From: Candidatus Nitrosotenuis sp.
Lineage (GTDB): Archaea > Thermoproteota > Nitrososphaeria > Nitrososphaerales > Nitrosopumilaceae
NCBI GenBank assembly: GCA_004322465.1
Contig: SCVO01000054.1
Span: forward strand, 1-47,400
DNA: 47,400 nt
Direction: 5' to 3'
Shown here: one piece after another, positions 1-47,400 of the stretch
Position numbering within the stretch: the stretch's first letter is position 1
Layout: the number at the start of each line of letters is the position of its first letter
Made by a program: the position numbers and the translations under genes
Notes under the pieces: model-generated
Told to the model about the DNA's origin: nothing
The model's input: only the letters and a program-made list of their open reading frames with translations
Databases searched by the model: none

Positions 1-42
1 TAATATTTTGGTAATTACCAGTAAACTGGTAATAATTTATTC

Positions 43-627
43 CTACTTTAGAATATATTTCCCAAGAATGTCGGTTTCAATATTAACCTTGTCGCCAATT
101 TTTCTTGTATGAAAGTTTGTTACATCAACCGTATGAGGTATCAAGCAAACTGATGCAAGATTCTTTTGTACATCAACTACTGTCAGGCTTATCCCATCAA
201 TCGCAATTGATCCTTTTTGAACAACGAATTTTGTCAGGTTTTTTGGTATCTTAAACCATATTTTGATTTCTTTGGGTTTTGTTTCAATTTTGTTAATTAT
301 ACCTACACCATCCACATGACCAAGAACAAAATGCCCTTCCATTCTATCCCCAACTTTTAGGCTTCGTTCAATATTGATGATTCCGCCTTCTTTTAGATTT
401 CCAAGATCAGTTTTTTTTGTGGTTTCCTCTATCATCTCAAAATTACATTTTGAGTTTGAAATTCCTGTAACTGTAAGACAAACTCCGTTTAATGCAACAC
501 TCTGACCTATTTTGAGTCCCCTTGCATGCTTACCTAGATCAACTGTCATTTTGACAGCGCTCCTGTTGCTGGTCTTTTTCTCTATCTTGATTACTTTGCC
601 AACACCTTCAATGATTCCTGTAAACAA
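43..627 (-). CDS. ribE: Riboflavin synthase alpha chain (lumazine-binding repeats)
   Basis: MFTGIIEGVG start, two internally similar lumazine-binding halves (GQSVALNGVCLTV / KGSIAIDGISLTVV). Confidence 0.95.
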   Translation of the reverse strand: MFTGIIEGVGKVIKIEKKTSNRSAVKMTVDLGKHARGLKIGQSVALNGVCLTVTGISNSKCNFEMIEETTKKTDLGNLKEGGIINIERSLKVGDRMEGHFVLGHVDGVGIINKIETKPKEIKIWFKIPKNLTKFVVQKGSIAIDGISLTVVDVQKNLASVCLIPHTVDVTNFHTRKIGDKVNIETDILGKYILK

Positions 628-698
628 CTGTTGTTATGGTACGCCGTGGTTATAAAATGATTTTTGCTTGGACTAATACTTAAAAGCTAGATCAAAAA

Positions 699-1310
699 TT
701 GGATCCTGTGGATACGTTCGATGCAATCGAAAAGCGACGTGCCATAAAATATTTTGATCCTCAGTATCAAATGACACCTGAAGAAATTAACAAGGTTCTC
801 TCACTTGCAATATTGTCCCCAACCTCATATAATATTCAAAACTGGAGGTTTGTCCATGTTGTTGATAAAGAATTGCGAAGAAATATTCGTGCGGCATCGT
901 GGAATCAAGCTCAGGTAACGGATGCATCAATGCTTCTTATTTTGTGTGCGGATCTAAAGGCATGGGAAAAAAATCCCGCTAGATACTGGAAAAATGCTCC
1001 AAAGGAGGTTCAAGACTATATCATACCGGCAATTCTCAAGTCATATAGAGGCCAGGACCAGTTTATGCGTGATGAGGCAATACGTTCGTGTAGTATTGCC
1101 GCACAAACCATAATGCTCACAGTAAAATCTATGGGTTATGATTCCTGTCCGATGATTGGCTTTGATCCAAAGGAGGTTGGAAATCTTATCAATTTGCCAA
1201 AAGATCACATGATCTGCATGATGCTAACAATTGGAAAAGCAGTAAAAGAAGCCCAACCACGAGGGGGACAGCTTCCTCTAAGCGACGTTGTAATTACGGA
1301 TCATTTCTAA
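699..1310 (+). CDS. Nitroreductase family protein
   Basis: N-terminal RRAIKYFDP...SPTSYNIQNWRFVHV and C-terminal G.DP..V..L..LP FMN-nitroreductase pattern. Confidence 0.9.
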   Translation: MDPVDTFDAIEKRRAIKYFDPQYQMTPEEINKVLSLAILSPTSYNIQNWRFVHVVDKELRRNIRAASWNQAQVTDASMLLILCADLKAWEKNPARYWKNAPKEVQDYIIPAILKSYRGQDQFMRDEAIRSCSIAAQTIMLTVKSMGYDSCPMIGFDPKEVGNLINLPKDHMICMMLTIGKAVKEAQPRGGQLPLSDVVITDHF

Positions 1311-1367
1311 CTGTAAAAGATAACAAGGTTACTTGACATTTAATAGTAGAATTAAGAGCAATTCGTC

Positions 1368-1631
1368 ATGGAATTGTCGGATGCCGTAATCACAATTGTT
1401 CACTTAGCTGTTGGCTTTATCCTGGTGTTTTATGCAGCCAAGGCTTACAAAAAGACAAAATATCCTCCGATGCTTCTTTTGGTAGCTGGATTTACCGTTC
1501 TCGTTTTAGGGGAAACTGTAGTTGAAGATGCACTTTATTTTATTGGTAGTAAATTCATTCAAGAGACAATTGCAGAATCTTTTGAGATTATCGGATTTAT
1601 CATACTGATTCTAGCGGTTAAAAAAAGTTGA
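1368..1631 (+). CDS. Small multi-pass membrane protein of unknown function
   Basis: Three hydrophobic segments; 1-nt gap to the downstream HTH gene. Confidence 0.7.
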   Translation: MELSDAVITIVHLAVGFILVFYAAKAYKKTKYPPMLLLVAGFTVLVLGETVVEDALYFIGSKFIQETIAESFEIIGFIILILAVKKS

Positions 1632-1632
1632 A

Positions 1633-1971
1633 ATGGAAACTGATGATGATATTACCGCAGTACTTGCAGACAGATACACGCGAGAGATTCTGACGATTCT
1701 TACAAATGAGGAACTATCCTCTCAGCAAATTGCATCAAAACTCGACATGCCTACATCCACGGCATATAGAAAAATAAAAAATTTGGAAGAGTTGAATCTT
1801 ATCAAAAAAACAAAAGTGATAAGAACAGTTGAAGGGTTAGGTGAAAGCTACTACAAAAGTTTGGTCTCTGAAATCAACGTGAATTTCAAAGACGGCAAGA
1901 TGACATATTCAATTGTGCGAATAAAGATGGATGATAAGATAGTTAGATTGTGGCAAAAATTCAAAGACTGA
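1633..1971 (+). CDS. Winged-helix (ArsR-like) transcriptional regulator
   Basis: LADRYTREILTILTNEELSSQQIASKLDMPTSTAYRKIKNLEELNLIKK is a typical wHTH. Confidence 0.85.
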   Translation: METDDDITAVLADRYTREILTILTNEELSSQQIASKLDMPTSTAYRKIKNLEELNLIKKTKVIRTVEGLGESYYKSLVSEINVNFKDGKMTYSIVRIKMDDKIVRLWQKFKD

Positions 1972-2033
1972 TTCCGTTCCCATTGATAGGAACGGTCGGT
2001 ACCAAATTAAATATCAAATGGTATATTCGGCTC

Positions 2034-2546
2034 ATGGAAAAAAAATCAGCACATGTAGCAGCTTATGTCCTTGCCGCACTCATGCTATCTACAGGTATAC
2101 TGTACCTAACATTAGCATACGGTGAAAACATGGATCATCAGGCAGAGGCACAAGCTAGTACTAACGATATAGAGCCAGGCGAGGCTAGTGAAGCAGGTGA
2201 GCAAAAGACAAAAAACACATCTGAATCTCAAGGCTTTGGAGATATGGGAGAAGTTGTCTTTTTCTCAATTATTGGTGCGTCATACGTCCCAATTGGCTTG
2301 TGGATGCTAAAGAAGAAGGCAATTAGCAAAAAGCCCTATGTCGTTGCTTTGATTGGATCTGTTGCATTAATTGCATTCTATGTCGCAACTAGAACCATCA
2401 ATATACCAATGATAGGCATTCAAGATGATATTGGCACGCCAGACCTTACAGCAAAAGTATTGCAAGGCGCAATAGTTGCGGTTTCTGCATATATGCTAGC
2501 TACAATAGCAAGATTCAGAAAAACAGAAAAGAGCTTGTCTAAATAG
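2034..2546 (+). CDS. Membrane protein of unknown function (track ORF begins 1950; start at the internal Met at 2034 preferred)
   Basis: MEKKSAHVAAYVLAALMLSTGILYL signal/TM start avoids overlap with the upstream gene; three further TM segments. Confidence 0.65.
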   Translation: MEKKSAHVAAYVLAALMLSTGILYLTLAYGENMDHQAEAQASTNDIEPGEASEAGEQKTKNTSESQGFGDMGEVVFFSIIGASYVPIGLWMLKKKAISKKPYVVALIGSVALIAFYVATRTINIPMIGIQDDIGTPDLTAKVLQGAIVAVSAYMLATIARFRKTEKSLSK

Positions 2547-2639
2547 GATAATTTTTGAACGCCATTTAGCACCTTATTTTTCTTAAAATTTTTACACAGG
2601 GAGAGCAATTCATGATCGTTGGTATCAAGTACACAGATA

Positions 2640-3503
2640 ATGGAAAAAGTTCTCTTTGGATTTGCAAAACAATGGATTGCAGGAAATACCATTGATGATG
2701 CATTATCTGCAGCACAGTCATCATACAAAAATGGCATGGGAGTAATAATCAACAGATTAGGCGAATATCATACATCAAAGCAGATTATTGAGAAAACCAT
2801 TGATGAGTACAAGATAGTAATGTCTTCGTTTAGGAAATGGAATGTAAATGGAGGCATATCTGTCAAGCCAACACAGATTGGTCTTTCACGAAATATGAAA
2901 GAATGTATTCAGAACTTTGAGATTCTAATCAAAAGTGCAATATCATCACAGACATTTGTCTGGATTGACATGGAGTCGTCAGATCACACAGATGAGACAA
3001 TAGAAATCTATCAAAACTTATTTTCAAGATATGAAAGGCTCGGAGTTGCACTGCAGGCAAATCTCATGCGAACGGAAGATGACCTCGTTGATTTGATGAC
3101 GATTGGAGCCAAAATACGGCTAGTAAAGGGGGCATATCGGGAAAACCCAAAGGTTGCATACAAATCAAAAGACAAAATTGACCAGAACTATCTAAAATTG
3201 ATGGGGCTACTTTTTAGAAAAGCGAATGAGTTTGGCATAGCTACGCACGATTCAGTCATGATAGAAAATGCCAAAAAGTTATCAAGAAAGTACGAACGGA
3301 GGTTTGAGTTTCAAATGCTGCGTGGAATAAGGGACGATCTGAAACCCAAGCTTGTGAATATGGGATTCAATGTTTCCGAATATGTTCCCTACGGAACAAA
3401 CTGGCTTCCGTATTCCATTCGTAGATTAAAAGAAAGAAAAAGAAACATACTGCTGCTAGGCAGTGCCTTCATAGAATTGCACAAACCTCAAAAAAATTTT
3501 TGA
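2640..3503 (+). CDS. putA: Proline dehydrogenase (track ORF uses TTG at 2619; ATG at 2640 likely)
   Basis: QANLMRTEDDL, IRLVKGAYREN, IATHDSVMI, FEFQMLRGI, YVPYG..WLPYSIRRL motifs of the proline dehydrogenase TIM barrel. Confidence 0.9.
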   Translation: MEKVLFGFAKQWIAGNTIDDALSAAQSSYKNGMGVIINRLGEYHTSKQIIEKTIDEYKIVMSSFRKWNVNGGISVKPTQIGLSRNMKECIQNFEILIKSAISSQTFVWIDMESSDHTDETIEIYQNLFSRYERLGVALQANLMRTEDDLVDLMTIGAKIRLVKGAYRENPKVAYKSKDKIDQNYLKLMGLLFRKANEFGIATHDSVMIENAKKLSRKYERRFEFQMLRGIRDDLKPKLVNMGFNVSEYVPYGTNWLPYSIRRLKERKRNILLLGSAFIELHKPQKNF

Positions 3504-3584
3504 ATATGTGACGTTTACTTGGAAACATGACTTCGTAGGAATCCTACTTGAACATTAAATACAAAAAATTCGTAGTTGTCATTA

Positions 3585-4697
3585 ATGACAACGACCGGAA
3601 TCATATTGATTCTACTCGTATCTTCACTTGTAATTCCCCTTGAATACTCACATGCTGATACCACACCACTTTCACCAACAAACCTCAAAGCACAAGCAAT
3701 TTCAAGTTCTCAGCTTAGTTTAACATGGAATGCCCCGGTAAACGCGACACAGAGCAATGTGAATGGCTACAAAATAGAAACAGATGTGGGATGTATTGGC
3801 TTCTTTACTGTTCTAGTTGCAAACACAACTGCTACTTCTTACTCAAACAATAATTTGGTTAGCGGACTATGTTATGGATATAGAGTATTCGCATTAAATT
3901 CTGCAGGTACAAGCTCTTCATCAAATGTTTCTTCTGCAACAACATTCTCAATTCCAAGTGCGCCTACTGGATTGATTGTGACTCCGGTTTCCAGTTCGGC
4001 ATTAAAACTAAGTTGGAATGTACCGGCTGATAACGGCGGTACCCAAATCACAGGCTATCAAATTCAAAGAAATGGAACAGTAATTGTTACAAACACTGGA
4101 AATAATAGGACCAGTTTTACTGACAACAATTTACTAGCATTGCACCAACAAACATACCGTATTGCTGCTTGGAATATCGTTGGTTTGAGTATATTTTCAA
4201 ACAACGCAACCGCAAAGACAGAAAATCAGACAGGCAACGGATCACCAACAGATACCGGAAATCTGGGACATGCGATATCCGACTTTGTACATAAGCGAAA
4301 TGAATTGCTCAAAAAACAACGTGATGAGGTACTAAAAGTAATGAAAGACTGCACTGAGAAGATGAGAAACACGAATTCGACCCAAAGAAAGCAGATACAA
4401 GAAGATTGCAAAATTCAGCTAAACGCAATTAAGGAAAAATACAAAGATTCGATAAAACAATTCAAAAATGAATTCAAAAACTTCAGGGAAACTGCAAAAT
4501 CGACGCTAAATGAAGCGAAAAAAGACAAGGCAGCAGACAAAAACGACATAAAGGAATTCAAGAAGGATGTAAAAAGTTTTGAAAAAGATGGGAAGAAGCA
4601 GGAAAAAGAATTCAAGAAGGAGTTAAAAAGCGCCAACAAGAACCTGAAGAAAGAAAACAAAAATCAGAAAGGAAAAAATCACGATAACGAAGATTGA
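3585..4697 (+). CDS. Secreted protein with two fibronectin type III domains and a Lys/Glu-rich coiled-coil C-terminus
   Basis: Signal peptide, PTNLKAQAISSSQLSLTWNAP and PTGLIVTPVSSSALKLSWNVP FN3 repeats, charged C-terminal third. Track ORF begins 3576. Confidence 0.8.
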   Translation: MTTTGIILILLVSSLVIPLEYSHADTTPLSPTNLKAQAISSSQLSLTWNAPVNATQSNVNGYKIETDVGCIGFFTVLVANTTATSYSNNNLVSGLCYGYRVFALNSAGTSSSSNVSSATTFSIPSAPTGLIVTPVSSSALKLSWNVPADNGGTQITGYQIQRNGTVIVTNTGNNRTSFTDNNLLALHQQTYRIAAWNIVGLSIFSNNATAKTENQTGNGSPTDTGNLGHAISDFVHKRNELLKKQRDEVLKVMKDCTEKMRNTNSTQRKQIQEDCKIQLNAIKEKYKDSIKQFKNEFKNFRETAKSTLNEAKKDKAADKNDIKEFKKDVKSFEKDGKKQEKEFKKELKSANKNLKKENKNQKGKNHDNED

Positions 4698-4721
4698 TCT
4701 TTATATTGACAGATTTTTAAA

Positions 4722-6839
4722 TTATTTTCTCATTAGCCTTGCAATCAGAGTATTTTTGATTGGAATCTCTTGATTGGCACGTATCTTGTCTCCCGTATCT
4801 CCATCTAACTTGAATTTTGAAATTGTTTGTATAAGCTGTTCTGCAAGTTCTGCCATTTGTGTTGCGGCTGTCGATATTTCTTGAGTTTGGGCAGTTTGTT
4901 GTTCTACTGCAGCAGAAGCTTCCTCTGTTGCAGCGGCATTTTCTTCTGAAACTGCAGAAATTTCTGTTGCATCCTCCGAAACTGCCTTTATATTTACAAG
5001 CTGAGCTTGTACAGATTCCGATAATATTTTGACGCTCTTTGATACGTTCTTGATGTTTACTGCAATATCATCAAGCGACTTTAATGAAGAATCAATAACT
5101 AATTTTCCTTGATTGACTTCGTTTGAGCTTGTTTCAATGTCACCTACCACGATTTGGGCATTTTCCTGAATTTCCTTTAGTTTTTTATCGATTTCTTCCG
5201 ACGATCTGGCAGAGTTTTCTGCAAGACGCCTAACTTCATCTGCAACTACGGCGAATCCGCGTCCTGCCTCCCCTGCACGCGCAGCCTCGATTGCAGCATT
5301 TAGTGCCAAAAGATTTGTTTGGTCAGCAATTTGCCTAATCACGTCAAGAACTGCGGTAATCTCGTTTGTCTTTTCAGCCAGCTCTCTGACTTTTTGTGCA
5401 GACTCATTCGTAACCTGAATTATTTTGTTCATGCGCTCCCCCGCCTCTTTTGCAGATATGGCGCCCTTTTCTGATATGCTTCCGACATCATCAGTGATTT
5501 CTAATGATTCCTGTGCGTTTTGAGAGAGATCACTGATTGTGTTTGCCAGTTGGTCAACGGATTGCTTTGATTTTTCAATGCGTTGCGCTTGTGATTGGGA
5601 TCCTCTTGATATCTGATCTACTGTGGTTGCGATTTGTTGCACTGCCGAATTTAATTCCTGACCAGACGCAGACATCTGTTGAGCGTTTGAGGATACTGAT
5701 TCGGATGCACCTTGTACTTCGCTTATGACTTTTCTTAGGTTTTCAACCATTTGTTTTTCCGAGTTTATGAGAACTCCAATTTCATCTTTTGATTTTGATT
5801 CTTGTACTATTACGGACAGATTGCCTTCACTTATTTTTTTGGCAATAGTTGCAGCAGATCGTATTGGTTTAGAAATGGATCTTGACATAAAGAATGCAAA
5901 TGTCCCGACCACTGCAGCTATGATACTGCCGGTGATAATGTACATGTTTTGTAAAGCAATCACTGGCGCAACAATTTCCGCAACGTCAAATTCTGCAATG
6001 ACTACAAATCCAAGATCTGGCTCACATTTTGATGCACCAAAAATTGGAACACCCCTATAATCAGGATAAATTGATGCCGAAATGCCTTTCCCATTTTCAA
6101 CACATTCCTTTACCGGAAGCGTGTCTGCCTTTTGATGAAATTCATACCCCTCATTGAATCTGGACGGGCTGATCATAACTCTATCAAAGCTAACAAGATA
6201 TGTTTCCCCCGTTTCGCCCAAGCCTTCTCTGTCCAATAAGACTTTGTCAAGGGCAGGAACTCCAGTCTGCGCAATCAGCATTCCAAGTTTTGCATTTGTT
6301 TGAGGGTCATAAATCGGGACTGCGGTCATGGCTACTCTTTTTCCATCATCCATAACATATTCACGATATGATTTTTCCAGACCTTTTTGGAAGATCTTCG
6401 CATTAGAGTAATCCATGCCTAGCAAGGAGTTATCCTGAGCATAGAGAACGTTGCCATCCATGGATACAATTTTAAAATTTTGATAGCCATTTTCTCCTCC
6501 GGTTGATTCCTGTATGCTATTAAGAATTTGTTCCAGATGTGACTCGTTTGAAACTTGTTTACTTGGTCCATCTTTTTCAGAGATTTGTTTTAACTGATTG
6601 ATTATTTCTGGGGTTTGTGCTGCTTGTTCCAATTGTTGAATTCTAAAGTCGTTTAGCTGTTCAATTGATGTTGCTCTATCATTGGCTAACGTTAGTAGTT
6701 GGCTGTATGCTCTTTCTTGTAGCGAGTTTTGCGAAGCATTAAAGCTTATTATCGATATTGCAGCCATCGGAACCATAGCAACGACAAGAAATAGACAGAT
6801 TAATTTCGAATTAAGTGATCTAGCCAGTATGTTTTGCAA
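4722..6839 (-). CDS. Methyl-accepting chemotaxis protein (Cache-like sensor, HAMP, MCP signalling domain)
   Basis: Two TM segments flanking a sensor; [55 protein letters not shown] hairpin signature. Confidence 0.97.
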
Positions 6840-7056
6840 TAATACTTGAGTTTAATTGGTGGATTTAGGTCGATGTTTGTTTAATTTGATCATCTCATAT
6901 CATCATACCAAATTAGATATTTTTGTATTACATTGTCAAGATCTATTGATTCGATATTATTTGTGTAAATGTCAAAGCCATGCAGATGTATACAAAAAAT
7001 GAGTTTATTGACTAGGATTCACATCAAGATACCCGGACAGAGTTTACAATTTGGAA

Positions 7057-7914
7057 TTAGTTTTTGGCTAAATCAAGCAAGGCCTTTGCGCGCTTGTAGT
7101 GAACTTCGTCAATCATCTTGCCATCAACTACGGTAGCCCCCCTTCCTTTCTTTGTTGATTCCAGATATACGTCACATACTTTGCGGGCCCACTCAATTTC
7201 TGACTTGTTTGGCATAAATGCCTCATGAGTGATCGGTATTTGATCAGGATGTATGATGCTTTTTCCAGCATATCCAAGATTTTTTCCAATTATGCAGTCT
7301 CCTTTGAGCCCGTTCTCATCCTTTAGATCCTGCCATATTGCGTCAATCGCGTGGATTCCTGCTGCCTTTGCATCAAGCGGAACTTTGGCTCGCGCATATT
7401 TTGCGCCTTCCGATTGTTTTGTGTATTCTATTCCCATGTCATTTAGCAGATCAAACACGCCAAAGACCAAGGCAGAGATCCTTTTGCTACATGATGCAAT
7501 ATCATATGCATTTACAACCCCCTGTGCGGACTCTATCGATGGAATAAGGGAAACGGAACCCAGTTTGCGCTTTTTTTCAAGACTTTTGATGATTTTTTCA
7601 ATTTTTAGTAGTTCTTTCGAATTGTTTACTTTGGGTATTACGATTCCATCAATTCCTTTTTGTATGATTTGTTCAAGATCATCTGGGATTTTTCCAGAAG
7701 CCGGAGAATTTGTCCTGACATAGATATCCGGCGCATATTGTGAGCGTGACTTTAGTGCATCTTTTATTAAATTACGGGCGTTTACTTTTTCAGAATCCGG
7801 AATAGAATCCTCAAGATCAAAGCAGACAATATCTGCTTGAATGGTTTTTGCCTTTTCTAAAAAACGCAGGTTGTTCCCCGGGACAAATAAAAGGCTGCGA
7901 AAAAGCCTTGTCAT
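7057..7914 (-). CDS. CitE-like HpcH/HpaI aldolase/citrate lyase family protein
   Basis: RSLLFVPGNN, DIVCFDLEDS, IPKV, SLIPSIESAQGVVNAYDIA, ALVFGVFDL, GKSIIHPDQI motifs. Confidence 0.9.
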   Translation of the reverse strand: MTRLFRSLLFVPGNNLRFLEKAKTIQADIVCFDLEDSIPDSEKVNARNLIKDALKSRSQYAPDIYVRTNSPASGKIPDDLEQIIQKGIDGIVIPKVNNSKELLKIEKIIKSLEKKRKLGSVSLIPSIESAQGVVNAYDIASCSKRISALVFGVFDLLNDMGIEYTKQSEGAKYARAKVPLDAKAAGIHAIDAIWQDLKDENGLKGDCIIGKNLGYAGKSIIHPDQIPITHEAFMPNKSEIEWARKVCDVYLESTKKGRGATVVDGKMIDEVHYKRAKALLDLAKN

Positions 7915-7919
7915 AAAAT

Positions 7920-8996
7920 TTATGCTTCTGGTTTCATCAGGATTTTGCCAAAGAGGCCCTTACCTGTAAGCATCTTTGTGTGAGCCTCTGCAGCATTCTC
8001 AAATGAGTGTACAGAATCAATTACTGCTTTTATCTTTCCTTTGCCCATCCAGTAGAATCCATCCTCAAGCTCTGCTCTTGTACCTTGAGTTGAACCCAAG
8101 ATGTTTGTGCCTTTGAAAAAGACGTGCCTTAGATCGGTTTTTGCATCATAGCCAGTTGTTGCACCGCATGACACTATAGTTGCACCGTATTTGAGCAAAG
8201 TAAGCTGTTGATTCCAATGAGTCTGGCCAATGTGATCAAATGAGACGTCAATGCCAGGAACTCCGCCTGATGATTTTGCGATTTCTTTTGAAATCTTGAA
8301 TACTTCTTTACTCCAATCTTCTTTTCTGTGGTCTACTGCAAAATCTGCACCAAGATGCAAACATTTGTCAAGCTTATCACCGCTGGCAGTTGCAATTACT
8401 GTACAACCATAAAGCTTGGCAATTTGTATGCCAAACGAGCCGACTCCTGAACCTCCGCCCATGATTAGAACGGTTTGCCCTGGCTTTATCTTGGCTCTTC
8501 CAACTAGCATGTGCCACGATGTCAAAAGCGTCATTGAAGCAGCTGCTGCCTCGTCATAGCTTACTCCTTCTGGAATTTTTACAACGTTAACTTCTGGAAG
8601 ATGAGTTATTTCTGAAAAAGCTCCCCATAGTGGTCCCGTTTGGAATCCCCAAATGCTTCTCTTAGTACAGTCAAACTCGCGCCCATCAGTACAGGCCTTA
8701 CAAACTCTGCAAGACATGTTGGAGTGCGAAACAACTCTATCGCCAACCTTGATGTTTGCTACTTCTTCACCAACTGCGATTACCTCTCCGGATGCGTCTG
8801 AACCAGAAATGTGCGGTAACGGTACTGCAACTGGCTGTCCTCGCATTCCCCAGATATCATTATAATTTAGAGCGGCTGCCTTTACCTTAAAGACCACTTC
8901 ATTTGGTTTTGGTTTTGGGTCATCCACTTCTTTAACTTTAAGAATTTTCTTGTAATTATCATCCGGCGCATATTCATCATAAACTACGGCCTTCAT
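7920..8996 (-). CDS. Zinc-dependent MDR alcohol dehydrogenase / enoyl-CoA reductase-like
   Basis: GROES-like N-terminus, HISGSDASGEV, CRVCKACTDGREFDC structural zinc loop, GGGSGVGSFGIQIAK Rossmann motif. Confidence 0.9.
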   Translation of the reverse strand: MKAVVYDEYAPDDNYKKILKVKEVDDPKPKPNEVVFKVKAAALNYNDIWGMRGQPVAVPLPHISGSDASGEVIAVGEEVANIKVGDRVVSHSNMSCRVCKACTDGREFDCTKRSIWGFQTGPLWGAFSEITHLPEVNVVKIPEGVSYDEAAAASMTLLTSWHMLVGRAKIKPGQTVLIMGGGSGVGSFGIQIAKLYGCTVIATASGDKLDKCLHLGADFAVDHRKEDWSKEVFKISKEIAKSSGGVPGIDVSFDHIGQTHWNQQLTLLKYGATIVSCGATTGYDAKTDLRHVFFKGTNILGSTQGTRAELEDGFYWMGKGKIKAVIDSVHSFENAAEAHTKMLTGKGLFGKILMKPEA

Positions 8997-9039
8997 GATT
9001 TGAGTCCTTTGTATCCCCTAATTATATTTTGTTTGGAAT

Positions 9040-9312
9040 TTATCGTCTATTAATCTTAAAATCGCGTTTTGGTTGCTGGGTAGATAGGAGTATTTGTTTT
9101 AGCTGATCATCGGTAATTTGTGCGTGTATTTTTCCCTGTGATACCATGCCGATCAGATAATTTTCAACAAGTGATGCAAGATCGGGTTTTACCATTCGTA
9201 CATTGTTTAGTCTGAGCCTCGCATCAGGCGATAAAATTTGTTTTAGAATCATTTCTTTTTGTGCTGTAATTTCCGCCTCGTTTGGAGTGTTTTCGTCTTG
9301 CGGGTAGCTCAT
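9040..9312 (-). CDS. DNA-binding protein of the PDCD5 (TFAR19) family
   Basis: ILSPDARLRLNNVRMVKPDLASLVENYLIGMVSQGKI...ITDDQLKQIL is the PDCD5 core. Confidence 0.93.
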   Translation of the reverse strand: MSYPQDENTPNEAEITAQKEMILKQILSPDARLRLNNVRMVKPDLASLVENYLIGMVSQGKIHAQITDDQLKQILLSTQQPKRDFKINRR

Positions 9313-9321
9313 AGTGTTTCA

Positions 9322-9774
9322 CTATGAATAAATTTTCAATAATGGGTTTTTCACGGCAAGTTCATCTAGAATGTCACTTGCAAGCCTGTCAAGTTTTTTC
9401 ATTCCTTGGTGGGATACTACTCTGCCTTTTCCTGCAACTTTTTCAACGTAACCTAGTTTTTCAAGCTCTTGTATGGCATGTCTTATGATTGAGCCGCCTG
9501 CATCTCTGTGATGAGCGCCGCCATATCCTACTGCTTTTGCGCCTCCATACATGATACGTAAGTCATTGATCCCAACAGGTCCATGAAGGTATAGCTTTCT
9601 TAGAATTGATGCGCAACGCTTGTACCACCATTCCTTGTCTTGTGGAGGTCTGTCTGCGTGAGAACCGGTCTTTACAAACATTGTCCATTCAGGCTTGCCA
9701 ATATTCTCACTTTTGAGTATGTCAGCTAGTCTTGATAATAGAATATCTGCCGGTACGTCATAGGCCTTTGCCAT
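9322..9774 (-). CDS. rps19e: 30S ribosomal protein S19e
   Basis: WTMFVKTGSHADRPPQDKEWWYKRCASILRKLYLHGPVGINDLRIMYGG...GSIIRHAIQELEKLGYVEK. Confidence 0.98.
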   Translation of the reverse strand: MAKAYDVPADILLSRLADILKSENIGKPEWTMFVKTGSHADRPPQDKEWWYKRCASILRKLYLHGPVGINDLRIMYGGAKAVGYGGAHHRDAGGSIIRHAIQELEKLGYVEKVAGKGRVVSHQGMKKLDRLASDILDELAVKNPLLKIYS

Positions 9775-9805
9775 GAAATGAAAAACTTGTGTGTGGTCTT
9801 ATAAA

Positions 9806-10132
9806 TCATTTAGAAATAATCTTGCGATACGTGTGATTGCAAAAGCCGCAGGTTATTCGTATTGACTTGAGTGGCGATCTGCCAAGCCGTATTCTTGAGT
9901 TTACTCCCGGCGCAATGAAGCTTTTACACTTTTTGCAAAAAGTCATCTTAATTTCATACGGCATTCGTATTCTGTGCTTTGTGCTGATTTTCCTTGCGAG
10001 TAGCGCCTGCCTTTGAGCCAGTGTTGGGTTTTTCCTGGCATTCGAAACTGCCTCTTTAATCAGAATTTGCATTCTTTCTTTTGCTATTTCCCTAAGATCC
10101 AGCTTCATGAAATTAGAAAGCATGATTCCCAT
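9806..10132 (-). CDS. rnp4: Ribonuclease P protein component 4 (Rpp21/Rpr2)
   Basis: ARKISTKHRIRMPYEIKMTFCKKCKSFIAPGVNSRIRLG...ITCGFCNHTYRK zinc ribbon; upstream of rps19e/PDCD5. The start may be an internal Met. Confidence 0.9.
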   Translation of the reverse strand: MGIMLSNFMKLDLREIAKERMQILIKEAVSNARKNPTLAQRQALLARKISTKHRIRMPYEIKMTFCKKCKSFIAPGVNSRIRLGRSPLKSIRITCGFCNHTYRKIISK

Positions 10133-10173
10133 AAAAATTCAATCTATCTGCAAGGTTTCGTTAATATGCAAGC

Positions 10174-11238
10174 ATGGGCTCTCTTTTAAAATCAAGGAAA
10201 ATGCAAACGAAGATTCTTAAAATAAATCCAACAAGACCACAGATTTCAATGATAAGACAAGCTGTGCAACTAATAAGAAAAGGGGAAACGGTAGCATTTC
10301 CTACAGAAACAGTTTATGGACTTGGGGCAGACGCCCTGAATCCTTCCGCAGTAAAGAAGATTTTTGAGGCAAAGGGAAGGCCTGCAGATAATCCACTAAT
10401 AGTTCACATACAGGACAAAGAGGATCTCAAAAGACTTGCAAGCGATATTCCAGAAATAACGGAAAAAATAATTGAGAAATTCTGGCCGGGCCCACTAACC
10501 ATTGTTTTAAAAAAATCAAAAATTGTTCCAAAAATAACTACTGGCGGTCTGAATACAGTAGCAATCAGAATGCCAAAGAACAAAATTGCCAGTCTTTTGA
10601 TAAAAGAGGCAGGTATTCCATTGGCTGCCCCTTCTGCAAACTTTTTTGGCAGGCCAAGTCCAACTTTGGCAAAACACGTATCGGATGATTTGGGAGGAAG
10701 AATAAGCATGATCCTTGATGGAGGCAAGACAAAGATTGGGATTGAGTCTACCGTAATTGATCTGACAGGTAAGACTCCGATGTTGTTACGTCCTGGCGGT
10801 GTAACACTGGAGCAGATACAGAAACTTGTTGGAGCGGTCAAGATTCACCCCATGATCAAAGGGAAAAAATCAAAATTGATTCATCGCTCGCCAGGTATGA
10901 AATACAAGCATTACTCTCCAAATGCCAAAGTAATCCTAATCGAAGGCTCAACTCAAAACGTGAATAAGAAAATCTCACAGCTTGTAAGCAAATTCAAAAA
11001 ACAGCAAAAGCGCGTTGGCATAATGAGCACACAAAAGAATCGCATCTACAAGGCAGACATGACAAGATTTGTAGGCAGTAGTACTGACAAAATTGCCGCG
11101 AATTTATTCAGGTTGTTCAGAGAGTTTGACGCACAAAAAGTCGATATTATTCTTGTACACGGAATCAGCAAAAAAGGACTTGGGCTTGGAGTCATGAACA
11201 GAATAAGCAAAGCGGCACACAAGAAAATTAGAATTTGA
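10174..11238 (+). CDS. sua5: Threonylcarbamoyl-AMP synthase (Sua5/YrdC/YciO)
   Basis: GETVAFPTETVYGLGADAL...KGRPADNPLIVHI...PGPLTIVL...APSANFFGRPSPT plus C-terminal Sua5 domain. Confidence 0.95.
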   Translation: MGSLLKSRKMQTKILKINPTRPQISMIRQAVQLIRKGETVAFPTETVYGLGADALNPSAVKKIFEAKGRPADNPLIVHIQDKEDLKRLASDIPEITEKIIEKFWPGPLTIVLKKSKIVPKITTGGLNTVAIRMPKNKIASLLIKEAGIPLAAPSANFFGRPSPTLAKHVSDDLGGRISMILDGGKTKIGIESTVIDLTGKTPMLLRPGGVTLEQIQKLVGAVKIHPMIKGKKSKLIHRSPGMKYKHYSPNAKVILIEGSTQNVNKKISQLVSKFKKQQKRVGIMSTQKNRIYKADMTRFVGSSTDKIAANLFRLFREFDAQKVDIILVHGISKKGLGLGVMNRISKAAHKKIRI

Positions 11239-11241
11239 AAG

Positions 11242-11276
11242 TGTTGAATCTTGAGTTTTCATGATTAGATTCAACA
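11242..11276. terminator. Perfect 10-bp inverted repeat (TGTTGAATCT...AGATTCAACA, 15-nt loop) between sua5 and the tRNA
   Basis: Exact reverse-complement arms 11242-11251 and 11267-11276, directly after the sua5 stop. Confidence 0.5.
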
Positions 11277-11300
11277 AACAATAGTTTTATGAGAGAGGAT

Positions 11301-11372
11301 GCGGCCGCCGGGATTTGAACCCGGGTAACGGGCTTGGAAGGCCAGCGTACTACCAGACTATACTACGGCCGC
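11301..11372 (-). tRNA. tRNA-Gly (anticodon TCC)
   Basis: Reverse complement GCGGCCG...CTGGC-CTTCCAA-GCCCG...CCGGGTTCAAATCCCGG-CGGCCGC: 7-bp acceptor stem, 5-bp T stem with GTTCAAA loop, anticodon loop CTTCCAA; one T-C mismatch in the anticodon stem. Confidence 0.93.
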
Positions 11373-11394
11373 ACAAGAATGAAACCCCTGCTGC

Positions 11395-12063
11395 CTACAT
11401 AAAAACGGTTTTTTCGTACTCGTAGAGAACGCGTGCAATGACGACATGTGCCTCAAGCGGACTTGTGTCCACTGAAAATAGGTTGTCGATTCTCTTCTTT
11501 ACAGGATCGGAAAAATCCCCCTTTGGGAATGCGCCCACAACCAGACATGACTCTGAAGTGCAAGTTGCCGCAGCATCGCGGTATGTGCTTTTGATTCCTT
11601 CTGAGCTCAGACCAACTACGTTGTCCGGCTTTATTTTATCAATCAGATCAGAAAATGTCATGTTTTTGATTTCAAGCAATTTCTGTCCGTCGGATTTGAT
11701 GATTTTTTCTGCAAACAGCTTTTCCATCAAACCTGCGAATCGGTGATATGATTTTGGAAGATGCACGCCGGGTTCCACAGTTATTACTTTATCATCAAGT
11801 GTGTGAACATAAATGGAAATCTCATCCTCAAAGTAAAGTGGGATTGTACATGCTTCAAGCAAGCAAAAGTGAACCAGATCTGGCCTTCCCCTTTTGATTT
11901 CGTTTTTAATTCCCTTCATTGCCCCAAAATGCCAAGAATTGTCAAGTAGAATTTCGGATGGCCTTTTGCCCATTTTTCTTGCATGCGATACAACTGAATT
12001 ATGATGCTGCAGTTCCTTTGGAACGAGTTCAAGCGAGGCTTCTGCAATAACTAGCGATAACAT
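11395..12063 (-). CDS. nep1: rRNA small subunit pseudouridine methyltransferase Nep1 (EMG1)
   Basis: SLELVPKEL, LLDNSWHFGAMK, GRPDLVHFCLLEA, VHTLDDKVITVEPGVHLPKSYHRFAGLMEKL. Confidence 0.95.
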   Translation of the reverse strand: MLSLVIAEASLELVPKELQHHNSVVSHARKMGKRPSEILLDNSWHFGAMKGIKNEIKRGRPDLVHFCLLEACTIPLYFEDEISIYVHTLDDKVITVEPGVHLPKSYHRFAGLMEKLFAEKIIKSDGQKLLEIKNMTFSDLIDKIKPDNVVGLSSEGIKSTYRDAAATCTSESCLVVGAFPKGDFSDPVKKRIDNLFSVDTSPLEAHVVIARVLYEYEKTVFM

Positions 12064-12071
12064 TGCTAAGA

Positions 12072-13205
12072 TTAAGAATTCGCACTTAATTGTATTTGTT
12101 TTTTGATTTCATTCCAGCCTGATTTTTGTGTATCATCAGTTTTGATCAGTCCCGCATTACATGTGTATTTTGAGAGTCGTTCCTTTACGTATTCGTTGCC
12201 CCCAAGTCCTGAGCCGAGCCCGATTGTGATTTTTGGCGAGGGAAAGTTTTGTTCGATTCCGCACGTTCCCTCTGGCCTATCATACTGCCTGTACCAAGTA
12301 AAGAACTCAAATTTTGACGCATTTTTTCTGTAAAAGTCGTATGACTCTGATATGAATTTAGTCTGGTTTTGCTCACTGCCATGTACAAAATCAGATGTGC
12401 TCCAGCTTATCTCAAAGATGCCAACTTTTTTGTCAGGCACCAAATCCAGTGCCTTTTGTAGGTCTTTTTGTGCGTCCTCTGGCGTTTTTGAAATATCGTT
12501 CAGTCTGTCAACTGGGAGGTATGTAAATGCCACAAAGTCCCCCACATTAACATCAGATACGTAATGATCCAGATCCTTGTTTACTATGTTGTTTAGTGAA
12601 AACGCGTTTCCAAACTGGACGTTTGGATGTTTTTGCTTTAGTTCTGCGTATACATTGTTAAAGAATTCCTTGTATTGTTCCACATTGCCGTTAGCATCGT
12701 TAAAGTAAGAATCGAGCTCTCCTCCAATTATCACATGATCAATCATATCATATCTATTTAGAATAGTGTCTAGTGTTTTTACTAGGTTTTTCTCTAGGGT
12801 TTGTCCAAGAGCTGGCTGCCCCATCCAGTCTGGGTATGGCCCGATAATTCGTCCATTAACTACAGAAAAGTAAAGTGTCACTGCAAGGCCATTCTGCTTG
12901 TTTAGGTCCATCAGGATATCAGTGTCTTTCCAGTTGTACTCGTCTTTTTGCGGCTCTATGTGATTCCAGAAAAGATACATGTTGTTTCTTCCAATTCCTG
13001 TGAGAGACGCCTCAGAATACACTTTCTTTAGCTGATCCAATGTTACTTGATTAGATGGTGGATTTATGACAATTCCGAGTTTTTCGTTGTGACTAGTCTG
13101 AATTGGTTCTGGTGGTGAATTTGGTGGAGAGTTTGGTAGTAAGACCAAAACTGCCATTGCTATTACAACAGCTACGCCAATTGCCCCAAGGATTTTTTTG
13201 TCCAC
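12072..13205 (-). CDS. Membrane-anchored extracellular TIM-barrel (glycoside-hydrolase-like) protein
   Basis: N-terminal TM; GIGRNNMYLFWNHIEPQKDEYNW...GLAVTLYFSVVNG...IDHVIIGGELDSYF...VGIFEISWST resembles a glycosidase (beta/alpha)8 layout. Confidence 0.6.
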   Translation of the reverse strand: MDKKILGAIGVAVVIAMAVLVLLPNSPPNSPPEPIQTSHNEKLGIVINPPSNQVTLDQLKKVYSEASLTGIGRNNMYLFWNHIEPQKDEYNWKDTDILMDLNKQNGLAVTLYFSVVNGRIIGPYPDWMGQPALGQTLEKNLVKTLDTILNRYDMIDHVIIGGELDSYFNDANGNVEQYKEFFNNVYAELKQKHPNVQFGNAFSLNNIVNKDLDHYVSDVNVGDFVAFTYLPVDRLNDISKTPEDAQKDLQKALDLVPDKKVGIFEISWSTSDFVHGSEQNQTKFISESYDFYRKNASKFEFFTWYRQYDRPEGTCGIEQNFPSPKITIGLGSGLGGNEYVKERLSKYTCNAGLIKTDDTQKSGWNEIKKQIQLSANS

Positions 13206-13252
13206 TAGTTCTGCTTTTAAAAATGATAGTAAAAAGAGTTATGATACTATGG

Positions 13253-15922
13253 TCAGCCTGACGTACAGCCGCTATAGCCACACTCTATGCAGATGCTACA
13301 CCCCTCAACGAATACCAAGTTATTCTTGCATGTTGGACACAATCTTTCTTCTCTTACTTCCTCTATGATTGGCGTTTCCATCATTTGCTCATCAGGAATT
13401 TTCAGCTCCAGTGCCTTGTTGACCTGGTTTCTGACATATTGGTTCTTGATGCTCTTTTTGATGTATTCACGCAGGTGTGTGCTTGGCGATACGTCGAATG
13501 TTTTTTCTGCATTTTCGCTTGTCATGTGAAGTACCTGAGTGTGCCTTGAGCCATCTCTGTATACGGTGATTCCCTTTAGTCCAAGCTCGTGTGCAAGAAG
13601 ATATGCAGCCTTGACATCTTCTGCTGAGACGTCACTTGGCATGTTAATTGTCTTTGAGATTGCGTTTCCAATCCACTCTTGCCATGTTGCCTGCGCCATT
13701 AGGTGATCGGACCAGTGTATGTCCATTGCAGTGACAAAGATGTTCTGAATCCATTCTGGGATTTCTGCCAGACCGCGAACAGAACCATAGTTATCTGCTA
13801 TTTTTGCCAAGAGTTCGTCACTGTATAATCCGTTTTCTCGCAACACCTGTTCGAAGATCTTGTTGGTATAGAAGAATCGCCCAACGGTTACTCGTTTCTC
13901 AAATACAAGCGCAAACGTTGGCTCCATTCCGTTCGTACAGTCCGCAATCATGGAAAGCGTTCCCGTAGGCGCAACTGTAGTGGTAAGCACGTTTCGTATT
14001 CCGTGTTTTTGGATGTTTGTGATTAGTGCGTCCCAGTCGTAGTAATGCTCGCCCTTTTGCTTTTCATAATAGCCTGCTACTGGAATCTTGCCTTCAGGAT
14101 ACTCTGTTTTTGAGCACAGATCAAACTCGCCCCTTGATCTTGCAAGAGCAATACTTTCTTCCATGGAATAGTATGTTAGTGCCTCAGCAAGTTTTGATTG
14201 GAATTCATAGCCTTCCTTTGAGTTGTACGGGATTCTCAGCTTGTACAGAAGATCGGCTACTCCCATCACACCGAGTCCTATCCTTCTTGATTCTTTGGAT
14301 GCCTTGTCAATTTCCGGCACTGGATAGTGATTCATGTCTATTACGTTGTCAAGGAATCTTGTTGTCTTGCGAATTGTCTCCTCATATCTTTGCCAATCAA
14401 ATTCGAATTGGCCATCTGCCTTTCTTTTCACAAGATTTGCAAGATTAATTGATCCTAGGTTGCATGATTCGTATGGATAGAGACTTTGCTCTCCACATGG
14501 ATTTGTAGCTCTGAGTGGCATTCCTCTTGCCTTTGCAAACACGTTGTACTTGTTGATGTTGTCAAAGAAGATCAGTCCCGGCTCTGCACTCTTCCATGCG
14601 GAAAGTGCAATCAGGTCGATTAGCTGATGTGCGTTTATCTCGCGAATTGGCACTCTGTCCCTTGAGCTTCTCAGAGTGTACTTGCCATCCTTGCTGTCCA
14701 CCACTGCAGACCAAAAGTCTTCCCAGATTCCAACGCTGACATTAAAGTTCTCAAGTATTCCGGCTTCTGTTTTGTTTGTGATGAATTTTTCAATATCTGG
14801 ATGCCATACTTCGAGGATTCCCATGTTTGCGCCTCTTCTTTTGCCACCCTGTTTGACTACCTCAGTTACGGTGTTGATGATGTTCATAAAGGAGACTGGG
14901 CCAGATGCTACGCCTGATGTGGATGCAACAATATCTCCTTCGTGCCTTAGGTCAGAGTAGTTGATTCCAACGCCCCCTCCGGATTTGAATATGAGGGCTG
15001 CATCGGATGTTGACTTCATTATATCGCCCATGTCATCAGGCATGCCAAGCACAAAGCATGCAGATAGTTGTCCTAGACGTCCACCTGCATTCATCATGGT
15101 TGGCGAGTTTGGCAAAAACTCTTGCTCTGTCATTAGAGAATAGTATTCTTGTATTCTGTCTGCATAGTTGTCAAACTTTTTAGCTGCAAGCAAGGTGAGC
15201 ACTTCTTTGAAGCTCTTCTTCATTTGTCCTCTGCTTGCAAGATAGACATAGTGGTTAATGAGTCCCCTAAAGTGCCACTTGTTCAGATAATAGGTTCCAA
15301 TCTTGAACTTGTAATCAAAGTCATCAAGCTTTGCAAGATATTTTTTAGCTTCTTCTGTGTCTTGTGTTATGCCTCCTTCTCTTGAGAAGACCTCATTATC
15401 ATACATGATGTCTCCAAGTGCAACAAGGACTGCCACTCGCTCAAACATTTGGCCGGGGCTTTCAGTGATTTCGCTTTTGTTGTTTCTCATCAAATATCTG
15501 GATGCCAGAACACGCAGGCAGTTAAGATCGAATGTCTTTGAAACATTATCAAGTGATTTGGTGTTTAGAACTTTCATTTTGTCCTCTCTTACTTTTCTTC
15601 TCTCATGTCGGTACAAAATGTAGGACTTTGCGATTTCGCCGTAGCCCTTTTCAATTAAGGTAGATTCAACCATGTCTTGCACATCCTCGACTGATGGCGG
15701 ATGTGATGCCGAAAATCCTTGCTGTATTAGCTTGTTTAATACACCATTTGTAAGATCCTCCGCAATTTTACGGTCTGCCTTACCTGTTGCGACTAGTGCT
15801 TTATAGATCGCATTTGTAATTTTTTCTTTATTAAAGTTGGTTATTCGGCCATCTCTTTTCTTAACGTCAATGATCGAACTCTCTATTTGTGAAAAATCTG
15901 TTGTCATTTCTTCTCCCCTCAC
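13253..15922 (-). CDS. nrdJ: Adenosylcobalamin-dependent ribonucleotide reductase (class II); start may be Met at 15907
   Basis: N-terminal ATP-cone, LPNSPTMMNAG, ATNPCGEQSLYPYESCNLGSINL, APTGTLSMIADC, C-terminal CPTC...CIECGYSGCTSG. Confidence 0.95.
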   Translation of the reverse strand: MRGEEMTTDFSQIESSIIDVKKRDGRITNFNKEKITNAIYKALVATGKADRKIAEDLTNGVLNKLIQQGFSASHPPSVEDVQDMVESTLIEKGYGEIAKSYILYRHERRKVREDKMKVLNTKSLDNVSKTFDLNCLRVLASRYLMRNNKSEITESPGQMFERVAVLVALGDIMYDNEVFSREGGITQDTEEAKKYLAKLDDFDYKFKIGTYYLNKWHFRGLINHYVYLASRGQMKKSFKEVLTLLAAKKFDNYADRIQEYYSLMTEQEFLPNSPTMMNAGGRLGQLSACFVLGMPDDMGDIMKSTSDAALIFKSGGGVGINYSDLRHEGDIVASTSGVASGPVSFMNIINTVTEVVKQGGKRRGANMGILEVWHPDIEKFITNKTEAGILENFNVSVGIWEDFWSAVVDSKDGKYTLRSSRDRVPIREINAHQLIDLIALSAWKSAEPGLIFFDNINKYNVFAKARGMPLRATNPCGEQSLYPYESCNLGSINLANLVKRKADGQFEFDWQRYEETIRKTTRFLDNVIDMNHYPVPEIDKASKESRRIGLGVMGVADLLYKLRIPYNSKEGYEFQSKLAEALTYYSMEESIALARSRGEFDLCSKTEYPEGKIPVAGYYEKQKGEHYYDWDALITNIQKHGIRNVLTTTVAPTGTLSMIADCTNGMEPTFALVFEKRVTVGRFFYTNKIFEQVLRENGLYSDELLAKIADNYGSVRGLAEIPEWIQNIFVTAMDIHWSDHLMAQATWQEWIGNAISKTINMPSDVSAEDVKAAYLLAHELGLKGITVYRDGSRHTQVLHMTSENAEKTFDVSPSTHLREYIKKSIKNQYVRNQVNKALELKIPDEQMMETPIIEEVREERLCPTCKNNLVFVEGCSICIECGYSGCTSG

Positions 15923-16119
15923 TAGGTGATATTAAATTGAATATAACTGTGATTACCAAAAAATTCAGATTTTAGCTCAACAATGTTTACACCGTTACGA
16001 GAAATTTCACAATAGTCAGTCGTGGGCGTGAAAACGAAATCAGTTAATTTCATACAAGATCGTTTTGGCAACTAGGATTAGCTTTTATCTCACAAAGATA
16101 GGTCTTGCGGATTTCGGAT

Positions 16120-18222
16120 TCAGCTTACAATGTACGGAGACTTGCACAAAGGACACTTGTCAAAGAGTTTTTCGTCCTTGAATCCGCAGTTTCCGCAAAT
16201 TGGAACCTCTTTTAGAGGCCTAAACGAGCCTAGTAGATCGCCTGCCTTTTCTATTGACTTTTTGATCTCGTCCACTTTGGCGTCTTTTTCAAATTTGAGG
16301 CGTACAAGTAGCCCCCCGTTTAGGATTTTGGCTATCTTGTTGGCCTCAGCAATCTTGTCTGTTTTTACGCTCATGGAATCAAGCTCTGAGGCGGCAAGTA
16401 CCACTCCCTCTGAATAATTCTCCCCGTCAAGGGATCTGTTAACTGACATCTTGCCATATTTTTCGCCGTCCAGTGATCCAAATCTTGGAGTTCCGTCACT
16501 TTCAGTCATTGTGACTACGACTAGATCTCCCATTTCTTTGCCCTTCTTTTCTGCCACATCCACGGCAGTTTGGATGACTTTGTAGATTATTTCTTGGCCT
16601 TCTTTTTGATCGTTGTACCCAAGTATGTTGAATACAGCTTCGTGCAGCCCCACCAGATTCACAACCAGACATACGGAGCTTCTCTGCATGTATTGGGTGT
16701 TTGCTGCAAGCACGGGATTTAGTCCGCGTCTTGTAAGATCAGAAATGTCTTTCTTACGAAGGGACATTGCGGAAAGCGCAGGTTTCATCATTAGTGCAAG
16801 ACGTGCCCTGAAGTAAGTTTCGTCTTTGTTTGACTCAAATGCGAGTCTTGGCAGATTAATTGTAAGAGATTGTAAATTGATCGATGATGTGCTGTTTTTT
16901 GCTTTGACACGTATTATTCCGCTGTATGAGGTTTCATCTTTTGAGAATTGTACTTTGCCTCCAAGAGAAATTATTTCTGCGACGATATCTGAGACGTCTG
17001 CAACTTTGTTGTTCGCATAGTCAATTATGAGACCGATCTGCGGGACGGGGGTCATTTTGATATAATTTTTGTATGCCGAGAGAATCGTTTGTACAAGTTT
17101 TGGTTCTATGCCAAGCTGAATTCTAAAAGATACCAAAGTTGGCTCTCTTGTGTATTTGGAAGAAACAGACGAGGTTGCGAATGCGCCGACCAGTTTTTCC
17201 TCAAGTTCGGCGATGTTTTTTGCATGCTTTGAGCAAATTTGCACCAGACCATCCATGATAACCTCCCTTGATGCCTCCTTTGAAGCTAGGGATATCATCA
17301 TGGATAAAGACGACATGAGGTTGTCCAGCGTTTTGATAGTAGCAATTCTGGTGACTCCTAGGAATTTGCCCTTGAGGTCTATGCCATCCTCAATTAGTTC
17401 TTTCAAGTTAAAGAATATTGTATCTGGGAGTAACGACCAGATTCCTGGGTTTGATATGTGTATGTCGCCGGAAAGGTGGGAATCTGCAACGTCCTTTGGC
17501 AGCGTATTTAGGATTAGGTTTTCTGCAAATACTGTTTGCCCTGCTTTGAAGAACAGTCCCTGTGCGCCGTTATCGACGTTATCTACATTGGTTATCATTT
17601 CTTGCACATCAAAAACAGGCATTCCAAGCCTTGCAAGCTTGTTTCTGTATTCTTCATGGCCATGCTCAAGTAGCACAGAATTAACCATTTCACGGATCAG
17701 CGAACCCGTGAGATAGGTGGTTTGGTACTTGTAGATTCGATTTTCTACCTCTTCGGTGATTTTTTGTGCCAATTCCAGTGGAAGGCTTCCTTCTCGTACT
17801 AGCGACTGGATGATTTTATGCGAGTTGAATTCTTCGATTGAGTCGTGCGATGTTCTGACGTACATCTTGCCACTTTCTATAATGGAGCGCTCTTCAATTT
17901 GTCTTGCAAGACTTAGGACAAGTTTTCCTAGATTTGTTATGGTGTAACGTCTTTCAGATTTATTGAGCGCTACAAGCGACTGTCTTAGTAGTTTTCTTAG
18001 ATGGTAAGCAAATTTTCCGCTTTCCTTTTTTGATTTGAATCCTGCAAGTGATTTTAATTCTGAATATGTTAACGGTCCTTTTGAGTTTAAGATTCGTAAA
18101 ATGTCAATTCGGTTAGGACTTGCCATTACAGAGAAGATCATTCTTACGCGCTTTGACGTAGACTGTAAAATGCCGCCACCCTTCTTTGGATCCATTGCGC
18201 CGGTGGACAGCTCTATGCTCAT
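16120..18222 (-). CDS. HTH (ArsR-like) + ATP-cone + NrdD-like domain + C-terminal zinc ribbon protein; no glycyl-radical motif seen
   Basis: N-terminal wHTH (MASPNRIDILRILNSKGPLTYSELKSL); ATP-cone (EEFNSHKIIQSLVREGSLPLELAQKITEEVENRI); NrdD-like LTINLPRLAFES and CLVVNLVGLHEAV; ends CGNCGFKDEKLFDKCPLCKSPYIVS*. Confidence 0.85.
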   Translation of the reverse strand: MSIELSTGAMDPKKGGGILQSTSKRVRMIFSVMASPNRIDILRILNSKGPLTYSELKSLAGFKSKKESGKFAYHLRKLLRQSLVALNKSERRYTITNLGKLVLSLARQIEERSIIESGKMYVRTSHDSIEEFNSHKIIQSLVREGSLPLELAQKITEEVENRIYKYQTTYLTGSLIREMVNSVLLEHGHEEYRNKLARLGMPVFDVQEMITNVDNVDNGAQGLFFKAGQTVFAENLILNTLPKDVADSHLSGDIHISNPGIWSLLPDTIFFNLKELIEDGIDLKGKFLGVTRIATIKTLDNLMSSLSMMISLASKEASREVIMDGLVQICSKHAKNIAELEEKLVGAFATSSVSSKYTREPTLVSFRIQLGIEPKLVQTILSAYKNYIKMTPVPQIGLIIDYANNKVADVSDIVAEIISLGGKVQFSKDETSYSGIIRVKAKNSTSSINLQSLTINLPRLAFESNKDETYFRARLALMMKPALSAMSLRKKDISDLTRRGLNPVLAANTQYMQRSSVCLVVNLVGLHEAVFNILGYNDQKEGQEIIYKVIQTAVDVAEKKGKEMGDLVVVTMTESDGTPRFGSLDGEKYGKMSVNRSLDGENYSEGVVLAASELDSMSVKTDKIAEANKIAKILNGGLLVRLKFEKDAKVDEIKKSIEKAGDLLGSFRPLKEVPICGNCGFKDEKLFDKCPLCKSPYIVS

Positions 18223-18284
18223 GATTATGGCTAGAGATCGGGACTAAATAAGATTTATGACTAGATTCTCATCGAACTTTTTGA

Positions 18285-18446
18285 TCAGTTTTTCTGGACA
18301 TCCATGGAAAACTCTGATGTTGAAAGCGTCTGACCACATGAGGGACACTTGTTGTTGTAGTGCTTCATGACATCTTTGATCGATTTGAGCATCTTCATGT
18401 TAGAGATCTTGCTTCCACACTTACCACAGATAACATCGACTGACAA
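18285..18446 (-). CDS. Small zinc-ribbon protein, 53 aa (below the ORF-track cut-off; TTG start proposed)
   Basis: Own translation: MSVDVICGKCGSKISNMKMLKSIKDVMKHYNNKCPSCGQTLSTSEFSMDVQKN*, with CxxC...CxxC. Confidence 0.75.
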   Translation of the reverse strand: MSVDVICGKCGSKISNMKMLKSIKDVMKHYNNKCPSCGQTLSTSEFSMDVQKN

Positions 18447-18516
18447 TGAAAACTAAGTTTTTTTGAAACTATTAAGAATCCTTTTTGAAATTTGTTAATT
18501 ACTCGGTAAATTTGAT

Positions 18517-18882
18517 TTACTGCTTTTCTAAGAGGATGCCACGATCATCATATCCAACAATCTTTATTTTTGATCCAATCGGGAGCTGAGATGGCGAGGC
18601 AATTTCACCCAAAAATCCCGAAATTCTAAGATCGTAGTCATCTATGTTCATTACAACCCATGCATATGGCGTGTATTTTTCAAAGCCTGCTGGAGGAACC
18701 GTGATTATCGTATATGTTGCAACTGTGCCTGTTCCATCAAGTAACTTGCCTTCAAACTCCTTGTGTCCACATTGTTGGCAGAAATAGACTGTTGCCAAAT
18801 GCAGATTTCCGCACTTTTTGCATTTTCTTGTAAGTACTTTACCTGCGTTGACTGCGTCTATGAATTCTTGCTTATTTGACAA
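18517..18882 (-). CDS. DUF35 OB-fold/zinc-ribbon acyl-CoA-associated protein (track ORF extends to 18936; TTG at 18882 avoids overlap with the thiolase)
   Basis: AGKVLTRKCKKCGNLHLATVYFCQQCGHKEFEGKLLDGTGTVATYTII rubredoxin-like zinc ribbon + OB fold. Confidence 0.88.
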   Translation of the reverse strand: MSNKQEFIDAVNAGKVLTRKCKKCGNLHLATVYFCQQCGHKEFEGKLLDGTGTVATYTIITVPPAGFEKYTPYAWVVMNIDDYDLRISGFLGEIASPSQLPIGSKIKIVGYDDRGILLEKQ

Positions 18883-18886
18883 GGTT

Positions 18887-20050
18887 TTACACGCTTTTGA
18901 ATAAATGAACGGCGCAGCTTGCTCCAGTTGCACCAAAATTATGTGTTAATCCAATATGCGCATCTTTGACTGTGCGCTCTCCTGCTTTTCCTGTCAATTG
19001 CTCAAAAGCCTCAACTACCTGTCCTACCCCAGTGGCACCGATTGGATGGCCTTTTGACTTTAGTCCGCCAGACGGATTGATTGAAATTTCACCGTTAAGT
19101 GATGTTCTGCCTTCGCGAATTGCCTGCACTCCTTGTCCTTTCTCAAAGAACCCAAGATCTTCTGTATCAACAATTTCAGCAATTGTAAAGCAATCATGTA
19201 CCTCAGCAAAGTCAACATCTTTTGGTGTGATTCCTGCCATCTTGTACGCTGCTTGCGCCGCTAGTTTGGTACTTGGGATGGTTGTCATGTGTTCACGTCC
19301 TTGCAGGGTTGCAGGTGATCCACCTCTACCAGATCCAATAACTTCCACATAATTCTTTGAATGAGCTTTAGCAAATTTTTCATTGCATATTATAACTGAA
19401 CTTGCACCGTCAGAAAATGGGCAGCAGTCATACAACTTGAGCGGACTTGCAACTACGGCTGATTTCATCACATCATCAACTGTTATTCTCTTTCGTAGAT
19501 GGGCCTTTGGGTTTAGAAAGCCGTTTGCATGGTTTTTTACTGCAACCATTGCAAAGTCTTCTTCTGTTGCCTTGAATTCTGTCAGATAAGCCCTAGCCAT
19601 TGATGCAAATAATCCCGGGAATGATGCACCTGCACCACCCTCATAAAAGAAATCAGAACAATATGAAAAATAAGTAGTAGTCCACTCTGTACCGGTGTGA
19701 GTTACTTTTTCTACTCCGGTAACCAAGACTGCATCGTAAAATCCTGCCGCAACATTTGCATATGCTTCTCGAAATGATACAGAGCCACTTCCACATGCGG
19801 ATTCTATAGAAAGTGATGGCTTTTCGGAAATTCCCAGATTGCTCATGATTACTGGACCTAAGTGAACCTGCTTGTCCGCTACACCAAAAACATTCGATAT
19901 GTAGCCTGCATCGATCTCTTTTGGCTCAATTCCTGCGCTTTCAATTGCGGCAACTGATGCCTGAATAGTGATATCGGTAATGCTATCGTCTAGTTTTCCA
20001 TACTTTGTGCTTCCAGCACCAAGAACACAAACCTTTTCCACAACACCCAC
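18887..20050 (-). CDS. Thiolase / acetyl-CoA acetyltransferase family protein
   Basis: SIESACGSGSVSFREAY (active Cys), EVHDCFTIAEI, NPSGGLKSKGHPIGATG, GATGASCAVHLF. Confidence 0.93.
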   Translation of the reverse strand: MGVVEKVCVLGAGSTKYGKLDDSITDITIQASVAAIESAGIEPKEIDAGYISNVFGVADKQVHLGPVIMSNLGISEKPSLSIESACGSGSVSFREAYANVAAGFYDAVLVTGVEKVTHTGTEWTTTYFSYCSDFFYEGGAGASFPGLFASMARAYLTEFKATEEDFAMVAVKNHANGFLNPKAHLRKRITVDDVMKSAVVASPLKLYDCCPFSDGASSVIICNEKFAKAHSKNYVEVIGSGRGGSPATLQGREHMTTIPSTKLAAQAAYKMAGITPKDVDFAEVHDCFTIAEIVDTEDLGFFEKGQGVQAIREGRTSLNGEISINPSGGLKSKGHPIGATGVGQVVEAFEQLTGKAGERTVKDAHIGLTHNFGATGASCAVHLFKSV

Positions 20051-20089
20051 TGACCAAGTCCATATAAAAATTCTTCAACAATTTTTAAT

Positions 20090-20557
20090 GTGGATATCTT
20101 GAACAATATGATTTTGACAGAAAAGTCTATTCAGAAAAGAAAAAGTCGGAGAAACGCCACCAGGCCCACAAAACGCCGAATTGCATCATTAAAAACCGAG
20201 ATCATGCAGTATTTTGACAGCAATAGCTATCTTTCATGGTCTGCACGCAAAAAAAAATACGTCATTTTGGGTTCAAACCAACCAAATGACGGTCTTGTTG
20301 AATGTCCGTCGTGCCGCATTGGAAAGCTGATCGTCATACGATCAAGGAAGACAAAAAAGCGCTTCATTGGTTGTTCCAATTACTACAACGGCTGTAAGGC
20401 ATCATCGCCATTACTACAAAAAGCAATGTTGCGTGCAACTAAAATTCCGTGCGAATCATGTTCGTGGCCGCTGATAGTTTTTCGATATTCTAGAAAACAA
20501 AGATGGTCAAAGCAGTGTTCCAACATTAATTGTCCCAGCAGAAAGGCTAAAGTTTGA
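20090..20557 (+). CDS. Stand-alone topoisomerase IA-type zinc-finger protein
   Basis: VECPSCRIGKLIVIRSRKTKKRFIGCSNYYNGC and IPCESCSWPLIVF...KQCSNINCPS: tandem topo I C-terminal zinc fingers without a Toprim/topo core. Confidence 0.8.
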   Translation: MDILNNMILTEKSIQKRKSRRNATRPTKRRIASLKTEIMQYFDSNSYLSWSARKKKYVILGSNQPNDGLVECPSCRIGKLIVIRSRKTKKRFIGCSNYYNGCKASSPLLQKAMLRATKIPCESCSWPLIVFRYSRKQRWSKQCSNINCPSRKAKV

Positions 20558-21356
20558 GATCGGAGTAGATATCAGTTCTCCTATTATGCAAAAGTGGAAG
20601 CATTTTTCTTGTCTCTTTTACTTTTTTAGTAGAAATTTCCACCATTCCTATTCCTTGTTTCTTTTTCATATCAAGCAAAATTTTTCCATATGGATCTACA
20701 ACCAGACTTCTTCCACAGTAAATGTTGCCAACTTGGTCTGGTGCGATAACATAACAACCGTTTTCTATTGCTCGAGTCTTGTTAATTGTAAGCCAGTGCT
20801 CTTCCTTCATTTCTCCTTTAACCCATGCAGACGGAACAATTAAAATTTCAGAGCCAGAGGACGCCAACGTGCGTGACATTTCAGGAAACCGCAGATCGTA
20901 GCAGATAAGCATGCCTAATTTACCAACTGAAGTTTTTACTGGAGATGAGATCTTTGAGCCTGGCTGTAGTTTTTTCGATTCCTTGAATCCAAGTGCATCA
21001 TAGAGATGAATTTTTCTGTATGTTGATCGTATTATTCCAGATTTATCAACTAAAAATGATGTATCATATACTCTGTCCTTTCTTTTACTTTTTTCATATA
21101 TCGTACCTATAACTTCAATTGCATTCTTCTTTGCGGCGGATGCAACTGTTCTAACGAAATTCCCATCAATTGTTTCAGATTGTAATGCCAGATCTCTTGG
21201 AGATTGTTGTGAAGTTGTATAAAACATCATAAATTCTGGAAATGCACAAAGATCTGCTCCACGACTTGCAGACTTGCTGATGAAATCAACGATTCGTCGG
21301 AGGTTTTGGCTTTTGTCAGTGGATGCTTTGAATTGTATTACAGCTATTTTTGTCAT
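20547..21356 (-). CDS. Carbon-nitrogen hydrolase (nitrilase/omega-amidase-like)
   Basis: CAFPEFMM (Glu), YRKIHLYD (Lys), GMLICYDLRFPEMSR (Cys) catalytic triad context. Confidence 0.93.
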   Translation of the reverse strand: MTKIAVIQFKASTDKSQNLRRIVDFISKSASRGADLCAFPEFMMFYTTSQQSPRDLALQSETIDGNFVRTVASAAKKNAIEVIGTIYEKSKRKDRVYDTSFLVDKSGIIRSTYRKIHLYDALGFKESKKLQPGSKISSPVKTSVGKLGMLICYDLRFPEMSRTLASSGSEILIVPSAWVKGEMKEEHWLTINKTRAIENGCYVIAPDQVGNIYCGRSLVVDPYGKILLDMKKKQGIGMVEISTKKVKETRKMLPLLHNRRTDIYSDLKL

Positions 21357-21394
21357 GGATTAACTGGAATTAATGAAAATAAAAAGAATGGTAT

Positions 21395-21571
21395 CTAGAG
21401 CTGGCTTCCTGCCAAATACCAGTTTTCTTTAGGATTGTCCTCAAAGACTACAATTACATGACTTTCTTTTGTTTTTAGAATTTCTACTGCCGATTTTGTG
21501 ACTGCTTTTGCAAATTCTTCTTTTTGTTGCTGTGTTCTGCCAGGATACATGGACACTGTAATTATTGGCAT
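21395..21571 (-). CDS. 4-oxalocrotonate tautomerase family protein, 58 aa (below the ORF-track cut-off)
   Basis: Own translation: MPIITVSMYPGRTQQQKEEFAKAVTKSAVEILKTKESHVIVVFEDNPKENWYLAGSQL*; Pro2 and 4-OT fold pattern. Confidence 0.9.
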   Translation of the reverse strand: MPIITVSMYPGRTQQQKEEFAKAVTKSAVEILKTKESHVIVVFEDNPKENWYLAGSQL

Positions 21572-21604
21572 GAGTTGATTTTTCTCATGTATGATTTAAT
21601 TCTA

Positions 21605-22384
21605 TTAGTAATCGTCTCTCTTCCAACCATATCTTGATGGATTTCTTGAGCCGTATGCGAATTCTGATTCATGTGTCTTTTTGTACAGATATCCGGTTGC
21701 AAGTCCAATTACAAACCCGCCTACGTGTGCCAGATATGCAACACCACCTGCACCATAACCAAATCCTCCAACAAAAAGCGGTAGTAGGTTTTGGAAAATT
21801 AGCCAGAACGGCAAGAACCATTTTGCGGGAATGTGCGACATTCTAGTAAAGAACCCCATAATCATCAAAGTCATTATTTTGGCTCTTGGGAACATTATGA
21901 GATAGGCTCCGAGCACTCCTGAGATTGCTCCAGACGCTCCAACTGCCGGAAGTGAGCTGTTCATGTCTCCTGCAATATGGACAAGTCCTGCAATTATTCC
22001 CCACATGAGATAAATTCCAAGATATTTGAATCTGCCAAATTTTAACTCGATATTATCTCCAAATATCCACAAAAACAACATGTTACCTCCAATGTGCATT
22101 GCTCCACCGTGCAGAAATGTAGAACTCAACAATCCGATCATCGACATACTGGGGCACGATATTCGCGTAGATGCTATCGAAATGCTGCCATCTCCAGCAA
22201 TACATGTGGGAACTGCCCCCCAATTGTAGAACAATGATGCTGCACGTTGATTATTAAACTCAAGGAATTGGCCAGTGTACGCAACCTCAAAAAAGAATAC
22301 GATTACGTTTACCGCAATAAGAGCATAGGTCATTTTTGGTTTGAAACCAGGCGGTTTTGGATTTTCGTCCCTAATTGGAAGCAT
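21605..22384 (-). CDS. Rhomboid family intramembrane serine protease
   Basis: HGGAMHIGGNMLFLWIFGDNIE, AVGASGAISGVLGAYL (GxSG), VAYLAHVGGFVIGLATG (catalytic His). Confidence 0.95.
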   Translation of the reverse strand: MLPIRDENPKPPGFKPKMTYALIAVNVIVFFFEVAYTGQFLEFNNQRAASLFYNWGAVPTCIAGDGSISIASTRISCPSMSMIGLLSSTFLHGGAMHIGGNMLFLWIFGDNIELKFGRFKYLGIYLMWGIIAGLVHIAGDMNSSLPAVGASGAISGVLGAYLIMFPRAKIMTLMIMGFFTRMSHIPAKWFLPFWLIFQNLLPLFVGGFGYGAGGVAYLAHVGGFVIGLATGYLYKKTHESEFAYGSRNPSRYGWKRDDY

Positions 22385-22457
22385 TGATGATTAGGTTAAA
22401 CAATGAATTGTATAATAACGTAAATCTGGTTTTGGAAACGGTTTGTAGCTCTAAAGA

Positions 22458-24092
22458 TTATACTTTGATTATTCCCTGTGTGATCAGATACTGGATTCCT
22501 GAAACAAAGTCAGAGTCGCCAATTGTACCTTCGGACCACCATTTCGCGTTGTTTTTGATCCAAGATGGGATGGTCTGCGATGTACCTGTACCAGATTGTG
22601 TATTTGGTATTTTCATTATTCCTTGTTTTATCAAATACTGGATTCCTGAAACAAAGTCAGAGTCGCCAATTGTACCTTCGGACCACCATTTCGCGTTGTT
22701 TTTGATCCAGGCAGGAATCTGATAGTCAGAAGTTGACGGTTGGCTTGCCTGACCCGACTTGCCTATTGTAAAGGTAGAACTTCCAATTCCCTGGTATGTC
22801 GTAAGCTCATCCAATCCATGGCTGACAACAAGTAGTGTAATCTTGTAGGTGCCTTGGGAAGGAAATTTGAATTCCTGAACGTCTATTCCTTCTGTAGAGA
22901 GAATTCCCGGTTTTTGTGGATCATCTCCAGAATTTTCCAGTAGAACTTTGCCTGAGCTGTCCTCGATTCTAAATCCGTGCCTGACAAACTTTAAGAGCTG
23001 ACCATTTGGATCAAAGAAAGAAATCTGTAACGGAATTGTGTCTCCGGCTCCAAGATTAGAGTCATACGATACTTTGGCAACTGCTCCAGAATCAAATTTT
23101 ACATCAAAGGAATTTTTTGCAACTGCAGATGCAGGTGCAACTGTAAAGTCCATTGTTTTTGCACCAGCAGGAATTGTTTTTGCTATTTTGAGGATGTCGT
23201 CCTTATTTACCAAAAAATGTAGAATTGATGTTCCCTCTATCGAATACGGATCTAAGATCAGCATTCTTCCTACTGCCGGCAGGCCACTCACTTTACCATC
23301 ATATGCAGTAGTGTCAGTAAATTCCTTGAAGGCCTTTGGCACTCTTACCTCTTGGTGAACAAAGATATTTTGCCCTTCAATTCTTTTCATGTCCCAGTTA
23401 AATGGCATTGAAAACGAAATGGATTTTTTAGATTCATCAAACTTGAAATTATTTATTTTGTCGTAGTATGAGATAATTGAAGTGTCGTATGATTTTCCGC
23501 TAGATATAATTTTTTGATTTGATATATCGCCAACGCTAAGCCATGAATTGAACGTCTTGACATCCTTGTCTGCAAATATGTTTTGGTCATAATCAATTCC
23601 AAAAATCTTAATTTCAAAATGATACAATCCGGAGTCAAGCAGTACAGGCGCGTGTACCTCGACTCTATCGTTGAATCCTGTCCATGCGCCTGGGATCTGA
23701 GGCACTTCGTCACCGTATATCAGCACATCATTTACGTCCATTTTGGTTGGCACTATTTTGAGCGTTAATTCTCCAGAGTGCGCATGAAATAGATTTCGTA
23801 GTAAGAGTTTCTCATCCTTCCAGACTGAAATGAAGTACGATGTATGCGGCACAGCTTGATTTGTTTTTGCATCAAACAATCTGAGTTGTACATATGTATC
23901 CCCAACCGTGTCCTTGGTCAGAATTGGTGGACTGATTTTTATGAAAAGGGCAGCTTGCCTGTTTCCAAAGCTTGCAGGAGGAAGGTTTTCCTGTGTAAGT
24001 CCATCCCCATATGCACTAAACGGCACAATTGAAAACACTTGAGACAACAGTAATGTAGTAAAAATCGATGCCAGTATTCTTTTAAAATTCAA
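22458..24092 (-). CDS. Secreted protein with Ig-like/beta-sandwich domains and two C-terminal IPxWIKNNAKWWSEGTIGDSDFVSGIQYLI repeats
   Basis: Signal peptide; two near-identical C-terminal ~49-aa repeats encoded by a 75-bp exact DNA duplication. Confidence 0.85.
   Translation of the reverse strand: MNFKRILASIFTTLLLSQVFSIVPFSAYGDGLTQENLPPASFGNRQAALFIKISPPILTKDTVGDTYVQLRLFDAKTNQAVPHTSYFISVWKDEKLLLRNLFHAHSGELTLKIVPTKMDVNDVLIYGDEVPQIPGAWTGFNDRVEVHAPVLLDSGLYHFEIKIFGIDYDQNIFADKDVKTFNSWLSVGDISNQKIISSGKSYDTSIISYYDKINNFKFDESKKSISFSMPFNWDMKRIEGQNIFVHQEVRVPKAFKEFTDTTAYDGKVSGLPAVGRMLILDPYSIEGTSILHFLVNKDDILKIAKTIPAGAKTMDFTVAPASAVAKNSFDVKFDSGAVAKVSYDSNLGAGDTIPLQISFFDPNGQLLKFVRHGFRIEDSSGKVLLENSGDDPQKPGILSTEGIDVQEFKFPSQGTYKITLLVVSHGLDELTTYQGIGSSTFTIGKSGQASQPSTSDYQIPAWIKNNAKWWSEGTIGDSDFVSGIQYLIKQGIMKIPNTQSGTGTSQTIPSWIKNNAKWWSEGTIGDSDFVSGIQYLITQGIIKV
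22488..22562. repeat. Direct repeat copy 1 (75 bp exact), partner 22635-22709
   Basis: atactggattcctgaaacaaagtcagagtcgcc...gtttttgatcca is identical at offset 147 nt (49 codons). Confidence 0.95.
22635..22709. repeat. Direct repeat copy 2 (75 bp exact), partner 22488-22562
   Basis: Same 75-bp string read by eye in both places. Confidence 0.95.
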
Positions 24093-24149
24093 TGCACTAA
24101 AGCAAATTTGTACATATTTAACTTTTAAGAAGATTTGAACCGTTGAAAA

Positions 24150-24953
24150 TTATGGATTGATTTGCGGTTCTACAACATGTAACGACACAGCGTGATCATC
24201 CAACAGTACTCCCACTCCTATTGATGTATCCTTTATGCGGACTATAATTTTGTCAAGATCTTTCTTATCAAGATCATATTTTTCAGCCAGTACTGATTTT
24301 ACTTTTTGTTCAACATCTGAAATTTCATTTAATGTGGAAGGTAGTGTCACATCAAGTAATTTTCTAAATGAATCCTTTGGAATTTTGCCCGAATAGTCTT
24401 GAATTATATAAAATGAGATTTTTTCCTGTGCTATTTCATGCGGAAGTGTGGACAACGCATTTGCCGTATAGAACACTTGGACATCAAGCAGATTTGACGC
24501 ATCCTGGGAATAGTCAGATATGATTTGCTCGTTATTAAATCCGCGTAGCGAGTCAACTGGTACTTTAATTATGACAAATCCTTCAACAATTTCCTTTGCG
24601 GTTATTCCAAAGACATCTTTTATGTTTCTACACGTTATGTTAGTTGATTTTTCTGCGTCAAGTGTCTTTAAAATTGCATTGGACGAAGGTCCGTCATTTA
24701 TTACTGCATTCCAAAGAATGCCGATTTCATAGTTTTTCTTGTTAAGTATGCTAATTGCAGTGTCATAATGGCCAGGTCTTAGAGGACCATTATCGTCAGG
24801 TATTGAACCGCAAACATACTTTGCAGCATATGTTATGTCTTGAATGTTTGGTTTTGAGATAGTCATGTTTTGACCAAATGCAACATCAGTTATTTGTAAA
24901 ACTGTAAAAAATGAAAGCATCGTCAAAATAATAAAAAGTTTATTCACATTCAT
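24150..24953 (-). CDS. Secreted protein of unknown function
   Basis: Signal peptide (MNVNKLFIILTMLSFFTVLQITDVAFGQ) and full-length ORF. Confidence 0.75.
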   Translation of the reverse strand: MNVNKLFIILTMLSFFTVLQITDVAFGQNMTISKPNIQDITYAAKYVCGSIPDDNGPLRPGHYDTAISILNKKNYEIGILWNAVINDGPSSNAILKTLDAEKSTNITCRNIKDVFGITAKEIVEGFVIIKVPVDSLRGFNNEQIISDYSQDASNLLDVQVFYTANALSTLPHEIAQEKISFYIIQDYSGKIPKDSFRKLLDVTLPSTLNEISDVEQKVKSVLAEKYDLDKKDLDKIIVRIKDTSIGVGVLLDDHAVSLHVVEPQINP

Positions 24954-25050
24954 TTTATCATGTTATGAATAATCAATCATTATAATGTTAGGATTGTATA
25001 AAATGAGATTTTGAGTAAGTTATTAATACAATCATGAATGATTTTAACTA

Positions 25051-25851
25051 ATGAAGTATTTTGTTGTGTTGCTTATGCTACCTGTTTTAGTTTTACCCGT
25101 ATTTGCAGATCAGTTTCAAGCACCGACGGATAAGGGAACATTACTCGTATCAATATCTACGGAACCGACAAAGCCAGTACTCGGTGATCTGACAAAATTA
25201 AAAATTAATTTCATAAATCCAAAAACCAATGCAATTCAGGAACACGTTGACTACAAGGTAACAGTAACAAAGGACGGAACTCCAGTCTTTGGTCCAATAC
25301 CGCTAACTCATACTTCAGAAGGCGCAGTAACAATTCCAGTAGAATTCAAGGAGAATGGAGAACACAAGATAACGGTCGATATTGAGGGGCTGTTATTCCA
25401 ACAGATACCGCCAGAAACGGTAACTTTTACTGAAATGATTGGCGACGCTTCAATTCAGGCTCCATCCGATAAGAAGGTCGGATCATGCATAATTGCGACT
25501 GCCGCGTTTGGAACTGAGCTTGCGCCACAGGTTCAGCTACTCAGGGAAGTAAGAGACAATGTATTGTTTAATACAAATTCCGGAACAAGTTTCATGAGCG
25601 CATTCAACGCATTGTATTATTCGTTTAGTCCTACAGTTGCAGATTTGGAACGCCAGAGCCCGATTTTCAAAGAAACCGTAAAGCTATCAATAACGCCAAT
25701 GCTGTCTACACTGTCAATACTGAACTATGTCCATATCAATTCTGAATCAGAGATGCTAGGGTATGGAGTTGCAATCATTCTACTAAATGTTGGAATGTAT
25801 TTTGTTGCTCCAGCCATAATAATATCAAAAATACGAAGTTTTAGAAAATAA
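25051..25851 (+). CDS. Secreted Ig-like-domain protein with CFI-box-like C-terminal region
   Basis: Signal peptide; HVDYKVTVTKDGTPVFG beta domain; SCIIATAAFGTELAPQVQLLREVRDNVLFNTNSG resembles the CFI-box C-terminal region. Confidence 0.75.
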   Translation: MKYFVVLLMLPVLVLPVFADQFQAPTDKGTLLVSISTEPTKPVLGDLTKLKINFINPKTNAIQEHVDYKVTVTKDGTPVFGPIPLTHTSEGAVTIPVEFKENGEHKITVDIEGLLFQQIPPETVTFTEMIGDASIQAPSDKKVGSCIIATAAFGTELAPQVQLLREVRDNVLFNTNSGTSFMSAFNALYYSFSPTVADLERQSPIFKETVKLSITPMLSTLSILNYVHINSESEMLGYGVAIILLNVGMYFVAPAIIISKIRSFRK

Positions 25852-25912
25852 TTCGTGTTTTGTTAGTAATTTGGATAAGGATTTTTATTGGTCTGCAATC
25901 AGATCAAGTCCA

Positions 25913-26758
25913 ATGAAGACAATAGCCATAGGCTCACTCTTCGTAATAGTCGCAATGGTCGCAATTGCTCCATCAGCATTTGCAGATCATATGACAGCTG
26001 AAGTAAGCATTCCAGCTGGTTCTTCTACAGAAGGCTGTGAAAAGACCAACGAGTGTTTTACTCCAAGTGAAGTAACTGTTGATGTTGGTAGCGAAGTCAC
26101 ATGGACAAATGATGATTCTGCTGCGCATACTGTCACCAGTGGCGATATCGAAGGCGGCCCAGATGGAAAATTTAACAGTGACCTTTTCCTTGCCGGAAAG
26201 AAGTTCTCGCACAAATTTGATGAAGCTGGAGAATTTCCATACTTCTGTCAAGTTCACCCATGGATGAAAGGAACAGTAATTGTTCAAGCTCATGCAGACG
26301 GTGGGCATGATGAAGGAGAAGGTTCTGCGATGACAATGACGGCAGACGGATCAGTAAATGTCAAAGTGAGTTCTGCAAAACCAACAGCTGATGAAGAATT
26401 GACTCTAGATGTCGAATTCACAGATTCTGATGGAAAGGCAATAAGTCACGTTAACTATGACATTACTGCAATGCAAGATGGAACGGAAGTTCTTACCATG
26501 TCAGGCGAACATACCCACACAGGTAATGCAAGCTACAAGACTTCAAAACTAAGCTCTGACAGTCCAGTAGATGTCCAGATCAAAATTCTAGGAATTGGAC
26601 TTCCAGACGACCAAGCAAACTGGATATCTCCAAAGGATGAAACCGTGTCAGTCCAAGTTGTACCGGAATTTGGTCAAGTTGCCATGATGATTCTGGCAGT
26701 TGCCATAGTAAGCATTGTTGTTGTCACTGCAAGATCTAAAGTAATTCCAAGACTTTAG
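25913..26758 (+). CDS. Cupredoxin (plastocyanin-like) protein with PEFG-CTERM sorting motif (track ORF begins 25871)
   Basis: SEVTWTNDDSAAHTVTSG...FPYFCQVHPWMKGTVIV type I copper site (His...Cys-x2-His-x4-Met); C-terminal VPEFGQVAMMILAVAIVSIVVV. Confidence 0.92.
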   Translation: MKTIAIGSLFVIVAMVAIAPSAFADHMTAEVSIPAGSSTEGCEKTNECFTPSEVTVDVGSEVTWTNDDSAAHTVTSGDIEGGPDGKFNSDLFLAGKKFSHKFDEAGEFPYFCQVHPWMKGTVIVQAHADGGHDEGEGSAMTMTADGSVNVKVSSAKPTADEELTLDVEFTDSDGKAISHVNYDITAMQDGTEVLTMSGEHTHTGNASYKTSKLSSDSPVDVQIKILGIGLPDDQANWISPKDETVSVQVVPEFGQVAMMILAVAIVSIVVVTARSKVIPRL

Positions 26759-26763
26759 AATTC

Positions 26764-27408
26764 TTATTTTCTTTTTATCATTGCAATTACTGCAAGTATT
26801 ACGCCTGCTGCTCCAAGTGCCAAACCAAGAACCCCAAAGTCATACGCCTTTGAAAGATCAATGTTAGTTCCGCCTGCAATGTTTCCTATTTTTGATTTGA
26901 TTTCTGTGACATCCTTTTGGAGAGATGACATGGCATTCTTTAATGCACCAACATCTTGACCTGAAGAAGATCCTGAAGGAGGAAATGCAAGAACGTCAGT
27001 ACTTTCCACATCTTCAATTGGAATTTCCTGATTCACCGGTACTCCATTTAGTGTTCCTTTAAGCTCAACCAAAAGGGAGCCAGTCTTGGTCGGGATAATT
27101 TTTGCATAATAATTTCCAGGCTTTACATCAGATAGTACATCCAGTGTCTTTGTAACGCTGCCTGATTTCACGGTAGCTTCCAAGTCCTTGAATGAATTTG
27201 TTACCGGAGTTTGGATTCCATTTCCGTCATCTTGGTTAAATTCAAAGGTTATCGCATTTTGAATTCCAACAAGCGGCGGTTCCTCTTTCCACCCTATTTC
27301 AATCTTATATTGTTCTGCAGTGATTGTCGTGTGCGCATATGCAGAATAAAATCCAAATCCTAAGAGAAATATGAACAATGCCGCAAAATGATTTTTCACA
27401 ATAATCAA
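26764..27408 (-). CDS. Exported membrane-anchored protein of unknown function
   Basis: Signal peptide, extracellular beta-rich region, short coiled coil, C-terminal TM + KRK. Confidence 0.75.
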   Translation of the reverse strand: MIIVKNHFAALFIFLLGFGFYSAYAHTTITAEQYKIEIGWKEEPPLVGIQNAITFEFNQDDGNGIQTPVTNSFKDLEATVKSGSVTKTLDVLSDVKPGNYYAKIIPTKTGSLLVELKGTLNGVPVNQEIPIEDVESTDVLAFPPSGSSSGQDVGALKNAMSSLQKDVTEIKSKIGNIAGGTNIDLSKAYDFGVLGLALGAAGVILAVIAMIKRK

Positions 27409-27443
27409 TAGTCCAAATCATGTTATTATCTTTATGCAAGAGT

Positions 27444-27464
27444 GGTAGAACTACCAAAGTGGTA
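27444..27464. promoter_or_regulatory. Overlapping inverted repeats GGTAG-AA-CTACC and TACCA-AAG-TGGTA in a divergent promoter
   Basis: ggtagaactaccaaagtggta lies in the 93-bp gap between divergent CDS 26764-27408 and 27502-30255. Confidence 0.45.
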
Positions 27465-27501
27465 ATTTGTTTAAATTAGCAAAAGCACCATCAGAAGTAA
27501 A

Positions 27502-30255
27502 TTGAAAAAATTTCTAATCGTTCCATTTTTCATTATAATGTCCAGCATACCTCTTGCATACGCACATCCATTCATTGTAAATTCAGATCCAAGTCAATCT
27601 TCAAGTGTCTCAACTGGAATTAATCAAATTGTAATTCATTATTCAGAAACAGTGGAAATTGAATTTAGTGCAATCAAAGTATTAGACAGTAGTGGAAATC
27701 AGATAGACAATAAGGATACAAAATATGTCGGTAACGAATCTACACTTGAAGTTACCACTCCTCCACTAAAAGACGGGATCTATACTGTCACAAGCAAAGT
27801 TCTTTCCAAAGTTGATGGACATCTAGTGGATGAAGCATTTGTCTTTGGTGTTGGTAATGTGTCTGTTCCTCCTCCAAAACCGCGTGACATAACGGACTCG
27901 ATATACTTTCCAGAGGCAGGAGCAAGGCTACCAGGACTAATAGGGCAAGTCGTAGTACTTGGATCTGTAATATCTTCTATTGTGATATGGGGCGCAATGC
28001 GGAAAAAGAACCTCATAAAGGAAAACCTTTCAGAATTACAGAAATTCTACCAGTCCAAGTTTTCTTCTGTTACCGGAATTGGCCTATTCCTGGTTTTTGC
28101 ATCAAACATTTTGATGCTTGTCGTGCAAACATTACGCCTTCAAACATCTGCCTCTGCAGTATTGCAGACATCATTTGGCTCAGTATGGATAATCAGGATG
28201 GCAATAACAGTAGTTTTACTTGCAGTGTGGTTCTTGATGGAAAATAGATCAAATGTTTCAAACAAAAAACAAGGTTTGCTACTAGGATTGTCTTTGATAC
28301 TGATTGGCACTACGACAATAATCGGCCATGGGGCTGCAAGCGAAAAACTTTCTGCAATCACAATTGATTACATACACAATCTGATTGCATCAGTGTGGAT
28401 TGGCGGTGTGATCTTTTTTGGGTTTATTTTGCTCCCCACTCTATCAAAATTAGATAGCAGAAAGAAAGAACTAATCACGTTATTAGCCATTCCGAGATTT
28501 TCATCAATGATAATTATTTCACTTGGAATATTGGTAATCACGGGACCGACACTTTTGTGGTTGTTGGAAGATGACGTTACGCTGCTTACTCAGTCTTCGT
28601 ATGGGTTTTTGATAATGGGAAAAATAGGAGTAGCTTCCATCATGGCAGCAATTGGAGGATATAATCAGTTCAAAATACAAAAGTCTGCAGAAAGGGACAT
28701 CAAATCAAATACAGTTAATGTTCACAGAAAGCTTGGCAGGTCACTAAAAACAGAGGTAGTGCTTGGCGTGATTTTGCTTAGCCTAGTTGCACTGCTGACT
28801 AACTCATCACTGCCTACCAGTCAAGCTCAGCAAACACAAGTACAACAGATTACAAACGGTTTTCAGACGTCAGAGTTTTCTGAAAATGCGAGGTTTGACA
28901 TCAATATTGATCCATTCACAAGCGGTTCCAATACAATCGTCATATCTGTTTTCGATTCTGGTGGAAACCTCCTGCCAGATATCGATAGCCTCAAAGTAAA
29001 GGTTTCAAATCCTCAAAGAAATATTGCTCCAATTGACATTTCAATAAGCAAAGTATCAGATAACAAAAATGAATATCATGGCAGTCTAACGTTTGGCTTC
29101 TCAGGAAACTGGAATGTCGAGATAGAGGCAAAAAGAAAAGATCATGTAAATGAAAGCGTTAGATTTTCAGTGGTAGTAAAGCCTCACATATCTGAGCTAA
29201 AAACGCAGATAGTTGAATACGACATACCAGTAAAGGGAGCAGGACTGCTTTATCCTACATATGACGGCAATGACACTATTTGGATTAGTGATTCATCACA
29301 GCCCCGTCTGTGGAAATTTTCCATAGAGAATAAGCAGTTCAAATCATATACATTCGAGGGAGGCAAGACCACAGTATTTCTAAAAATAGCGTCTGACGGA
29401 CTGGTGTGGTTTACTGACACGCCTGACTCCAAAATAGGATACTTTGATCCAACAACAGAAAAATTCCAGATAGTTTCACTTCCAACAAAATCAATTCCAA
29501 TTGCTTTGGAGACAGATCTTGGCGGAAATATCTGGATTGCACTAGTAGACCAGAACATGCTGCTAAAATATGATCCTGTGACTAGCAAATTTGAAGAACA
29601 TAAAATTCCTACCAATCCATCAGGACCTGCAGCACTTGCACAAGATGCAAATGGGAATATTTGGTTTGCCGAGGCACAGGGTGGAAAAATTGGTGTAATT
29701 GAACCACAGAGTGGAAAGATCAGAGAGTTTGCTCCAGATGGGCTCTTAGGCGAACCATTCGCATTGTTCATCGATTCAGAACAGAACGTCTGGACGTCGG
29801 AACATGTAGGTTTGAACATAGTTAAATTCAATCCATTGCTTGAGACATTTGAAAAAACTCATGTAATTGATCCGCAGGCTGCACCTTTTGGCATGACAGC
29901 AGACAAATTTGGTAACATTTGGCTTGCACAACATACCGTGGACAAATTAGGGGTATACGATCCTACCAGGAGTGAGTTTTCAGAAGTAAGTATTCCCACA
30001 AAAACATCATTTACACAGTTCGTAACTTCAGACAAGGACGGCAATGTCTGGTTTGTTGAGCAGCGCGGAAACAAATTAGGAAGCGTAGTAATCTCCGAGG
30101 CTCCAAGCCAAAGAATTACTCAGGAGCAACCAATGATAAATCTCAGATATTCTGAGCTTGTGTCACCACTTATGATGGCGGGAATAATCGCAACATCGCT
30201 GTTTTTTGTAAAAAGCGTACGTGACAAAAGAAGGCTGGATTCGCTAATCGAATAG
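27502..30255 (+). CDS. CopC-CopD copper-resistance fusion with YtkA/FixH-like domain and C-terminal virginiamycin-B-lyase-like (Vgb) beta-propeller
   Basis: AYAHPFIVNSDPSQSSSV...SKVDGHLVDEAFVFGVG (CopC), eight-TM CopD region, FDINIDPFTSGSNTIVISVFD, repeated GNIWIA/GNIWFAEAQGGKIGVIEP/GNVWFVEQRGNKLG propeller blades. Confidence 0.88.
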   Translation: MKKFLIVPFFIIMSSIPLAYAHPFIVNSDPSQSSSVSTGINQIVIHYSETVEIEFSAIKVLDSSGNQIDNKDTKYVGNESTLEVTTPPLKDGIYTVTSKVLSKVDGHLVDEAFVFGVGNVSVPPPKPRDITDSIYFPEAGARLPGLIGQVVVLGSVISSIVIWGAMRKKNLIKENLSELQKFYQSKFSSVTGIGLFLVFASNILMLVVQTLRLQTSASAVLQTSFGSVWIIRMAITVVLLAVWFLMENRSNVSNKKQGLLLGLSLILIGTTTIIGHGAASEKLSAITIDYIHNLIASVWIGGVIFFGFILLPTLSKLDSRKKELITLLAIPRFSSMIIISLGILVITGPTLLWLLEDDVTLLTQSSYGFLIMGKIGVASIMAAIGGYNQFKIQKSAERDIKSNTVNVHRKLGRSLKTEVVLGVILLSLVALLTNSSLPTSQAQQTQVQQITNGFQTSEFSENARFDINIDPFTSGSNTIVISVFDSGGNLLPDIDSLKVKVSNPQRNIAPIDISISKVSDNKNEYHGSLTFGFSGNWNVEIEAKRKDHVNESVRFSVVVKPHISELKTQIVEYDIPVKGAGLLYPTYDGNDTIWISDSSQPRLWKFSIENKQFKSYTFEGGKTTVFLKIASDGLVWFTDTPDSKIGYFDPTTEKFQIVSLPTKSIPIALETDLGGNIWIALVDQNMLLKYDPVTSKFEEHKIPTNPSGPAALAQDANGNIWFAEAQGGKIGVIEPQSGKIREFAPDGLLGEPFALFIDSEQNVWTSEHVGLNIVKFNPLLETFEKTHVIDPQAAPFGMTADKFGNIWLAQHTVDKLGVYDPTRSEFSEVSIPTKTSFTQFVTSDKDGNVWFVEQRGNKLGSVVISEAPSQRITQEQPMINLRYSELVSPLMMAGIIATSLFFVKSVRDKRRLDSLIE

Positions 30256-30326
30256 ACGCCAGAAATTAGTTTGTTCTTTTCGAACGACATTGCGGTATTA
30301 TCCCACTTTTTCATTAGTTTACGTGT

Positions 30327-31994
30327 ATGCCAAGCAGTGGTCCTAATGAGCCAAAAAAAGGTGCAGGTTACTTTGCAAGTCGACTAAAAGAAAAAGGCGT
30401 TGAGCAACAAGAAGTTCCAAAGGAGTCAACAATACAAGCTGATGCAGATGTTCCAAAATATGGCCAGATATTTGAGGAAAGTAGCAAGTCAATTGCTTCA
30501 ATGGCAGGAGACATGAACGAGACTGCAAAACTTGTCTCATCTATGAAAGATGGACTTGAAAGAGTCAGCAAGGCTGTTAATTTGATAGATATTGGCAATC
30601 CATTATGCGATCCGTTTGGTTCTTGCAGCTACAATGGAGTTGACTTTGCGGCTAAACCAACTAATTCTGACAGCTTAACTCTAGATGAACGAGGTGCGTC
30701 AATGCACGGATCAGAAAAAAGTATTGAGCAATCAAGCGATAATGAATGTGCTGAAATAGGAGATGAAGTATCAGAATATACAACTGACATATCAAGTCTA
30801 AAATTTGACGCTGACTCCATAAAGGACGAACTACAGGAATTCAAAGACAGCATGAAACAAAAAGAGACAGAACTTGTTGAATTTAGAACAAAACTGAATA
30901 ATGCCAGGTTATATGCAAAGGAATTTGCAGGTGTAGGTTTTGCAGACAGAGAATTGGATAATGAAGTAAATCAGTCTAATAATCAGCAGGCACACAATAC
31001 AGAATTCGATGCCATAACTTCTAGTCAATCAATGAATATTGATTCGATACAAGATGATCAAGATCCAAGTAGACTATCAGAAATACGACAAGAGATCAAG
31101 GAAGAAGAAAAAAAATTGTTTGAAATAAGGTGGAAAACAAAAAAAATTGAATCCGAGTACGAGGATAAAAGAGCTGCAAAGGAAGAGCTTGAGGATGTAA
31201 GAGATGAAGTTAGCGAATTGGAAGAAAGAAGAGATCGTCTAAGAGATCAGGTTAAAAAATTAGAAAACCAAAACAAAGAGCCAAGGCAAGAACTAAGAGA
31301 TTTAGAACAAAAAATAGAACAGGCAAAAAAAGAATATGAGGATAAAAGAGCTGCAAAGGAAGAGCTTGAGGATGTAAGAGCAATTCTGGATTATCTAAAG
31401 TTAGACAGAGATGCCTTCAAATCCGATTTGGAGGAATTAAGAGCCAAGATCAAAAAAGCTGAATCCGAGTACGAGGATAAAAGAGCTGCAAAGGAAGAGC
31501 TTGAGGATGTAAGACTTTCGGTCTCCATGTTAAGGGCGGAAAAAGAAACACTTGCAACAAATCTCGAAGAATTACGCTCAAAGATCAAAAAAGCTGAATC
31601 CGAGTACGAGGATAAAAGAGCTGCAAAGGAAGAGCTTGGTGAATTTAATGCTGCTTTAACCCATCTAAAATTAGAAAAGGAGTTATTGACAACAGAACTA
31701 AGCGATTTAAAAATAAGAGTAAAAAAGACAGAATTAGAATATACGGAAAAAAAAGTAGCGAATGAAAGTTTGGCAGAGGTAAGAGAAGTTTTGACATACT
31801 TAAAGCCGGAAAGGGACTCTCTAAAGATTGAATTGAACCATTTGCGAATCAAGATAGAAAAACTCGAGGAGAATTATGATGAGATAAACTCTAGGAAAAG
31901 AGAAATTCAGATGGAGTATGATGATTTGAAATACAGATTCAAAAAGCTTGAATCTGAATACGAGGATAAAAAAAATTCATTTAGGCTTCACTAG
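30327..31994 (+). CDS. Large cytosolic coiled-coil protein with internal repeats
   Basis: Repeated ESEYEDKRAAKEELEDVR blocks; no TM; heptad-like E/K/L composition. Confidence 0.8.
   Translation: MPSSGPNEPKKGAGYFASRLKEKGVEQQEVPKESTIQADADVPKYGQIFEESSKSIASMAGDMNETAKLVSSMKDGLERVSKAVNLIDIGNPLCDPFGSCSYNGVDFAAKPTNSDSLTLDERGASMHGSEKSIEQSSDNECAEIGDEVSEYTTDISSLKFDADSIKDELQEFKDSMKQKETELVEFRTKLNNARLYAKEFAGVGFADRELDNEVNQSNNQQAHNTEFDAITSSQSMNIDSIQDDQDPSRLSEIRQEIKEEEKKLFEIRWKTKKIESEYEDKRAAKEELEDVRDEVSELEERRDRLRDQVKKLENQNKEPRQELRDLEQKIEQAKKEYEDKRAAKEELEDVRAILDYLKLDRDAFKSDLEELRAKIKKAESEYEDKRAAKEELEDVRLSVSMLRAEKETLATNLEELRSKIKKAESEYEDKRAAKEELGEFNAALTHLKLEKELLTTELSDLKIRVKKTELEYTEKKVANESLAEVREVLTYLKPERDSLKIELNHLRIKIEKLEENYDEINSRKREIQMEYDDLKYRFKKLESEYEDKKNSFRLH
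31149..31638. repeat. Four near-identical in-frame repeats (GAGGATAAAAGAGCTGCAAAGGAAGAGCTT core) within the coiled-coil gene
   Basis: Core starts at 31161, 31338, 31473, 31608 (spacing 59, 45, 45 codons); 31446-31503 and 31581-31638 are identical over 58 bp. Confidence 0.92.
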
Positions 31995-32830
31995 ATAGTT
32001 TTTTGTATATCTTGGGACTTTCCTATGACATTAACATATTTGAAGACAAGTGTACCAACTAGCATAGCTACAGATATCATTACAATCATTCCTGATGGTG
32101 CCAAATCAAGATAATATGATAAAATTATTCCACTGACAACGGAGATAACTGACATTGATATTGAGAGCATTACTGTTTTTTTGAATCCTTTCCCAAACAT
32201 GATTGCAGTAATGTTTGGCAGTACAATTAATGCAGATATGAGCAAAATTCCAACTAAACGCATAGACGTGATTACAGTAATACTTGCTAGCACTACAAAA
32301 ATGTAATTCAGCTTGTCCGTGTTTATTCCGCTTACTTTGGCCTGTTCTTCATCAAATGTCATATGTAGTAATTGCTTTCGTAATGCAACAAGTGTTGCAA
32401 CTATACCGCTGCTTATTCCAAGTATGAGCAATGTATCCTCAAAACTGATCAACAGGATGCTGCCAAAAAGAAAGCTGAACAGATCAACTTTGAATCCACC
32501 AGTTGCACTAATTAGCAACACTCCAATTCCAAGGCCAGATACCAAAAGCACAGCAATTGCGGCATCACCGGAAATCTTGGTGCTTTTTCTTAGCCTCGTT
32601 ATGCCTAATGCGCCCAAGACGGATACAATAAACGCAGTCCATAATGGATAGATTCCAGTAAACAAGCCAAGTGAAATTCCTCCAAATGCCATGTGAGAAA
32701 GTGCATCGCCAAAAAGAGAATAACGTCTCAAGACTAGAAACATTCCCATCAGAGAACAAATTATCGCAATTGCTACTCCAGCTACTAGTCCCTTTTGAAT
32801 GAAACTATAACCTAGAATTTCAAGAGTCAT
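31991..32830 (-). CDS. Metal ABC transporter permease (ZnuB/MntB family)
   Basis: ALSHMAFGGISLGLF, MTFDEEQAKVSGI, MRLVGILLISALIVLPNITA motifs of ABC-3 family. Confidence 0.93.
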   Translation of the reverse strand: MTLEILGYSFIQKGLVAGVAIAIICSLMGMFLVLRRYSLFGDALSHMAFGGISLGLFTGIYPLWTAFIVSVLGALGITRLRKSTKISGDAAIAVLLVSGLGIGVLLISATGGFKVDLFSFLFGSILLISFEDTLLILGISSGIVATLVALRKQLLHMTFDEEQAKVSGINTDKLNYIFVVLASITVITSMRLVGILLISALIVLPNITAIMFGKGFKKTVMLSISMSVISVVSGIILSYYLDLAPSGMIVMISVAMLVGTLVFKYVNVIGKSQDIQKTI

Positions 32831-32832
32831 TT

Positions 32833-33627
32833 CTAACCATGATCATGCATATGCATTTGCATTGCAGATTCGGCATATGTTTTTAGTAATTCCTTATTTG
32901 AGAAAAATTCTTCTTTTTCACCATGAAAGAACAGTTTTCTGTTCATGCATGCAACTCTGTTCGCAAGTTTTGATATTGCTTCTAAATCATGAGATGACCA
33001 CACAATTGTGATCTTGTTTTCGGTGTTTATTTTTTTTAGAACATTGTAAAACTTATTTTGTGCATCCACGTCAACACCAGTTACCGGCTCATCTAATATC
33101 AGAAGCACCGGATCTTTTACCAAAGCTTTCGCAATAAAGACGCGTTGAAGTTCTCCTCCCGAGAGATCGCCTATTCTTCTGTCCTTTAACGATTCAAGTC
33201 CTGCCGTTTTCAACGATTCTAAAACCTTGTCACTATCTTTTCCTACTTTATGATATAATAGATTCCAAGAATAACCACATTTTTTTAACAATGCGGATCC
33301 TTTGCGTATCTTTTTTTCTGGAATCAATCCCATTGATACTACTTCAGACACGGTTGCCGGAAAGTTTGGCTCAAAGACTACTTTTTGAGAGACATAGCCT
33401 ATCAATGGCAGAAGTGGCTGATAGTCTTCCTCATCATAACCAAATAGTTTTATTTTTCCACTGTGATTTTGCATTCCAATTATAGCTTTGAACAAGGTGG
33501 TCTTGCCTGCACCATTTGGCCCTACTATTCCGAGTAAATCGCCTTCTTTTACATCAAAATTGATCCTATCTACGGCTAAATGACCATTATATTTTATGGA
33601 AACGTCAGATACTTCTAATACGTTCAT
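32833..33627 (-). CDS. Metal ABC transporter ATP-binding protein (ZnuC family)
   Basis: GPNGAGKTTLFKAI Walker A, LSGGELQRVFIAKAL signature, LLILDEPVTGVD Walker B. Start MNVLEV at 33627. Confidence 0.95.
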   Translation of the reverse strand: MNVLEVSDVSIKYNGHLAVDRINFDVKEGDLLGIVGPNGAGKTTLFKAIIGMQNHSGKIKLFGYDEEDYQPLLPLIGYVSQKVVFEPNFPATVSEVVSMGLIPEKKIRKGSALLKKCGYSWNLLYHKVGKDSDKVLESLKTAGLESLKDRRIGDLSGGELQRVFIAKALVKDPVLLILDEPVTGVDVDAQNKFYNVLKKINTENKITIVWSSHDLEAISKLANRVACMNRKLFFHGEKEEFFSNKELLKTYAESAMQMHMHDHG

Positions 33628-33797
33628 TGGCACTCAAGTCCTATCTTTAGATTTTGTACATTCTCACTCATTTTATCCAAGTGCGTAACACCATCTGACA
33701 TTTCTTGGTTTAGTCCTTGCTTAGGAACGCTTGCTACAATCATAACCGCTGTTATGATTATGACAGTTACAGTACCAATTACTAGTGGCTTTTTCAC
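33624..33797 (-). CDS. 57-aa small membrane-anchored protein coupled to the ABC ATPase (GTG start proposed; absent from ORF track)
   Basis: Own translation: MKKPLVIGTVTVIIITAVMIVASVPKQGLNQEMSDGVTHLDKMSENVQNLKIGLECQ*; stop overlaps the ATG of the ATPase (ATGA). Confidence 0.65.
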   Translation of the reverse strand: MKKPLVIGTVTVIIITAVMIVASVPKQGLNQEMSDGVTHLDKMSENVQNLKIGLECQ

Positions 33798-33813
33798 ATC
33801 ATTTTATGCGTAT

Positions 33814-33846
33814 AATTATTAATAAATCTATAAAAAGTTAATAATT
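33814..33846. promoter_or_regulatory. Perfect 9-bp inverted repeat AATTATTAA-N15-TTAATAATT in the NikR-like/ABC divergent promoter
   Basis: Arms 33814-33822 and 33838-33846; second dyad GTTAT-CTTT-ATAAC at 33853-33866. Confidence 0.45.
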
Positions 33847-33887
33847 TTAATGGTTATCTTTATAACAAATTTAATAATAAATTAATC

Positions 33888-34271
33888 ATGCCAATTGTGT
33901 CCATTTCGTTAAACGATGAGATGCTAACGGAACTCGACAAATTGCAAAAATCAATGGGCTTTACTGGCAGATCAGAGGCAATCAGGGCAGGGATAAGAAA
34001 TTTTGTTTCGGAGGAAAGGCAAAAAAATGAACTATCGGGAAACGTGCACGCAATTCTACTTGTAGTGCATAATGACGAATTTGATCACATTATTGCCGGA
34101 ATGAAACATAGTTTTGAAGACTTGATTACTACACAGCTGCATAGCAAAATTCATGGTAACAAATGCGTCGAGCTATTCATGTTAGATGGAGAGGCAGAGC
34201 GGATCAACTTAATCACAAAAAATTTTCAAACAAATAAAAAAATGGATACAGTCAAACTAGTCACGTTATGA
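33888..34271 (+). CDS. NikR-like ribbon-helix-helix metalloregulator
   Basis: VSISLNDEMLTELDKLQKSMGFTGRSEAIRAGIRNFV (RHH) + ACT-like HAILLVVHNDEFDHII...MKHSFEDLITTQLHSKIHGNKCVELFMLDG. Confidence 0.9.
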   Translation: MPIVSISLNDEMLTELDKLQKSMGFTGRSEAIRAGIRNFVSEERQKNELSGNVHAILLVVHNDEFDHIIAGMKHSFEDLITTQLHSKIHGNKCVELFMLDGEAERINLITKNFQTNKKMDTVKLVTL

Positions 34272-35653
34272 TTAGAACTAGATCATTGTCAATACTGATA
34301 GTTTGTATTTTATCGGCAATAATGATTGTACCAATTTCTAATGCATATGGTCATGGTCTAGGTCTTGATACAATAAAATCAGTAGATGTAAATGGTAAAA
34401 AAATTTCCATAACCACAGAAATAACTCCTACGGATTTTACGGAAAATAAGGAAAAGAGGATTACCATAAGTGCTATTGATTCTCAAACAGGCCAAAATGC
34501 AAACAATACGACATTCTTGATTGGATTGTACCATGAGGGAAAGATGGTTTTTAGGAATTATTTTTTTGCGGCAAACGGCATAGTCAATATTAAGGTAAAC
34601 CCAACAATGAATGGAAACGCTACAATTACTGGCCAGAAAGACAATCTCCTTGGAGCATGGTATGAAACCAATTCTAAACCAATAGAGCTTACAGGTCCAG
34701 TTTTTAGTTCTGGTGGATTATATCACTTTGAAATTGAGATTAGGACCATCGACAGGCCAACCAACATAGTAGAAAACTTGGGCACATATGTGGCAGACAT
34801 TACCATACCAACAAAGCAACAATTTGATGAAAAGGACAAGGCTGGGAATGATGTCATGTTTGGTATAAAATCATATTATGATAAAATATCAAATTTTGAC
34901 TATGATTCAAACACAAATATCGTAAATTTTGAGATGCCTTTTGACTGGAGTGAGCAGAACATCTCTCATATACCTGTTGTTCACGTGGAATTTCATTTTC
35001 CAAAGAAATTTGGTGATTTTTTTGTTCCAAGCTATGCCGGCAAGGTAAACGGAATTGAGCTGTTCAAATCAGCTACAACGATTGATGACTATTCGGATGA
35101 GAATGAGAGAATAGTTCATTTTATTTTGTCACAGGATGAGCTGAAATTCCTCAAACAAGCCCAAAAAAAGATTGGTATCGACAAGCCAGAAAACATGAAG
35201 TTTACGCTAGAGGTGAGCAATACTGTTGTCTTTCCAATGGTAGCTATGACAAAAAACGAAGAGATACAGGTGGATTTGTCGTGGGATCCAATAATAGTTG
35301 AGCCAGGAAAGGATACAAGGTTCATTTACACTTTTCGTGATGCAAAGACGGGAGAGCCCCTTCGTAACACCTCTTATGATTTTATTTTAATTCAAAATGA
35401 AAAACAGATCTACAAGAAATCAGGAAATGCACAAATCGGTGGCGACTATTCGGATTACATGTTTTCTGATGGACAGTCAGGTCACACAAGGATACGATTC
35501 GAAAATCTAAGAGGTACTGATATGAATACTGAATTTGGATTAATGGTTGTACCGGAGTTTGGTCCGATTGCATGTATAATATTCACTGTTGCGATGTCAT
35601 CTATTTTGATTATTAGAAAGAATTCTTTTGCAGATCTAGTTGCGTATAGATAG
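34268..35653 (+). CDS. Secreted Ig-like-domain protein with PEFG-CTERM motif
   Basis: Signal peptide; paralogous to CDS 22458-24092; C-terminal VPEFGPIACIIFTVAMSSILII; ATGA overlap with the NikR-like gene. Confidence 0.85.
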   Translation: MIRTRSLSILIVCILSAIMIVPISNAYGHGLGLDTIKSVDVNGKKISITTEITPTDFTENKEKRITISAIDSQTGQNANNTTFLIGLYHEGKMVFRNYFFAANGIVNIKVNPTMNGNATITGQKDNLLGAWYETNSKPIELTGPVFSSGGLYHFEIEIRTIDRPTNIVENLGTYVADITIPTKQQFDEKDKAGNDVMFGIKSYYDKISNFDYDSNTNIVNFEMPFDWSEQNISHIPVVHVEFHFPKKFGDFFVPSYAGKVNGIELFKSATTIDDYSDENERIVHFILSQDELKFLKQAQKKIGIDKPENMKFTLEVSNTVVFPMVAMTKNEEIQVDLSWDPIIVEPGKDTRFIYTFRDAKTGEPLRNTSYDFILIQNEKQIYKKSGNAQIGGDYSDYMFSDGQSGHTRIRFENLRGTDMNTEFGLMVVPEFGPIACIIFTVAMSSILIIRKNSFADLVAYR

Positions 35654-36241
35654 AAGTTTTTTTGCGTTGATTGGATCCAATATTATTAACATTCTCAATC
35701 TAAGATCACTTTGTGAGTTAAATTCAGCATCGCACGCAATTAACGATTGAGTTTCTATTCCAATGTCAGATGCAGGAATCTCAAGTAGTGATCTAAATGT
35801 GTCAATGGCAAATCCGGGTATGTCAGACGTAGTTTTACAGTGTTTTTCATCAGCTAAGGCGTTGAAAAACGAGCCTGAAAGGATGTTTCCTGTTTCTGAA
35901 AGCGAGGATTTGCTTAATTTGGAAAATGTTCCTAACTTTTTTATTCCAAGTAATTTTGCAGCAAATCTTTTTCCGTCTTTTTCTGGCATGTAATACAATA
36001 TTCCAACATCAATATCCCCCGTCTGTTTTAGGTAAACTGCAGACATGTCCACAGAATCAGAAAACGCCGGAGTTAGCTCATCAAGCTCAGATATGTCCAG
36101 TAGTTTTGTCTTGCCGATCTTATAATCAAATGACTCTCCAAGCATTGTTGAAAGAGATTCAACTGTCTTTGTTGAAATACATCTGTTAAAAATTTCAGAA
36201 AGTTGTTCGAGATCATGGTCAGTTATGGCATAGGTTTGCAT
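35636..36241 (-). CDS. cheC: CheC-like CheY-P phosphatase family protein (no docking tail)
   Basis: LSETGNILSGSFFNALADEKHCKTTSDIP (ExxN...P motif). Confidence 0.85.
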   Translation of the reverse strand: MQTYAITDHDLEQLSEIFNRCISTKTVESLSTMLGESFDYKIGKTKLLDISELDELTPAFSDSVDMSAVYLKQTGDIDVGILYYMPEKDGKRFAAKLLGIKKLGTFSKLSKSSLSETGNILSGSFFNALADEKHCKTTSDIPGFAIDTFRSLLEIPASDIGIETQSLIACDAEFNSQSDLRLRMLIILDPINAKKLLSIRN

Positions 36242-36250
36242 GTTATGTTC

Positions 36251-36631
36251 CTATTTTTGTCTCATAACTTTGTTTAATACAAGACCAACATTACTTCGAT
36301 CAAACGGCTTTACAATGTAGTCTCGTGCTCCAATCTTCATCGCATCCTGTACAATTTGTTTTTGTTCTACGGATGTTACCATTACCACCTTTGCAGTAGG
36401 ATCAATTTTCATAATAGCACGTAATGCCTGTATGCCATCAGCCCTTGGCATGTTCACATCCATTGTAACAAGATCCGGCTTTTGTGCTTGGTATGCCTTT
36501 ACTCCTTCAACACCATCTGCAGCCTCAATTACTTCGGTGGCAAGACCGTTTCCCTTTACAATGTCCTTTAAGACAGTTCTCATGAACGAAGCATCGTCAA
36601 CTACAAGAATTTTTTTGGCAGAATAGCTCAT
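36251..36631 (-). CDS. cheY: Chemotaxis response regulator CheY
   Basis: KILVVDDASFMRTVL...LVTMDVNMPRADGI...VMVTSV...GARDYIVKPFD. Confidence 0.97.
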   Translation of the reverse strand: MSYSAKKILVVDDASFMRTVLKDIVKGNGLATEVIEAADGVEGVKAYQAQKPDLVTMDVNMPRADGIQALRAIMKIDPTAKVVMVTSVEQKQIVQDAMKIGARDYIVKPFDRSNVGLVLNKVMRQK

Positions 36632-37131
36632 TATTGGTTTCCTCCACGCATCATCTCTGTAATAACAGAAGAAGAGTCTTCAAGTAATTTTGCCACGTCT
36701 AATAGAACGGTCAATTTTTCATCTGATTTTATTATTCCTTTTACATAATTACTCGATTCAAGCGCTCCTTGAGGTGCAGACTCTATGTCCTTTGTCTGAA
36801 TGCGCATTACCTGGTCTACTTCATCTACAAGAAGGCCAGTAAGCGAATTGTTTACCTCTGCGACTAAGATTCTCTGTTTTGAAGAGTTGATGCTTGCATC
36901 TGAGACAAGTCCAAGCTTTTCCTTTACGTCAATTACCGGAATTATAGATCCTCTGAGATTGATTATTCCCCTGACATATGACTTTGCCTTTGGTACCTTT
37001 GTTATTGATTCGACTGCACGAATTTCACGTATCTGTTCAATCGGTATTGCATAATTTTCCTTTTTCTGGCTATCCATGAGACTGAAAGTAACAGCTTGGA
37101 ATGTATCAAGGGATACAAGTTGTGCGGTCAT
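36631..37131 (-). CDS. cheW: CheW coupling protein 1
   Basis: YAIPIEQIREIRAVESITKVPKAKSYVRGIINLRGSIIPVIDVKEKLG. Confidence 0.97.
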   Translation of the reverse strand: MTAQLVSLDTFQAVTFSLMDSQKKENYAIPIEQIREIRAVESITKVPKAKSYVRGIINLRGSIIPVIDVKEKLGLVSDASINSSKQRILVAEVNNSLTGLLVDEVDQVMRIQTKDIESAPQGALESSNYVKGIIKSDEKLTVLLDVAKLLEDSSSVITEMMRGGNQ

Positions 37132-37287
37132 GCAATTACTCCCATTTTTTGTTTAAAACTCAATTTGGTGTTATAGAATGAATCCATATTGTTTATTTTT
37201 CCGATTAAATAATAATCTAGAGTGTGTTTGTGATGATCAGACAAGATCATTAAACGATATTGTAAAATGTGGATATGATTTGTTGTA

Positions 37288-38127
37288 TTAAGCAATTGTA
37301 TTTTCTCCCGATACTAGTTTACTGTATATTCTTTCTCTTGGCAAAATGCATGAAAAGGACTTGGCTGTTCCTACTCCCAACATTGTTTCATCTTGTCCTA
37401 TGACAAGATAGCCATCGTCATTTAGGGTTTTATGAAATTTTTTAAAGACCAGTTCTTGTGCTGGCTTGTCATAATATATCAAAACATTTCTACAGGTGAT
37501 GAGATTAACGTGTTCAACTGGAGAAGATATGATGTCGCCTTGTTGAAAGGTTACAAGTTGTTTTATTGATTCACTTATTTGATATGTATTATTGTTTATA
37601 GGTGTAAAATATTTTGTAATAACATTAGGAGATAGGTTTTTGAGGCTTTGGGAAAGATATTGACCCTGCTTTGCTCGATTTATTGCGTCTGCGCTAATAT
37701 CGGTTGCAATGATATTGAATTTTAAATTTTTTGTACCTATTATTTCTTTTAAGAGAATCGCAATACTGTATGGTTCTTCTCCAGATGCACATCCCGCACT
37801 CCAGACTTGCATAGAACGGGTTCCAGTATTTTTAAGAATTTGTGGAATTATTTTTGATGATATGCATTCCCAAACAAAAGAATCTCGGTAAAATTCGGTC
37901 ACATTAATTGAGAAGCTTTTGAATAGGGCTGACGGTTCGGTTGAATTGGACTCCAGTAATTTTGCATATTCTGAGCCATCCCTTACTCCAACTGCCTTCA
38001 TTCTTGCATTGATACGTCGATTCAAAAATGGTCTTTTAAATTGGTGTAAATCCTTTCCAGTTTTTACTTGCATTATTTGTTCAATAAGCAATAACTGCTG
38101 ATCTGAAATTGTCTCATTGAGGCTCAA
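37288..38127 (-). CDS. cheR: Chemotaxis protein methyltransferase CheR
   Basis: VTEFYRDSFVWE, VWSAGCASGEEPYSIAILLKE, LITCRNVLIYYDKPAQELVFKKFHKTLNDDGYLVIG. Confidence 0.97.
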   Translation of the reverse strand: MSLNETISDQQLLLIEQIMQVKTGKDLHQFKRPFLNRRINARMKAVGVRDGSEYAKLLESNSTEPSALFKSFSINVTEFYRDSFVWECISSKIIPQILKNTGTRSMQVWSAGCASGEEPYSIAILLKEIIGTKNLKFNIIATDISADAINRAKQGQYLSQSLKNLSPNVITKYFTPINNNTYQISESIKQLVTFQQGDIISSPVEHVNLITCRNVLIYYDKPAQELVFKKFHKTLNDDGYLVIGQDETMLGVGTAKSFSCILPRERIYSKLVSGENTIA

Positions 38128-38642
38128 ATTATTTTCACGCTCTTTGTTCTGTCTTTGACTTTCATTTCCAGCGAATTCATGTCAAAAGTAATCCATCTGC
38201 CCGAAGTTGACCCTATATCCTGTGCAACTATTGGGATTCTTTGTTCATCAAGAAGAGACTTGATTGCATCGGCATTTCTGCCTCCAATGTTAAAGACGTT
38301 TGATTTTCCCTCGTTTTGAAAAATATTGGCGCCGCCTGCCATCTTTGCTTTCAATCTGTTTATCTTCGCATTATCGGTTTTCAGTTTATCAAGCATGATT
38401 TTGATTGCGACGTCAGCAAATTTTGCTTCTGGTTTTGGATTTGGATCGTTTGTGTTATTTTTTGGGAGCATGATGTGAGCCATTGCGGCAACTTTTGCAC
38501 TTGAATCATAAAGACAGATGGCAATGCATGAGCCGACAAATGTCTGCAATAGTGTTTTTTCCGGAGTCGTAAAGCCTAATCCGCCCATTGGAATTTCAAC
38601 AGTGTTTTGGCTTGTACGAGCCTGTTTGGTAAAATTCATCAC
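38124..38642 (-). CDS. cheD: Chemoreceptor glutamine deamidase CheD
   Basis: LQTFVGSCIAICLYDSSAKVAAMAHIMLP...KMAGGANIF...NIGGRNADAIKSLL. Confidence 0.95.
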   Translation of the reverse strand: MMNFTKQARTSQNTVEIPMGGLGFTTPEKTLLQTFVGSCIAICLYDSSAKVAAMAHIMLPKNNTNDPNPKPEAKFADVAIKIMLDKLKTDNAKINRLKAKMAGGANIFQNEGKSNVFNIGGRNADAIKSLLDEQRIPIVAQDIGSTSGRWITFDMNSLEMKVKDRTKSVKII

Positions 38643-39460
38643 TACTTCTCCTTTAGCACATCGTCAAGCAGGGCATCAAGCTCAGAATTTTGTCCTCCAA
38701 CGGGGTATGATTGCAGATCAGTTCCTTGTAATAATGCATCAAGTTCGGAATTTTGCCCGCCAACAGGCTGTAGATCAGTTCCTTCGAGTAATGTGTCAAG
38801 TTCGGAATTTTGTTTATCAAAGATACACTGCTGCTCCTTAATTTGTTCAGAATTATTGGCAAGTAGTTTTCGTGCGTCCAAGGTATTTTGCATTATTATC
38901 ATGTGCAGCTTTGTTCCACTTGATTTTCCAATTAGCTCTACGTCTGTTATTACTATGTTCTCAATTGGTTTTGCAATGTCCTTAACTGACGTATCTATTA
39001 ATGAATACAATTCGTCGTTTGTGTAATTTGGAGTCGACAGATCGACTCGAAATCCAGTACCATTAGACAAAGCATTGAAGAAGGAACCGGTCATTATGTT
39101 TGCAACTTCTTGAATTGCAGACGCACCCATTTCATCGATTTCACAAACTTCATTTTGGCAAAGTAGTTTTGCTGCTATTCTCTTTGCATGTTTTTGTTGT
39201 ATGGTGTAAAGAATTTCAATGTGAGTGTCACCCTTTCCGTTCAGTCTTACTGCGCACATTTTGATTTCATCAGGATCTAGCTTAATGTCTTTGATGTCAG
39301 AAATTCCACATTCCAAAATTTTTACATTGTGAACTATCGATTCGCTCAGGAGCTTGGATAGTGCCACGGATGTTTTTGATGTAATGTACTGATCAAATAC
39401 TTTGACGAGATGTTGAATCTCTTCTGAATTGATACCTACTAGTGCAGCCATGCGTATCAC
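38642..39460 (-). CDS. cheC: CheC-like protein with triplicated (Q)NSELDALLxGTDLQ C-terminal tail
   Basis: AIQEVANIMTGSFFNALSNGTGFRVDLSTP (ExxN...P); tail QNSELDTLLEGTDLQPVGGQNSELDALLQGTDLQSYPVGGQNSELDALLDDVLKEK. Confidence 0.9.
   Translation of the reverse strand: MIRMAALVGINSEEIQHLVKVFDQYITSKTSVALSKLLSESIVHNVKILECGISDIKDIKLDPDEIKMCAVRLNGKGDTHIEILYTIQQKHAKRIAAKLLCQNEVCEIDEMGASAIQEVANIMTGSFFNALSNGTGFRVDLSTPNYTNDELYSLIDTSVKDIAKPIENIVITDVELIGKSSGTKLHMIIMQNTLDARKLLANNSEQIKEQQCIFDKQNSELDTLLEGTDLQPVGGQNSELDALLQGTDLQSYPVGGQNSELDALLDDVLKEK
38656..38816. repeat. Tandem imperfect repeat encoding three NSELDALL motifs
   Basis: Recurring strings agatcagttcctt(gta/cga)...aatgc/tg(a/t)tcaagttcggaattttg(cc)... 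in the 3' end of the CheC-like gene. Confidence 0.85.
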
Positions 39461-41007
39461 TAAACCAGCAACGCCGGATCAAGTATTAGTGCAACGCTCC
39501 CATCACCAAGAATTGTGGCGTTGGTAAAGAGATCCGACGAGTGTGTTTCGTTGCTTAGCCGTTTAATTACAATTTCTTGCTTTCTATCGTACGAGTCCAC
39601 AATAAGCCCGTATGGTTTTCCTCCCTTGTTGACAATTACTATTGTTATTTTGTCAGTATTGCCTGAATCAGCTTCTTGCATGCCAAGTAATTTTGATACT
39701 CTTACTAACGGAACAACTTGTTCGCGTAATACGACTGCTTCCTGCCCATGTATGCTTTTGATTTGATTTGCCTCTACTACAACTGTAGTCGAAATACTTG
39801 AAAGCGGTAGGACATACTTGTCTCCCGATACATTAATCAGCAATCCTCCGATGATTGACACGCTAAGCGGGATTGTCAGGACAATTGTCGTTCCTTTTCC
39901 CTTTTCGGTTGTGATTTTTACATTGCCACCTACGGCTTCTACTTGCGTTATAACTACATCCATTCCTACACCTCTTCCAGAAACATCCGTGATTTCTTTT
40001 GCAGTAGAGAGGCCAGGAGTTCCCAGCAGGTTAATTGCCTCGTCTGTTGACATCTTAGATGCTTCGTCCTGCGTGATAAGTTTCTTTTCTACTGCTTTTG
40101 TTTTGAGTTTATCAATGTCGATTCCCTTACCATCATCTTCAATTTTGATTGCCACCTGATCTCCTACACCGTATGCCGTAAGCTTGATTGTGCCAGTTGG
40201 AGATTTTTCGTTTGATTCTCTTTCTTGTGGAGTTTCAATGCCATGATCTACACAGTTTCGTAGAATGTGTAAGAGAGGATCAGTTATTGCATCAAGAACC
40301 GTACGATCAAGTTCTATTCCAGAACCGTCCATAGTTAGGTTAACTTGTTTGCCCAACCCGGTTGATGTATCCCGTACGAGTCTTGTGAATCTACTAAAGA
40401 TCTGATCTATTGGTACAAGTCTGAGCTTCATTGATTGATACTGTAGATCGGTTACAAGTCTGTCAAGCTCTGTCATAACTTGGCGAGCTTCATCTGAACC
40501 ATTGTGGCTCAGAGTTTGTTCCAGCCTCATTTTAGATATGACAAGCTCACCTACAAGATTAACCAGTGAGTCAAGGTCTAACATTTTTACTCGTATTGTG
40601 GGAGATTTGGTGCTACTTGTCGGTTCAGCCACGTCAACTTGTGCGTCATCTGGGTGTTCGAGCATCTGTAGATACGGTTTTAGATCTACTTTCTTTTTCT
40701 CATCTGCAATCATTTCACGTAAAAGATCTATGCATTTGAATAATGCACTTGCAAGATTTGGGGAAAGCTTTTCCTGCCCTTTTCTAATGTTGTCAAAAAT
40801 GTTTTCAATGTTCTTGCATAATTCTCTTGTATCGTCATAGCCCATTGTCGCTGACATTCCTTTAATGGTGTGAGCGGAGCGAAATATCAGATCCAGGTGC
40901 TCTTTTTTATCCGGTTCCTCCTCTAGTTTTAGCAATGTGTCATTGATTGTTTCGACATGCTCTAATGCCTCCGAGACATACATCTCTCGGTAGTTATTCT
41001 GTGACAA
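39460..41007 (-). CDS. cheA: Chemotaxis histidine kinase CheA (P1-P3-P4-P5; P2 apparently absent)
   Basis: HTIKGMSATMGY (phospho-His), LVNLVGELVISKMRLEQ, HILRNCVDHGIETPQER, GKGIDIDKL, SGRGVGMDVV, C-terminal CheW-like domain. Confidence 0.97.
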   Translation of the reverse strand: MSQNNYREMYVSEALEHVETINDTLLKLEEEPDKKEHLDLIFRSAHTIKGMSATMGYDDTRELCKNIENIFDNIRKGQEKLSPNLASALFKCIDLLREMIADEKKKVDLKPYLQMLEHPDDAQVDVAEPTSSTKSPTIRVKMLDLDSLVNLVGELVISKMRLEQTLSHNGSDEARQVMTELDRLVTDLQYQSMKLRLVPIDQIFSRFTRLVRDTSTGLGKQVNLTMDGSGIELDRTVLDAITDPLLHILRNCVDHGIETPQERESNEKSPTGTIKLTAYGVGDQVAIKIEDDGKGIDIDKLKTKAVEKKLITQDEASKMSTDEAINLLGTPGLSTAKEITDVSGRGVGMDVVITQVEAVGGNVKITTEKGKGTTIVLTIPLSVSIIGGLLINVSGDKYVLPLSSISTTVVVEANQIKSIHGQEAVVLREQVVPLVRVSKLLGMQEADSGNTDKITIVIVNKGGKPYGLIVDSYDRKQEIVIKRLSNETHSSDLFTNATILGDGSVALILDPALLV

Positions 41008-42058
41008 GTTTTTGTACCTCTTCTAAAACTGCTTCTGAGATCTTTTCAGGTGGCAACAATTTATCTACCGCATTTAGTTCGCATGCTGCTCTTGCCATAC
41101 CAAATACTACAGAAGACTTTTCATCTTGGGCAATTGTTTTTCCACCTCTTCTCTTTATGGTTTTCATACCGAATGCACCATCATGTCCCATTCCAGTCAA
41201 TGTCACACCGATGGTATTTGTTCCAAAGTGTTCGGCAGATGATATCATGGTTACATTTGCAGCAGGTCTGACACCAAACCTCTTTGGTCCATCAACAAGT
41301 TTTATTTTTAGTTGAGAATCCACCTCCATATGCATATCACCCGGAGCAACAAGAGCAGTGCCTTCTGTTATCAAGTCTCCATTTTGAGCCTCTTTGACAT
41401 TTATTTCACAATTTTCATTTAGTCTTTCAGCAAATTTTTTTGTAAATCCTTTTGGCATATGTTGCACAACTAGAATTCCTGCATGGATGTCAGCTGGAAA
41501 AGCGGCCAATATTGATTGCACTACGCTAGGTCCGCCGGTAGATGAGGCTATTGCGACGACAGTTGATGCTGCCTGTGGAGAAACTAGCGCCTTTCTTTTT
41601 GGTTTTAGGTTTTTGATTTTCTCTAAAACTGCCTTTTGTGGATCGGATTTTGCTGCGGTGTTTATTTTATCGATTAACATTTCTTTTAGAATGGTCATGT
41701 TCTCTGGGTTTAGTTGGGAGATCGGTACAAAATCGATTGCTCCATTTTCTAATGCATCAAGCACTATCTTGGCACCATCCTGACTAAAGCTGCTAACCAA
41801 GATTGTCGGTATCAGCGTTCCACGCTTTACCATTTCCTCGATGAATGTTAATCCGTCCATACGAGGCATTTCTAGATCCAAAAGTATTACATCAGGTTTC
41901 TGTATTGTAATTTTTCTTAATGCGTCAATGCCATCCCTTGCGACATCACATACTCGTACGGCTTCACTTGTGACAAGATCTTTCAATAATGTGATCATGT
42001 AGTTTGAGTCGTTGATTATCAAAACATTGATTTGTGATGAGACGGATTTGGCTAGCAT
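40994..42058 (-). CDS. cheB: Chemotaxis protein-glutamate methylesterase CheB
   Basis: N-terminal receiver (VILLDLEMPRMDGLTF), IASSTGGPSVVQSIL, VVQHMPKGFTKKFAERLN, GMGHDGAFGMK. Confidence 0.97.
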   Translation of the reverse strand: MLAKSVSSQINVLIINDSNYMITLLKDLVTSEAVRVCDVARDGIDALRKITIQKPDVILLDLEMPRMDGLTFIEEMVKRGTLIPTILVSSFSQDGAKIVLDALENGAIDFVPISQLNPENMTILKEMLIDKINTAAKSDPQKAVLEKIKNLKPKRKALVSPQAASTVVAIASSTGGPSVVQSILAAFPADIHAGILVVQHMPKGFTKKFAERLNENCEINVKEAQNGDLITEGTALVAPGDMHMEVDSQLKIKLVDGPKRFGVRPAANVTMISSAEHFGTNTIGVTLTGMGHDGAFGMKTIKRRGGKTIAQDEKSSVVFGMARAACELNAVDKLLPPEKISEAVLEEVQKLVTE

Positions 42059-42255
42059 TAGAAATCATTCCGTTCTTGTGCGATATATGATACTAGAGCA
42101 CTGGAAATACCCCAATAAGTAATAAGATTAGAGTAAAATACACAAAGTTGCATTAAATTTCGTTAAATCAATTCATGATATATCATAAAGTATGTTTGAT
42201 ATGATCATACAAAATTAATGGGACTGTTAAGTTGTCACCAAGTAGGTTTTGTGGT

Positions 42256-42516
42256 TCATTTTATTTTGGTTAGCTTATCTTGTAGTTCTTTTTGTGCGTG
42301 CTGTGCTCTTTGAATCGATATCTTGACATCATTGTAAAACAGGGGGTTATTTTTTGTCAGAGCCATACGCTCTAGCTTCTCAAGCTGTTTTATCGTATCA
42401 TTTAGGTAATCAAGGCCCCACTGATAGCCATCTGCCTCACTCATATGCCTGCTTTCTTCTAGATCAATTTTGTCATAGATATCCTCAAGTTTTGGCATCT
42501 TAAATGACATGTACAA
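42256..42516 (-). CDS. Small conserved-looking protein of unknown function inside the che cluster
   Basis: 86-aa soluble helical ORF between cheW2 and cheB on the same strand. Confidence 0.7.
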   Translation of the reverse strand: MYMSFKMPKLEDIYDKIDLEESRHMSEADGYQWGLDYLNDTIKQLEKLERMALTKNNPLFYNDVKISIQRAQHAQKELQDKLTKIK

Positions 42517-42619
42517 ACCATACCTAACATAATATTAAACGGAAAGGAATTTTTTAGAAAAGATCGGCTCCAAAACGGTACTAAATCATCTATTATTACT
42601 TCATTTTTGGAACAGTTTG

Positions 42620-43282
42620 TTAACTAGAAGTCGTTTCTTCCCTAATTATCTGGGTTGGAGGAATTCCATTTGCGTCTTCATTAAACACTTCAGCCAATTC
42701 TGGTGGAATATCGCTTGTACTCTCAGTATTTTGATGGTTGGAATCCTCATAAAGCTGCTGTTTTTCTATTGGTTTTGACCCTTTACGGAATGTGCTTGTT
42801 GATTTTTGTGCGTTTTCTATTTTATTTGAGCCAAGTAAGAGGCTGACATCCAAAAGAATCATTAATTTTTCATTAATCTTTGCAACTCCTTTTACATAAT
42901 TGCGCGATTCAAGCGCTCCTTGAGGTGCAGACTCTATGTCCTTTGTCTGAATGCGCATTACCTGGTCTACTTCGTCTACAAGAAGGCCTGTAAGCGAATT
43001 GTTTACCTCTGCGACTAAGATTCTCTGTTTTGAAGAGTTAATGTTTCCATTGAAATCTAATCCAAGCTTTTCTTTTACGTCGATTACTGGAATTATCAAT
43101 CCTCTAAGATTCATTATTCCCTTTACGTGGGATTCAGAGTGAGGAACTTTGGTGATTTTTTCCACTGCTCTAATTTCTCTTACCTGTTCAATTGGAACAG
43201 CGTAATCCTCTTTCTTGCCAGAAGAATTGTTTAGGTTAAACGATACAACCTGCAAAGAATCTGAAATTGTTTGTGCCATCAT
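42620..43282 (-). CDS. cheW: CheW coupling protein 2 with C-terminal acidic/polar extension
   Basis: YAVPIEQVREIRAVEKITKVPHSESHVKGIMNLRGLIIPVIDVKEKLG; ~60-aa tail beyond the CheW fold. Confidence 0.96.
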   Translation of the reverse strand: MMAQTISDSLQVVSFNLNNSSGKKEDYAVPIEQVREIRAVEKITKVPHSESHVKGIMNLRGLIIPVIDVKEKLGLDFNGNINSSKQRILVAEVNNSLTGLLVDEVDQVMRIQTKDIESAPQGALESRNYVKGVAKINEKLMILLDVSLLLGSNKIENAQKSTSTFRKGSKPIEKQQLYEDSNHQNTESTSDIPPELAEVFNEDANGIPPTQIIREETTSS

Positions 43283-43371
43283 ACTAAATCACGATGAGTT
43301 TATTCATGTGGATTACTTTATAATTAAAAATATAGAGTGATGTGTGTTTGATTCAACCATACAGTTTTTGC

Positions 43372-44853
43372 TCAAACTTTGGGCTTTACAAAGTCCATTA
43401 CATGCGTTGCCAAATAGTCAGACAGTAATGCATCCATTACAAACATGACAATTGAGCCTATCACAATTAGCATTCCAATGTGATAGAACACCGTCTTATA
43501 CAGTCCACCCTGGGCAACCTTGAGCGCCATTGCACTAATGACAGATATCATTACAATCATTGCAGGCATCATCATTGCCATAAATTCTGGGTTTATCGGA
43601 GTTAATGTTAACGCGTCATTTGATATATCGACTGTTTTCACCATTTCATAGAATATTGCAGTAAGTTTGTTCATCAAACCAAATACTGCCATCGTTAATG
43701 CATGAAGTACCACTATGATGGTTTCGAATGTTTTAGATGTTTGTGCTCTTTTTGCCCTAAGCTCATTAATTTTTACTGTAATATCTGAGACATGATTTCC
43801 TGCAAGACCCATATCACCTCCTTTGTCCATCGCATATGAGATCACCTCGTTTCCGTTTGCAATTATTTGGCTTCCTGTATCACGAGAGAACAATTCGAAG
43901 CTAATTTTCTGATCGACTCTGTGCTTGATTCGATTTTTAAATCGTTCCACGTGGCTCTGAAGAGGTCCAAAGTCACTTCTCAGCACTGCCTCAAGCGTAC
44001 TGCCAATTGAACCGATTGTGGCATAGATTTCTCCAAAGTGGTGAATGAATTCAGGATACCAGTCGTTAAGCTCTTTAATTCTTTTTTCGATTTTTCTTGC
44101 GATCATTCCTGGATATAATAGGGGTGCAGCAGCAATGCCTACAACCAGACTTGTCGGCACTATATTGGTCATCAAGAGAGCCAGACCTATTCCAGTGCCA
44201 GCCCCTAGTGTCATGTAGACTTTGAGCCGGAATTTCAGATCCTCGTCTCCCGATTGATATCCTAGTATGTCACGTGGGAACATGATATACATCATAAATA
44301 CGAATGCGCTCATGCTTACCGTAACTCCAATAAATGACATCAGTAGGATTTGTTCTGAGTTTGACTGTCCCATGAGCATGCTCATAATCGAGTTTGCCGA
44401 TATCATAAAAGCGGCAGTAGACATCAAAGTGTAAAACATTTCCAAGAATAGTTTTTGGTTTTCAAGCTTTCTCTCATAAACTATGACATAATTGGTAAGG
44501 GTGGATTTCAGCTCGTCTGCAAGAAATGTCTTCAGCGTATCACCTAGTCGAATGACTTGAGCTAGCTTGATCAGGATTTGTTTTAGTGGATCATGTTTAT
44601 CATTTGAAACCTTCTCTGAAATCATTTCAAGTGATGCTGATACTCCAAAACTCCATCCGATTCCTAGCTGATGTACTTCTTTGAATGCTTTAGTGTATTT
44701 TCCGTAGTTTGTGTCACGTGTGGTCTTGATTAGATCTATACCGCCTATTTCACCAGTCGATATACTAAACAGGAATGCTATGAAATAGACAAATTTTTCA
44801 TCGCTTTTTTGCAGATTTGCAAGTGTGAGGTTTTTGAGCAGAGGAATCTGCAT
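43372..44853 (-). CDS. arlJ: Archaellum assembly membrane platform protein ArlJ (FlaJ)
   Basis: TadC/FlaJ-like multi-TM protein directly downstream of arlI (1-nt overlap). Confidence 0.93.
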   Translation of the reverse strand: MQIPLLKNLTLANLQKSDEKFVYFIAFLFSISTGEIGGIDLIKTTRDTNYGKYTKAFKEVHQLGIGWSFGVSASLEMISEKVSNDKHDPLKQILIKLAQVIRLGDTLKTFLADELKSTLTNYVIVYERKLENQKLFLEMFYTLMSTAAFMISANSIMSMLMGQSNSEQILLMSFIGVTVSMSAFVFMMYIMFPRDILGYQSGDEDLKFRLKVYMTLGAGTGIGLALLMTNIVPTSLVVGIAAAPLLYPGMIARKIEKRIKELNDWYPEFIHHFGEIYATIGSIGSTLEAVLRSDFGPLQSHVERFKNRIKHRVDQKISFELFSRDTGSQIIANGNEVISYAMDKGGDMGLAGNHVSDITVKINELRAKRAQTSKTFETIIVVLHALTMAVFGLMNKLTAIFYEMVKTVDISNDALTLTPINPEFMAMMMPAMIVMISVISAMALKVAQGGLYKTVFYHIGMLIVIGSIVMFVMDALLSDYLATHVMDFVKPKV

Positions 44854-46526
44854 TACAACGATTCGAGCTCCTTGTAAAATGCGTCAAGACCTATCTCTCT
44901 GCAGTGTGATATAGAATCAAAGACATCATAAAAGTTAAAAATCCTTTTTTCCATCATTCTCTGCAAAATTTTTGCCCGTAACTCTAGTTCTTCATATAGC
45001 AAACCCTCATCTTTTTTATGCATTCCCCGTTTTTCAAGCAGTTTTTGAACAAACAATGCACTGCTTCCTCTGCCTCTGAATTTTACCTCGTCTGTTCCAG
45101 GATCCCAGTTAAAGACAGGAATGAACATTATGTTTCCACCCTCTGGATTGTAGCCCAAAATTTCATTAATTGAAAGAACCCGCCTTACTCTTTTTCCTCC
45201 AGGTCCCTGGACTGCACCTTGGAATAATCCGATGTTTAGATTCTCTACGTTTGTTTTCGGTATGAGCATTGGAGGGTTTGTGATTCTCTGAATCAACGCA
45301 GTCATGTTTGCTGCGTGAAATGTGCTAACTACCGGGTGGCCAGTCTGCATTGCTTGAAACGCAATGTTTGCCTCTGCGCCTCTAATTTCTCCTACAAAGA
45401 TATAGTTAGGTCTCTGTCTTAATGCTGCTTTTAGCAAATCAAACATTGTTACGCTAGAACTTTCGTGTCCTGTATCCCTCGTTGCTTCCGTAATCCAGTT
45501 GGAGTGAGGCAATGTAAGTTCTGGCGTATCTTCAATTGTCACTATTTTCCAGTTTGATGGGATAAATGCGGTAAGTGCCATCAACGTGGTGGTTTTTCCA
45601 GATGCGGTTTCTCCGTTGATGAAGACACTCATTCCTTCTGCTAGCATCATCCACATGTATGCTGCTTCTCTAAAGTCAAGTGCCTTTGATGTCAAAATTT
45701 GCGTGATTGAAAGTGGAGTGCTTGCAAATTTTCTTATCGTTGCATTAGTTCCTCTTCTGCTGATGTCTTTTCCAAATACAATGTTAATTCTAGAACCATC
45801 AGGAAGAACTGCGTCAACTACAGGTTTTGCGTGAGATACTGTTTTTCCAAACTGTTCTGACATGCTAATAATCAATTCATCAATTTCTTCCACACCTAGG
45901 AATAATGGAGACTTTAATGCGCCAAATGATTTGTGAATTACGTAAACATTTCCTGCTCCAATAATGGATATGTCTTCTAGGTTTGGATCGGAAAGAAACG
46001 GATCCAATATGCCAACTCCTGCTCTCTTTTGTAAAAAGTGATGTCTTAGCCCAACCCAGTCTTTTTTCTGCACTGGCAGCATCTTTAGCTTGTATATGTC
46101 GCCTATGGTGTCATAGTTTACTGCAGAATCAGTTAGATCCACATGTTCTTTGAGATAAGTTTCAACCATGTTAAATCGCTCTGTGATTTCAATTGGTGGG
46201 ATTAGATCTGCGGATTGAACTGCAAACATCTTATCCGCACATTCCATGATTTTTCTGTCTGGCGCATCAGGCTCAACTATCACATATTCCATGTAACCGT
46301 CGTCAGACGAGGTATGCGGGTTGATGTGAATGTAGACTTGCTCCGCTATTGGGTATAACAGATTTGGTTCTTTGAGTTTTTTATGCTCAGCCTGTAACTG
46401 TTCAGTAAAAAGTGGTAGAGGATTACCTCTAGCAGTATAATTTTCAATGTGGGTCAGGAGATGAGGGGATTTTTTTAGCTCGTCAATAAATTTCTGATCC
46501 CTTACCTGTGAGAAATCAAATGGCAA
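44853..46526 (-). CDS. arlI: Archaellum motor ATPase ArlI (FlaI)
   Basis: INGETASGKTTTLMALTAFIP Walker A, TIEDTPEL, LKAALRQRPNYIFVGEIRGAEANIAFQAMQTGHPVVSTFHA. Confidence 0.97.
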   Translation of the reverse strand: MPFDFSQVRDQKFIDELKKSPHLLTHIENYTARGNPLPLFTEQLQAEHKKLKEPNLLYPIAEQVYIHINPHTSSDDGYMEYVIVEPDAPDRKIMECADKMFAVQSADLIPPIEITERFNMVETYLKEHVDLTDSAVNYDTIGDIYKLKMLPVQKKDWVGLRHHFLQKRAGVGILDPFLSDPNLEDISIIGAGNVYVIHKSFGALKSPLFLGVEEIDELIISMSEQFGKTVSHAKPVVDAVLPDGSRINIVFGKDISRRGTNATIRKFASTPLSITQILTSKALDFREAAYMWMMLAEGMSVFINGETASGKTTTLMALTAFIPSNWKIVTIEDTPELTLPHSNWITEATRDTGHESSSVTMFDLLKAALRQRPNYIFVGEIRGAEANIAFQAMQTGHPVVSTFHAANMTALIQRITNPPMLIPKTNVENLNIGLFQGAVQGPGGKRVRRVLSINEILGYNPEGGNIMFIPVFNWDPGTDEVKFRGRGSSALFVQKLLEKRGMHKKDEGLLYEELELRAKILQRMMEKRIFNFYDVFDSISHCREIGLDAFYKELESL

Positions 46527-46552
46527 ATTCTAAGTCCTCCATTAGATCCACC

Positions 46553-47254
46553 CTAGGCATTTGCCATTGATATTGGCACGATCTTTATTCCAAATGTCAT
46601 GTCTATGTCAAACGCAAAACCCGAGTCGGTGTTTTCTTTTGAACCAATTAGCTTTACAATTTTTAGTGTTTTAACGTCTCTTCCACCGATGTTAGTTGAT
46701 CCAAGCTTTAGGTAGACATCAACGCCTCCCTTTACTCTCATTCTTAGGTCTGGTGGGATATCCTCTGGGTGAATTGTTAGTATGATGCTCATTCCACGCG
46801 CTACAAGATACTTGCATTGTGTGAAAAATTCCAAAATTTTGCTTGCGTCTGAAAAAACTGTCAAAAGTGACAAGGAGTCTATTACGACACAGTTGTGTTC
46901 TTTGAAGCTGTTACCAATGTACCTACCAATTACAGGTAAAAGAAACGATGACTGTTCTTTGTTCCATTGTACTCCATACATGTGTAGCGGCATTATTGTA
47001 AGTCTGTTACGTAAGAATGCAGTTGAAAAATTGAATGTGATCGCTTTCATATTTTCAATGTATTCTTTGACTGTGTTTTCTGTGACACAAAGAACTCTTT
47101 TGTCTGATGCGAGAAGTCCTTTCATGAATTGGGCGCACAATGCGCTTTTTCCTGTTCCATGGTCTCCCTCAATTAGCATCAGAGTTGGGAATGGAATTCC
47201 TCCCCCGAATTGTCTATCTACTTCTTCGTTTCCACACGCAATGATCTCAGTCAA
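46553..47254 (-). CDS. arlH: Archaellum accessory ATPase-like protein ArlH (FlaH)
   Basis: KaiC-like GDHGTGKSALCAQFMKGLL; upstream of arlI. Confidence 0.95.
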   Translation of the reverse strand: MTEIIACGNEEVDRQFGGGIPFPTLMLIEGDHGTGKSALCAQFMKGLLASDKRVLCVTENTVKEYIENMKAITFNFSTAFLRNRLTIMPLHMYGVQWNKEQSSFLLPVIGRYIGNSFKEHNCVVIDSLSLLTVFSDASKILEFFTQCKYLVARGMSIILTIHPEDIPPDLRMRVKGGVDVYLKLGSTNIGGRDVKTLKIVKLIGSKENTDSGFAFDIDMTFGIKIVPISMANA

Positions 47255-47400
47255 TTAAACACCTCGGATGATCATAATCCACAATATACGATAATCCAGA
47301 TACAATACTCACGATAGCTTTTAAGAAAAATTTGATATAAGATAGTGTTTGGTTTTTTCGAACGAATATCGGAATCTATATGGTAGTTGTTCTGCTAGAT

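Follow-up and report, generated by a model that had tools for sequence, protein, structure and literature searches.

The locus

The 47,400 nucleotides of DNA analyzed here (the window) belong to a Nitrosotenuis-type archaeon whose closest named relatives are Candidatus Nitrosotenuis genomes with 96–98% identity. A gene coding for a protein which we call pseudo-NrdD is situated directly upstream of nrdJ, the gene of a class II ribonucleotide reductase (RNR), and on the same strand (Table 1). The earlier note on this DNA had described the protein as a winged helix–turn–helix (wHTH) followed by an ATP-cone and an NrdD-like body with a stop codon after the Zn ribbon, and this architecture was confirmed by the Pfam matches. 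Residues 29–103 match the wHTH models DUF7347 (41 bits, cut-off 27.6) and HTH_20 (32.6 bits, cut-off 27), residues 120–192 match the ATP-cone (34.3 bits, cut-off 25.8) and residues 418–695 match NRDD (87 bits, cut-off 26.2). The C-terminus reads CGNCGFKDEKLFDKCPLCKSPYIVS and then stops, seven residues beyond the last cysteine of the Zn ribbon. In the alignment the ATP-cone is of the type found in archaeal NrdDs, with VRTS instead of KRDG. The adjoining NrdJ (NrdJ_Z, 736 bits) has an ATP-cone of its own, which is of the KRDG type. Just upstream of the pseudo-NrdD gene, at about 18290–18460 (-), there is a short Zn-ribbon open reading frame (...CGKCGSKISNMKMLKSIKDVMKHYNNKCPSCGQTLSTSEFSMDVQKN) which is kept at this place in Nitrosopumilaceae.

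Table 1. Features of the pseudo-NrdD/nrdJ locus, with positions in the window
Feature	Position	Strand	Basis or remark
nrdJ, class II (B12-dependent) RNR with ATP-cone; presumed target	13253..15922	(-)	likely ATG 15907
TATA-box-like TTATAT of nrdJ	15941..15946	(-)	sequence only
GGTGTAAACATTGTTGAGC, partly palindromic block, conserved in Nitrosopumilaceae; candidate binding site	15975..15993	(-)	upstream of nrdJ TATA
CDS of wHTH/ATP-cone/pseudo-NrdD protein, 700 aa	16120..18222	(-)	ORF list, Pfam, genome comparison
C-terminal Zn ribbon, residues 671–700, then stop	16120..16212	(-)	glycyl-radical segment absent
NrdD-like body, residues 201–670	16213..17622	(-)	without active-site cysteines, without HxHD motif
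ATP-cone, residues 117–200	17623..17874	(-)	VRTS loop, archaeal NrdD-type, replaces KRDG
Winged HTH, residues 29–112	17887..18138	(-)	Pfam and identity over 51 Nitrosopumilaceae proteins
GTCATAAATCTTATTTA, conserved block in the promoter of the pseudo-NrdD gene, overlaps TATA-like stretch	18245..18261	(-)	

Loss of the catalytic residues

For a survey of the active site, 34 homologs (25 from other classes and 9 from Nitrososphaeria) were aligned with the NrdD of E. coli and six true archaeal NrdDs. We take C175 and C384 of E. coli NrdD to be the cysteines of the barrel and of the finger loop, respectively. In the Prevotella enzyme the corresponding roles have been assigned to Cys171, Cys416, Gly711 and the HxHD motif (PMC11226230). 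The alignment of the active-site Cys and Gly, a check proposed in the earlier note, gave a uniform picture: the barrel cysteine is replaced and the second His of HxHD is lost in all 34 homologs, the finger-loop cysteine is lost in 32 of them and the radical glycine is replaced or missing in 30, while all four zinc cysteines are kept throughout (34/34). The window protein carries Thr and Ile at the C175 and C384 positions. Four proteins from other classes (L135, L145, L204 and L206) still have Gly at the radical position; their C175 equivalent is gone.

The activating enzyme NrdG, which the earlier note had not seen, is also missing from the wider genome (92% complete), where a profile search gave a sole match of 35 bits against a cut-off of 126. 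This match is a QueE-like radical-SAM protein adjoining a folE-like gene and not an NrdG.

Profile comparisons with hhalign of true NrdDs with the Nitrososphaeria bodies (E=3.9e-32) and with the homologs of other classes (E=6e-106) make the descent of the pseudo-NrdD body from NrdD clear. As support only, since the AlphaFold model is of low confidence (pLDDT 52), its best 34 Foldseek matches are class III RNRs without exception. The NRDD profile match and these structural matches would also be expected of a working class III RNR, or of one broken by a frameshift or an assembly error. A working enzyme is, however, already contradicted by the loss of C175 and the decay of HxHD in every homolog, and the genome is without NrdG. 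Judged by its residues, pseudo-NrdD is catalytically dead.

Distribution, truncation and origin

A protein search found the gene in 235 of the 251 sampled genomes of the class Nitrososphaeria; the 16 genomes without it belong mostly to one family (f14). All complete copies read in this class end alike, after the Zn ribbon and without the glycyl tail. Downstream of the window gene, before nrdJ, the motif RVxGY occurs in none of the three frames, just as it is missing from the protein. Given the presence in 235/251 genomes and the same ending of the complete copies, the truncation is neither chance nor a sequencing error, and together with the motif-free downstream frames this rules out a frameshift or an assembly error. 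The absence of the glycyl motif noticed earlier is shared by these copies, and the restoring frameshift which the earlier note had envisaged was not found. We consider a class III RNR, working or accidentally broken, to be practically untenable.

At the level of the phylum, 268 of 401 genomes match in a profile search at E<=0.001, the weakest of these matches reaching only the HTH or a true NrdD. The homologs in other classes (740–790 aa), which are probably from Bathyarchaeia, span nearly the whole NRDD profile (E 1e-71 to 1e-77). They mostly retain the C-terminal tail with a decayed RVxGY motif, for example FSRSSATYIPLDLWPEAKRRD in L133 as compared with WWSRITGYYQAVSGWNEAKKKE in the true NrdD of L136. 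In the families f27, f32 and f47 the body is cut to 540–620 aa and the Zn ribbon is gone; the wHTH and mostly also the cone are retained.

In a tree of cones and bodies a single clade (100/100) comprises the Nitrososphaeria proteins, and a weak branch (68/88) has the true NrdDs to one side, a topology compatible with a single origin of pseudo-NrdD. Those pseudo-NrdDs that adjoin a true NrdD cluster with the other pseudo copies, so that the split from NrdD must be old and a recent tandem duplication as their source is unsupported.

Conservation of the domains

The domains of the protein are conserved to very different degrees. Compared with 51 Nitrosopumilaceae proteins the mean identity of the window protein is 99.9% for the wHTH, 93.7% for the cone and 64.6–69.5% for the body; the NrdJ encoded beside it has 78.8% identity in this family. 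In four more distant loci (L178, L179, L180 and L184 of families f3 and f5) identity remains at 93–98% for the wHTH and falls to 27–48% for the body. True NrdDs show the opposite pattern, with the body (54–66%) at or above the cone (51%). The third codon positions of the conserved region agree only to 50–60% in more distant loci and have therefore drifted, which means that the conservation acts at the protein level. We regard these identities as the strongest single argument that the function probably resides in DNA binding and in the cone, with the body serving as a scaffold.

The near-invariance of the wHTH suggests many targets rather than one. It could accordingly be argued that pseudo-NrdD is a broader regulator that reads the energy or nucleotide status via its ATP-cone and for which RNR would be one target among several, or in some lineages no target at all. 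A wHTH with 99.9% identity across the whole family, far above NrdJ, is indeed more typical of factors binding many sites.

Linkage to RNR genes

At 56 of 59 Nitrosopumilaceae loci the regulator gene immediately precedes nrdJ on the same strand, and the other three stop at contig edges. The arrangement recurs in the other families of the order (15 loci), L217 (a 565-aa copy) being the one exception. In family f15 both genes are convergent, and in the class families f13, f16 and f17 no nrdJ was seen within the 9–14 kb examined around the regulator. The NrdJ partners vary, being with or without an ATP-cone, in one case of bacterial type and in one case probably intein-bearing. The bacterial-type enzyme (PRK07562/PRK06556-like; L182:3310-6447) stands next to the regulator, suggesting that the enzyme was replaced by transfer and the regulator stayed. 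The NrdJ of 1149 aa in L186:2265-5711 has a break after ALIHKC, which suggests an intein.

In other classes the regulator is found just upstream of a true glycyl NrdD in six loci (L128, L136, L141, L146, L171 and L203) and upstream of a cone-less NrdJ in L134. As class and type of the partner differ among the linked loci, the regulator evidently stays with RNR while the type of RNR changes.

Outside Nitrososphaerales an RNR gene is missing from the surroundings of many loci, and several of these adjoin pyrB or a carbamoyltransferase gene, as would suit a broader regulator. Against such a role, the nrdJ linkage is kept in all sampled families of the order but for one locus, and the linkage to NrdD recurs in other classes. 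The carbamoyltransferase neighbors come in two arrangements. A gene of the aspartate/ornithine carbamoyltransferase family is convergent with pseudo-NrdD in L129:3483-4403, L131:7667-8674 and L133:3753-4679 (pyrB by NCBIfam in L129 and L133); in L207, L209 and L215 pseudo-NrdD has an ornithine carbamoyltransferase gene as its divergent neighbor.

The linkage could also mean that the pseudoenzyme acts on the RNR protein itself as inhibitor or allosteric partner and uses its wHTH for autoregulation only. Pairing with an active paralog is common among pseudoenzymes, and the six loci adjoining a true NrdD would fit this. In Nitrososphaerales, however, the partner is a NrdJ of very different types and not a close homolog, and with partners so varied heterodimers would be hard to keep. 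Moreover, the body is the least conserved part of pseudo-NrdD.

NrdR in the class

The bacterial RNR regulator NrdR is rare in archaea (PMC9110341). We found no match to its model (TIGR00244) in the window genome, and among 121 genomes of the class it exceeds the cut-off in one. This single instance (L218, G013:C15:1918-2352) is a full-length NrdR of 159 bits and is due to transfer or contamination. In family f20 NrdR is common and pseudo-NrdD is present as well. Thus the two are not strictly exclusive, and their coexistence again favors the idea of a broader regulator. Points against a dedicated nrdJ regulator include the many loci outside Nitrososphaerales without RNR nearby, the presence of NrdR in family f20 and the 16 of 251 genomes that lack the gene.

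Candidate DNA sites

Conservation of the nrdJ spacer in Nitrosopumilaceae is poor outside the TATA box, the ribosome-binding site and a block of the form GGTGTnAA-N5-TTGAnC. This block, the sole conserved non-promoter element there, precedes the TATA box by about 28 bp. A pattern search found one exact match in the window genome (15975-15993); the lack of a second one there argues against a broader regulator. In 61 genomes the pattern and a control pattern gave similar totals of matches, but at least 12 of the 37 matches listed for the block sit at the one place upstream of nrdJ. Taken by itself, the inverted repeat reaches only weak significance against dinucleotide shuffles at single loci (p about 0.2 in the window), and the case for the block therefore rests on its recurrence at this place. 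The nrdJ leader was also examined for riboswitches and other RNA families, and no Rfam match was significant.

Upstream of the regulator's own gene the nrdJ block was not found. A different, TATA-containing block, GTCAnAAATCTTAnTTA, is present there. Within 699 kb of related loci the core of this block, TCAnAAnTCTTA, is found 52 times, which equals the number of loci with the core upstream of the regulator, and the block is thus unique to this promoter. This would be in line with autoregulation and hence with a partner of the RNR protein, a role which we nevertheless consider quite improbable.

Neither the nrdJ block nor the block at the regulator promoter was found in Nitrososphaeraceae, though the wHTH is 93–98% identical, and for this reason neither can yet be called an operator. 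The conserved block upstream of nrdJ counts for the regulator reading and may not be the operator. Archaeal elements upstream of the TATA box are more usual for activators than for simple repressors. The earlier note had proposed a repressor; with the only conserved non-promoter element of the nrdJ spacer lying upstream of the TATA box, this sign is unsupported and the position is more activator-like.

Proposed function

The best explanation, to which we assign a probability of roughly two in three, is that pseudo-NrdD is a dead class III RNR that has become a transcription factor, which senses nucleotides and controls nrdJ in Nitrososphaeria, thereby doing the job that NrdR does in bacteria. 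This explanation is supported by the architecture, the loss of the residues for radical chemistry, the selection on wHTH and cone, the linkage to two classes of RNR, the near-absence of NrdR from the class and the absence of NrdG from the window genome. A broader regulator appears unlikely. We envisage that the N-terminal wHTH binds the nrdJ promoter and that the adjoining ATP-cone reads ATP/dATP, the dead NrdD fold and the Zn ribbon providing a scaffold for dimerization and signal relay. ATP-cones govern the oligomeric state in NrdR (PMC9110341) and in RNRs (PMC11226230), and in the same manner ATP or dATP at the cone would alter the oligomeric state of pseudo-NrdD and hence its binding to DNA. 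More tentatively, pseudo-NrdD might represent a phylum-wide family replacing NrdR, with the wHTH at RNR promoters, the cone reading ATP/dATP and a body whose former specificity or substrate site still binds dNTPs. A single protein would then sense both how much dNTP is present and how well the dNTPs are balanced.

The central proposal of the earlier note, a dead NrdD acting as a nucleotide-sensing DNA-binding protein beside nrdJ, is hence strongly supported by residue loss, conservation of wHTH and cone, linkage and the near-absence of NrdR, with DNA binding, sensing and nrdJ as target being what we infer from them. Its argument that a glycyl radical enzyme is unlikely in an aerobic organism is incomplete, as some lineages with pseudo-NrdD have kept a working glycyl-radical NrdD as its direct neighbor.

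The control of RNR transcription in archaea is largely open. If our reading is true, a very abundant archaeal group, the ammonia-oxidizing archaea, has a dedicated sensor in a lineage almost entirely without the bacterial switch NrdR, and pseudo-NrdD would clearly exemplify the conversion of an enzyme to a transcription factor of its own pathway. Promoter binding and the response to ATP/dATP are directly testable predictions. In open-access PMC text we found no published description of the wHTH/ATP-cone/pseudo-NrdD architecture.

Comparison with known systems

Pseudo-NrdD resembles NrdR in that a DNA-binding domain and an ATP-cone are combined in a protein adjoining or acting on RNR genes, and reading of ATP/dATP is expected in it as well (TIGR00244; PMC9110341, PMC12176259). 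NrdR, however, has about 150 aa and binds DNA via an N-terminal Zn ribbon, whereas pseudo-NrdD has a wHTH predicted to bind DNA, a cone of archaeal NrdD type, a dead body of 500 aa and a C-terminal Zn ribbon. The NrdR model TIGR00244, which comprises the N-terminal Zn ribbon and the ATP-cone, does not match the window protein. Pseudo-NrdD is therefore NrdR-like in its proposed role yet not an NrdR; it is derived from NrdD and fails the defining features of an active NrdD. With class III NrdD (PF13597, TIGR02487) it shares a homologous ATP-cone, barrel-type body and C-terminal Zn ribbon, but it lacks the catalytic cysteine pair, HxHD, the radical glycine with its tail and NrdG, and has gained a wHTH. 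The window protein scores 77 bits against the NrdD equivalog with a cut-off of 326, and to name pseudo-NrdDs anaerobic ribonucleoside-triphosphate reductases from a PF13597 match would be wrong.

The winged HTH is of the same broad type as in archaeal ArsR-like regulators (HTH_20/DUF7347), in pseudo-NrdD fused to an RNR-derived sensor. An assignment as ArsR/SmtB metalloregulator was rejected (NF033788, 26 bits against a cut-off of 55); the protein exceeds the cut-offs of the general wHTH models. PutA, BirA and NadR are enzyme-derived or bifunctional factors in which the fold of a metabolic enzyme from the pathway is joined to a DNA-binding domain, and they retain catalytic activity. Pseudo-NrdD, in contrast, contains a dead enzyme, and it is probably the ATP-cone that reads the signal.
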